From Amphiura filiformis (taxonomy: Eukaryota; Echinodermata; Ophiuroidea; Amphilepidida; Amphiuridae): a DNA stretch of 64,000 bases. The stretch lies in contig NC_092628.1 of the NCBI RefSeq assembly GCF_039555335.1, forward strand, positions 73,286,713 through 73,350,712. Reading direction: 5' to 3'. Position numbers and translations under genes: made by a program. The first letter of the stretch is position 1; each line of letters starts with the position of its first letter. Of this stretch, positions 1-64,000 are shown piece after piece. The notes below the pieces were generated by a model. That model did no database searches. It was given only the letters and a program-made list of their open reading frames with translations, and had not been told where the DNA came from.

Positions 1-399
1 TAATAGCTCCATGCAGCCGACTGTTGCAACTTACATGGACTTATTACCATAAAGGCTGCTACAAGCTCCGAGTATTCGACGTAGAATATTTGATGTAACA
101 ACATCTACGTTATTAAATGTCATTCTATATGTTTAAGTTCTAACAAATGTTTGCCTTTATGACGTAAAATCGATAATTTGTTGCGTAGAATATCTGGAAT
201 ATGCTTTTCATGATCACAAGAAGAAGACGAAAGGGAATCGAATTTGTAGTTGAGCTTAGATGCAGGTATTTTAAGCTTAGCTAAATCTGAATCAGATCAC
301 TTACTCCAGTTGCAAGCGGCAGCCTTTCACGCGCGTCTTATCTGTACTCATATATTAGTTGTGAACATCTACTAAGTAACTAGCACCGGGTGGATTGGA
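1..399. other. no recognised feature
   Basis: AT-rich sequence with no convincing coding exon, RNA gene or repeat that I can recognise. Confidence 0.5.
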
Positions 400-706
400 C
401 AGTCAGGGGTTGACACCCTAATCTTTTCGAAACTGACTGCGGTATACATGGAAGGCTTATAGGTTTGACGCTTTATACACGGGACCTACGGATTAACATC
501 CCCTCCGTAGGATGGAGTATTCTCATGGGTCACTCACCCATAGTAAAATATGATGGAGGGCAGAAGCCTGAGTTTAGTCTACAGAGGTCGCTAATAAAAA
601 TTGGACTTTTTCAATACTCCAGCAAGTTACCACCGCCGGGAGTTAAACTCGGGACCTCATCCACCAAAGGCAAGGACCCTAACTATTACGTTATGCTCTC
701 CTACAA
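400..706 (-). mobile_element. tRNA-derived SINE
   Basis: Read on the minus strand, the right end (about 706 down to 625) looks like a degenerate tRNA head. It has an A-box-like segment followed by TCCTTGCCTTTGGTGGATGAG and a B-box-like CGAGTTTAACTCC. A non-tRNA body follows, with GGGGATGTTAATCCGTAGGTCCCGTGT, and the far end reads TTAGGGTGTCAACCCCTGAC. This arrangement is usual for tRNA-derived SINEs of marine invertebrates. No poly-A or clear target duplication was found. The 81-codon open frame across it on the plus strand is incidental. Confidence 0.6.
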
Positions 707-710
707 TTGA

Positions 711-1450
711 TGATAACTCATTGCCTATTTGTCAATGTGTCATTAAGGTTTAAAATCAACGGTGTTGCAAAGCTTTACAAATAGGCATTCTTGTGCAAAA
801 CCCTGGACAATCAATTTTCAATTGAGTTCATTACATGTTCAATTGACAAATGCGGTCAGGCCGCGCAATCTAGTTCGCACATCACACGTTCCCGATTGCA
901 ATCGTCCATGTTGAACTATAGCGGCCTCATCCATGTCATCCATGGCCCATGGGTAGGTGAGTATGGTAAAGATTCGGTACATCAATAAGATTTAAACGGA
1001 TACCTCACCACATTTCTATGGTATTAATCACAGATGAAACAAAGTTTAAATGACTTCAAAATGTTATGACAACCAGAAGTGTTAAGTTATAGACAACAAG
1101 CTTCACGCGCTGCTACAACCGCAGGCCTAATGTTTTACATGCTCTACAATTCCAAATCGGTACAAGTTATTGTAGTTCATTTTAAGATTCTCTGATTGGT
1201 GTAGCGAGTCAACTGAATTGTACAATGCTTCTTAAACCTGAATACACTCCAAAGAAATAAACAATAATCTAAATTATCATTGCATTGTACATGTACAAGA
1301 CATGTAATCCCGAAGTAAAATACATGTATACTAGTGTATGTGACAAGTACATGGCACTAAATGACCGACAGGCTTGAATGACATCAAATTGGTGTCACGC
1401 AAACATATTTGAATCAAAACATAAAAGCGATACATACAGAAATCAGTGTA
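711..1450. other. no recognised feature
   Basis: AT-rich spacer between the SINE and the next MITE. Short open frames here have no recognisable protein content. Confidence 0.5.
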
Positions 1451-1456
1451 CTTTAA

Positions 1457-1798
1457 AGGAGTACTTCGTGATCCTAGAATCCTCTTTTTTATTACATGTT
1501 TCAGTAGATATCCACGAGAAAAGCTTATTCTCAAAATTTCAGTTGATTCTGATTTTGCGTTTGCGAGTTATGCATGATGTGTATTACGCTGCTCCACAGA
1601 CAATGTGTTGTAATTTCGTTCTAGTGCACCAGAACGTAATTCAAATTGAATGATATTTTTACTAAACGAATTTAATAATCTGCAAGAAATTTTTTGTATA
1701 AACATTATGTAGCCAGAGGTTTCCAGTGGTATAAAATCTCAACTTTTTTGAGAAAAGTGTGGGGGGGGGGATGATGCGGCGGATGCCGAAAAGCCCTT
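1457..1798. mobile_element. MITE with TTAA target site, copy 1
   Basis: The left end reads TTAA then AGGAGTACTTCGTGATCC, and the right end reads GGATGCCGAAAAGCCCTT then TTAA. The inverted ends are imperfect and a TTAA lies immediately outside each, as expected of piggyBac- or Kolobok-type non-autonomous elements. A second copy of the family lies at 58658-59040 in the same orientation. They share the blocks TCAGTAGATATCCA, CTAAACGAATT and TTCCAGTGGTATAAAA. A run of ten G interrupts this copy near 1761. Confidence 0.6.
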
Positions 1799-1802
1799 TT
1801 AA

Positions 1803-2310
1803 CTTGTGCTATTCCCTTAAAGCGCGGGGCATATTTTCTTGATCCATATCTTAATCCCTTACTTTTCGAGAAAAAAATTAATTAGATTTTTATCATCGCT
1901 AGTCGCTACAATAATGTTTGTGTGCAAAAAATCATTTTAAAAGAGGATACCATAATCAGGCGCAAAATACCCATTTAATCATATCCTATTTGATCAAAGA
2001 TAATATTATCCATTACAAAATCACTGATGATGATCAACGTCGCCCTAAACACGCTAAACATCACTTACACACATGTCAGGATGAAATCCATCTTTCTTCA
2101 TCTAGTAAAAGCAAAGTAACTGTGGTATCTTGTTACACAAATATCTTGTCAAAGAGAACAGGCATATAGCAATCATATGTACGTTAGCATATCAAACTTC
2201 AAAACATGATTAGGAATGTCTATGTGAGACACCCACACAAGCATAAAACTTGATGGAGAAGGGATGATCTTTTTGGAAACCGGTTTACATTCAATAATTG
2301 CACAATTCAA
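1803..2310. other. no recognised feature
   Basis: AT-rich unique-looking sequence with an incidental 83-codon frame. No gene evidence. Confidence 0.45.
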
Positions 2311-2311
2311 A

Positions 2312-2313
2312 AT

Positions 2314-2404
<91 letters not shown>

Positions 2405-2405
2405 A
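2312..2405 (+). repeat. compound microsatellite (AACT)n then (AAAT)n
   Basis: About 60 bp of pure CTAA units run directly into about 30 bp of AAAT units. A tetranucleotide tail following TTCAAAAT could mark the 3' end of a retroelement, but no body was recognised. Confidence 0.85.
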
Positions 2406-2435
2406 CCAAAAACGAAAAGGAAAAAAAGAAAGATT

Positions 2436-2955
2436 ATCACGTCAAATCAACTTAGTAGAAATGTGGATGTTGACATGGTATTAATTAACATGCCAAGTCG
2501 ACTTCCACCAGAAAAAATGGATGTCGACATATGTCGATATATTCTGTGGTGTCAGATTACATTAAGGTCAGTGTTGGTCAATTTTATATTAAGGATACTC
2601 TGGCTTTCTTGCCCTTGTATTGGGGGTTCTAATTGGAGTGTTCAGCCGTCGTATGGCAGTCGCCGGCCTCGGGCCTGTCGGCCCTGCGGCCTAGATATTT
2701 TTCGGTTGATTCTAAAAACATCAAGGCCCCGGGGGACATCACTACCGGAGTGCCCTCCTGCGGTCCTTATATAACCCCATATCTCACCCTGCTATTTTAC
2801 CTATGAAAATACTAGTTTCTATATTCTATGGTGTCAAATATGACGTGACAAATTATCCGGCCATGTCGACATCCATTTTTTGCTAACCTTGACTTGACAT
2901 GATAATTTATTACGCCAAGACGACTTGCAGTGACATAATTTACATAATATAAAGT
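2436..2955. mobile_element. MITE-like element with imperfect inverted ends
   Basis: ATGGATGTCGACAT at about 2517 is matched in inverse by ATGTCGACATCCAT at about 2862. Weaker inverted similarity extends outward on both sides (CATGCCAAGTCGACTT against GACTTGACATGATAA), giving arms of roughly 60-100 bp around a GC-richer core near 2660-2760. Exact termini and target duplication were not resolved. Confidence 0.45.
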
Positions 2956-2959
2956 GCAT

Positions 2960-3955
2960 TATTACGATGCATAAATTTTCTCGAGTAAATTTGATTCTAC
3001 CACATGCTTGGGTCCACGGAAAATCCATGTCCCAGACTTACGCAAAATGCACAAGCCAGACTAGCTTAGCCTATAAACAAAAACGTGCTGGCCATTTAAT
3101 ATAGAGAGATGAAAAATACTGATTACATTTCCGAAATTTAAATATTGACAGATAGAAAGGTTTGGCAAAAAGAGGACACTGCTTCATTTTGAAAGAGATG
3201 GATAGGCCTGGTGCGAGGCCTGGAAGCAGGGCATATTAAAGTCTTCATAATATTAGGTAGGCCTACTTCTCCCCCAGTGTCTTGGATCATTCCGCATGTA
3301 AGTATGCTTCCGACACAATCAAAGTCTCCATCATGCTCCTAGATGCCACCCCTTTTTATGTTTCTGTACTTTCGTTGCACTATCTTGAAAACCCCGACCG
3401 ATGGATTGTAATGCATCTGATGAGGGAGTTTAAGTAGATTCATTGGCAGTTTTGATAAGATCTATGTCGGTTGCCATGAGTCTCCAACATTTCAGTTTCA
3501 TCTGGAAACCCTTACAAAATTTCCGTCATTCTGTGTGAGAATAGGCCTATATGACAGGGTGTGACAGATGAAGACCTTTCACATTATGAAGTGAAACCAT
3601 GTTTCAACTGATCACTAGGGTAACTCAGTCTTAAAGGGCGCTAAACGGCTCCGGTTAAACGGCTGGCCTGGCCCAGCGTTGATTGTAAGAACAAAACAAT
3701 AACGCTTATTTCCTGACTTTGCCAATAAATTTATGCTAATCAATAATCATTCGGTGTTCAGCTGAGACACAGTCTGTTCTTCCAGACCAGGACAATATTT
3801 GCAGGATGTATGAATAGCCAGGTACTCATGGCTACCCTGACCAGGATGCCTTGTCGGAACTTGATCATAGGGATCTGTGTGATGGTGATCAGAAGATGCT
3901 TGCCGTATTTTATGCATTGAAGAGAGATAATTGTTAATGATTTTATTAACCGTGG
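2960..3955. other. no recognised feature
   Basis: About 1 kb with no coding exon, RNA gene or recognisable repeat. Confidence 0.45.
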
Positions 3956-3959
3956 GACC

Positions 3960-5345
3960 GTTTCTCTTATGCTGCTTACTGCTCCCTTAACCGGCTTGGT
4001 CGTCGGGGCACTGATGACATCTTAACAATCTCTCTCCATCTGTTCCCATCTTCCATTGCCCTCTGAGAGGTGGCAAAGTTCAGGCCAGTCCATTCTTTTA
4101 TGTTGTCTTCCGGCACATCTCTTTTTCTGTCTTCCTCTTTTTCTTGAACCATTCACTGTACCCTGTAGTATTGTCTTTGCTAACACAGAGGAGCGGACGT
4201 ACCAACGTAGTTTACGTTACCTGACTGTTGTTAGTAGGTCGTCATAGGGACCGATATCTTGCTTCACCCTGGTTCGTACCTCCTCGTTGGTCACATGGTC
4301 CTTATATGAGATGATGAAGATTTTACGAAAGCACCTCAACTCCAGTGCTTGTACTCTCCTTTCCAGGTCCATGATTCGCAAGCATACAGTAAGATGGATA
4401 TGGCGAGGGTACGCATTAGTTTGATTTTTGATCAAAGAGAGATGTTCTTGTCATTCTACAATGGCTTTAATTTTGCCATGGCACTGGTTGTTTGGGTGGT
4501 CCTGGAGAGCACTTCAGGTTTTCAGCCGTCATCTGATATCATCGCACCAAGATATTTGAAGTTGGTTACTGTGCCTAACATTTGCTCACCTATTTCCACT
4601 GCTTCCTGATGGATACGGTTAGTCATCAGCTTGGTCTTTTCTGTGCTTATTTCCATTCCATACCTCTTAAGCCCGATCCTGATTCCACATCGCAGCGCGA
4701 TGCGATGCTGTAAAAACTGTAATCTGAGCCAGGTTTTTACGAGCTCAGCGGTGAAAATTCTCATCTCGCGGTGGAAATTTTGGTCCGCGAAAAAGTTGAA
4801 CAATGTTCAACTTTTTCGCATCGCGCTGCGATATCGCAGCCGTACACGCTTCTGATTGGCTGCTGGAAAATCAAGGTCGGTAGAATGACCTTAAAAGGAG
4901 ATGCAGACCCCACATACTTTTAAAACATCGCAACATCGTGCGATGAAATTAAAATGTACATTTTAATTTCATCGCGAGATGCTGCGAGGTTTGAAAAGCA
5001 TCGCAGCATCGCATCGCGCTGCGAAGTGGAGTCAGGATCGGGCTTTACGGTGAGGTTTGATGGAGATTCTCACTGCCAGCTAAGCCATCTATATCATCAG
5101 CAAAGCGAAGATTTGATATGCTGACTGTTCCCTCATGGTGCATTAGCCACGATTCTTTCAAGGAATAAGTTGAAAAGCGTTGGTGACGGTAGGCATCCTT
5201 GTCTATCCCCCACTCTTAACGACGTTTCTCTTAACATCTTATTAAAAAGGCCGTATAGTGAGACAATAGCATCTGTTTACAGATCGTTGTTGGTATCCCC
5301 CAACAGCTTCTGTTTAGGCTTGTCTCCGTGATGGAGCATTCTTTC
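3960..5345 (-). pseudogene. 5'-truncated non-LTR retrotransposon (reverse transcriptase remnant)
   Basis: Minus-strand translation gives recognisable pieces of a LINE reverse transcriptase. From right to left there is a palm segment RQGCLPSPTLFNLFLERIVA (about 5215-5155), the catalytic box FADDIDGLAGSE (about 5120-5060), then MEISTEKTKLMTN and FKYLGAMISDDG (4660-4525). The C-terminal part has LERRVQALELRCFRKIF and DHVTNEEVRTRVKQ (4370-4250), with a basic GRQ-type stretch near 4130. The reading frame is broken by frameshifts and by a MITE insertion at 4671-5043. No endonuclease domain is visible, so this is a dead 5'-truncated copy. The motifs fit RTE/CR1-like elements; the exact clade is uncertain. 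Confidence 0.8.
4671..5043. mobile_element. MITE inserted in the LINE
   Basis: Inverted ends begin GCCCGATCCTGA and close TCAGGATCGGGC. They extend inward for about 40 bp with the CATCGCAGCGCGATGCGATG motif repeated and inverted several times. TTAA lies on the left and TTTA on the right, compatible with a mutated TTAA duplication. The LINE reading resumes on both sides, so the MITE is the younger insertion. Confidence 0.75.
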
Positions 5346-6830
5346 CAGGATCTGTGAGCATAAAGAGCATTTACCCTACAGTGATCCTCCACTGCCATCC
5401 TCAGGACCGGGCCTCAGGATGTACCAGTCCGAAGAAGCGAAGTTGACGCTGCCTTATAATGGGAGGCTGCATCATAAATCCGGGCGTCATATGATATTTT
5501 TGGAATGAAAAATTTTGGAAAAAAAAAACACAAACAAACAAACAAACAAAACATCAGTATTGATGAAGTTGAAGCCCCATTCAAATACATGTATGTTGCT
5601 AATTCATATACTGTCAGTATAATACCTAAATTACAGATTCATGTAAATTGTCTTAATAAAAACAGCCCTCTTCCTTAGTTAAAGTGGCACAATTGTGATT
5701 TCACCCTTTCGTTGTTAACTAAACATATCTCGAGATTAAAACAAGCAAATTGAACAGAGCAAATGGCATTTGAGAGGTAAGACTACACCCTTGACGTGGA
5801 TGTAAGCATCATGTCACAACGGTATTTTGTAATTGCCAAAGAGGGCGCTTTTCACTTGCACAATATTTTTGAGACAGGCTGTATATCATTCACGATACTG
5901 CTAGAAATACCATAGGGCTATCATGGAGATACTTGCATGCGGTGATCGATTGATTCAACGTATGCAATTAAATTATGTTTCCCAATTGTATAATTTTTTT
6001 AATACAAATGGCATGTTATTTATAGTGGGAAATAGCGACAAAGCTGTTTTCCTTGTTTGTCAAATAGAAAACGACCTTCTTGATGCGGTGATTTAAAGTC
6101 TCTCGAGTCATCAATATCAAAAAGGTTCGACCACAATTTCGAATGGTGACCTTAACTAGCCAGGACACTGACGAATGACACCCGATGGGACAGCCTCATG
6201 TACACAATATTTTCATTGAGTTTTACTCATATTAAACATATGGCGTGTTAAGTTGGAAATATTTTATTGATATGGGAATCACGATGGTGATTTATAACAT
6301 GGTGATTAGGGAAAGTCCATCATAATGTTGATAGTTGTACTCTATGGGACTATTGTACATTCCAGTATGTCTGATAGGAAACAGTTATAGCAAGGCCTAT
6401 TAAACGCAAATAGACGCAATCGAGTTTATGATTGATTTGTGACAGATATAACAAATAACAAAAACAGGTTTTTTTTCTAATTCCCAAATTTTTACCAAAA
6501 TGCGTCCCTGTGAAGCGAGTTAGCCTATAATTATGGTAAAAGTAAAACCAAGCCTTTGGATAGCTTTTGGTAAAATACATTGTACTATACTACAGATGTA
6601 GGTTGCTTTTGTTTTGTTTCGTTTGTTGAGTTAGTTTGCATTGGTGCAAATATCTTCAATCAGTGCAGCGAGGACCAATGAAACATCGTAAACTCCTTTG
6701 CGCCTTTGAGGTAGGTAAATTGAATTCTACACTTTTCAAGATGGGTTTTTATCCAAGTTCATTTGCCTCCGAGCTCCGTATCTTCATTCCCCTTCGTGGG
6801 CTTCGTATAAATAGAGTTGTGTACTTATGT
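5346..6830. other. no recognised feature; short (ACAA)n run
   Basis: Mostly AT-rich sequence without recognisable genes. A small (ACAA)n stretch lies at about 5526-5552. Confidence 0.45.
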
Positions 6831-6832
6831 AC

Positions 6833-6890
6833 CCGAATGAATATTATTGTGTGTGTCATCATGACACACACGTTAATAATATTCATTCGG
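6833..6890. repeat. 58-bp near-perfect palindrome
   Basis: CCGAATGAATATTATT followed by GTGTGTGTCAT is mirrored by ATGACACACAC and AATAATATTCATTCGG. Only a 2-3 nt asymmetry breaks about 27 bp of stem, and the loop is almost absent. It could extrude as a cruciform or be the end-to-end junction of a small foldback element. Confidence 0.8.
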
Positions 6891-8211
6891 CCGATCACAT
6901 AATTATTGGAATGTGTTCCAATATCTGTGGTGTCATTTAGATGAGGGGAATGGGTTCTAGACGGAATTGTCTTACTATCAATGGGCATACATACATTGTA
7001 TATGCTACATAGAAGTACAATTTGTGTTCACTTTAACTCTGAACAATTGAAAACGACCGCTGATTTGCATGACAATTACCGATGACCTTGTTACACGAAA
7101 CTTACGCCGTGCAGAGCCCCCGGGCAGAGCCACGCCCATTATTTACATATCGCAGCTCATGCACGCGTGTTGTTACGTAACAATCGTAACTAACAGCTGG
7201 ATATGTAAATAGAACTAGGAGCAAAGAAATGTCTGTTTAGTTAGCATGGCCAGAGTATACATTATCATGATTTTACATTCATAAGCAAACAAAAGTGTTT
7301 ATTTCTACTTTCCATCTTTTCAAGACCAATCAAGATCTTGACATGCTTGAAGTTAAACGACAATAAATACATCACAAGATTTAGATAATGAAATATGGTC
7401 AATATAGTGGCAATAACACACTTTCAAGCCCCGGGTTTCAAGCTAGAAAGTTTATGTTAGATTGAAAGCTAAACATTGCATAAAAAACAGTTTAATTTTA
7501 AAAGAATGTCATCTAAAACATGATAAATAAGACAACATTCTTTGCAAATGAAACTCCATTAGTCGTAGGGGGCTTTCCCGGTTACCCTTTTAGCACTGCA
7601 AATCAAAAAAGTTGCAAAAACAAAGTAGTTTATACTCCCAACGTATCAAAACCCGATTAACCCCCCTCCTCCTCCGTGTTCAATGTGAGGAGTATAATTT
7701 GAGTTAGATTGACAAGTAATACAAATTTGACAAGCCAAACGTGCTCTTACGGCAAACAACGTGGTGATTGACGACATGTTGTGGCCCTCCTGACCCGCCA
7801 TAAATGCTCCGTGATCAGTTTTATAACTTTGTTTATGGTTAGTTTTCTAAACTCTCTATCGTAATAATATTGAACCCACCTATTACATCTGTGTATCAGT
7901 TGTATCCTCATATATTTAACTTATGGGGTTGTTATTTATTTAAAGGTTGTTAAAAAGTCAGAAGTGATATGATATAAAGGCGATAACTATGTGGCCTCAG
8001 TAGATATGTGTACATGTACACATTCTTTGTAAAGCAATGAATGAGCAAAACTTACCATGCAGAGGCCGACCAATAAAGTGTCCAAAAACCCTATACGGTC
8101 CCTTCCCCATATCTCCTGCAGCTTTGTTATCCTTCCTATTTAAATCTCAAAAGAAATCATGGGGGGAAGGCTAACTTGTCCTAAGAGTCGCTAGTACTAA
8201 AGTTTGCTAAT
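6891..8211. other. no gene seen; small hairpin at 7141-7209
   Basis: No coding exon recognised. ATTTACATATCGCAGCT at 7141 is inverted as AGCTGGATATGTAAAT ending at about 7209, a 15-16 bp imperfect stem. Confidence 0.45.
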
Positions 8212-8274
8212 ACCCTAACCCTAATCTATGAAAACCTAACCCTAATCTATGAAAACCCTAACCCTAACCATAAC
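8212..8274 (+). repeat. interstitial telomere-like CCCTAA repeats
   Basis: CCCTAACCCTAA-type words occur in a short tandem array with a 21-bp unit of the form CCTAACCCTAATCTATGAAAA, about two and a half copies. CCCTAA is the complement of the animal telomere repeat TTAGGG. Confidence 0.6.
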
Positions 8275-9340
8275 TTTTGGTCTAGCGAACTCTTTTTATT
8301 TTCGGACTTTTAGGCATAATATTTGGTTTAGTCCTATAAAGCTATCAGGCGTCCACTCAACCGATGTCCGGGTCCGATGACTCTTTCTATCGTGCCGTGT
8401 TTTTTATCGGCACCTACAAAGGTGCAGCACTATATCAAATTGTAGACTTGTTTCAAGTCCTTTGGCGTCCATAGTTAGTGAACGTAAAATTCATGGAAGC
8501 TTTATCACATCTTCCAAAAATTTCTGTTTCAAAATTTTGAAGTTATTCTTTTGAAATAATTATTTTCCATCATAACTTTGTAAAAATCTATTTGACATTT
8601 GAATTGTTTAAGCCAGATAGTGGATTTTCTTATCTTACTTTACTCCAGGCATACTGTGCACTGCATGGGTAGAGTTTGAGCAGAATTTCCACCATGCCCA
8701 CAAGGCACAAATCCTCCCTAGCTCTACACAAAAAATCTGACCTGACTAAAAATTTGAGGAGTCCAGTTCTACCACTGATTATACAGGGGTCCTATGAAGA
8801 GCATGAATAGAGACAAAGTAAGGAGAAAGTCTTGATCAAGGCTAATCAAATTGTTGAAGGTTTCACTGCAGTACTATTGCAAAAGACCTCAAAGAGTTTT
8901 ACGATCGATCGGCTTTCAATATTAGCAATGATTACTTTAACCAATGTTAACCCCTGCACTTCACTATGCACGTCTATTTTCACTACGCATAATTATGTCC
9001 CAGGGCACTCAACTTCATATACTACCGGTGTCGGGATGTAGGGGCCTAACGGCTGAATGTTGTTTGAAAGGTGGTGGTCATTGGGTAGATAATTTTGACC
9101 AAATTTTCAGTACAAATTGGCTGAAAGAAGAGAATTATGAAGTTTCCTCATTATTTCATGGCACTGATTTTTGATTAATTAATTTTATAAAATAGGGGGT
9201 CACATATTACTAGCGCTCTTTAGCAAAGTCATACTAAGTAGTTCATTGAATTTACACGTATGATAAAACAGGCAAAAATAGTAACTTTTTGCACCAGATT
9301 TGCAATTTAAAGAGAATTGGCCATTGCTCATTGAGGCTAG
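8275..9340. other. no recognised feature
   Basis: AT-rich sequence with two short overlapping open frames (8832-9174) that resemble no protein I know. Confidence 0.4.
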
Positions 9341-9570
9341 CATAGCCGTGTTCAGACGTGGGGTATTTAACTCGAGTATAGGGGTATTTAAAAGTGCCCA
9401 GTCGGGGTAAGCTCGTGATGAAGGTCGAGTTTGTGCCTGTCTGGACAGGAGTCGGGGCAGCTGAGCTTATCCCGACCTTAACCCGACTGAAAAAAAAAAA
9501 AAGTCTGAGGTAAATCCGTAACTCGACTAGAGCAGTCGTGGTAGATGCCCGTGTGGATGGACAATATAAT
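9341..9570. mobile_element. possible MITE remnant
   Basis: The stretch begins CCGTGTTCAGACGTGGGGTA and ends near GTGTGGATGGACA. An internal inverted pair GTCGGGGTAAGCTC / GAGCTTATCCCGAC lies around 9402-9476, and an A run at 9481. The termini resemble worn inverted ends but no target duplication is visible. Confidence 0.3.
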
Positions 9571-10120
9571 TAGTGTGCTCTTTCATTTAATGACATATTG
9601 GAAAAATATTGTAAGGAACACTTGAGGTTTTGACTTTTAAAACCTAAATTTTGGTCAAAATGTGCTTGTCTGTTTTCAACAGATTTATCACATTCACCTT
9701 GCTATAACCATGATAACATTGAATTGCGTTATCTGATGACCTAATCATGCTAATGGGGAAAAGTGTTTTAAGGGGGAAGTGTTAGCTGTCGTCTGATTGG
9801 ATATTTTTCACTAGATCTCATACAGCTCTTATGATGCTTTAATACACTCAAACGTGTAGTATAGCACAGACTGCGTACTAGGCTAGACTCGCTGTGTTGG
9901 AAATATCTGTGTGCTCGGGTGTATCGAGGTGGAAAATGTGCGTAGAGGCATTTATAAGAGAATCGTTTTTGTAGTCAACCCTTTTCATATGTGGGGTAGC
10001 CGGAAAAGGGGGGTAATCAGGAGGACTTAAAAAAGGGATCATTGGCTATATTCGACTTTATAAACCTTCCCCACGATATAGTTTTAGCACTCCATGCAGA
10101 TAATTGCCACTTGCATACTG
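9571..10120. other. no recognised feature
   Basis: AT-rich spacer with no recognisable gene or repeat. Confidence 0.4.
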
Positions 10121-10123
10121 GTA

Positions 10124-11012
10124 CATCGCTCATTCTACAAAATCCGGTGCCAATGGCCCTTTTCCCATTCTTTGGTCCACACTTTGTCGAGCGTTTATAG
10201 GGCATCGAATGTGTTGTTTTTCTGGTTGAAATCAAAGAGATCTACATGGACATAATACCGTATAGTTTTCCATACTTTGATTGCTTTCTTCAGCCTTGAA
10301 TAAATGCGCTTTCTTTACAGATTTGCTGTTTTTTAATTAGATAACGCGCCATCATATTGTTTCTCACTGAACATTATTTTTAGTGATTTAAAAACGTCTT
10401 TGTGTAATTCTAAAATAAAATGCACTTTCCACCAAAACACTCATAGGTTTTTAATTACAATATATGGGGTTCGATCACTGGTACCTATCACATATTATTA
10501 GGAAGCACATGTTATATAAGTGCATACTATGGAATCCTGGTAACGTAGCTCACCAGTCTTCGGTCAAAATGTCAATGTTCAAAACATTTTCTATGCCAAA
10601 AATGCTACAACATCAAGATTTTTACTGTGATTTTTTATAACGTTCTCACGTTTGCAAATCACATCAAACATTCAAAAACGTGAACTATGTTACTGGTGAG
10701 CTACGTTACGCACTCATTTACGCATTGTTAAAAACATCTATGAAACTGTGAAATCGGTTTTACATTTCACTCAGGTGATCTTTCGTTTGCTTTTTGTATG
10801 GATTTAGTAAAACAAGACCATTGTGTACAAAGTATAGCCGGTAACGTACGGTAGCTCACATTAAATTGATGAAAGTGGTGTTGACAATCTTTTAAATCCG
10901 AAAGTATAAATATATTTACTCTTAAAAACACAAAAAGCAGATCTTTTTGAACAACTTTTACTTTTATTTTATCAGTTTTGAAAGTTGATCATCGGATTTT
11001 GTAGAATGAGCG
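10124..11012. repeat. inverted-repeat pair, candidate element remnant
   Basis: ATCGCTCATTCTACAAAATCCG at about 10125 recurs inverted at about 10991. Inside, GTAACGTAGCTCACCAGT (10540-10557) is perfectly inverted at 10692-10709, with a third partial copy near 10840. The nesting suggests one or two degraded inverted-repeat transposons. The weak open frames at either end are not convincing genes. Confidence 0.45.
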
Positions 11013-11560
11013 ATATACACCTATGTCAAATATTAACAATGGGGTTCTTTTCATATTATTTTGTTGACAATTTCAAATTAGACTTGCTCGGTTGGAAATG
11101 GACAGTGTGTTTATTACAATGGGCCTTTCCAAGTTTTCAATTTTGGTTTCTATATTGCACAGTCATGAACTAAAAATAATAAGATTAGCGTAACAATGCT
11201 AGAAGTCTGATTCTATCAATATTACGCAATAGTTGGATATCAAATGGCGTGTGTCATTTCAACAATCCATGCATGACTATACGTCTTATTTCGTCAGTCA
11301 ATAATATTTCACTGAGTGATCTACAATATTCACAGTAATAATCCCATAGGATTTTTTAACATACCACACTTATAAAAAGAAGCTTCTCCCTCTGCTCGGG
11401 AACATTGCATTGCGAAATTTATAGGCTTCTTTCGTCTACTTTGACTTCTAGCCCGCTAAGATTTTTGTTTTCTGATGGATCTTGTAATGCTTGCCATTTT
11501 AAAATGATACACTACTCGAAACGAGATATGTCCATTTCAGAACAAAAGATTCAGCAAAAA
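11013..11560. other. no recognised feature
   Basis: AT-rich spacer upstream of the satellite block. Confidence 0.4.
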
Positions 11561-11819
11561 TTAACCCTAGAACTACTAACCCCCTAAAATTTTTTATTGT
11601 CATATTTGCCCTGGCTGAAATTTGATACACTTTTGATACACCACTTTTGATACGTATGAAAAATGTATGAAATAAAAGGCTTTGAATTGGAACCCTCATT
11701 TCATACACTTTTAGGTATCAAAACTGTATCAAATTAACATTGCATACACATTTTATACATATCAAAAGTGTATCAAATGCCAAGATAATGTATCAAAAAA
11801 GTATCAAATGAAATGTATC

Positions 11820-13980
11820 CTTTCATTTCATACATATTTGATACATAATTATATCAAAAGTGTATCAAATAAGTAACTGTATCAAATCAGGGTTCCAATT
11901 TAAACTGTATCAAATTTTCGTTGAAATTGTTATCCTTTCATTTCATACACATTTCATACATAATTTATATCAAAAGTGTATTGAATATGTTACTGTATCA
12001 AATCAGGGTTCCAATTTAAACTGTATCAAATTAACATTCAAATTTTTATCCTTTCATTTCATACACATTTCATACATCATTTATATCAAAAGTGTATCGA
12101 ATATGTTACTGTATCAAATCAGGGTTCCAATTTAAACTGTATCAAATTAACATTCAAGTTTTTATCCTTTCATTTCATACACATTTCATACATCATTTAT
12201 ATCAAAAGTGTATCGAATATGTTACTGTATCAAATGAGGGTTCCAATTTAAACTGTATCAAATTTGCGTTCAAATTTTTATCCTTTCATTTCATACATAT
12301 TTCATACATAATTATATCAAAAGTGTATTGAATATGTTACTGTATCAAATGAGGGTTCCAATTTAAACTGTATCAAATTAGCATTGAAATTTTTATCCTT
12401 TCATTTCATACACATTTCATACATAATTTATATCAAAAGTGTATTGAATATGTTACTGTATCAAATGAGGGTTCCAATTTAAACTGTATCAAATTAGCAT
12501 TGAAATTTTATCCTTTCATTTCATACACATTTCATACATAATTATATCAAAAGTGTATGAAATATGTAACTGTATCAAATCAGGGTTCCAATTTAAACTG
12601 TATCAAATTAGCGTTGACATTTTTATCCTTTCATTTCATACACATTTCATACATAATGTATATCAAAAGTGTATCGAATATGTTACTGTATCAAATCAGC
12701 GTTCCAATTTAAACGTATCAAATTAGCGTTGAAATTTTTATCCTTTCATTTCATACACATTTCATACATAATTTATATCAAAAGTGTATCAAATATGTCA
12801 CTGTATCAAATCAGGGTTCCAATTTAAACTGTATCAAATTAACATTCAAATTTTTATCCTTTCATTTCATACACATTTCATACATCATTTATATCAAAAG
12901 TGTATCGAATATGTTACTGTATCAAATGAGGGTTCCAATTTAAACTGTATCAAATTATCATTGAAATTTTTATCCTTTCATTTCATACACATTTCATACA
13001 TAATTTATATCAAAAGTGTATCGAATATGTTACTGTATCAAATCAGGGTTCCAATTTAAACTGTATCAAATTAACATTCAAGTTTTTATCCTTTCATTTC
13101 ATACACATTTCATACATCATTTATATCAAAAGTGTATCGAATATGTTACTGTATCAAATGAGGGTTCCAATTTAAACTGTATCAAATTTGCGTTCAAATT
13201 TTTATCCTTTCATTTCATACATATTTCATACATAATTATATCAAAAGTGTATTGAATATGTTACTGTATCAAATGAGGGTTCCAATTTAAACTGTATCAA
13301 ATTAGCATTGAAATTTTTATCCTTTCATTTCATACACATTTCATACATAATTTATATCAAAAGTGTATTGAATATGTTACTGTATCAAATGAGGGTTCCA
13401 ATTTAAACTGTATCAAGTTAGCATTGAAATTTTTATCCTTTCATTTCATACACATTTCATACATAATTATATCAAAAGTGTATGAAATATGTAACTGTAT
13501 CAAATCAGCGTTCCAATTTAAACTGTATCAAATTAGCGTTCAAATTTTATCCTTTCATTTCATACACATTTCATACATAATTATATCAAAAGTGTATGAA
13601 ATATGTAACTGTATCAAATCAGGGTTCCAATTTAAACTGTATCAAATTAGCGTTGACTTTTTATCCTTTCATTTCATACACATTTCATACATAATTTATA
13701 TCAAAAGTGTATCGAATATGTTACTGTATCAAATCAGCGTTCCAATTTAAACTGTATCAAATTAGCGTTGAAATGTTTATCCTTTCATTTCATACACATT
13801 TCATACATAATTATATCAAAAGTGTATCAAATATGTCACTGTATGAAATCAGCGTTCCAATTTAAACTGTATCAAATTAGCATTGAAATTCTTATCCTTT
13901 CATTTTATACACATTTTATACATAATTATAATCAAAAGTGTATCAAATATGTCACTGTATCAAATCAGCGTTCCAATTCT
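11820..13980 (+). repeat. 116-bp satellite array, about 18 copies
   Basis: The unit contains GGTTCCAATTTAAACTG, a variable GTATCAAATTAGCATTG segment, TTATCCTTTCATTTCATAC and ATATCAAAAGTGTAT. The start of the GGTTCCAATTT word falls at 11891, 12007, 12123, 12239, 12354, 12470, 12584, 12700 and 12815, giving periods of 114-116 bp. Open frames through the array repeat at exactly 924 bp (11860 with 12784, 12092 with 13016), which marks an eight-unit higher-order repeat. Frames here are satellite translation, not genes. Confidence 0.92.
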
Positions 13981-13999
13981 AATGCTGGCCAGCAGGACC

Positions 14000-14205
14000 G
14001 CCCTATTTTTGATACATGCCATTTGATACACTTTTGATATAGTTTTTTGATACACTTTTGATACAGTTTTTGATACACTTTTGATAGTTTTTTGATACAC
14101 TTTTGATAGTTTTTTGATACACTTTTGATACAGTTTTTTATACACTTTTGATACAGTTTTTATACACTTTTGATACAGTTTTTATACACTTTTGATACAG
14201 TTTTT
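14000..14205 (+). repeat. short tandem array of the TTTTGATACACTTTTGATACA type
   Basis: About nine imperfect units of 20-25 bp, opposite in sense to the 116-bp array, directly follow its last unit after a 30-bp unique junction (GCTGGCCAGCAGGACCGCCC). Confidence 0.85.
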
Positions 14206-14906
14206 CAAATTTCAAAATTGGTCCAATCAAGCTCAAATTCAACAAGAATTATCCTTACATGATCTAAACATTTGCAAACATTAATGACCCCAAAGTGAAG
14301 GGGGTCAAAGGTCATATTTTGAAATTAGTCTAATCAAGCTCAAATTCAACACTGCCCTCTACTGCTAATGCTGACCTCTAGCACTTTCCCCCATCACGGA
14401 GCAGCTCAATGCACTTTCCCCTATCAACGTTCAAAATTACAACGCAATAGGATAAATGTGTGAGAAAGTCTTGCAAAAAAGAAGCAAAACCCAACCAAAA
14501 TGGAACATACATACATCAGAGGGCCTGCTTGGAAAGCAGTGCTTGTCACTGAAGTTGTTACCCTCAATAAAGAGACAAAAAGGCTACCAATAACATCTAC
14601 TATACAGGCATGTGCTATATTCATGCTTAATACATATACATTGAGGCCCTATATATAATATATAGTAAGCTTACCTTATCAGAACAAAGTCAGATATTTC
14701 CTCTTTAATCACAGTCCCTGATTACAACTACATTGTAACCAAATGTGCAGTCTACAAGCATGTTTGTATCTTCATCATGATAAATAAAACACCATAATTT
14801 GCTCTAACATACAGTACATTTCCAAATGCAAATCCTGGTGTTAACTGCATACATGCCACATGGGCAAATTTGAAAATGATGAGTCATTATCTAGACATGT
14901 GATCAG
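14206..14906. other. non-satellite island inside the composite block
   Basis: About 700 bp without the GATACA word. CAATCAAGCTCAAATTCAACA occurs twice (about 14222 and 14331). The rest is unrecognised. Confidence 0.5.
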
Positions 14907-15660
14907 TTATTGATACAGTTTTGATACACTACAAAAGGTCAGTTTATGAAAGCCCAATTTGATACACTTTTGATATACCTCTAGCCACCCAAAATAAACT
15001 AAGTCCAATTTAATACGCTTTTGATACACTATAGGCAGCCAGAATTTGACCAAGTCCAATTTGATACACTTTTGATATACCTCTAGCCACCAAAAATTAA
15101 CTAAGTTCAATTTGATACACTTTACATACACTAAAAAACAGGCAAAGTCCAATTTAATACACTTTTGATACACTGTATGCGGCCAGAATTTGAATAAGTC
15201 CAATTTGATACACTTTTGATATACATCTAGCCACCAAAAATTAACTAAGTTCAATTTGATACACTTTACATACACTAAAAAACAGGCAAAGTCCAATTTA
15301 ATACACTTTTGATACACTGTATGCAGCCAGAATTTGACTAGGTCCAATTTGATACACTTTTGATATACATCTAGCACCAAAAAGTTCACTTTGATACACT
15401 TTACATACACTGAAAAACTGCAAAGTCCAAATTGATACACTTTTGATACACCACAAGCATGGCCAAAATTAACTAAGTTCAAATTCGATACACTTTTGAT
15501 ACATTTTTGATACAGTTAGGTGGTATTTGATACAGTTTTGATACCTTATATTTTCAGTTGATACATTTTCAATACACCTTTGTATATCAAAACTGTATTA
15601 AATTGCTGTTTGATACAGTTTTAATACACTTTGATACACTTTTGATACACTTCTTGCTGT
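14907..15660 (+). repeat. 144-bp tandem repeats with CAATTTGATACACTTTTGATA
   Basis: The unit has three GATACAC sub-blocks separated by CTAGCCACCAAAAATTAACT, ACAGGCAAAGTC and GCAGCCAGAATTTGA-type spacers. CCACCAAAAATTAAC recurs at 15087 and 15231, 144 bp apart. Because 144 is divisible by three, the minus strand stays open for 191 codons (14907-15482), which explains that frame. Confidence 0.85.
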
Positions 15661-15679
15661 ATAGAATTTCTGCTAGGGT

Positions 15680-16755
15680 GTCATAAAAAACGCACGTGTT
15701 TACGCCCAAACGACCTAAGCTAATCGCAGATCCATCTTTTGCGCCGAGGCTCATTTTAGTGATAAAATGTTTATCCCAGCACCTTACTCGCGGGGGTAGG
15801 ACAGGCCATCAAAGATTACCATAGAGGAGGGAGGATGGTGATGCCCGAGTGATTTTCATTTCGCTCTTGTGAAATTATTCCAAGAGCTATTTTTACTTGT
15901 TAGTTAGCTGAAAATAGTCATTTCATTTTATATTTAGCAGAAATTTTTTTCCTAAATATTTCCTATAATATTTTGTAGAATTTTTAGCCGAAAATCAATT
16001 TTGCCAATACTTGTGTACATAGCCAGAATGTCCAAATTCGCATGGGCGCCCTCACATTATGACGTCATAGCGAGATTATGTGGGAAATGTTTGTACTTAT
16101 TTTGGTATTGGATAGAGGAGATCCATAGCTATACATTAGTACCAAAATATAACGGTATATGACGTTAGTAAATTGAAAATTAGGGGGAGGGGTTGCAACA
16201 ACCTCCCTTCGAAGTCCGCGTTACAATATAATGCTCAGTAGTTCTATATGTAGGCTAAGACAGACTTATTTATTAGCATTTTGCAAAAACGGTATGAGTG
16301 TCATTTCAGATGAGTGTCATTTCATTCAGTAATGTTGAGGCAACAGAAAACTTGCACTTGAACACTACCAACTACAGTGTCGATGTCCCGTGACACTGAA
16401 AAAACCCTGGTTTTGAACCAAAGAAGAAAGAAGGTAAAATCGAGAATGATGTAGATGTAGAATAGTGATGTAGAATATAGCATGGCAGGTGAACTACATT
16501 GTATGAACTTAGTATAAAAATAAAAAAACGTAGAAAGAAAGCGAATTAGAGAGAGTGGGCCAGAGAGAAACTGAGGGACTATATGTTTAAACCACCATTT
16601 AATTATTTAATACAACAACATTTTTCTGTATAGAAAATTTAAACCCTTGACCATAAAACACAATTGTTTGCCTCCGTAATTTTCATCTCTTGTTTATACC
16701 ATAGCCTTCATCGGCGAAGATCATTACGTCACACTTCAAGAAAGCAAAATCGGGT
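15680..16755. other. no recognised feature
   Basis: AT-rich sequence without identifiable genes or repeats. Confidence 0.45.
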
Positions 16756-16761
16756 CATTCA

Positions 16762-17135
16762 TTCTTATTTATTTATTTATTTTTTTTATTTATTTATTAC
16801 ACTTTATCACTGGCACAGAATTACAAGAAATATATAATATTGCACATAAGTTACATCAAAAATTACACAATATTATGAAAGAAACATTTGTTTTAAAAAG
16901 TCCAGTGAATGGCTGGAGCAAACAGGTGCCAGGCACCTCTAAGACCGCCCCACCAAAACAAAAAAAGAAGGGAAGGGAAAAATAAATTAGAGGGGGAAAA
17001 TGCAGGTAAGTTACATTTGCCTGCAATTTGGACAATTACAAAAAGAGGTCCAAGTGCAAACAGAAGTTGCATCAAAGGTGCGAGCAAATTTGGACTGGTA
17101 AAACTCCAAAACTTGGTGCTTCTGACCATGGATGC
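16762..17135 (-). mobile_element. probable 3' end of a non-LTR retroelement
   Basis: On the minus strand the sequence ends in an AAAT-type microsatellite tail (16762-16800). Upstream lies a conserved-looking stretch running through TTGCACATAAGTTACATC and GCCAGGCACCTCTAAGACCG. A tetranucleotide tail after a short 3' region is usual for LINE or SINE ends. No reverse transcriptase remains. Both strands are open for 78 codons; neither looks like a real protein. Confidence 0.4.
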
Positions 17136-17940
17136 TTTGACGTAGGCTGCAGTAACAACAGCTGAAAATTAAGAAGGTAACCAGTTTTCTATTGTGTTTT
17201 TTATATAGAAATTACCAACACAGGTGAACTTCAATGCTAACATTATTCAAATATTAACATAGAGTTAGTGTACTATTTGATTTTCTTCATAGAAGTTTTA
17301 TTAAAGGCATGGTCGTAGATAAAATCCCAAATGGCTTGAACTGGAGTCACGGGCCAAACCCACAACGTTAGTATTTTAACAAGGGGTAATGAGAGCGAAA
17401 GCTCCCGGATGGAATTCAAATCAATGCAGGTTGACAGCCGGTAACATCCTTCTGTCTTCGAGGACTTAGCTTTCAGGATGCGCTAATAATACTAACACAA
17501 ACTGACTACTGGAGTCTATACAACTAAAGCTCTGCTACTTGACATTTCCATCTATATCCATACCACGTAGTAACCTAGTAACCTATAGTTTATTGTAATT
17601 CCGTGATGGGCAGACTTGGGGGGGGGGGGGCAGAAGGCGTGAAAGAAAAGTATACTTGGCATTTTCCCGAATAGGCACCCTTCTTACTAGTCAGCACTTC
17701 CTATATAATATAGAAGGATGGTGAGGAGGTACTGTTGGTTGTAGGAAAACTGTCTTTAAAAAATCATGGGGAAAATATGAAGCAGATGTGTGGGGGCATA
17801 CGCCGCCTGATATAGGGACATAATTGGAATCATCTTTAAAAAAGTCAGGCGACGATTCTTTCCCAAACTCATTGAACTGAATGGCAACCTTGCATTACCA
17901 AAATCACTGTTCCTTTGTATGTTTCTTATTTTACTCGTTG
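17136..17940. other. no recognised feature
   Basis: AT-rich spacer with a G run near 17618. Confidence 0.4.
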
Positions 17941-17944
17941 AAGA

Positions 17945-18545
17945 GATATACAACCAATCCACAAACACAAATAAGAACAATTAAGCCAAATAACTAAACA
18001 ACAAATAAACAAAACCGGCATTACCCCTCCCTTAACCTGTTGCACGATGACCTTAAAAGACATCGTGTAAGAGACACATGTAATATTAATAAACTGTTAA
18101 TAGATTGACAAAATAAAAGTAATCATGGTAAATTAGTGACCAACCTTCCTTAATCCAGAATAATCGGTGGTCAGGTTATCATCTTAAACGGTCAACTACC
18201 TATTAACTCATCAACTACAACACCTAATACGGATTGACAATGCAAGTAAAAAGGGAAGATAAGGGTTATCTACTATTTCTTAACGACTTACGTCCTACAT
18301 GGACATGTCGGATTTCCCGGTAACAGGCCCGTATAGCCAGTATGGAGCTTTTGGTGTCCATATTTTGAACTTGCATGAAGTTGACTTTTAAAATATTTCT
18401 TTGCAAATAGCACCTTTTTGGACATTGTAACATGCGATATTACATGTGTCTCTTACACGATGTCTTTTAAGGTCATCGTGCAACAGGTTAACTGAGGGGT
18501 AATGTCGGTTTTTGTTTATTTATTTGTCTTGTTCTTATTTGTGAA
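17945..18545. mobile_element. foldback element with about 140-bp inverted arms
   Basis: The inner arms are TTAA then CCTGTTGCACGATG (from 18032) and CATCGTGCAACAGG then TTAA (to 18491). They continue inward through ACATCGTGTAAGAGACACATGT with very few mismatches. Inverted similarity also continues outward past each TTAA (CCGGCATTACCCCTC against GAGGGGTAATGTCGG, then ACAAATAAGAACAA on the left inverted as TTGTTCTTATTTGT on the right). The element is therefore larger than the TTAA-bounded core. Confidence 0.75.
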
Positions 18546-18549
18546 TATA

Positions 18550-19108
18550 TTGGTGCGAATGATACATTCCCCTGGCTACGGGCCTGCCCGTTTAGATTAT
18601 AATTAAGAAACAAAGAGTTAATGCCCTATAATTAAGAAATAAAGGGTAAAACCCTATCCTTTACACCCAAATAATGTGTCCGAGGTAGCAAACGTAAATA
18701 ATGGGTGAAGGTAAAGCAGTGCATAATCACCGAGCCAGTTACAGCGGGTATCGCGGGAAAATTATACTCAGTCGTAACCTTGCGCGTAGAATGTACAGTT
18801 GTACACGCTTTATTGCGTTCCATATACATTCAGAGCACATAGGCTATAGTGCTTTCACGTGACGCGTTTTGACAAATCACACAGACGCCTCCCGCTAGCG
18901 GCACTAGCTTTTACATTAGCGTTACTTGGTGCTTGTGAATACTTATACGCGCGCGATCAAAGTAGCGCATATGTAAACGCACAATTATTTTCCCTCCCCA
19001 AAAAGAAAGATCACTTCCCCCATTGCCCTCGTAGAAAAATATTCCTGGTGCCGCCACCGCTCTTTGAATCTGCTACGCGTTACGACCTGTAGGCTAAGCG
19101 AAGTTACA
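18550..19108. other. no recognised feature
   Basis: No gene recognised. A 77-codon frame at 18859-19092 has no family resemblance. Confidence 0.4.
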
Positions 19109-19110
19109 AG

Positions 19111-19613
19111 CATTTGAATATATGAATACAAAACCCACCCAAGTCCATACTTTGGCCAAATTGAGTTAAGCATGGGAAATTGTTGCTATACATAGGCCTG
19201 TCATATGTATTTAAGTCCATGATTTGAGTCTTGTAACACATTGATTGAAATCCAGTATGTATAAAAGTCCACTTGTAACACATTCATTGCTGGAGAGTGA
19301 CTTTTGAAAAAAAAAGGGTTCAATCAAGGAAAGTGTGTGGTTTATATTTAATGGCAGAATGCTTATCAATATTATACATACTTGTGCTTTATTTTGTATT
19401 ATCTTGCTAGTGGTAATCTCATTCCAACATTGTTGTCTTTATTATATGATTCAAAAAACCACCTAAGTCCAGCATTTAAAATGAACCCCACGAAGTCCCT
19501 GAAATGCTAATCGTCATACCTAATACAGTTTAACCCACTCTTTTGCACGTAAAACTTACCATATTGACCAGGTAAATGGACTTGGGTGGGTTTTGAATTC
19601 ACGTATTCATTTG
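19111..19613. mobile_element. MITE with inverted ends ACAAAACCCACCCAAGTCCA
   Basis: The left end (CATTTGAATATATGAATAC then AAAACCCACCCAAGTCCAT) is inverted at the right end (ATGGACTTGGGTGGGTTTT then GTATTCATTTGAATGG). The arms are about 40 bp. Internal copies of CCACCTAAGTCCA-like sequence also occur near 19457. Confidence 0.7.
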
Positions 19614-22600
19614 AATGGACGAAAGTTGAATAAAAATGATGACAAACTCACCTATAAAAAGAGAAAAAACGATTCAAACAAGTGGAACAAAAAGACGTAT
19701 AAACACTTTTCCTTTAGTCAATCTTTATCATGCTTATTGACGCAGTGCGATTTTGTATGTTTATCAATAGTCTTGTTTTGCATGCTGCTGGAGGAGTCCA
19801 GGTACCTCCTGACTAGGTTGCGCCGTATTCATAGTATTCTTTTTAGGCAGAGCATGGAAGTAGTACTTCCATGGGCAGAGCAACCAGATTGTACAAGGCA
19901 GAGCAGATATCAGGAAAAAGGTGACCACACAAAATACTTAAAAAAGAATCAAAAGAACTAAAGAAAACGAAACAAAAACTGAAGTTGTTAAAAGTACACC
20001 AAAAGAATTTTAAAACAAAAACATACTGCTTCTAGTGAAATAGTGAAGAAAATATCTGTCTTTTTGTTCCGCGTGATCATATTGATGGAATCGTTTCACT
20101 TTATTATGTTTCACAGGCCAGTTTGTCATTTTTAAAATTCGCTCATTCAAATGCTTGTTGTTTGTATGAGTCGCAGCGGATCCAAAAATGTGTCAAGATA
20201 TCCAGAAAAAGATATTGCCTTTCATAAAAATTAAAAAAAGAACATTACGTTGCTCGGTTTTTTAAATGGATTCCAAGTGCTAGTGAAACATTCAGAATCA
20301 GCTCCTCAGATGTTGTTGCGGGAAAGCTTTGAGTGGCCAGCACTTCCATCTATCAGCCTTGAATTCTCTGCTTGAATAAGGAAAGACGATTTACATTATC
20401 TTAGTGATTTATGATCAAATGAAGATCAAGATTTGCAGTGAGGAGTCAAGAGTGAGTAAGTGAGTGAGTGGGGAGAGGCGAGTGGGGGAATGAGTGAGTC
20501 AAATAAACAGAATATTGTTGATCCACTCCCGGGATCCACTACAGCATAATTATACATGTTATATTTATACTATGGCTATGCACGAAAATCCGATCGTTCC
20601 TGACGTGTTGGTGTATCCACGCATGGTACGTGAACCGTGAGTGTTTACCCTGGATTTCTGGATCAAAGCAATAAGAACAAAAAGGTTAAGCTAGTTGACA
20701 TCCTCAATGATGTGAGGCGATTTATTTCACATTAGTTTCAGAACGATCATTATCAACTTGGAATCATCATCCATCAATCAACCGCTGTTAGCAAATGTTG
20801 TTTGGATGAGGATTTATCATCTCCTTCAACGGCTCATTTGGAACATCTAACGTGTTTAATACAAGCAGTATATATTACAGTAATAACCCCCTCAGTATAT
20901 TTTATTCTCTCACGCGCGCGTCCACTTTTTGTCTGTTTTTTGTCTATTTCAGATTATATCTCTAATTATTAATTTTTCTTTTTTTACAAACTTTCTAAAA
21001 CTAGATGACCGGTGGTACTGCCTCCTAAATTCAGGCAAAGCGCGCATTTGTTCCATGACTTCTTATTATTTTCACGACTTTATTCCCCCGTTTATTCCTG
21101 CATAATTCGAGTTTTGCGGACTCTCAAAGTACGTCCGTCGTCTGTGTAGTTCAAATACTTTTTATAACAATTGAGCACTCGAATCCTAGTAATGTTCATG
21201 CAGAATTCTTAATCTATGCTAACCAGCCATATAAAGCTTCACATTCTGAAACAGTAGTGGCTAACAGCCAGTCTGTCTTCGGGATCTCACATATCACGAC
21301 GGGCCATACTATAATACTGCCACAGATTGCACTGCTAAGACATGCCATGGATCAGCTAGAAGTTCCGTGTCGGCATGCATGGCCAGCAATACCATGAATA
21401 CCACGCTTTTCAAATTGTTCATTCAAAATCGCATTAACTAGACGCAATTAATTAAAAGCTATTAAAAACTCATTATGACAAAATATAGGACTGAAAATGT
21501 GTCAATAGAACTGAAAAAATAATAAAGCTCAAGATACATTAATTTGTAGCTCAAAAATATATAAATTGTAGCTCATAAAGTAGTGGCGCCTCTTAATTTT
21601 TAATTTACGTTTTAGAGCGTAAGTATAAGCGCTACCATGCCATGATCCCTAGCTTGACTACAATACTTTAAAAAATGAGATTTACTTCCAAATTTCACAG
21701 TGAAAACACGCAACCTCATTAATCTCATTAAGAGTACCATAGGAGAGTACAGTCGTCACGGTTAACTGATTTGACGTCTTGTGTCTATCATGTGACAATT
21801 TGCAGTTAATCTCATTCTGTATCTGTTCTAGGTCCTTAGTTGTCATTTGAATTGTCATGATACTAAATATTGCTTGGTGTACATGTAGAATAATAATAAG
21901 TTTGAAATTCTTTGCACATGAACAATTTGACGTGATCTGTGAAAATCCTTTACAATTACATAGTGAAATTGATAATTTGTTTTGTACACAAAAACATGGA
22001 GCTTTAAAACTCTTTTTAGAACTCTTTTTAAACATTAAAAGTTACGAGCAAAGAAGGATTGAAAAATAAAGAAATCATTTTTAACAAAGAGCTTTAGCCT
22101 TTAGGCTAATGCGACATGTGAAGGGTTTTCAGTCACAGATCACATCACAAAATAATCAGTAAACGGCGATGCAATTGTGCAATGCATTTTTGAAGAAGAA
22201 AAAAGGCATTGCATGCAGTTTATGGAAGTTGGAGTAATTTCCTAAACAATTCCGTCATCCCAATCAACTCATTTATATTCAGAACAAGAACCGCTCCCAC
22301 CCTAAGAAATGTCAAGGCCGTCACTGGAGATTCTGTTGTATTTTGTGAAAGAACTTGGAAGGGCACATGCAGCTGGGGTGAATTGATGATCAAGGGACGA
22401 GACCTGTCATATATAGTTTTCCAAAACCAGAATTGGGCCTAGCTGCAAACTGAACTTCGATCAATATCATCAAACAATAGAGACAAAGCAAATGGAAAAG
22501 TCAGCGAAATGACTCTTTGTTGATTGATACCATTTTTCATCCTTCGACAACTCAAATCTATTAAACTGCCTCAATTCCCATCATATTCATAACTTTTGCA

Positions 22601-23838
22601 GTATTTCATTCTACATCCAATGTAATATGATAAAGTCTGGAATAAATCAACGGGAAGTTATATTTTAATGGTTATTCAAACCCAATCTCACCGTTGCCAA
22701 TTATTGGTTGCGTTGTCACCAAATGATGACATTAGTTCGTCCCATGCGCTAATACAAATCTGTTCACCTGGTGGGGCCATGGAATTCAATCCCATCTCAC
22801 CGCTGCTTTTCTCATCGTTTTTGATTCCACATGACAACTCCCTAACTCTATTCAATTGGATTTTAATGACACATTTGGAAGTGTTCTCTTTCCGGTAGTG
22901 AGAATTTTAGCTTAACTCCAGCTGTATAATATTTTTACTTCTTTACTTACTATCTTGTTGCAAAAAAGCGCCTAGCTATAATAAACCATGATATTTTTGA
23001 TCTCTGCTACTAAATCCCACCATGTCGTCACCTATTACTAGTTGACAACTCGATGAATCCGCATCAGAAAACCCCGGTTAAGATCCCATACAGAGTAGCA
23101 TGCCGACTAAGGGGATACAATGACAATCATGCTATTTAGACCTCTAATACTTGGCCGGAACATCCTAACCAGTCTTAAGTTTCCCTTTGACCATGAAGTG
23201 TTTAAAGAAAATACCTTGGTGATAATCAGGCAAACAAATCATCTAATGTTAGACATTATCCTGGTTCTCATTATACTTAACGCACCTGCACTGGTGACAA
23301 CGCATTTTAAAATGCATGCTACTTAACCAAATTAAGGACATACTTAAGAGGGTGTCGAAAAGTTATCTTTTACCCTTCTTTTTTGTGAAGGTTTAACAAA
23401 GCATTGTGATGAAAGGGGTCTTTTGAGTTGCCGACAAAGACCTTCGCTAGAAACAAGGGGTCTTTCAGCATACGAAGGCCCGTAGGTGCTCAGGGTCTCG
23501 CTTATTTAGTTTTATTTATATCATTATCATTGCCAGTAGTTGGAAAGTAGTTTTGGAAATGTATAATACACCGTACCGATTTACAGAATGATACATTTTC
23601 TACTAAAATTTAATAATACGTTTCAACATGGAATTCGTGTTTACTTAAACTACTTTTCAATGAAAATTAATTTATTCTCTGGTGAGTGGCCCCTTTTCAG
23701 GCAGGGTATAACAAAATTAAGTCTGGAAACTAACAATAAATTCTATTACAAAACTCATTACTATGCGATATGAAATAATAAAACCGATATGAAGTTGGCT
23801 CAACTCTTTGTGACATTCTGTAACTCCTATACCATCAT
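19614..23838. other. 4.2 kb without recognised genes
   Basis: I see no exon with family resemblance on either strand. The longest open frames (122 codons at 19593-19961, 117 codons on the minus strand at 21682-22035) look random in composition. A 19-bp palindrome ATGGAAGTAGTACTTCCAT lies near 19854. Small GAGT repeats lie near 20450-20490. Confidence 0.45.
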
Positions 23839-23839
23839 G

Positions 23840-23955
23840 ACCATATTGTTAGGTTCCAGACCTCAGACCTGCTAGACATGTCCTCTTGCTAGCGTTCCAG
23901 ACCTGCTAGGCAGGCCCTCTTGTTAGGTTCCAGACTTGCTACGACATCGTGTTAG
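23840..23955 (+). repeat. short minisatellite, about three copies
   Basis: GGTTCCAGACCTGCTAGRCA-type units with CCTCTTG spacing occur at about 23850, 23892 and 23932. The unit is about 40 bp. Confidence 0.65.
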
Positions 23956-24176
23956 GCGGTTCCTCCAGCAACTTCCCTGTTCTAAGTGCTTTTCTCATCC
24001 TAACACAACGAGAACCACTAATCCATAAACTTAACCCTAATCCTATAATCTCCTATAGCATGTATAGGGTAATGGGCCAATAGTAATGAAATGCTAATTT
24101 TGACTCAGATTTAATCGGCCAATCAGGACTCCACTATAAATAATATACATTTGCAACCTATATCATGCATTAGATA

Positions 24177-24668
24177 TATACTACGCCAAAAAAGTATCCT
24201 TACATTTGGAAAAATAATCACAATTTCAAAACTGAACCATATTGGGGTAAATTTGTTTTTTAATGGATGCACTGTCTAATCAGGTACATTATGACACCCC
24301 CATTGAATCCAATGTGACTTCAAGAAGCAAAGTTACAAGCAAATGAAAGTTATGAAAAGTACAGAAAAGTAAAAAACTGAAATAAAAACTGCTTAAATAA
24401 AGCTTCATTGAAGAAACCGTGTTGTCTCTTTGTTGCGCTTGTTAGAATATTTTTGCGCTTTTTATAGGCCAATTTATCACTTTTAAAACTGGACTTTCGT
24501 CTATTCAATTGCTTGTAACTTTACTTCTTGATGTCACATTGGATTCAATGTGGTGTCATAATGTGCAAGATTAGATAGCGTATCTATTTAAAAAAACATA
24601 TTTACCCCAATATGGTTGAAATTGTGATTATTTTTCCAAGTGTTAGGATACTTTTTTGGCGCAGTATA
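24177..24668. mobile_element. 492-bp foldback MITE (TATA flanks)
   Basis: The left arm starts TATACTACGCCAAAAAAGTA and the right arm ends TACTTTTTTGGCGCAGTATA. Inverted similarity continues inward for about 170 bp on each side, through AATAATCACAATTTCAAA / TTGAAATTGTGATTATT and GACACCCCCATTGAATCCA / TGGATTCAATGTGGTGTC. TA-rich ends suggest a Tc1/mariner-type non-autonomous element. Confidence 0.85.
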
Positions 24669-25688
24669 TGTGACTGGAGAATAGACTGGTGATAAAGTTT
24701 AATAAAAATTCCCTTTAAAGGGAAAGCCAGCTTCAATGCAGAAGATGCCTTGTAATTAGTTTGGGTGGTGGCATTTTTAGGATCACTCTTTTTATGATCC
24801 ATCATGTTTCATGACAGTCCACCAAACCATCAATGATGAGAACATGCACACAGAAACAGCAAACCAAACAACTCCTATAACTTCCTGTCAATTAATTACT
24901 CCAAATTGTTCTGTCTTTTTGTCTTTTCTGCCTTTTAGGCTACCCTTAGCTCATTATTAATATAAAGAAATGCAGTTTTTAGTTAATTGGCTAAAAACTG
25001 CCATCCTACTTGCCTTATACATGCACATTAATTTTATATTAATTCGCAATTTATACTTAATATAGCACATTATAAAATGTATAAAGACTGATATTGTTCA
25101 ATTATAATAGGCCTACATGTATATAAATTATACCCATATCAAAAATAGGCCCTGAAATTGCATCGAATTTTTCCCGTTGAAAAGACAAAACTGATGTTTA
25201 AGATATAAATTATTTCATAAATGACATTTTGAGTCATTTTTATCCATAAAACGATACAGATTATAGGATATTTTTACTTTGACTTTTACGTCCATAAAGG
25301 TTTTAATCATGTTATCAATACACTCACATCTCATGCTGTGCTGATCTCCAGGGGTCTGCGAATGTAAATCTAAGAACGCCTGATAACAAGGATTCTATAA
25401 TTTTCTTTCGTTGATATGCTGTGGAAACTATTATAGGCCTGGCATGAACTTTTAATGTCATATTTCCTTCAAACCATAACTTTTGAAATTCTCACTCGTT
25501 TTCATTCGTTGAAACGGCAAAACATACTTTCTTTTTTCTTACAAATCCAATAACAGGTCTATTATATATTTTCACCATAAAAAGTTCCGCAAAGTAATTC
25601 AAACCAATGCTAGTACCCCGTAATCTCTTTAGCAAACAAAGACGATCTCCGAATTAGATCATAGCCAGCTAACGCTGGCGAAAACATA
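24669..25688. other. unrecognised sequence; split start of a duplicated segment
   Basis: GACTGGAGAATAGACTGGTGATAAAGTTT at about 24671 matches the sequence immediately before the second copy of the duplicated segment (27546-27575). The remaining 990 bp up to 25688 has no counterpart there. The rest is AT-rich with no recognisable genes. Confidence 0.5.
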
Positions 25689-25689
25689 G

Positions 25690-26452
25690 GTATTTACACT
25701 GACCAATAAATAGTGTATGATTCTGTTTTCATGGCAACAAAAGCACATATAAAGAAAGCATTGAGTGATAGATGCTAAGCATCTCTTACACTTTCTTCTC
25801 TATTGTCAGGAATTAGCCATATGTGAGTCCAAGTCATGTCCATCATTGTCTCCGAGGGTCATCTGTCATGAACGTCAACAGTTAAATAGTGATTCAATAG
25901 GCCGCCCCTGTACAGCAATTTCAAACACTGTTTTGCAGCGCCATTATGTTTTTGTTGTTGAAAACTTCAAACAAATAAACAACATGACGAATAACCTGTT
26001 GGGATGAAAACTATATTATGTCGCTACTCTTCTTCTGTTTGTTTATAATTCTCTACTTTAAATCCGCCCTCTTGTGCCCTCGTGTTGTTTCTGGAAAACT
26101 CTAGCATCAAGCCCGTCATGCCCGTGGCGCTACACTGAGTTATGCTGCTGTTCGTCCACAGGTCCTTCAGATATTCATAACTTCATTATACACATGACAT
26201 GGTGATCGCTCATCATCGCTGGAACATAATTCATTGCCAAGTACTAGTATTCTCCTGTACGCGAATGCGAGTTTAACTTTTACATGACGCTGACATGGGG
26301 CCCAGGGTGGGTGTACATGTGAGGTATATAGGGGCCATTTCTCACAGGGCGGCCCAAAGTCTTTCCAAGAGAGCCCCATGCCACAGAAGATTAACAAAAC
26401 AGGCCCGGGAGACCCGGGGCCCACAGAGCACAGGCTCAATGTCAACCTGTTA
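25690..26452. repeat. 0.75-kb duplicated segment, copy 1
   Basis: This aligns by eye along its length with 27578-28314 in the same orientation. Shared blocks include GCTAAGCATCTCTTACA, TCTATTGTCAGGAATTAGCC, AATAGGCCGCCCCTGT, AAATCCGCCCTCTTGTG and ATGGGGCCCAGGGTGG. No intact coding frame is conserved between the copies, so the duplicated unit is probably an unclassified transposon. It could also be a gene fragment. Confidence 0.75.
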
Positions 26453-26589
26453 AATGTTGATAGAGGAAAAAGTTACACGTAGTTAGTTCAGAACGCAAAA
26501 TACAAGGATGGCCATTTGTTACATTATTTATGAGATAGAGATCAATCATCTGTTAAAAACCCAATTGGAATAGTACAAGACCATGACGA

Positions 26590-27245
26590 CTGCTTAACAT
26601 GCTTAACCAATTTGGTACTGTGCATGCTGTTTTTTGCAACTTCCATTGAAACCACCGTGATGACAATAATAGAGAGATTTATGATGATGACTGTCATAAT
26701 TAAAATGACTGCTAACTGTATAAATAACTATGAAAATGGCAGACATCTTGGAATGCATTCTGAAGATGACCTCTAACCTCTGGAGTGGATTCTTCTACAT
26801 GCAATTAGTAAAAACCAGCCAAGTTTGCATGTTTATAAAGCTGTTTGGTTAACTGCCATGATATTTTCAAATTTTCCAATATGGAAGCCAGCGGCCATTT
26901 TGGATTATGCAACTCAAAACGGCAAAATGAAACACTACCATGACTACTGAAATGAATTTCTAGCCATAGATTTAATTGAAAATAACACCTCAATTTGTAT
27001 TAAGGTAGATTGGGTCTGCAAATGTGCAAATATGAAAATAATCAATATGGTTATTGGCGACCATCTTTGATTTCATGCTGAAGTTGACACCCAAAATGAC
27101 AAAATAACACTTGGAATGGATTCCTGATCATAAAAATAGTAGGAAATGACACCTCAGTCATGTTTGCAGGTTAATATATTATGTAATCTCCTGATTTCCA
27201 AGATGGTCGACGGTAGCCATTTTGGATATGACATTTCCGGGAGTT
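26590..27245. repeat. degenerate tandem repeat with GGCCATTTTGGAT motif
   Basis: Diverged units of roughly 150-190 bp each carry a CAAGATGGYCG / GCCATTTTGGAT-like motif followed by CAAAATGACAAAATAACAC-like sequence and TGACACCTCA. The motifs appear near 26738, 26895, 27060 and 27205. Confidence 0.5.
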
Positions 27246-27577
27246 AGCCCACACTCAGGGAGGAACATAGGAGCTCTTTTTTTTCCTAAAATAATACTCT
27301 TTAGCACCAGAATCCATCTTCAAACCTACCTTCAAATAGAGTGCGTGATTGGTCCAGAGCCGGTCATAAACAACCGTTAATGCCAGGTGGGACAATGAAG
27401 GAAAATCCCGTTTTTTAATGTTACTTGTTATTTTTTGTTATTATTTTGATAAAATATGAATCACAAAATGTTGTGGTATGTTTGAACGGGGTAAGCGTCC
27501 CTCGGCCATAAGCAACCGTTTGGTTATGAATGAATTAGTATATGAATGCGACTGGTGAATAGACTGGTAATAAAGTT

Positions 27578-28314
27578 TTATAGGTATCACACCAATAAAT
27601 AGTAGCTATATATTTCTGTTTTCATTGTACACGAGCACAGATAAAGAAAGCACTGTGTGAAAATGCTAAGCATCTCTTACATTTCCTTCTCTATTGTCAG
27701 GAATTAGCCCTACGTGAGTCCAAGTCATGCTCATCATTGTCTTCGAGGGTAATCTGCCATGAAAGTCAACAGTTAAATGGTCATTCAATAGGCCGCCCCT
27801 GTAAGCAATTTAAAACACCATTTTGTAGCGCCATTTTTTGTTGTTGTTGGAAATTTCCAACAAATAAATTAAGTTGAATTGCTTATACAGAATAACTACG
27901 AATATAACGAATATAAACCTGTTAATGTTATGAATGTCGCTACTCTTCTTCTGTTTGTTTGCAAGTCTCATGGTAAGTCTTTACTTTAAATCCGCCCTCT
28001 TGTGTCCTCGTTTTGTTTATGGAAAACTCTAGCATCAAGCCCGTCATGTCCGTGGCGCTACACTGAGTTATGCCGTAATTTCGTCCACAGGTCCTTCAGA
28101 GGTCCTTCTGGCGTGAGTCTAATTTTCACATTGTGACCAGAACGCTGACATGGGGCCCAGGGTGGAGTGTACATGTGGGGTATATTGGGACCATTTCTCA
28201 CAGGGCCCAGATTCTTTTCAAGAGAGCGCCATGCCACAGAAGACGCACAGATCAAGAGCTGGAGACCCAGGGCCACAGAACAAATAATAAGGGCTCAAAG
28301 TCAACCTGTTAGAA
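27578..28314. repeat. 0.75-kb duplicated segment, copy 2
   Basis: Second copy of the segment at 25690-26452. It is about 1.1 kb downstream of the first, same orientation, with scattered substitutions and small indels. Confidence 0.75.
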
Positions 28315-28541
28315 ACCAAAAGACTCGGTATCATCTTTCAACAACCAAGTAAGAATTGCATCATGGATGCAAACACTGGTGGAAGAAGCCCCGGGAAGAA
28401 GCATTACTAAGTTTGCGAACATCTTCCTCAGAAACCAGTTTAAATCATTTAAGTATACCAGGGTCCAAATCAAGGTATTCGTGGATCTTAGTTACGAAAC
28501 TGGTGGTCACGCAAACTCTCGGTAGATTCTGAGGAAGGGAG

Positions 28542-28804
28542 CAGGCCCGTACGCAGGGGGGGGGGGTGCGGGGGTGCGACCGCACCTCCCCAAATTTGCA
28601 AAAGTATACAAAAAGTCCCAAAATTTAAGAATTTGCGAGCGTAGCGATCAAAAAAATCAGGTTTTTTACGCTTTTTTGGTCAAAAAAGGTCCAAATTTGG
28701 GGAAGAAAGTCCACTTTTCACAAAATCGCCCCCCCCCCTTGGAAAAAAGTCCACTTTTTCAAAATCAGCACCTCCCCAAAAAAAAAATCCTGCGTACGGG
28801 CCTG
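28542..28804. mobile_element. hAT-type MITE with perfect 8-bp target duplication
   Basis: Inverted ends are CAGGCCCGTACGCAGG and CCTGCGTACGGGCCTG. GAAGGGAG lies immediately outside both ends (28534-28541 and 28805-28812). An 8-bp duplication plus a CAG start is the signature of the hAT superfamily. The interior has no coding capacity, so it must have been moved by a transposase made elsewhere. Confidence 0.92.
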
Positions 28805-29006
28805 GAAGGGAGGATGCGTGTATTTTGGTTCAGAAGTCGCCGGGTGAGTGCAACTATGATATAATCGTATCAACCATTTGTAATGTCCAGGGAGAACGTT
28901 CTTTATGTTTCTCAATTTAAAATCTCTTGAAATCATGTTTAGACAGGCAAATGTCCGGGTAACACAACCAAGGGTTTATGATATCGTGGTTTTTATCATT
29001 GCGTGT

Positions 29007-29158
<152 letters not shown>

Positions 29159-29159
29159 C

Positions 29160-29720
29160 CAATTACAGACTTTATTCATTTCATTTCATGTACATTTTTA
29201 GTAGCGAAGTTGGGCCAAAAAGGTTAGACTGAAAACCAATATGTATGGACTTGAGTTCTTGTGCATGCACATTCAATGCGTAAACCAGTAACATGAGTAC
29301 CTCGAGGAAGGTGTAATACACCACATAAAATTTCCATTGACAAGCCTATGTGACAATAATTATTGTTCACTTACTTTTGATAGCAATGCATTAATTATAG
29401 ACCAAAATTTCATTTGAGCTTCAATTTTTGATGTCTTATAAATAACATAAAAATGCAAAACGTTAATTGTTTCTATGCCAGCATTTGCCTCACTCTCCAT
29501 TAGATCCGCTATAATATTCAGTATATTATAATTATATGGGTAAATGCGGAACTGGTGATTGGATCCGGTGTAATTTTTGTACCCGTCTATTCATTCATTT
29601 AATTATCAAAAGTGAAATTCATTCATCTATTGTCATACAACATTCTGGATGCAATAATCATGTTGGTGTTTTTTGTGGGTATTTATCGAGTGACGTAAAG
29701 AGACTTCCGTATTGAAGGAG
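29160..29720. other. no recognised feature
   Basis: AT-rich spacer. Confidence 0.4.
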
Positions 29721-29723
29721 CTA

Positions 29724-30219
29724 CCCAGCAAACACAAAACGTTTTTAACATTCCAAAAACATTTTTGAAAACTTGGTGCAAATCATTCTAAACAGAATGT
29801 TATTTTGGGGTTGAAAAAATATTTTGCAAAAAACGTTTGCCCAAAATATTTACAATAACGTTTTTAAAATGTTTTCACGACCTTTATATAACCCGACATT
29901 TAAATGTTATTAAAACGTTTAGTAAAAAACATTTTAAGAACATTTCGGTGTTTGCTGGGTGCAAATATTTTAATATAATGTTATTTGAGTGAACAAATAT
30001 TTGGCCAAAAATGTTTGCAAAAATAGTTTACAATGACATTTCGAAAACATTTGAAAAATATTGTTGTAGTGTGTTTTCATACAAAACGTTTTAAAACGAT
30101 TTCATGACCTTTATATATATAACCCGACATTTTACTGTTATTAAAACGTTTTTACCTAAACCAAAACCCAAAATATAACTTATTTCAAACGTTTTAAAAA
30201 CGTGTTTGTGTTTGCTGGG
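29724..30219. mobile_element. CCCAGCAAACAC-ended MITE, copy 1
   Basis: It starts CCCAGCAAACACAAAACGTT and ends GTTTGTGTTTGCTGGG, with TA on both outer sides. It is filled with AAAACGTTTT- and AACATTTT-type repeats. A second right-end sequence GTGTTTGCTGGG occurs internally, ending at 29959, so the element looks like two units fused. A longer copy lies at 40332-40897. Confidence 0.85.
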
Positions 30220-30221
30220 TA

Positions 30222-31635
30222 TACTGGATCATGTCAAAAATGCGTCCTAACGGAGCCAAATTTAGCCAGGGGTTCTTCAAAAAATTTTGTACGGGGATGT
30301 ACCACGCAGACTTTTTTGATACCCATCGGTATACCATTAATTGTTCACAAACAAACCCAAATTTGCCCTATTTGGGTGCTTTTAAGGACACTTCCCCCTC
30401 AAATGCGCCCAATATCTTATTTCAAATTCAATACTTGTATTCTTGTTTTATATGTTTACACTTCCCGTGTTGCACGAGGGTACGGACCCCGGGTACGGAC
30501 GCAGGTTGCTGGTTTCAATAGCATTAGGGTTAGAGTACTTCGTAACAAACTCATTTCGAGACTTTAAATCTTGTTTATGGTAACTTTCCGTGTTGCACGG
30601 ATATCCGAACTGTTCGCTATGTACATGTACGTATAGAGGTTTGTCGTTTATTGACATATATTACTATGACACCATCATGACCACCGCCAACATAATTTGA
30701 ACTTTTTCAAAAGGAATCAGGATATCGTCATGGTCGTATGTTGAGCCGTAAGTATCTTCGCGACGAAAGTATCGATGCGCATGTGTGTAGTGGAGGAATA
30801 TTCAAAGTGAGTCGGTCTGTAAAGGGAATTCCCATTATTTCTATTTCCGGTTATTCTGGGCAGCATCCAGTACTCGTGGCAGAGGCTCGATGCGAACTTC
30901 GTTTTCTCGTTCAAAATAAATTGTTTGTTTGTCTGTTAGTATATTAAACTATTACCAAGGACCCGATGTGTAAGGTCTTCAATACCAGCACATTCAGACC
31001 CGAAAGACAAGTATGATGGAATTGCAGTACACATGACATGTCATGGCATGGGGTCATGGTCACTGACATGCTGATGCAGTGACACCACCACTGGCACTGT
31101 GTCACTGAGGTAAGCTTAAATTTATATTTAAACTAGCATATACCAAGGATTATTAAATCAGGATGTGACACTTCGTAATTTGCATGTGTCCAATTCATAT
31201 GTTAATAGCATATTGTTATTAAAATGATGGTCTGACCTGGCCAGAGGGCGTTAATATAATAGACGTTTGATCAAGGGACAGAGTAGTTTCCGTTTGTATC
31301 GGCTACCGAACGAAACATAATTATTATGCTCATTCCGACCAGACTAGCTTTGCCAGGCAGGGTAGGCCATGACGAGTAGGCCTATGTGCCGAACGTACAT
31401 TTTCAAGTATTTGCATAACTCTTTTGCATGAAACTGTAATTGTCATCTAAAATAAACAAACAAAAACAATATTACTTGAAGTTTTAATTTAAAAAAATTA
31501 CCCTGTTTTACTACGGTCAATTAAGATAGCGGTAAATTACCATGTAAATCAACCGGTAATTTACCGACTCACAGCACTGACATGAATACAAGTTTTAGTA
31601 TTATTTAATAATATTATTTCCTCTATCGTTTGATG
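30222..31635. other. no convincing gene
   Basis: Overlapping open frames at 30202-30567 are repeat-like and incompatible with each other. Nothing else was recognised. Confidence 0.4.
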
Positions 31636-31639
31636 TACA

Positions 31640-31835
31640 ATGGTACAGGTCGGGGGGGGGGAATAGTTTTGTACTTAATATGAGGGTGGGGGTTTAACAG
31701 TTTTAGGTCCATTAACTTGTGAGACCGGGGGTCAACAAAGTTTTGGGTTCACGAAGAGGGATAGGGGGTTAAAATTTGTAACACGAAAAATACGTTGCCC
31801 CACCCCCACCAAAGTATTTCTGAACACTCCCTAAA
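31640..31835. mobile_element. G-rich element remnant
   Basis: Three G-rich blocks (starting GGTCGGGGGGGGG) are followed by a right end CCCCACCCCCACCAAAGTATTTCTGAACACTCCC. That end resembles the terminus of the MITE family seen at 47389 and 50107. Confidence 0.35.
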
Positions 31836-33210
31836 CTTAGTTGAATTTTCAGCAAATGTTATTTTGCAGTGAGTTTTAATTATGGCAAACGGAAACAATC
31901 AAAATATGATGTAGCTAGGAAACAAATACTATAATCGCTCCTGGGTGTCACTCATGCATACTTTTTAATGTAGGCCTACCGGTATAGGGGCCTATTGCCA
32001 ATCACAAAGTTTGAAATTGTAATTGTTTAATGTAGGTTACTCCCTAACAGAATACGTTTATACGTACGCTGGCGAAGTGATGTACTTAAATCGGATTAAC
32101 TACCATAACAATAGATGAATACAATTTTGACTATATCGCCCGCACTCACGTTCATGCGATAGGACCTACCGATGCATTGAACCATTATGTCAAAGAAACG
32201 CTAATCACTTGCACCTGTAAGATTAGTCTGTTTGAAAAGAGCGGTATGAACGGTATTGTATTCAATCTATTATTACGATTGAAGACAGGTGTACAGACGG
32301 CTTGACGTGAGCCTATGATTTTTTTTTCTGGGGTCTTGTGGTGTACGCTGGTTATCATCGATGTTGAAGTGCCTATAATAGTTCAATGTAAGAAAATGAG
32401 CCAATAGACGTGATGAATAAAAGCTAATAAAGATCGGATTTTTGGATTATTAGTGGCGGTATACAATTAAATGTCAAAATTACGGTGCTATTCTACTTGT
32501 CAACAATAATTCATACTGGCAGGCTACACCAATAAGTGTTTTAGTGCAGATTGATATTTTTCGGGATACTTTTCCACAGGGAGGAAGCACATGGCAAATA
32601 CTATTGCCGCGGGCGCCATTTTGGAAGATCACGTGAAGTGACAAATGATTTTGTGACTTCAAATACTCACTGTATTTCATATCTTATGCTTGTCGTATAT
32701 TTCCTTTGTATTATCGATAGTTAGTCTTAATTTCGACATTACTATATCAACAAGACATTCCCTTGTCAAATTAAAAGACTTTTTTGCAGAAACAAATCAC
32801 TGTGGCCTGATGGGATCATAGTAGGTGACCCACTTCCGCCCGGTCTAACCTTGCTTGGGGGCGCTTTTTACTATCTTCAACAGGTTCGATTCGCTAAACT
32901 TACGACATCTTTATGTGGTGACCTCAATCGCATGGGCTGAGTAAGAGTTGATGTGAATTATTCATAACCGATCGATACCTTGCCTCACTTTGTTGAGAGC
33001 AAGCCAACAAAATTTGCCATAGGTTTGCGTGGCTAAACAAAAGCCGTGAATTTAGTGTCACCCCCCTGCATATACTACTAGCCCGAAATGCATGGCCTTT
33101 TCTTTCCTATCCTCGCACAACGGAGATGTCACTGGTAGCCGTAGAGAAGACGACTGAGGGTTTCGGGCTATATATAAACTATAGCTAAGCTAGCATGTAT
33201 TTTCCTAGAC
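31836..33210. other. no recognised feature
   Basis: No exon or RNA gene recognised. Confidence 0.4.
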
Positions 33211-33214
33211 TGCG

Positions 33215-33703
33215 GAACTCAGTCCTCAATGATAGTCACTTAATCTTTTGGTCGATTTACTCGAGAACTCTAGCTTCGAATTTGCACACGATAGTTACGC
33301 ATTCGATGCTAGAGTGCGTTACTATCGTTTTTCGGTCGGACAGCGGTGCAAGTTTTTGCACCGGAGGTTATTTATTCTGTTAATGTTAAAACTTGGATGA
33401 AAGTTATTTCGATATGTCAACTTAACTGTACCTTTCCAGCAAGCTGCAAGGTTGCATATTTTGGACAGTCTAAAATTTTGTTGAAGTGTAATTTTAGCAA
33501 CATTTTTGATGCAATCGCTTGTCGTGATCGGCTATATTTACTTCTGCACTTCCATTGCTAAAACACGGTGTCACGCTCCAGCGAATCCGACTAGATTGTG
33601 AATGCAATGGTCTCTAGCCTAGAATGTGAAGCTATCGGTGAGCAAATTCTTGGCTGGACTTCTCGAGCTAGTCGTTATAAACTATCATTTGAGGACTGAG
33701 TTC
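33215..33703. mobile_element. inverted-repeat element, uninterrupted copy
   Basis: GAACTCAGTCCTCAATGATAGT at the left is inverted as ACTATCATTTGAGGACTGAGTTC at the right. Interior blocks (TACTCGAGAACTCTAGCTT, TTATTTCGATATGTCAAC, AAGGTTGCATATTTTGGACAG) recur at 43140-43690, where another MITE has landed inside them. Confidence 0.65.
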
Positions 33704-33750
33704 TTACCATACATCTTCCGAGGTGCAGTTTCAGACAATAGCCTGGGATT

Positions 33751-34132
33751 ATAAGCTAATTCGATAATTCAGAACAGAGTGCATTGTGGGTAATATTCTT
33801 GGCCAGTATTGGGGATATAATAACACAATCCTCCCATAGACGGCTGTGGGAATGGACTTTGACCGATCGGGAGTTCTTGTGATTTTATTTGCCATTTACA
33901 TACATGTACAACGTTGGTACTTCCAAGGTCTTTGTATGTTTGTATCTTTGTATGTTATATAAAAGTTCTATGAGGACAATCAGACCCAACAACTTGCCAA
34001 AAAAAAAACTCAAAAAGGTTTTTTGAAAAGTGCAAAGTTCGTCACCATTGAAATACTGTGAGGCCTGGCTGTGATATCCCAACAGACTTTTACCCACAAT
34101 GCACTCTGTTCTGAATTAGCGAACTTGCTTAT
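33751..34132. mobile_element. MITE with about 40-bp inverted ends
   Basis: AATTCAGAACAGAGTGCATT then GTGGGTAA on the left is repeated inverted without mismatch on the right (34089-34116). Imperfect pairing extends out to ATAAGC / GCTTAT. Confidence 0.85.
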
Positions 34133-34339
34133 TGGGGCAGAAGTTATCTTTTGAATTCTTTCATGACCGGCACTGAAGCATAGTCATGCCTGTCAAGGAC
34201 ACTCGGCGTGAATTGAAAGACCATGTACATGTAACTTGCCACAAAAGAATGTCAAAGGTCATAAGACACCAATTTGGTATACTTCCGCGCCTCGGAATAT
34301 GATGTTTAAGGTTTAGGACTAGCTAAGAAATTTTCTTGA

Positions 34340-35339
34340 AGATATTTCGATTTATACCGGAAGTGACCCCTTAATGACCTTTGACCCGAAATCTGTGTAC
34401 ACCCCATAGACACTGGATAATAACAATGCATGTGTGCAAGTGGCGTCTCTGTCCCACATAATTTGTGGAAGAAGATGCATTTTAAAGGTATTTCATTTTA
34501 TACCGGAAGTGACCCCTTAATGAGCTATGACCCCAATTTAAAAAATACCACATATACATTGGATGACTGCAGATCATATGTGAACATACCGTTACTGTGC
34601 TATGTTTTACTTAGCTAATAAAAATTTGTGAAGGTTTTTCGTTTTATACCGGAAGTGACCCCTTAATGACCTTTGACCCCAAATCTGTGTACACCATATA
34701 GACACTGGGTAATAATGATGCATTTGTGCAAGTGGCGTCTCTGTCCCACATAATTTGTGGAAGAAGATGCATTTTAAAGGTATTTCATTTTATACCGGAA
34801 GTGACCCCTTAATGAGCTTTGAAAAAAAAAAAAAAAAATACCACATATACATTGGATGACTGCAGATCATATGTGAACATACCGTTACTGTGCTATGTTT
34901 TACTTAGCTAATAAAAATTTGTGAAGGTTTTTCGTTTTATACCGGAAGTGACCCCTTAATGACCTTTGACCCCAAATCTGTGTACACCATATAGACACTG
35001 GGTAATAATGATGCATGTGTGCAAGTGGCGTCACTGTCCTACGTAATTTGTAGGAGAAGATGCATTTTGAGTTGAAATCACGTTTTTGACCCCTATGACC
35101 CCTGCGTGACCTTTGACCCCATAAGTTTCATGTGACATGTAGGGGCACGGTCAATGATCATTGTGACCAAGTTAGGTCTAAATCGATGTAAGCGTGTGAG
35201 TGCTAGAGCAAATGAAATGGTTGACAGAAGAAGAAAGAAAGAAGAAAGAAAAAAGAAAAAAGACACAGCCGTGACTAACGTCACGGCTGTGTAAGAACTC
35301 TAGAAAAAGACACAGCCGTGACTAACGTCACGGCTGTGT
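34340..35339 (+). mobile_element. tandem-repeat element ending in two perfect hairpins, copy 1
   Basis: About five units of roughly 146 bp, each with TTATACCGGAAGTGACCCCT, TTAATGACCTTTGACCCC and a TGTGTACACCAT block, are followed by a unique tail, an AAGAAAG-rich stretch, and ACACAGCCGTGA-CTAACG-TCACGGCTGTGT (35263-35292). That hairpin is then repeated once more (35310-35339). The 5' end is worn. The element matches the one beginning at 51521. The arrangement (tandem repeats, purine stretch, terminal hairpin) recalls non-autonomous Helitron/Helentron elements, but no Rep/helicase is present and the class is inferred. Confidence 0.7.
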
Positions 35340-35344
35340 AAAAA

Positions 35345-36590
35345 ACAAATTATCTTTTTACCGTCCCGGCAGTGTTATCAATGCAGTAACGACAGCCAAG
35401 TTGAATTGCGTTTAATATAGAGGGCGCTATTTTTCTTGGTAACTTTTACCCCCCTAAAAAGCTGTTTAAACCGCCTGTTCGTCGGGTTTGAAGGTTCAAA
35501 TGTTCCTCAGAGACCATTTTATAATTTTCTAAATCAATTTGGAATCGATAACCAATCAAATCAAGAAATTTGTAAAATGAGCCAAAATTGCTTAAAAAAC
35601 TGGTTCTTATCGATTTTTATACAAAACACTACAGCTAAAATATGTCTTGATAGATTTTTACACAATCTTCATAGTTTGGTTCTAGATAGATGTGATAATC
35701 CGTGGAAGTTATATTACATGGGTGCAGATGTGAATTGTTACGTAATAAAGCTGTAATATGTCCAAAAAACAGTTCGCGCATGCGCAAAATGCCCAAAACA
35801 GCGTTCAAAATTTAAATTTAAGCACAATGGAAATATGATTTTAAGTACAAAAGGTTGCAGGGTTATCGTCCAATATGCCTAACACCCAAATTCGACGATT
35901 GCTGAGGTTTAAATAGCTTTAAAGTGAGATATGGAGCCAAACAAAAAAGCCGTTCTGTGGCGTCATTTTGGCCAATTTAAGTGGTCTTACGGTATATAAA
36001 GTTCCTACTCAGATTTTGTGCTAATTTGGTACCTATTTTATCAATTAAGGTTAAGTTAAATTTAGGGTTTAGCGTGCTGAAATGTGAATGGTTACATAGA
36101 CCCTAAGCGTGGTCAGCATACCTGGGTGTTTTAAAACGTCGAAGTTCAAGGACAAGGTGGGTTGACTTGATTATAACATTTCCATGGCGCGCGTCGCATC
36201 TTATAATAGTCACATAGAGTGAACCAAATTAGCATGATCAGGCAGCGGCGTTAATATCTGTCTTGGATGGTGTGGGTAGGGGTGGGGTCATTATCTATAG
36301 GTATATTAGTGTCTCAGTTGCTCAATAGCTCAGTTTGCCAAAAGTTGTGTGTGGGGAGAGGGAAAAGAGAATGTCCCCCATGAGTGATGTCCATGTGTGT
36401 GTTGTGGGTACACCGTGCACTTCCCATGGAGAGGGGAGGAAATGAGCCCCGGCCCGGCTCGTTGAAGGTGGCACGGGGATGTGTCATGGTTTTGGGGTGT
36501 ACCTTTTCAGCAAGTTTGGTTTGTATCACTCTATCGATAGGTGGGTTTTCAGTGGAGACCAGGGGGCCCCACTTTTGTTGGTCATTTGGG
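35345..36590. other. no recognised feature
   Basis: A 106-codon frame at 35436-35756 has no family resemblance and no splice context that I can support. Confidence 0.4.
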
Positions 36591-36592
36591 GG

Positions 36593-37575
36593 AAATCAGT
36601 CATTTCCCCCACTTTCAATGTGCTGCGCACGCCACTGGGGACATTCCAATGATGGAAGTGACGGGCAGCCATCCCGGGCTCACGGCAGTGTCACTTTTTG
36701 AGAGCTAGGGGAGGGAGGCAGTGGCGTGCGAAAATGGGGACAGGGGGCACATGCCCCCACTTTTGTTGGTCATTCGGGGGAAATCAGTCAATCCGCTTGT
36801 TTACACTCCTAATCAGACTCCATTCGGGGAACTGAACAACCTGCCCACCCCCCACTTTCAATGTGCTGCATGCCACTGCCCCCTGGGGAGGAAAAGGAAC
36901 TTTTATCATTTGACAATTGATTGGAAAGGCTAAAGAGCACAAAATGCCAAAAATCTAAAATATCAGGGCGAGTAGTGTCCCACAGGTATGGGTACTTCAA
37001 GGGGAGGCGGGGGGGGGGGGAGGCTCTACGCCACTGGGCTACAGGTAGCTTTCTCCCGGCGACCCCGACCCCAACTGCTAAAAAAAAATCAGTCATTTCC
37101 CCCACTTTCAATGTGCTGCGCACGCCACTGGGGACATTCCAATGATGGAAGTGACGGGCAGCCATCCCGGGCTCACGGCAGTGTCACTTTTTGAGAGCTA
37201 GGGGAGGGAGGCAGTGGCGTGCGAAAATGGGGGCAGGGGGGCACATGCCCCCACTTTTGTTGGTCATTCGGGGGAAATCAGTCATTCCCCTCGTTTACAC
37301 TCCTAATCAGACTCCATTCGGGGAACTGAACAACCTGCCCCCCCCCCCCACTTTCAATGTGCTGCGCATGCCACTGCCCCCTGGGGAGGAAAAGGAACTT
37401 TTATGGGAGAGCGGAATTTGACAATTGATTGGAAAGGCTAAAGAGCACAAAAATGCCAAAAAATCTAAAATATCAGGGCGAGTAGTGTCCCACAGGTATG
37501 GGTACTTCAAGGGGAGGCGGGGGGGGGGGAGGCTCTACGCCACTGGGCTACAGGTAGCTTTCTCCCGGCGACCCC
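36593..37575 (+). repeat. 493-bp tandem duplication (two copies)
   Basis: The segment starting at TCAGTCATTTCCCCCACTTT (36596) is repeated from 37089, 493 bp later, with very few differences and small changes in G/C run length. Each copy contains CAGTGGCGTGCGAAAATGGG and CTACGCCACTGGGC-type ends, so the unit probably includes fused hAT-like MITE pieces. Confidence 0.85.
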
Positions 37576-38440
37576 GACCCCAACTGCTAAAAAAAAAACT
37601 GCAACTGAAATAAAGAGTCTTCCCGACTAAAATTGTGAATCGTTAAATTTACCCCTATTTTTTCAGCACAGGGGTATTTTCTTTTTTGAGTGGGGTGGGG
37701 TGCAGCCCCATTTTTCAGTCTCAATTTCGTAATAATTTTTGCCGAATTTTATTGCATTATGACATCGCGGTGGGTGTACCACTTGTGTGTGGGTGTACCA
37801 CTTGCGTGTGTGTGGGTGGAGCTGTACTTTTACTTGCTATCATTTTGTGTAGTCCATGATACCAATAAACATGAGGGGCCGCGCTCATACAGCAATGCAC
37901 ATTTAGGCCTACCACATTCAGGCCTATACGACTTGGGTGCATCATTTTGAACCACTCCTACTAGCATTGGCGTAGTGTCATCACGTCATATGGGCACCGA
38001 TTTGAAAGACCCACAGCTTGTGCCCCCAATTAGTCCGATACCTCCCCCGTCATGATCGGTGACCCCACGATGACGCACGTATAATGCCTCTGCCCACTTG
38101 ACCCCGACTGCAGACAGGAAAGGACGCCCCACCCCCTGCGTACGCCACTGCTATTATAGGTCTATACCCTGTTTTGGCGAACTTGCCCAATAACCCATTA
38201 TTTTCTACGTTCTACCCGACTGTGACCCCAATTTTTTTTACCCGCATGACCCTTTTTTCAAAAGTTTACCCACTGACCCCTGTTTTTTCAAACTTTTCTA
38301 CACTTTTGTTTTTGGTGGACTACAAAAACATTAAATTTGGCTGATGTGTAAACATTTGTACAAAAATGAAAAAAAAAATTAAAGGGGTATTATACAAAAA
38401 ATGTAGGTGTAAAGGACAACATACATGAAATATTGAGTTC
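37576..38440. other. mostly unrecognised; weak MITE-like ends at 37962-38149
   Basis: CATTGGCGTAG and GTACGCCACTG form a short inverted pair around a C-rich interior, similar to other GGCGTAG-ended hAT-like MITEs here, but the flanking 8 bp do not match exactly. No gene seen. Confidence 0.35.
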
Positions 38441-38446
38441 CCAAAG

Positions 38447-38826
38447 GGGCTGTGCAATAATGAGCTGGGGGAATTTCCAAATGGTGCGCAAAAGAATGCC
38501 CCCCAACAGAATGACAAAAATCACTTGCTCCCTCTTGCTCCAAAAATCATGTGCACCCCCCCTTGCAAATGCCAAATTTTTGGGATCCCAATTTGCAAAC
38601 CTCTAAATGGTCCAGATAAATACATTTAGGATATTTAAGTGTTTCTGTACTGTTTTCATAAGCCTGTTTAGAGCATTTAATTACCACCCCATGAATGTGT
38701 GATAAAACAAAAATCTTCACAGCTTGCCAAAATTTGCTTACGCCCCCTTTCAGCTGGCCAAAAAAGTGTGTGCCCCCTCCAATTTTACCCTCCCCAAGGC
38801 TCATGATGATTATTGCACAGTCCCAA
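38447..38826. mobile_element. MITE with GGGGCTGTGCAATAAT ends
   Basis: GGGGCTGTGCAATAATGAGC at the left pairs with GATTATTGCACAGTCCC at the right. The interior carries several GCCCCC-rich segments and no coding capacity. Confidence 0.6.
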
Positions 38827-38829
38827 ACT

Positions 38830-40330
38830 TTGTTTTACAGATTTCATAACAAGAGTTAGCAGATTTAAAACAAGTTCACAGAGTTTAACATCATAAAATT
38901 GATGTTTGATTTTATTGACATATCCTGGCCCACATGGCAAATTACATGCAATAATTACAATATCAAAATAGACAAGACTAAAACTATTTAAGCAACCATA
39001 TTTTACCATATCAAATCATGTGACTGTAATTCTAGCAGTGGTGAGTTATCAGAGACTAATAAGTAATAACATGAATAACGCATTGTGCTTTGAAGGTTGG
39101 TGGATGCCAGCTGCAGGCTACACAGCTCCAACCAAAAGTTGTAAGAAATAGTTCAAACTTTTCTTCTTATATTATACTTGATACAACAAAGAGAGGAACA
39201 AAAGTATAACAATCAGATTATTGAATTTAATGATAAAAAAAGATTGTTGTACATACTACATGTATGAGAAGTGCAGAACTCTGGGTAGCAAAAACAAAAT
39301 TATATTTTAAACAAAATTAACCCCTTTCCTGGACTGTATGAACATGATGAAACTGAAAATTTGTTTCATACACATACATCATGACACTTCTCTCTGGCAG
39401 ATTTGTTTCAGCAAGCCCCTGACCATTAGCATCAATCCATCTTGAAAATGTGTGTGTTTGGGGGGGGGGGGTCAATCTACCGAAAGTTGAGACACATTCC
39501 CTCTGGGATTGACATCTATGCCTTCAACAAATATTGATCCCTCCTACCAAAAGGATGTGAAGCAAACACAAAATACTTTCAACATCATTCGCAAAAGATT
39601 AGAAAAGTTCACCAGAAAACTTTAAAATGTCAGGTTATATCAAGGGCATAAAACATTTTCATAACATTCAACCTGTTCAACTAAATTTTTAAGTTACTCC
39701 CAAAATATTGTAACGTAATGGCATTTAGTGCTGAGGTAGACTTCTCCGTAGTCCATTTTGCATACACTGGCTAATACATTTAAGCATAAAACACTGATTT
39801 GTATTAATTTGTGAGCAATTGATAGATTTTCACATCTGATATTTTCAGTGACCGTACTCCCTCAGTTTGTTAGCTTCCAAGTGGACTACTTACTTTGACT
39901 TGCGGTTAAGATTCTTAACACGGGACTCTATCCCAATTTCTGGCCTAACTAAAATTGGCCATGATGTAATGCATCTTTAAATGGATCTGGCTTGTGATTG
40001 GTCGCCCAGATCTTGCTATGGTTTAAATCCTGCGGGCATGTGACATTACCATAAACTACATCGTACACAGCAATCTATAGAATTTGCGGCACGTTTGATC
40101 TGGCGCAGAGGTGTGTATGAACGTACATTTAGCGCGTCTTACTACCATGTTTGGTACATGCGATTAAATTGGATTGATAAACAAGTATGATTGACAGTGT
40201 GTTTTAGAGAGCAAAGTCCCGGGGTAAAGTTCTGCTTAAAAGTCAAAGTACATAGTCAGGTTTTCGCGATCAATAAACTGGTAGATTCCAAAATCAGAAT
40301 TGTTCAATATGACGTGAGCAATTATAATTA
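38830..40330. other. no gene; fragment of the CCCAGCAAACAC family at 39557-39665
   Basis: AAGCAAACACAAAATACTTT and neighbouring words match the left part of the element at 40332 but lack a right end. The remainder is unrecognised. Confidence 0.45.
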
Positions 40331-40331
40331 T

Positions 40332-40897
40332 CCCAGCAAACACAAAACGTTTTCGACATCATTCGCAAAAGGTTATAAAAGGTTGTCAGAAAACGTTTAA
40401 ATGTCGGGGTATAAAAATGTTTTAATAACATTCCAAAAACATTTTTGGAAAACTTGGTACAAATCATTCTAAACAAAATGTTCTTTTGGGGTTGAAAAAA
40501 TATTTTGCAAAAATCTTTTCCCAAAATATTTACAATAACATTTTTAAAATGTTTTCACAACATTTATATAACCCGACATTTAAATGTTATTAAAACATTT
40601 TGTAAAAACATTTTAAGAACATTTCTGTGTTTGCTGGGTGCAAATATTTTAACATTATGTTATTTAAGTGTTGACAAACTATTTGGCCAAAAATGTATGC
40701 AAAAATAGTTTACAATGAAATTTCGAATACATTTTAAAAATATTGTTGTAGTGTGTTTTCATACAAAACGTTTTAAAACGATTTCATGACCTTAATATAA
40801 CCCGACATTTTTATGTTATTAAAACGTTTTTATCTAAACCAAAACCCAAAATATGACTATTTTAAAACGTTTTAAAAACGTTTTTGTGTTTGCTGGG
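40332..40897. mobile_element. CCCAGCAAACAC-ended MITE, copy 2
   Basis: It has the same termini as 29724-30219, flanked here by AT on both sides. It keeps about 70 bp near the left end that copy 1 lacks, and shows the same internal GTGTTTGCTGGG ending at 40638. Confidence 0.85.
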
Positions 40898-41094
40898 ATG
40901 CAAGATATGTTGCATTCAATATAATTTATATTGTCACTGATCATCTAATTATATAAACACTTTATGACCATTTTACTATTGAACACTTAAATTCTAATAA
41001 ACATCAGTATAATTTTGAGTTCAACGGAATGCGTTCGTCATGATTAATACAACAGATTTTGTATCAAAATTCGACTATGTCTAGTGCTGAGGAA

Positions 41095-41215
41095 ATATTT
41101 TGACATTTCAAAAATGTTGTTGTAGTGTTTTCATACAAAACGTTTTATATATAATATGAAAACGTTTTTATAACATTTAATGTTAAAAAGTTTTTACCAA
41201 AACCCAACAGATACA
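41095..41215. mobile_element. internal fragment of the CCCAGCAAACAC family
   Basis: GTTGTAGTGTTTTCATACAAAACGTTTT and ACCAAAACCCAA match the interior of copies 1 and 2. No termini remain. Confidence 0.6.
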
Positions 41216-42340
41216 TTGTAGAATCTAATCTATTTGTGCAGTGTCTGCAGAGTTTGCAAGTTTCACAAGTTTCAGTTAAAGTGAAGGGGATGCACTATAT
41301 TGATGCCTGTTAATCCTATCTTTAGTGAGTGTGTGAACATGCCTAACGTCCAAATGACTTGACCGATAACAGGAAAATACATAGTGACATCATACACATA
41401 GTGTCACCTCTTGAAATTTTGTGGCTGTGAAGCGATTCATAGAATTGGGATGGTAGATGTTTATTGCCATCAGTCATTACTTTCACAAGTCTCCAGCACT
41501 GTTTTTATTATCTGTACAAGTTCTTGTTCAAGATGCGAAGAAAACTGCAGGTGAGCTTGTTGGCAGTGAGATTTGGACTGCATACATGTACGAAGTCCAC
41601 AAGTCCTTTGTATCCCAAAGTTATGTATTATGTGTGCACTGTGGGAAAAACAACACAACATTACATAGAAAAGTTAGTTTCAAAATTTTCAAAAGTGCAT
41701 TTCTTTTGGGATTGAAATGCAGGTTTTCACATAATTTCTAAACAATTTTGAGATTGTTATGCAAGACATGTTTTAAATCTGGTGTTGTTGCAAGAAAGTT
41801 GTATCTGCACTTTCATTTTACACAAGAAGCATTTTTGTGTTTTACCATGAAAATTACAATGGATGAAATTACAGACATTTGATTCAGTATTTGTTCTGAC
41901 CATTAAGTTCTGAGTGCAGAATAAAGATAATATGATACAATATAAAATATGCCCATTAACACCTGTTTCTGAATCCATTAATGACTATACTTCACCAAAT
42001 ATGAGTTCCTTGCACTAACCCGACAATAAAAGTGTGCGAAAAGATTTTAAAAATTCAAATAACTAAAATAACTAAAATGAAAAACACATACATACACCGC
42101 TATGTGATCCCCCATATGGGGATACTGTTTAGGACTATGCAAAGGGGGAACAGTCAAACATTAATTAACTGGGGGCATTGCACAAATTATTCACAATTTT
42201 GATCATTTAGCCTATCAAACAGGGACACATTTTTGATCACCAAAGAGGACATGGGGATGGTCTTCAGTTCCCAAGAGGTCCCCATTTGGAATTTAAGGTC
42301 GGATGAATACTTTCAATGTAAAGATAAAGATAATTAAGTT
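41216..42340. other. no recognised feature
   Basis: Short open frames on both strands around 41457-41741 have no family resemblance. Confidence 0.4.
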
Positions 42341-42345
42341 TGAGT

Positions 42346-42660
42346 AGTCATGTTAGCTCAAACGATAAGGCGTTCAACTATGGTGCGAGAGGTTGTGGGT
42401 TCGAACCCTGGTGGTGGTTTAGTATGCTCTTTCCCCTGGACAAGGAACTTACTGCTAATTGTCTCATTGTAACTGGTCCAAAAGTGAGCTGATCCTGGTT
42501 GTGAAGGTCATTTGTGGTATGTCAAGACTGTGCGCTATTGAAGTCGCAAATTCCCCGAGTTATTTTATGGTTTATTGAATGATGTAGGGCAGTAGTGGTC
42601 AGCGACAACCTGTAAAGTGTGCTGAGTGTTGTGGATCAACGTCTAGGCATTGTGCCAGTA
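42346..42660 (+). mobile_element. tRNA-derived SINE
   Basis: The head has an A-box-like TTAGCTCAAACGATAAGG and a perfect B box GGTTCGAACCC (about 42398). The expected anticodon stem does not pair, so it is not a functional tRNA. A non-tRNA body follows to about 42660, with GTAAAGTGTGCTGAGTGTTG near its end. Confidence 0.65.
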
Positions 42661-42710
42661 CGTGTTTGCAAAATTAATGATAATTTTAAGTACTTTTTCA
42701 CCACTTACCT

Positions 42711-42830
42711 AAAGCTGTGTTGTGCCATGCAAAACCTCTTACATAATGCCAAACCAAACAGTGCCAAACCAAAAGCTGTGTTGTGCCATGCAAAACCTCT
42801 TCAATACATAATGCCAAACCAAACAGAAGT
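42711..42830 (+). repeat. two-copy tandem duplication, about 62 bp
   Basis: AAGCTGTGTTGTGCCATGCA then AAACCTCTT and AATGCCAAACCAAACAG occur twice in succession. Confidence 0.85.
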
Positions 42831-43139
42831 CATGAACAAATCCCTGGAAGAAAAACAAATTGCACATGTAAACAGAACAATCCTTTCTAGTTGAAAGAAT
42901 ACTTTCTTCATTACTTATTTTAGTAAACTAGGTTGCTTTTCTTCCCCATAAAATCTAACTAAACTCGACTTGACCCAGAATACTTTTAAAATGTATTCTT
43001 CTTCCCCGGTCTTCTTCCTGGCATGACTTTTTCTTGCGACTTACCCAACCTGACCGAGTCCATAGTTGCAGTATGCATTTGTTAGAGACTGCCATTACAT
43101 GATCAGTGCACAGGTCACTGGTAAAAACCCTATCCATCG

Positions 43140-43690
43140 CCAGTTATCAGTGCTCTTACTCGAGAACTCTAGCTTGGAATTTACATTAAAAAAAAAAAAA
43201 TTTGCAACACAAAATCATTTTAAATATTCTGTTGATCTTTAAATCTGGATTACCGTATTCATTCCAATAAACGCCCATGCCCCAATAAGCGCCCACTAAG
43301 GGTATTTTCAATTTGCTAAAGGGTACCATTAATGTTGAAGTGACAGATAGATGTAGTCCTGCAGCTATTTCACTGTATCAACAAGTCCTGCAGAAACTTG
43401 CAATACATTTTCTACTCAGAAAAGCTACTAGAACGTCTCGGGACCCTTTTATAATAATACGAAAATTTGTCTTTAATAAACAAACGCCCCTTAATTATTA
43501 GGAAAAAATAGGTAAACAAGGTAAAAAATAAGCGCCCATCCAAACTGACTTTGTTAAGCGCCCTGGGCGCTTATTGGAATGAATACGGTAGTTATTTTGA
43601 TGTGTCAACTGTATCTGTTAGAGCAAAGGTTGCCTATTTCAGACAGTGTCATTTTTGATCACTCCCAGAGTAGCTAAATTCTCAGACAGG
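43140..43690. mobile_element. second copy of the 33.2-kb element, split by a MITE
   Basis: TACTCGAGAACTCTAGCTT on the left and TGTGTCAAC...AAGGTTGCC...CAGACAGT on the right align with the interior of 33215-33703. The alignment is interrupted exactly by the MITE at 43253-43588. Confidence 0.55.
43253..43588. mobile_element. MITE with CCGTATTCATTCCAATAA ends
   Basis: CCGTATTCATTCCAATAAAC at the left and TTATTGGAATGAATACGG at the right are inverted and flanked by TA on both sides. GCGCCC-rich sub-terminal repeats (AAGCGCCCA) lie inside both ends. A 62-codon frame inside is not conserved with anything I know. Confidence 0.88.
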
Positions 43691-44720
43691 CTTGATGAGA
43701 TATATACAAGTACCAACTCCAACAAATTTGACAATAAAAATAGTTTTAGTTTCCGGGCAGAGGCCCCCAGAATATGGTTCAAATGAAATTTCAACCATTT
43801 GGGGGGGGGGGGGGCATAACTTGTTAAGAAGCAAGATACGAATTTGAAATCTACACCCAAAAAAATCCTAAGTACAGCATTTTAATGTTCTAGGGGGTGT
43901 AGTTTGGGAGAAATGCCCGCTTACAGTTGGACATTCACGCGACGACACACTTTTCATGCCAAACCCCATAAATTTCAAATTGACGCTGTGCGAAAACAAA
44001 ACAGAGTTAGAGGCTCAAATTTTCAGGTTTTTCATTTCTCAGTGATATCTATTAATACCGAAACCACAAACAAAACACATGAGGTATGGTGTATACCCCT
44101 TGTTGAATTGGCATGGAATGACCCACCCAGTTGAAGAAACATTAATGTAACATGAACTGATCCAATTGAAAGCAGCACCGCGCGGGTCCCCGCTAGATGA
44201 GTAAATGGGAGCGATCACTAAAACAGGAATTACTGAAAAGGTAGAATCATTGAAAAGGTAAATTTTATATTTCTAAACCTGTCACTTCTTGCATTTCCAT
44301 TTTCTTTTCTGTTTCTTCTACATGAGCCTAGTTTGTTTCCATTTAAAAAATGCTATGTAGCTTGTGATTTTCCATGTCCATGTTATTAATCTATTTAGGC
44401 CTAACCCCATTCCCATTATTTTCTAAATCTACCCTTTCTTATATGTTTCCCTTTTAGCTTTTTTTTATTTGCTGCTATAGCTTGTGATTTCATGTTTCCT
44501 TCAGTTGTTATTTATAAGTAATTTTCCCTGATTAGTTTCTAATTTTAGCTTTTTTCTTACGTTTCCTGATTAGTTTCCTTCTTTACTTTGCTCCCGTTTC
44601 ATTCAGTTACTGTAACCATAACCCATATAATACCCGTACCTTTTTTTGTCTTTCTTTTTCTTTTGTTTTTTATTCATTTAGCTCCAGTCTTCTATATAGA
44701 TCTATTTTGTTCCCATTTTT
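43691..44720. other. no gene; T-rich tracts
   Basis: A run of fourteen G lies at about 43801. From 44330 the sequence is T-rich, with repeated AGCTTGTGATTTTC-like words that recur at 45370-45600. Confidence 0.45.
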
Positions 44721-44726
44721 TAATAT

Positions 44727-45358
44727 GTGGCTGGACGCGGCGAATCAGCCGTAAACTCGGCAAACTTCATTTCGAGCTACAGGTGAAAATATATGCAAAT
44801 CTCATATTTTGGCGAAGTTGAGATTTTTGCAGATTTGAAATGTTTAAGCTTTCTTCTAAACACCTACAAAGTTTTATTTTAAAGATATAAGTGGAAATAT
44901 GAAATAATCTACATTTTTTGAGGCCCATCTGATGAAAAAAATCCAAAATAGATGAAACAAACATACAACAGTGCTTAATTAACAGCTCAATAAATATGCA
45001 AAACAATAAAATATCAGTCTCAATCTTGTTTTATTATTGTAATAATACCCATAACGTGTCTGTGTAAAATTTGAAGCAATTAGGATGTAAGGAACATACT
45101 GGTTACTATGGAAATATGCTGGTTTTCATTTCAAAAATGGTCATTTTACTTCCCTAACTTTGAACGCGTTGAACGCGTTTTTCTCGGTTTCGCGTTTTGA
45201 TTCATGACAACCTATAACAAGCCATAACTTCGCTTCTGATTGTCATATGAAGTTCATTAAAGTGTCATTTTAATCCCTGAAACATGCTCTTTGCAAATAT
45301 GTAAAAAGGTAAAAATTACTAGAGGGGGACTTTACGGCTTATTCGAGGTGTCCAGGCA
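44727..45358. mobile_element. inverted-end element, about 630 bp
   Basis: TGGCTGGACGCGGCGAATCA then GCCGTAAA at the left pairs with TTTACGGCTTATTCGAGGTG then TCCAGGCA at the right, about 28 bp with a few mismatches. The T-rich flanks on each side are similar to each other. No transposase is encoded. Confidence 0.65.
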
Positions 45359-45805
45359 CATATATGCTGCTTAGCTTGTGATTTTCTGTTTCCATGTTAT
45401 TTATTTATTGAACCCCTTTCCCATGCATTGTTTTATAAATCTACCCTTTCTTACATTTCTCCTTTTAGCTTTGGCTTTTTCTTTCTACATATTTTGTTCC
45501 CATTTTTTCATATTTCCTGCTTAGCATGTGATTTCCCGTTTGTATGTTATCTATTTAAATCTGTTCTATTTTAGCTTCTTTGTTTACATGAATTATTTAT
45601 TCTTTCATTTTTAGCTTCCTTCCTTCCTCCCGTAACCTCATGATTTATATCATCTTGGCGGGTAATCTCTTAACCAAATCCTGTACCATATTGGGCCTAA
45701 TCCACAACCCTGTACCCACAACCCATCCATAATTGGCCCGATAGCAGGCCTACCTTTTCAGTTTTGTCTCCTTTCTTTTCTTTTCTATTTCTCTGGCACG
45801 GGCGT

Positions 45806-45968
45806 CAGTGTTCGAAATATGCCTCAAAAAGTTACAGGCCAGCCGGGCTTGACCTTAAAAAGTTACCGGCCAGCCGGGCCGGCAACTAGATGCCAGTCAG
45901 AAAAGTTACCGGCCAGGCCAAAAAGTTACAGGCCAATGGCCGGCTGACCGGCCCTATTTCGAACGCTG
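45806..45968. mobile_element. short hAT-type MITE
   Basis: The ends CAGTGTTCGAAATA and TATTTCGAACGCTG are inverted. The flanking octamers are ACGGGCGT and ACGGGCGG, a 7 of 8 match expected of an aged hAT target duplication. The interior is five or so AAAAGTTACMGGCCAG repeats. Confidence 0.85.
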
Positions 45969-45976
45969 ACGGGCGG

Positions 45977-47385
45977 GTACATATTATGCACCCCGTACGT
46001 GCACGTCACATCGCTCAGTACGCCGACGTACTAATGCCAACGCGCTGCCAGTTAGTTACGGTACACGCTACCATTGAGTTTTGACAACAAAAAATCCCGG
46101 GAAAAATCCTGGTTTTAACTTCACTGATTTTGAGGCCAATTCTTGGTCTTGGATGTTTTCAATGTGCAATGTATTTCCCGTAGATTCCTCAATCTCCCGT
46201 ATGAATTTGGCTGTAAAACTAAACGACAATTCATAGGCATAGAATAAATAATGAAATTCACGCGACGTAGCCTTAACCTATTGGCTGCCACCTTTGGTGC
46301 AGTGGCGGAAAATGGGGCGTGTAGCTCTGCGTAGGGAAGAAAAGCTCGTAAGATCATTCTGGGACACCCTGTATGTTGTTCCGCATCTAGATAGCCTGAA
46401 TCATTTCTTGGCCACCTCGCAGTTGGCAGAAAACAGGGCAATGTTGCTCTGCGTATGGTTTTTGAATGGAAATATTACTATGCGGTTCACACTGTCCTTA
46501 TTATTTTGGCAAAAACGAATGTCCGATAGAAAACGCGATACGCGCGTATCGTGCCTACCCACCAAAAACGACCCTTTTTACGCATTTTCATTATCGCGGA
46601 TGGTGTACATGTACAGGCCACAATGGGAGTGACCCCCCGGGTGCAATGCTTTTGATGTTTTGATATTTTGGGAGACTGGGAGGGATCAGAACAAAAAAAT
46701 GATGGAGCCTATTCTTGACTTTGTAATATTCCTTCACCACACTGCCGTACGGCCTTATACGATGGACAGATAGCATAAGTTTGTGAATGAGGACATCGTA
46801 TAAGTTCCTTGTAGATCCCTGTACATGTATGGATGGCGGGATGGATGGGTGAAGGTTGTCAATATTATTTATGCTATATTACTATTGCAAACTTAAATCC
46901 CGGAGTCCTCAAATGTTCGAAACTTATACTGACTAGTCACATCACAACTCTTGAACTGTGTAGGCCTACGTAAAATGTGTGTTGAATTCTGAACCCTTTC
47001 CTTTATATACCATAATTTATACCCAACTCCACACAAAACTCCACTCACAGGCTCAGCACTATTAAAGCTATTAAATACACAAGGTATTGGTACCGTACAT
47101 GAGATCAGGTATATATTAAAGCCTGACTCATGCCATCCTCACAACCAATCGATGTATGTATTATATAGTACCCAAAACTCTTACCTGGGATGTCACGGGA
47201 GAAGAAAATGAAGGAAAATAAGAACCAAATTTGCTCCACACAGCTTACCGCTGCTCGATCGACCTTGTGTTTGTTTTGGTTTGGAGAACCAGCACTTCCG
47301 GGTATGTTTTACTGATATATGAAAAAATGTATCACGCCGAGTGAAAAATATAGTCCGTATATTTTAAGCAGTAAACCTGTAAAAT
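45977..47385. other. no recognised feature
   Basis: Overlapping frames on both strands (46121-46663) have no family resemblance. No other content recognised. Confidence 0.4.
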
Positions 47386-47388
47386 TAG

Positions 47389-47655
47389 GGAGCGTTCATT
47401 ATTTCCACCGGGGGGGGGGCCGGGAGAATACATGGGGGGTCAGATGGTTTTTGTCAGGCAAAAAGGGGGGGTCAGATGGTTTTTTAGTTATTGAAAGGGG
47501 GGGTCAGATGGTTTTGCATCTCAAAAACCCTGGAGCTTCCGGGGGCTTCGCCCCCTGGACCCCCATCTGGATCATTGCCCCTGGACCCATGACCATTAGA
47601 TGTGCGCTTTGCATGGCGGCCGACACTTTGGTCCTAGTCCGGACTTAAGTTGGGC
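47389..47655. mobile_element. G-rich MITE, left end intact
   Basis: It begins GGGAGCGTTCATTATTTCCA then CCGG after TTA, and has three GGGGGTCAGATGGTTTT units. A palindromic GCTTCCGGGGGCTTCGCCCCC follows. The left end is the inverse of the right end at 50107. A 3-bp TTA flank would suit a PIF/Harbinger-type element. Confidence 0.55.
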
Positions 47656-48620
47656 CTCACCTGTTTTTCCCCTGCCACGGTGTGAATTGACATAAGTTTG
47701 CACCAAAAGTAAGTAATTTATTATAACATAATGGGTCATTGGGTAAAACATTCCAAAAAATGGAGAAAAATTCTAGATTTTGCTTCTAATTTGCCAAATG
47801 TACAATACCAATTTGCAGAATTTTGAACCATATTTCATAAATATACATGTACACTGCCATTTTCGTAATAGAGAATTAAGAATAATCAAGCTGCTGCACA
47901 GTAATGCTGTGGTCAGACTCTTCTGTGTTCTTTTACAATGAAAAGAGACAACTACACCACCCCAAACCGCTCCCCCAATACACATCCACTATCAAACCCC
48001 ACCCCACACCATCATTTCCATACCCTAGTTAAACTACAAAGACTCGCCAACCACCATGACAGTAAACTTGGGCAATGTATTCAAATACATTATAGAAAAA
48101 TCATCATCATCATCATCATAATTATAATAATACTAATTTAGAAATTCACCCTTTCAGAAATTATATTATGGTTGTGTGATGGACAAATGTGCCGGACAAA
48201 TGTGCAGACACACAAACCACAGCCACCCTAGCCCTATGGATGGGGTGTACATGTCTGTGTGCATGTTTTCTCTCTTTCAAGAGTTAAATGAATTAGAGAG
48301 TTCCATGAAAGAAATTTTAAATATTTTTATATGGTCAAAATATTAATTAATATACATGTATGTATAATTATCAATTATTTCATTAACGATAACAGTAATG
48401 ATTCTGGGAAGTGACAGATAAATCTAAATAATTTTGTGGATATGTTGGATATTATGACAACAAATTTTGAATCAAACTTGAGATCTATTTTGACATTTTT
48501 AGATAATCATTTCACATTTTACATGGATCTAATTGGACCTTCTGTGTCCAAGTTTGAGCCGAACAGATTCTGTTTGTGTCCGAGTCTGGCAAAAGTGGAC
48601 TTGAGTCTGATCGATACATC
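47656..48620. other. no gene; (ATC)n near 48100
   Basis: AT-rich sequence with a short CATCATCATCAT run at about 48100-48118. No recognised gene. Confidence 0.4.
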
Positions 48621-48622
48621 AC

Positions 48623-48900
48623 CATAGGCGTAGATCCCCCCCCAATATTTTGCCCCATACAATCATTCCCCCAATGTTGACGCTTGAATATAGGTTTCTG
48701 ACCACATATTTGCACATTTTAGCCCCAAAAGTGCAAATTTCCGCGCGCGAATTAGCTTCAAAATATCAAAATTTTTCACGCGCAAAAGGACCATAGACTT
48801 ATTTTGTCGCCAAAAGGTGCTGGATTCACTATACTTCAAGAATTTTTCCAACCCCCCCCCCCCCCCCCCCCCCATTGTCAAAAAGAAATCTATGCCACTG
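48623..48900. mobile_element. hAT-type MITE with perfect 8-bp target duplication
   Basis: CATAGGCGTAGATC at the left and GAAATCTATGCCACTG at the right are inverted. TACATCAC flanks both ends exactly (48615-48622 and 48901-48908). A long C run lies near the right end. It has no coding capacity. Confidence 0.9.
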
Positions 48901-48908
48901 TACATCAC

Positions 48909-49955
48909 TGATTTATGGTAAGATGTCACAAACTACTTTTTATTCCTTTTAATATACTGATGAAGAAGATTTTGCAACTCTTTCATTTTACACCAATTGA
49001 AAGGGGCTGTGTACTGCACCCTGCATCAACATGTATGAGAAGTTGATGCATACTTACAATTTAAGAGATTGAAAATTAATAACTCAGCTAGATAGTTCAT
49101 TAAACTCATTTGATTTTTTATATTCTGTATGATTGAATTAAATTACAACTTAAAAAATTAAATAAATTAGTTTTACAGCCATTTTAGCCTAATTACATAA
49201 AACTAATGATTTATAATAAATTTGACCCCAAGTTTCCAAACCTGCCACTTGAAAGATTGTTCTTGGTGCAAAAAAACTATAGTCGTATGGATTAATTAAA
49301 TAAATAATCCATAATAATTATTATAATATCACCTGTGGTATTGAAGTGCATGTACATGTACCCGGGACATGTACTAGCTGGAGCACAGGGTGGCAGTTTG
49401 AACCAAAAACTGTGTACATGCATGTGAAATAAATAATATTTTAGAAAAATAGATAAAACAAGTTCAAATACCCTGTGGGGTTCTACCTAGTTGAAGGTAT
49501 ATGAGGATGTGCCACAATTTTGGGGTCCTTTTCAGCGATTTTGGTATATTGATGTGTGGATATTCACCAATATTTGGAGAAAAGGGCCCAATTACTGCAA
49601 TTAGGGTAAATTTAGGTGCTTTTTGTGAAAAAATTGGTATATACTGATAGCCCGGTGGCAAAAACAGTAAAGGCATAATTTTTCAGCCTGATATGTGGCA
49701 GTGACGTGATGCGTTGAGGCAGCTGATCCCTGCGCGCATCTATTGCGCGTCATTGCGCGTGTGCATACATCAGCGCTTTAAGTGTCCACTGGCTACTTGA
49801 AGCTGTGCCTATAAATGAAATGCACACTGACATCACTGCTACATGGTGATGAAAAATGGTACAGATGCGAGAAAGTCAGCATTCAAAGGTCTGTGTGGCA
49901 CATCCCTGTAACCAAAATTACAAAGACCCCACTCCTCTGCAGCAATACTTTCTAT
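48909..49955. other. no recognised feature
   Basis: AT-rich spacer without recognisable genes. Confidence 0.4.
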
Positions 49956-49959
49956 TTTG

Positions 49960-50107
49960 GTTGGTGGGGGGGTCATATGATTTTCATGTAGCCCTAAGGG
50001 GGGGGTTATATGGTTTTTATTATCGGAGAAGGGGGGGTCATATAGTTTTCGGCAGTGACTTTCTGTCTGCTCCCGGCCCCCCCTCCGGTAGAAATAATGA
50101 ACGGTCC
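49960..50107. mobile_element. G-rich MITE, right end only
   Basis: Three GGGGGGGTCATATGRTTTT-like units are followed by CCGGTAGAAATAATGAACGG then TCCC and TTA. This is the inverse of the left end at 47389. The left terminus was not found, so the copy is truncated. Confidence 0.55.
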
Positions 50108-50142
50108 CTTACCAATTTTAAGTAATTATTTGCCAACCCCGA

Positions 50143-50222
50143 CCCAGAAAGAAGAAAGAAGGGAAGAAAGAAAAAAGAGAGAAAGAAAGAAGAAAAAAAA
50201 AAGAAGAGGAAAAAGAAAGAAT
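50143..50222 (+). repeat. 80-bp polypurine tract
   Basis: Almost pure A/G (GAAAGAAGAAAGAAGGG-type) about 290 bp upstream of the receptor start codon. It could affect promoter structure, but no function is shown. Confidence 0.85.
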
Positions 50223-50346
50223 TTTTTTTTTCTTTTCATACTTTTCGAGTTGATACTTGCGTTGCGTCGACACATTCGTCGGAACAGTCGTACATTTGTG
50301 CCTCAATTCCCAGGGAATTTACATCGCAGAGTAACCGTTTAAATAA

Positions 50347-50450
50347 GTAACCTGTTTCACCACCAGAAAGTAAAACCGCCGTGTGTTTCTCAACATGATC
50401 AATGTAGACGCTCTGGGTAATCATCGAATAAAATTTGTTGGATAGCCTGT
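50347..50450 (+). repeat. duplicated 5' segment, copy upstream of the start codon
   Basis: TAACCTGTTTCACCACCAGA then AAGTAAAACCGCCGTGTGTT is repeated at 50645-50735 inside intron 1, 298 bp away. This copy sits 60-160 bp upstream of the start codon, so it is likely part of the promoter or 5' UTR. Confidence 0.8.
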
Positions 50451-50510
50451 TTAAACAGTACGCACTTTATACGAAATAATGAACGATCAAAGATCAAATG
50501 AAGCATCATC

Positions 50511-50565
50511 ATGTTCTTCATCATTTTACTCTTTGTTCTTTGTTCACGTGCTTTGTCAGCAGAAG
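50511..50565 (+). CDS. receptor exon 1: signal peptide
   Basis: The ATG opens a hydrophobic leader, MFFIILLFVLCSRALSAE, ending at GTAAGT, a near-consensus donor, in phase 1. It is the only ATG-started hydrophobic leader with a fitting donor that I see upstream of exon 2. Cleavage after ALS is plausible. A further 5' non-coding exon cannot be excluded. Confidence 0.7.
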
Positions 50566-53500
50566 GTAAGTACACTTAGCTAGTTAATATTAATAATGAT
50601 AATTTAGTATGCCATTTAAATTAGTCAATGGGTGATGTTTTAAAGTAACCTGTTTCACCACCAGAAAGTAAAAGCGCCGTGTGTTTCTCAATGTCGATGT
50701 TCTACGTGTGATTTTGTTGGATAGTTTGATTAGTTGACCAGATTCACATAATCATAAGTCATTTATACCATGTCGGTTATTCCAAATGATTGAAAGCAAA
50801 CAAAATGATTCAGTTGCAACATTTGTTTGTTTGGATAACTTGCTTACATAATTATAACTTTCTTGCTTGCTTCACTTTGGGTTTAAATGCCTGTTAATCA
50901 CTGTTGTTCAAGTGTTAGTCTGCAATTTAATAATTAGTGATATTAAGTTGATAACAATTACTGAGCCTACATTATAATCACGCGCAAAAGTAAACATATT
51001 TGTGTAAATTTTTCCTAAAAGTGCTGTATCTCACGTCCCCACATATTAATTTTTGATATTAAAATTTTGAATTTTTTTAAATTAAGTTTTGTGTGACGCT
51101 GATGAGCTTGGTATGCAGAATGGTTTAATTGAAAACAGCCAAATCACTGCATCATCATATCGTTCAAGGAGTCGCACCTTCGATCCGTGGCGAGCCAGAC
51201 TCAACAACCCAACGGAACTTAGGTATTGGCGACCCGCGTCTGACGCAATATCAAACTCATGGATACAAGTCGATTTCTTAGATACGGTGATTGTAACAGG
51301 GATTGAGACTCAGGGCAGTGGAGATGAAAATAAGGCTAAGAGATGGGTAACAACATTTCAAGTGCAGATTGGAAATGAAACCTCAAAGACTTATATCACG
51401 GATGGAAGCAATCCTAAGGTAACGGGAAGATTTTTTTTTTAAATTTAGAGAAACTTATTTTACTACGTATGTCAGCAAGTTCAACTTTCTTAGGTGCATT
51501 ACACATCAAGATAAAACAAAAACTAGACTTAGCTGTGGTCTAAGACCACGAACACAGCCGTGTTGTGACCTCTTAATGACCTTTGACCCCAAAATATATG
51601 AAAGCCCATAGGCATTGGCTAATGTCAATGTATGCGTGCACGTGGCATTATTTTGCCATGTTATTTGTGGCAGAAGGGGCATTTTGAAAGTTTTTCGTCT
51701 CAGACCGGAAGTGGCCCCTTAATGACCTTTGACCCCAAATCTGTGTACACCCCATAAACACTGGGTAATAACAATGCATGTGTGTAAGTGGCATCACTGT
51801 CCTGAGTAATTTGTGGGAGAAGATGCATTTTAAAGGTATTTCGTTTTATACCGGAAATGGCCCCTTAATGACCTTTGACCCCAAATAAAAAAATATCATA
51901 TATACATTGGTTAAACACAATTCATGTGTGAACATACCATTACTCTCCTATGTTTTTCTTAGCTAATAAATGTGTTTGAAGATATTTCAATTTATACCGG
52001 AAGTGGCCCCTTAATGACCTTTGACCCCAAATCTGTGTACACCCCATAGACACTGGGTAATAACAATGCATGTGTGCAAGTGGCATCTCTGTCCCACATA
52101 ATTTGTGGAAGAAGATGCATTTTAAAGGTATTTCTTTTTATACCGGAAGTGACCCCTTAATGAGCTTTGACCCCAATTAAAAAAAAATACCACATATACA
52201 TTGGGTAACTGCAGATCATATGTGAACATACCGTTACTGCGCTATGTTTTACTTAGCTAATAAAAATTTGTGAAGGTTTTTCGTTTTATACCGGAAGTGA
52301 CCCCTTAATGACCTTTGACCCCAAATCTGTGTACACCATATAGACACTGGTTAATAACAATGCATGTGTGCAAGTGGTGTCACTGTCGTACGTAATCTGT
52401 AGGAGAAGATGCATTTTTAGTTGAAATCACGTTTTTGACCCCTATGACCCCTGCGTGACCTTTGACCCCACAAGTTTCATGTGACGTGTAGGGGCACGAT
52501 CAATGATCATTGTGACCAAGTTAGGTCAAAATCGATGTAAGCATGTGAGTGCTAGAGCAAATGTAATGGTTGACAGAAAGAAGAAAGAAAGAACTAGATC
52601 TGGTTACAGATCTGGACCTAGCCGGGGCCGGAAATGCCAGTCTTATCTTAAAGTTTGACCTTTGACCGGCTATTATGGACATCCGTCTTCCATAGGCTGA
52701 GATGCAGCTACTTTTCCGTAATTTTAAACATTTTTGGCAAATTTGACGTTTTGACCTCCTTAATGACCTTTGACCCCAATATAAAAAAAACCTCATATAC
52801 ACCGAGAAAATGCATTGTTACAGTTTAAATTTAAAAAAATCTACTATGCTTAGTTATGGAGATAAAAATTCTTAAAGTTATTTAGCTTAAAACCGGAAAT
52901 GACGTCTAAATGACCTTTGACCAAAAAAAATAAAAATACCGTGCATAGGCCCCTACATCGGGTAACACTAATGCATATATGAAGTTTGTGTCACTCTGGT
53001 CTGGTTACGTTTTGAGATATAAAAAAATGAACATATTTGATGATTTTTGATTTTTGACCGGAAGCGACCCCTTAATGACCTTTGACCCCAAAACTGTAAG
53101 CACCCCAAGGACCCTGGTTAGTAGCAATGCAAGTGTGTTAATGACAACACTCTGCTATGTAATTTGTAAAAGCAGTGATTTTTTGAATATTTTTAGCTTT
53201 CAGACCGGAAATGACCCCGTTAATGACCTTTGACCCCTTATCTGTGAACACCCTATAGACACCGACCAAAGTCAAGTCACATGACCTAAGCATGTCACCA
53301 TCACATGTTATTTGTGGAAGAAGAAGCATTTTAGAGTAAAAATCGCATTTTTGCCATTGTGAGCAGGTCAAAGGTCAAATGGAGTTCAATGTCATGTCAC
53401 ATGTGGGGACATGGTCAGTGGTGTTTGCGACCAAGTATAGTCAAAATCGGTCAAAGCATAACAGAGCTAAGGCGAAACGTGGCAAGTCACTCACGTGTTG

Positions 53501-56500
53501 CCAGAAAGAAGCAGAAGAAAGATCCGATAGCATCACAAGACCTAGCCGGTGTCCCGGCTAGGTAACTAGATATATTGCATCCTCAGAAGGCTGCGAAGTC
53601 CAGCCGTGACCTTGAAGTGACCTCTTATGACCTTGAAAAGATTTGTAACACAATTGCCTTTTCGTGAAAAATGTTGGCATTACGTTTGATAACAATCTAT
53701 CTAATAAACTAATTTGACCTTTGTTGACCTCTGATGACCTTGAAATGACCTCCATTTTGTTTGAAATCATATCAATATTACACATTCTAATTTAGACTTA
53801 AATTGGACGAATTTTGGAATTGGACTCATTTTGACCTTTGGTTGACCTCTGGTGACCTTGAAATGACCTCCATCATATTTTGAATCCTACCGTGATTACA
53901 TATACTAATTTTCATTTGAATTGGGCAAATTTCAAAATTTTACCCCTTTTGACCCCAAAACAGACCCCTCCCCTTGTTCAAGCCAAATCTGATTATATCC
54001 CTATATACATCCAATGCTATAGTCATTTTGGCATTATTCTGATGATCATATGCAGGAAAAAGTGAACTTTAAGGTGATTTTCAGTAATCAACCCTATTTT
54101 ACCCCTTCATGACCTTGAACTCAAAATCCGTGTTTACCCTATAGACACCAGCTAATGTCAGTGCATATGTGTCAATCTCATCTCTGTACTATGTAATCTG
54201 TAGGAAAAGAAGCATTTTGAAAGTATTTGGTTATGTGCAGAAAAAAAACCCTAAATGACCTTTGACCCCAAATCTGTGTTTACCCCATAGACCCCAACTA
54301 TAGTCGATGCCGATGACCAAGTCTCATTGCGCTACCATGTAATCTGTAAAGAAGAAGCATTTTGGTAAAAATCGCATTTTAGCCAAAATTACTCATGCGT
54401 GACATTTGACCCCAAATGGGTCATGTCAAATGTAAAGGCTGGGGTAGTGGAGCCTTTGCCCAAGTTTGGTTAAAATCGGTCAAATAATTAGGGAGCTAGA
54501 GCCAATTATGTCAAATGTTGACAGAAAGAAAGAAGAAGCAGAAACCGCTGAAAAACAGAAGTCCAGCCGCCGCTCGGCTGGACTAAAGAACCTGTAAGAA
54601 AAAAGACACAGCCGTGACTAACGTCACGGCTGTGTAACAAAAAACAGCGTCATAGCGTTAAACAGTTTAATTTATGCATAAGATAAATATAAGATATAAA
54701 AAAAATTAACAATTTCCCTGCAGTACTCGTTTCCAGAACAGATTATGTTGATATCTTCAGTAGACAGCATAATGTCTGATAGCTAAATGGTGTTGTGTTA
54801 AATACATAAATGCGTTGCTATCTCCAGAAGATAACATAAAGTCTGATCGCTATGTTTGGGTAAATACATGAATGTGTTGCCATCTTCAGTAGATAGCATT
54901 ATATCTGATAGCTATGTTGTGTTAAATACATGAATATATTGCTATCTTCAGTAGATAGCTTAATGTCTGATAGCTATGTTTTGTTAAATACATAAACATG
55001 TTCCTATCTTCAGTAGATAGCTTAATGTCTGATAGCTATGTTGTGTTAAATACATGAACATGTTGCTATCTTCAGTAGATAGCTTAATGTCTGCTTAATG
55101 TCTGATAGCTATGTTTGGTTAAATACATGAATATATTACTATCTTCAGTAGATAGCTTAATGTCTGCTCAATGTCTGCTCAATGTCTGATAGTTGTGTTT
55201 GGTTAAAAATGAATATATTGCTATCTTCAGTAGATAGCATTATGTCAGTATAGCTATGTTGTGTTAAATGCATGGATATCTTGATATCTTCATTAGATAG
55301 CATTACCTGATAGCTATGGTGTCGGAGGAGAGCATGACCTAGCAATGTTTGCACTCAAATACATTGAAATATTGAGACAAATAAAATTGAGAAAAGGAGA
55401 TCCCAAGGCTTGATATAACGGGATTTATTTCTGCCCGATGTGTATGATTTTTCTGGGGCATACAAAACTTTCGTTTTAATACATTATTGAATATAGAATG
55501 ATTTAAACAAAAGCAAGAATAACACCACATAAATACTTTCGTATTGGTCAGTAGTACATTGTGAATGGTAAAAGCACAGAATTTTTCCTCCAAACAACCC
55601 ATTCGTGCAATATTGTTGGATTGATTTCATCAATAATACTTAGCAATGCTTTATGGTATTTGAATGAAAAATCTAGGACTTGGTATATTAGTAGGTGAAA
55701 ACAACAATCTATAAATGGTTTTCTTGTTTTGAACAACCCTGTTTGTTAAAGGAATTGCTCAAAATTTTCAGAGTCTCTCTTTGGTTGCAGCCACACGTTA
55801 ACAACCTCGAAATTGTATGGGAATTATACCCACCCTCTTTTTTGCGACATTAAACCATTGGAACTTTACTCGGTCCAATCATTATTTATATGAAAATGTT
55901 GATTATTTCTTCCAGGTTTTTTCAGCAAACACAGATATCAATTCCATCGAAAGAATAACATTCCCGCAAAGAGTCCGTACACGGTATTTGCGCATCTTAC
56001 CAATAGCATGTCACAACAAATGTGGATTGCGTTTTGAAGTTCTTGGTTGCCGACTGATTGATGAATGTATGTCACGCAATCATACGGATCAATGTGACAC
56101 CAATGCTGAGTGCCACGATCAGGATGACGGCTTTCACTGTACATGTCATCCAGGATACTTCGGAAACGGCACCCATTGTGAAGGTAGAGTATAATAGTGA
56201 TACAATCAAAGTCACAATAAACTGTGTTAAAATTACTAAAATTATAGTAATATCTTGATATATAAATAGTGCTTGGCAAGAAATTTATATTATTACTGAG
56301 TATCGTCTTACAGTGGAAAACCCGTTGATTATTATTTCACAGATATCAACGAATGTTCTCCTAACCCTTGCCTAAATGGAGGGACTTGTAAAGATGAAGT
56401 CGATTCTTATAACTGTAGCTGTGTTGCAGGATTTACAGGTGTCATGTGCCAAACAGGTACGTCATTAAGATCAAATGTTGAATGGCTGTTGGGGCAACAC

Positions 56501-59500
56501 AAATTAAAGTACAAAATAAAACACATAGACAACACGTTTATAATTATTCATATGGAATAAGTTATACTTCTTTCATCTCGCCTAGTGGATACCCAAGACC
56601 AAACTTTTAATCGAAATGGTGAAACATATTCTTATGATTTATGGCTAAACATATTAAAAACGAATGTTCTTCAAACACCTGCCTAAACGGAGATACTTGT
56701 AGAGATGATTATAGCTGTAGCTTTGCTGCGGGGTTTACCGGTGTTAAGTGCCAAACATGTATGTTTAATGCAGGCTTATACGAATTCATCGCTGAAGTTC
56801 AAATAAAAATTGCTGTTAGGGCAAGACGAATAAAAGTAAAAAATAAAACACATAAACGACACGTTTACAATTATTCATAGGGAAAAGTTATATTTCTTCG
56901 TATATCATTAGCTCCCTTCGTGATTTTGTTGAATTAACACTAACTTTTCTTCCACCTAAAAAAGAATGAGCGTAAAAGTTGAGGTTTCCGTCAACTAAAA
57001 CGCCAAGAAATGTTATATAAATCTTTCAAATAGTACTCAAAATTAACAAATCAAACATCAATGTTTCTAAATGTTCTTTTAATATTCATTTTTGTTTTGT
57101 AGCTATAAATCATTTATCCACTGAAAAGCCAACCCCGTCAATATTTGCACCACCATCAACACAAATAACTGGAGAATACAACCCTCCACAATTCACAAAA
57201 AGAACAGGTAAGGAATTATTCGTACACACGAAAATACATCAGTATAGCGTTATCGGAGCATGGAGCACGTCCTGACATCGAAGTGAACGGAAGAGTTTAA
57301 TTGACAATCGACGAAAAAAGCCATCGGATAACGACTCTGACTTTAAGTTGTGTTAAATAATATAAAATTCATTTCATATATTATATTTATATGAAATATT
57401 TCTTTCTAAATTTCACCTTTCATACGATTGAACCCGCTTAAAATGTCAGTGTGAAGGAACAATTCCTACGATTATGCAAAACTGTCAGGACAGCTGGTAA
57501 TGTGTTAAGAGACTTTAAACACTCCCACTTTCGGGGGTGACACATATAGGGTTTTTTCGCTCAGGTACACCTGAGTGAATATATACATTCAGTTTAGACC
57601 TTGAAATTAAACTTGACCCTTGAACCTAAGTAGCTCTAAGTCGAGCTTCTTTTGCAAATGCTCTTGCTTTGTAATCACTAAAAATATTTTGTAGAATAAT
57701 GCATGGTATCTCAGTAATAGAAATGCACTAAATGCAGACTACTGCCAGCTCCTAAAATAACCTCACTCCTCATGACATAGTTCATAAATATATGCAGCAG
57801 TGAGATTTCTAGTTTGAGGTGGGGATAGGATATTAGCCTCATTCCACATGAAATTATTTATAAACTGTGTTCTGTAGCCCATAGTGGAGGGTTTTGTTAC
57901 CTGGGAATGATAATCAGTTTCAATATTATGAGTGTTGACAGATTGATAGTGTAGTGGTCTGGAAGTTGAAGTTGAAGTTTAATAACAAGTTACAAACTGT
58001 CCATGAACAGATTTTGTTTTATGGACAAAGTCAGCTAGCTAGGTCAGCCTGCATGCAGAGGATGATTTAAGCACTTCCCAGCAAGTCTTGCGGTTAGCAC
58101 AGCTGTGTGAGTGAACACGACACCACTGCCGCCCACTGCATACACACGTGCATGGTTAAATTTGAATTTGGACAGATATATTTACAGTAAAAACACCTTC
58201 TAGAGGTTGGTCGATTTCACATTTTATGTTATATACAGGAGGTGTGAATTATTCTTCATGCATACATCACTTTAGATCTGAAATCGACCAAGAAATAATG
58301 ACACACGGGCAATTCTAAAACAACATCTTTTGCACAGAGTTCAATGGGATTTGAAAAGTAAAGTGGCAGTTGAAACTCTAGTGATAACACTTTTACAGTG
58401 CATGATGGGGCTTCCTTAAATCATCCTCTGGCCTGCATGGTCAATTATACCAAGTTACCAAATGTCCATGAACTTCTTAAATTTGCTTAAATTATTTATT
58501 TTTTTTGAAAAAATTATGCATTGGTGATAAAGTGTGTAATATTTAAATTGTATTATTTAGATCGTTAACATGTACAACTTAAACTTTACTTTTTTATTTT
58601 CATGGGTAACATTCAAGTGCATAGGCCTACATCACTAAATGTGACATAATATGTTAAAGGAGTATTTCACAATCCTATAGCATCCACTTTTTATGACATT
58701 TGTCAGTAGATATCCAGGAGCAAAAGCTTAAATCTCACAACTTCAGTTGATCAGATTGTTTGTTTGCAAGAATAAAATAAGCATGTACGCTTATCAATCA
58801 ACATCAAAATTGATGAGTACTGGTATCATTTTGATACAGCCTCTATGTGTATTTATATGCCCCATATGCCACTTGCTGTGTTGTAATTTGGCGAACAAGT
58901 TTGACGATATGCTTGCTAAACGAATTAATCGGCAAGAATTATTGTATACAGAAACAGTTCTGCCAGAGTTTTCCAGTGGTATAAAAATGATAAAAATCTG
59001 AATATTTCTGTACAAAGTGTGGATCACGGAATGCCCCTTTCAAATTATGTTGAATTGATGTCCAAATTAGTGCACATCATTGAAATTACATACATGTTCG
59101 TAAATTACATTAGTATAACTTTGGGTTTACTTTTCATTACCATTTGTATATATTACATGTACATGTTGAAGTGTTTAAGGGGGTACTACACCCCTGTGGT
59201 AAATTTGTGACTATTTTTGTATTTTTCTCAAAAACTAAAAACACACTGGTAACAAAAGTTATGTATATTATTGGGGCAAGGGATCCAATTACTACGCTGA
59301 AATTTCCGTGACTCAATATGATAGGAAATGAGGTACATCCTAGCGGTACCTCATTTCGTATCATAAATAACGAACCGCTTGTCTTGGGTCACTGAAATTC
59401 CAGTGTAGTAATTGGATTCCTTGCCCCTATAATATACATAACTTTTGTTACCAGTGTGTTATTAGTTTGTGAGAAAAGTGCAAAAACAGTCACAAATTTA

Positions 59501-61387
59501 TCGAAGGGTGTAGTACCCCCTTAAAAAATCCAATATGGGGTGGGCCTACATATACACAAAATAGACCTATGTACACCATCGAAACCTGTTTCTTACTTCA
59601 TGTATGTTGTGTTATGTATACTCTGATCAGCTCATAATAGGCGGGACTCATAACATTGTGGATTGATATACATGTAGAATGGCATACACACACAGCTGGG
59701 CGCAGCACCTACGGGAACTGTGCTTTGCATATTGCATGAATGACACATGCTTTTGTGAATTTACGCGCGGCGTAATTTGGAACTTTATTGACTTGCGCAG
59801 TAACAAAAAACGAATAATTCCCGCCTATTAAGAGCTGATCATAGTATAAATATATAGAATAACATTAAAGCAATAGTACACTTTTTTATAACAAGAAGTT
59901 TATTAGTAGGCCTACATGAATTACCACCGACCTACATTGTACAACCATGTTTTCCAATCATGCCTGAGCACTCCCTTTTTAAGGGTTTTTTATTAAGACT
60001 CCGCATCGCTGTTAATACCCAAAGACCCCAATTTTTTCTTCAAACACATGCTCTGTCGGAAGCTGTCGGATGTCACCCAAAGAAACCCTTATATTTGATC
60101 TGTCACCCAAAGGTCCTTATTTTTCTATTTGAAAAGCAACTTTCATTTATCACTGATTTTGTTATTTATTTTGAAATAACGAAGCCATTTAGAACTAAAA
60201 ATTCCAATGTTCAAGGCTTCTGTCGGACTGTTTTAACTCTCATCCAAAGATCTCAGTTTAACGAATCAAACGATTCATCTGTACTACCCAAAGACCCCAT
60301 ATTTTTCACATTTTGCTCTCACTGAATGCCAAAAATTATGCTCTCAGCCAATGACCCTCATGATTAAATAAAACTTTTATAAAATATATATTTCTCTCAA
60401 CGAATGCCCCTTGCTGTGTCAGCCCTGCACCAATTTCATATTGAAGTGCACCCCGTTTGAGGTTTCCCGTATTCTATTTTATTTGTCCGATTCCAGCCTT
60501 TTCCAAAACACTCCCAAAAGCTCAGGTCAAAAGTTAAAAATAGAAATTGGTATTCTAAACATATTGATCTCCTTTGCAGTAATAATAATCACAGGAGCTG
60601 TTATTGGTGTCATATCTTTAGTCACCCTGGTTGCGATGGTTGTATGGCTAGTCTACAGGTGAGTCTCATAGTAGCCATTTTGTTATTTTTCAAATATGAT
60701 TTGTCTATACATGCTATTGGATTCTGTGCGACACGATGCATATTTTGCGGGGTTTTTATACTACAGTTGAATGGTGGAAAACAGCATGTACTATCCTAAA
60801 TGATCGGGTTGGATATTGGCTGCAATAATTATTATTATACACACTCTTATTTTTTCAAATTGGTAAAAAGATCTTCAAACAACATATTCATGTCACGTAA
60901 CTTTTCTTTCTTTTGTTAAAGGCACAAAAAGCGAACTGCATATTCCACAAACTCAGGACTTGAGCTTCACGGCCCTTATTGCATCAACACGCAAGGATTT
61001 CAAGGAGACGTAACAACAAATCCTGCATCACATGATCACCACCAATCAGACTCATTACCAATTTCAAATGAAGCCAACGATGATATTGATATGCATGTAC
61101 AAGAACGGAACAAAGATTACCAATACGAACAAGTAGATAAAAACACGACGAATGACGGCAAAACTCCATCAGCACCACATCATAGGTTTATAATAGCAGG
61201 AGACGAAGGGCGGATAAATAATCCAACATACACTAGTTCTGACGCCGATGGGAATCATTCGAAATTAAAACCACCCGTATATGCAATCGTGATGAAATCC
61301 AAAAAGAGTGGTCACAACGGAGGCTCCGATCAGCAATATGGTGCAGATGAAAGATTTGATGAAAGCAAATACATGACAATGATGTAA
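50511..61387 (+). CDS. type I membrane receptor-like protein: F5/8C - EGF - EGF - TM - tyrosine-motif tail
   Basis: Spliced by eye from seven exons: 50511-50565, 51087-51418, 55916-56183, 56343-56456, 57103-57207, 60580-60658 and 60922-61387. They total 1419 nt, or 472 residues. Seen: signal peptide 1-17, discoidin domain C21-C174, EGF1 about 176-217, cbEGF2 219-254, Pro/Thr stalk 257-291, helix 292-317, stop-transfer RHKKR, then the tail. The tail holds NPTY (418-421), YAIV (438-441) and YMTM (468-471). Family knowledge: F5/8C domains bind glycans, phospholipids or collagen. NPxY recruits PTB proteins. Phosphorylated YxxM recruits PI3-kinase p85. A role as adhesion or recognition receptor is inferred. 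MFGE8/EDIL3 have the reverse domain order and no helix, and DDRs have a kinase, so I assign no symbol. Exon 1 is the least certain part. Confidence 0.85.
50645..50735 (+). repeat. duplicated 5' segment, intron-1 copy
   Basis: Matches 50347-50450 through TTTGTTGGATAG with an internal deletion. The exon-1 coding part is not included in the duplication. Confidence 0.8.
51087..51418 (+). CDS. receptor exon 2: first two-thirds of the F5/8 type C domain
   Basis: The acceptor is AAATTAAG, with a weak pyrimidine tract. Residues 19-129 start at the domain's first cysteine (C21). They include GLIENSQITASS, the TFDPWRARLN segment, SWIQVDF and VTGIETQG, all standard landmarks of discoidin domains. N-E-T is a glycosylation sequon. 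The exon ends phase 0 at GTAACG. The open frame runs through the donor for a few codons, so the exon end is set by the match to exon 3. Confidence 0.9.
52592..53563 (+). mobile_element. hairpin-ended element B
   Basis: It begins AACTAGA with the hairpin AGATCTG-GTTA-CAGATCT (52596-52613), followed by ACCTAGCCGG (52616-52625). The interior has diverged TGACCTTTGACC units. It ends in ACCTAGCCGG-TGTC-CCGGCTAGGT (53540-53563), a perfect 10-bp stem whose left arm equals the 5' decamer. Confidence 0.7.
53564..54584 (+). mobile_element. hairpin-ended element C
   Basis: It abuts element B, begins AACTAGA, carries AGTCCAGCCG at 53597-53606, and has diverged TGACCTTGAAATGACCTCC units. It ends in AGTCCAGCCG-CCGCT-CGGCTGGACT (54560-54584), again a perfect 10-bp stem whose left arm equals the 5' decamer. 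The 5' small hairpin is worn. Confidence 0.7.
54745..55325 (+). repeat. minisatellite, about nine units of 62-67 bp
   Basis: The unit is GATAGCTATGTTGTGTTAAA, TACATGAATATATTG, then CTATCTTCAGTAGATAG and CTTAATGTCT. The last part is a self-complementary hairpin (CTATCT / AGATAG) in every well-preserved unit. Extra TGTCTGCTTAA and TGTCTGCTCAA slippage copies occur near 55085 and 55160. Confidence 0.9.
55916..56183 (+). CDS. receptor exon 3: end of F5/8C plus EGF1
   Basis: The acceptor is TTTCTTCCAG. Residues 130-174 (VFSANTDINS, TRYLRILPIACH, LRFEVLGC) complete the discoidin domain and end at its last cysteine. EGF1 follows with six cysteines at 180, 189, 195, 204, 206 and 217. C-H-D-x4-F-H-C-T-C fits the Asx-hydroxylation consensus. 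NHT and NGT are glycosylation sequons. The exon ends phase 1 at GTAGAG. Confidence 0.92.
56343..56456 (+). CDS. receptor exon 4: calcium-binding EGF2
   Basis: The acceptor is ATTATTTCACAG and the donor GTACGT. The exon is phase 1-1, so it can be duplicated or skipped without frameshift. DINEC is the calcium-binding start. Six cysteines lie at 223, 228, 234, 243, 245 and 254. CLNGGTC matches the O-fucosylation consensus C-x4-(S/T)-C, and C-K-D-x4-Y-N-C-S-C the Asx-hydroxylation consensus, as in Notch-type EGF repeats. Confidence 0.93.
56651..56758 (+). pseudogene. decayed duplicate of the EGF2 exon
   Basis: KNECSSNTCLNGDTC and AAGFTGVKCQT are clearly homologous to exon 4. The acceptor AG has become AC (TAAACAT where exon 4 has CACAGAT), three codons are missing in the middle, and the fifth cysteine is Phe (YSCSF). 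The GT donor remains. Flanking intron sequence is duplicated too (56483-56573 with 56811-56899), so this arose by a tandem duplication of about 310-330 bp. Splicing into the mRNA is unlikely. Confidence 0.85.
57103..57207 (+). CDS. receptor exon 5: Pro/Thr-rich stalk
   Basis: The acceptor is TTTTGTTTTGTAG and the donor GTAAGG; phase 1-1, 35 codons. It encodes residues 257-291, including STEKPTPSIFAPPSTQITGE. It is rich in Ser, Thr and Pro, as in O-glycosylated juxtamembrane stalks. It has no domain homology, so its use rests on splice sites, phase and composition. Confidence 0.72.
58056..58431. mobile_element. hAT-type MITE in intron 5
   Basis: CAGAGGATGATTTAAG at the left is inverted as CTTAAATCATCCTCTG at the right. 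CCTGCATG lies next to the left end (58048-58055) and again after one extra G at the right (58432-58439), giving an 8-bp target duplication. Confidence 0.8.
58658..59040. mobile_element. TTAA-type MITE in intron 5, copy 2
   Basis: It starts TTAA then AGGAGTATTTCACAATCC and ends GGATCACGGAATGCCCCTTT. Same family and orientation as 1457-1798. The right flank is TTCAA, a worn TTAA. Confidence 0.65.
59179..59520. mobile_element. 342-bp foldback with TTAA target duplication
   Basis: GGGGGTACTACACCC and GGGTGTAGTACCCCC are flanked exactly by TTAA on both sides (59175-59178, 59521-59524). The arms pair almost to the centre (GAAATGAGGTAC / GTACCTCATTTC), so nearly the whole element can fold into one hairpin of about 160 bp. 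Confidence 0.92.
59617..59848. mobile_element. 232-bp MITE with TATACT ends
   Basis: TATACTCTGATCAGCTCATA then ATAGGCGGGA at the left is inverted at the right (TCCCGCCTATTAAGAGCTGA then TCATAGTATA). The TA-rich termini fit a Tc1/mariner-type element. Confidence 0.82.
59960..60410 (+). repeat. degenerate repeat with CACCCAAAGACCCC motif
   Basis: About six diverged units contain (C)CCAAAGACCCC-like words followed by a T run and TCTCACTGAATGCC-like sequence (60018, 60074, 60104, 60243, 60287, 60345). A 121-codon frame runs through it by chance. Confidence 0.6.
60580..60658 (+). CDS. receptor exon 6: transmembrane helix
   Basis: The acceptor is CTCCTTTGCAG and the donor GTGAGT; the exon enters phase 1 and leaves phase 2. 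VIIITGAVIGVISLVTLVAM then VVWLVY (residues 292-317) is an uninterrupted hydrophobic span of 26 residues, followed across the splice by Arg-His-Lys-Lys-Arg. Confidence 0.9.
60922..61387 (+). CDS. receptor exon 7: cytoplasmic tail and stop
   Basis: The acceptor is CTTTCTTTTGTTAAAG. It encodes residues 318-472 and ends in TAA. The tail is hydrophilic. Tyrosines lie at 325, 337, 384, 386, 421, 438, 457 and 468. NPTY at 418-421 and YMTM at 468-471, one residue before the C-terminus, are the recognisable signalling motifs. No kinase, TIR, death or ITAM arrangement is present. Confidence 0.9.
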
Positions 61388-62345
61388 AGAATGACAACGA
61401 AGAAGATGGATGGACAATACCGTATAGGCAACTTCCGATGGGAGGGATACCATCCGAACAACTGGCAATGAAGCTACCGAACCGAGGTGGTTGCAACAGA
61501 CTTGTAACGACTCGTTTTGAATGACTCGACATTTTAGGACTCAAGACTCTGACTCGAGACTTTAATGACACGACTAGGGACTCAGAGTCGACCCTAAATC
61601 TTGTGACTTGACTTGCATAATCACGGAAATTAGATTAATACAGAGTAAAATATGCAGGGCCCGATTTATCTTTTGCTGGCCCCTAAGCACGGCAACAGGA
61701 TTTCCCCTGGCTCTACACCGCCACTATTAGTATTATAAGTTTTTAAACCTAAAATTTTGCTTCAAGTTGCTTGAGTATCCTCACACAAATGACTTTACCG
61801 GGACATATGTGGGTGAAGTGCGAGAAAATGTGCAATTTTAATGCTGAAATGTGGCTAAATTAAGACAATTTTTTGACCTAAAAACCGGGCCAAAGGTAGA
61901 TGCACATTCCAACTTATTCCAACTTCCTCTTCCTCTTTAAAAAAAAACTAATTTCGTATTCTTATTTTTTCCTCTCAAAATTGTGTCCTCCTCTCCCCAT
62001 CGTACATGTACTTTTCATGCCTATACCAACGATACAAAGAAACCTTTGGTCCTAGTTTTTTTCCGACATGGGTCTGAGAATTTAGACACTCTGAATATAG
62101 CATCTAAGGCTCGGTGGAGCAATCGTGACCATTCCATGCACTAAAATGGATCCGTAATCCAAAGTTCAACAAAAAGATTATGGTACCCGACGTCCTACAC
62201 GTTTTTAGCAAAATATCGCAGGGACCAACCAAATTCTTAAAGAATTTATCATCAGGATCGTCCAGTGGAAGTTGCAAACTTGTTTGGTAATTGTATTTAT
62301 CGTTATTATGTCAAATGTTGAATAAAAATACCGGATGTTAATTGA
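61388..62345 (+). other. probable 3' UTR of the receptor
   Basis: The region follows the stop codon with no further coding exon. The first canonical AATAAA I see is at 62321, giving a UTR of about 950 bp, a reasonable length. Confidence 0.55.
62321..62326 (+). terminator. candidate polyadenylation signal AATAAA
   Basis: AATAAA within TTGAATAAAAATACC, upstream of the MITE at 62408. It is the first canonical signal seen after the stop codon. Confidence 0.5.
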
Positions 62346-62407
62346 ATACATTATAGTATCAAAATATTACAGTTTAATATGTTTTACAAGTACTTTTGCG
62401 CACATTT

Positions 62408-62748
62408 GATTTCACACCACCAAATAGTATTATAATGGTTGTGCGCCCTGAATGCATTTCTCAGAAAAACTCATAGATGGCCTAAAAGTAAGCACTAAAA
62501 TGAGCAGAAATTTGCATAACTTTGGCTAAATTTTGATTGGTGATGATTAGTAATATCAAATCCTGCAAGTGTACCACAGATGGGAGAGATCGAGTATTTT
62601 TAATGATTTTAAGCAGCCTTTTCTATACAGAAACGCTGGCATGATTTTGCGTGTAAATTTGGTAATTCCCAGACATCATAGACTTCGAGGGCCAGTCGTA
62701 AAAATAATTTAGTACATTCTATGCGGATTTATTTGGTGGTGTGAGATC
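62408..62748. mobile_element. MITE with CACACCACCAAATA ends
   Basis: GATTTCACACCACCAAATA at the left is inverted as TATTTGGTGGTGTGAGATC at the right, about 340 bp apart, with no coding capacity. The target duplication was not resolved. Confidence 0.7.
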
Positions 62749-64000
62749 ATCTAGCATATAAATATACGTCTTTTTTTATGGTAATCAAGTCTCCTCATTT
62801 CTGAAATAAATTTTGGGATACTATGAGTAATTGTTGTGTGAAGTGTAAAAATCCATCACCTATTCACAAGAAAATAGGAGTTTCCTGACTTTTCCTCGAA
62901 ACGAATTCGTATAGTCTTTGGCCCAGACTGCCATGTGGTTATACTTATGGTTTGTTACAAACGGCGAGGGTTAGGACCGACCAGTTGTTTGATGTATATA
63001 GAATTGGCTTCATTATTAACTAATTGCAAACTATAGATGGCGCTATTTATCCTTAATCATATTTCTTTATTTGCAAGGGTTTGGTGATTAATACTGCCAT
63101 TAAAACAGTTGGAATAGGTGAAATAATCAACAAGGAAATTTTATAAACATATTTTATCAAACAATAAAAGGAATTATTTATATTAAAAGCTTGAAAGGGC
63201 AATTTCCAGTAACTAAATAGCGCCACCAATTTTTGTCATTAATAGATACATTTTTACCCGAAAACGTTTTAAAAATACTATAAAAGTGATTAATTTTGTA
63301 AAAGAGGGGAAATTAAAGTTGAGAATGACTCAAACGCATCTGAATACATTAGCATGATATCACTTTTAGCTGTTTAAGCCTACAATTTGGTTGTACATGT
63401 TTTATTTGAAAAACTAATAAATGATCCCATCAAACAACCTAAAGGCGACTAGCCAATTCGTCACAGGTAAACTATTATTATCCTTTTGTTAGTTACGGTC
63501 AATCAAATTTGATCCCGCCCAAAAATCATATTGCAGAAGGGGACAATAAGCTTATCTCTAGCACGTCCATTGTGTTGGCTTTTGAAAGCATGGTAATTGT
63601 CAGCCACTCAGTAACAATAAGCGAATTAACATTCATAAACTACACCACGTGACTTGGAGATGTTTTAGCCCGATGCTTTATTCCTGTAGTTATTATGTAA
63701 AACAAAAAACAAGTGCATCATTTGGATAAGTTTGATAACTGTACTATGTAAACGCATAAATGGAGACATGATACTTAAATCATGTAGGCCCTATATTTGT
63801 TCATTTGTATTGTTTGATCGCAGAGGATACATTTTCAATTTAGGGAAATCTAGTCCACCAAGAGGCAGCTAAAGGCCTCAAGTCCATCTAGTGGGTCCTT
63901 TCTTGATGCACTCGGGAAATTGGGCTAGCCGAAGTTATGCATGGCGCAGGGAGGAGTGTATTATTATTATGCGCTGTCGGTCATCATGGTCATTGCGCTT
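62749..64000. other. no recognised feature
   Basis: Unrecognised AT-rich sequence. A weak inverted pair GGCGCTATTTA / TAAATAGCGCC lies at about 63037 and 63216. Confidence 0.4.

Follow-up and report, generated by a model that had tools for sequence, protein, structure and literature searches.

In a 64,000-nucleotide stretch of the genome of the ophiuroid Amphiura filiformis (hereafter the window), three elements lying together in one intron raise the question how the two ends of a mobile element can differ from those of its neighbours and still agree with each other. A preliminary description of the locus claimed that in each element a short word near one end is identical to the arm of a hairpin at the other end, and proposed that both ends are recognised as a pair, for instance in Helentron-like transposition, or that one end is copied from the other.

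Matched ends of this kind have been described in the Helitron2/Helentron group of rolling-circle transposons. In Helitron2 elements the distance between ATIR and element end is 0-2 bp on the 5' side and 20-30 bp on the 3' side, compensatory ATIR changes are reported for two related elements, and a model has been suggested in which pairing between the 5' and 3' repeats opens the 5' hairpin and fixes the end point (Bao and Jurka 2013, PMC3627910). HINEs, which are non-autonomous Helentrons, such as HINE-Mo of a mite and DINE-1, are portrayed as having palindromic subTIRs and TT or T-rich targets (PMC4067079). For the oyster Cg_HINE, the order given is a 5' subTIR with a complementary inverted repeat (IR), a microsatellite, tandem repeats, a 3' subTIR and a palindrome, and oyster HINEs are stated to carry element-specific changes in subTIR and IR (PMC7492417).

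Results

The host gene is recognisable by a split F5/8 type C domain, of which the open stretch 51086-51436 matches profile positions 1-82 of 127 (Pfam, E 2.3e-12) and 55802-56191 the rest, positions 85-127, at an E value of 0.00066 that is below Pfam's cut-off. Since the domain is split between these two stretches, the plus-strand gene that contains them has an intron in between, and the intronic location claimed for the three elements holds, the halves of the domain flanking 51436-55802. An EGF domain is also present in 55802-56191 and another one in 56300-56557 (Pfam). A 62-84 bp tandem array was called at 54744-55246, about 110 bp beyond the intron element (TRF).

The pairs of words and hairpins were found where they had been reported (Table 1). 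The arm of a perfectly self-complementary stem, of 13 bp in A, 10 bp in B and 10 bp in C, recurs in each element as a third exact occurrence at 0.9-3 kb from the hairpin, the words being ACACAGCCGTG in A, ACCTAGCCGG in B and AGTCCAGCCG in C. DNA fold energies of the three hairpins are -16.5, -12.0 and -12.1 kcal/mol, respectively, and for each of them 0 of 200 shuffles was as stable as the real hairpin. The words also differ between elements and share an AGCCG core, as claimed: in this set of three families with one two-ended copy each within the window, own pairs match over 11 (A), 10 (B) and 10 nt (C) from the terminal base, versus 1-2 nt in all six cross pairs between the ends of A, B and C. 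An uninterrupted 10-mer, CAGCCGTGAC, is common to the 5' stem of A and the 3' copy of C, and because the inner part is shared in this way, it is chiefly the outer 4-5 nt that covary.

What had to be reversed is the orientation. The hairpin, previously taken for the 3' terminus, is the 5' end of the element on the minus strand and stands directly after TT, while the supposed 5' word belongs to the 3' end as a subterminal inverted repeat; further outward come a second hairpin (weak in C) and the terminus TCTAG. TT directly precedes five of five 5' hairpins on this strand, those of A, B and C and two in the related element D. The 5' hairpin, with a stem of 10-13 bp, lies within 0-4 nt of the putative 5' end in each of A, B and C; at the other side, 29 (A), 22 (B) and 31 nt (C) lead from the inverted copy to the 3' end, where TCTAG is followed by TT in all three. 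Nor are the words the boundaries of the elements, which lie 22-31 nt outside them. The tail hairpin measures 6 bp in A and 7 bp in B (AGATCTG-TAAC-CAGATCT, with the end TCTAG before TT) and is imperfect in C (3 bp, mismatch, 3 bp); by energy these tail hairpins are weak, 19 (A), 5 (B) and 30 (C) of 200 shuffles folding as well. The minus strand of all three elements reads TT, palindromic 5' repeat, AGAAA-type run, inverted 3' repeat, tail and TCTAG. In place of the canonical Helitron 5' features we found a 5' TT|A with hairpin and T-rich flanks, and the canonical 3' CTRR end is present as CTAG in three of three elements. This anatomy fits well with the Helentron-like paired-end recognition that was first suggested, of which orientation, boundaries and a missed nesting (see below) need correction. 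A, B and C are very probably non-autonomous rolling-circle transposons of the Helitron2/Helentron type (HINE-like) that occupy the minus strand of the intron.

Table 1. Elements A to D and their parts, in positions of the window
Feature	Position	Strand	Remarks
Element A	51523..54635	-	3113 bp as it stands; non-autonomous Helitron2/Helentron-like; from both ends and similarity to D
A 5' palindromic subTIR/ATIR hairpin	54606..54635	-	13-bp stem, loop GTTA, after TT
A 3' subTIR/ATIR	51552..51562	-	repeats the outer 11 nt of the 5' stem in inverted form
A 3' tail	51523..51551	-	29 nt; hairpin GTGGTC-TTA-GACCAC and terminal TCTAG
A central tandem repeats	51565..52417	.	unit of about 146 bp with TGACCTTTGACCCC (TRF)
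Element B	52594..53563	-	970 bp
B 5' hairpin	53540..53563	-	10-bp stem
B 3' subTIR	52616..52625	-	
Element C	53566..54584	-	1019 bp; TCTAG end at 53566
C 5' hairpin	54560..54584	-	10-bp stem
C 3' subTIR	53597..53606	-	
Element D	34319..35339	-	relative of A, without 3' subTIR; far (34319) boundary uncertain

TT flanks all three elements on both sides, and inspection of their junctions by eye also suggests direct repeats of 7-8 bp: AACAAAAA around A, AACTAGAT around B and AAAGAAC around C. Such repeats would suit plus-strand DDE MITEs with terminal inverted repeats (TIRs) and 7-8 bp target site duplications, the right TIR being palindromic by chance, and they count against the Helentron reading insofar as HINEs are reported without target duplication in the accounts of PMC4067079 and PMC7492417; the Chlamydomonas CRe Helitron2 elements, according to their description, do have target duplications. 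Nevertheless, we consider MITEs improbable. If these were genuine duplications, the left word would be found 16-30 nt within the element and the repeats would not be terminal; relative to the CTAG boundary the left copy lies 22-31 nt inside. Moreover, the direct repeats around A and C consist of A-rich, low-complexity sequence, and the duplication of B would split its tail hairpin and remove the TCTAG end common to A and C.

Base composition does not account for the pairs. In 300 simulated windows (order-2 Markov), structures of this type, defined as a hairpin with a stem of at least 9 bp and a loop of up to 12 plus a third arm copy no more than 4 kb away on either side, averaged 0.14 per window with a maximum of two, compared to five places in the real window, namely A, B, C and unrelated repeats at 36587 and 43555; as this null holds no transposons or tandem arrays, it excludes base composition only. 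A relaxed structural scan was swamped by tandem arrays (at least 498 plus-strand rows), and a strict one was used instead, in which 22 hairpins with a stem of at least 8 bp and a loop of 3-12 were examined in either orientation. An exact inverted 8-mer was present 150-6000 nt downstream in 13 rows (several of them stemming from one hairpin), and CTAGT followed within the next 45 nt in three of these 13; the three correspond precisely to A, B and C, each on the minus strand. One could still regard the end words as internal repeat units, shared by chance or gene conversion and without a terminal role, given that AGCCG occurs in all of them, that the 5' stem of A shares 10 nt with the 3' copy of C and that a hairpin with a third copy also arises from the unrelated repeats at 36587 and 43555. 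This is very hard to credit, since the outer 9-nt words are nearly confined to the ends of their own element within the window, the two exceptions being the hairpins of D (A word) and one inverted 9-mer of the C word at 33652, and no end word of A, B or C falls in a tandem array.

The missed nesting becomes apparent from D, which is 91% identical to A over 910 bp (BLAST) and lacks an insertion at the place that C and B occupy in A. Once A is joined across C and B, its alignment with D continues over the AGAAA-rich run and on into the hairpin, which identifies C plus B as an insertion in A; by subtraction, A without them is about 1.1 kb. C is inserted in the AGAAA-rich run of A, and the 5' end of B lies 2 bp after the TCTAG at the 3' end of C. 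Alternatively, B could be read as lying inside the last 6 nt of C, with AACTAGAT as an 8-bp duplication; we prefer the TT reading, in which the tail hairpin of B stays whole and all three elements share the TCTAG end. D itself has two identical 5' hairpins (35263-35292 and 35310-35339, 47 bp apart). Its similarity to A in BLAST stops within 1 nt of a cryptic CTAG (34319-34322), where D may end, and weak similarity to A may continue beyond. The doubled hairpin of D and its lack of a plus-strand left end would also be in line with plus-strand non-LTR or SINE-like retroelements with a 3' hairpin tail, D being 5' truncated and the hairpin a tail repeat, but this is the least credible explanation of all, as a TCTAG left boundary with an inverted arm copy and a second hairpin at the left end is not expected of such elements.

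As to the interior of the elements, TRF called tandem arrays with units of about 146 bp in A and D and with a 118-bp unit (1.9 copies) in C, and none in B, which shares a repeat unit of the A/C/D type at about 65-77% identity (BLAST). By eye, AGAAA-type runs adjoin the 5' hairpins of A, B and C on the inner side; TRF called such a run only in D. The literal word TGACCTTTGACCCC turned up in the accessible text of a paper on a fish sex marker. The elements contain 16 exact plus-strand TGACCTTTGACC motifs (34375-35107 and 51577-54256), a word that we take to be a DR1-type nuclear-receptor site (GGTCAAAGGTCA); judged by sequence, the elements could scatter candidate DR1-type sites.

No Rep/helicase or transposase was found in the 20 ORFs (84-155 aa) that were scanned against Pfam among the 155 listed window ORFs of at least 70 aa. 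Interior patterns of the elements gave 0 matches in a viral contig and a genome contig collection, and a search of the entire window against Rfam at gathering scores likewise gave 0 matches. A permissive Rfam scan of 51001-55000 produced two matches (E 0.12 and 2.1) that fall far below gathering scores and are taken as chance, for which reason a ribozyme reading was given up.

Next to these elements, the window contains several other repeats. A separate short element at about 43252-43590 has terminal inverted repeats (ACCGTATTCATTCCAATAA...) and repeated TAAGCGCCC words, and it also yields a hairpin plus direct copies. An inverted pair around TTCAGAACAGAGTGCATTGTGGGTAA at about 33768-34118 appears by eye to be another short inverted-repeat element, near D. 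At 11816-13978, TRF called a 116-bp tandem array of 18.7 copies with 94% matches, from which related TTTGATACACT-type repeats continue to about 15650. Finally, a long perfect hairpin is found at 4787-4819, with a 15-bp stem and, in one register, a loop of 3; no other exact copy of its outer 9-mer is listed in the window.

Discussion

Compared by description, A, B and C are like HINEs in the order of palindromic 5' subTIR, microsatellite-like run and 3' subTIR and, as regards the oyster HINEs, in element-specific changes of subTIR and IR; a 3' palindrome (weak in C) and a T-rich target are putative further likenesses, and the central tandem repeats that the descriptions of HINEs mention are clear in A and shorter or more diverged in B and C. 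A proto-Helentron is described with a 5' TT and a 3' CTAG, which the TCTAG of A, B and C resembles, and with insertion between A and T, which differs from the putative T-rich insertion here (PMC4067079). Set against Helitron2 elements as published, no Rep/helicase was seen here (20 ORFs) and the 3' hairpin of C is weak. Canonical Helitrons are unlike A, B and C insofar as they are described as starting with TC, inserting between A and T and being without a 5' hairpin (PMC4067079, PMC3627910). One of them, Helraiser, resembles the present elements in its 3' hairpin and CTAG end; experiments and a model are reported in which this hairpin acts as terminator, cleavage takes place at CTAG and circles are formed (PMC4778049).

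A further parallel is offered by Fusarium oxysporum, where FoHeli1 and FoHeli2 are reported to have different 5' stem words, each of which recurs inverted near the 3' end, just as the family-specific hairpin words of A, B and C do (PMC5148889). In one example two FoHeli4 elements are separated by 2 bp, like B and C here (PMC5148889), and joined ends have been reported for a Fusarium element. The end word of C, AGTCCAGCC, resembles the stem words AGTCC of FoHeli2 and CAGCC of FoHeli1, a likeness of 5 nt only (PMC5148889). The FoHeli elements that are described differ in encoding a transposase, in the termini TCAG...ATTTT of FoHeli1/2 and in their insertion site (PMC5148889).

By analogy with these systems, we infer that the pairing, terminator and circle models would apply to A, B and C as well. 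A Rep/helicase from a putative autonomous partner would nick at the 5' TT, peel off one strand and come to a halt at the 3' end, the 3' repeat there being able to pair with the 5' arm. The small tail hairpin would pause the helicase before the cut at CTAG, and the product, probably a circle, would join a T-rich target. The left arm would need to fit two partners, its own right arm and the 3' repeat, so that a change would be tolerated only if all three places change, and with such a constraint end words would come to differ between families and yet match within each.

Such concerted variation of the two ends is a known feature of an established group, of which A, B and C appear to be a fresh example. 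The copying of one end from the other, proposed earlier as an alternative, does not need to be invoked, because covarying end repeats have already been published for the Helitron2/Helentron group. A more speculative and rather doubtful proposal is that the end repeat consists of a fixed AGCCG core, which the transposase would read in every family, and an outer 'address' of 4-5 nt that is read by strand pairing only. If this were true, a family could split off by swapping the outer bases at three places while keeping one partner enzyme; the nested layout of elements in the same orientation, one of them 2 bp from the 3' end of another, would fit a shared enzyme. With three matched-end families at one locus, the intron provides natural material, in compact form, for finding out whether pairing of the ends, and not protein recognition alone, chooses the ends that are joined by a Helitron2/Helentron enzyme.
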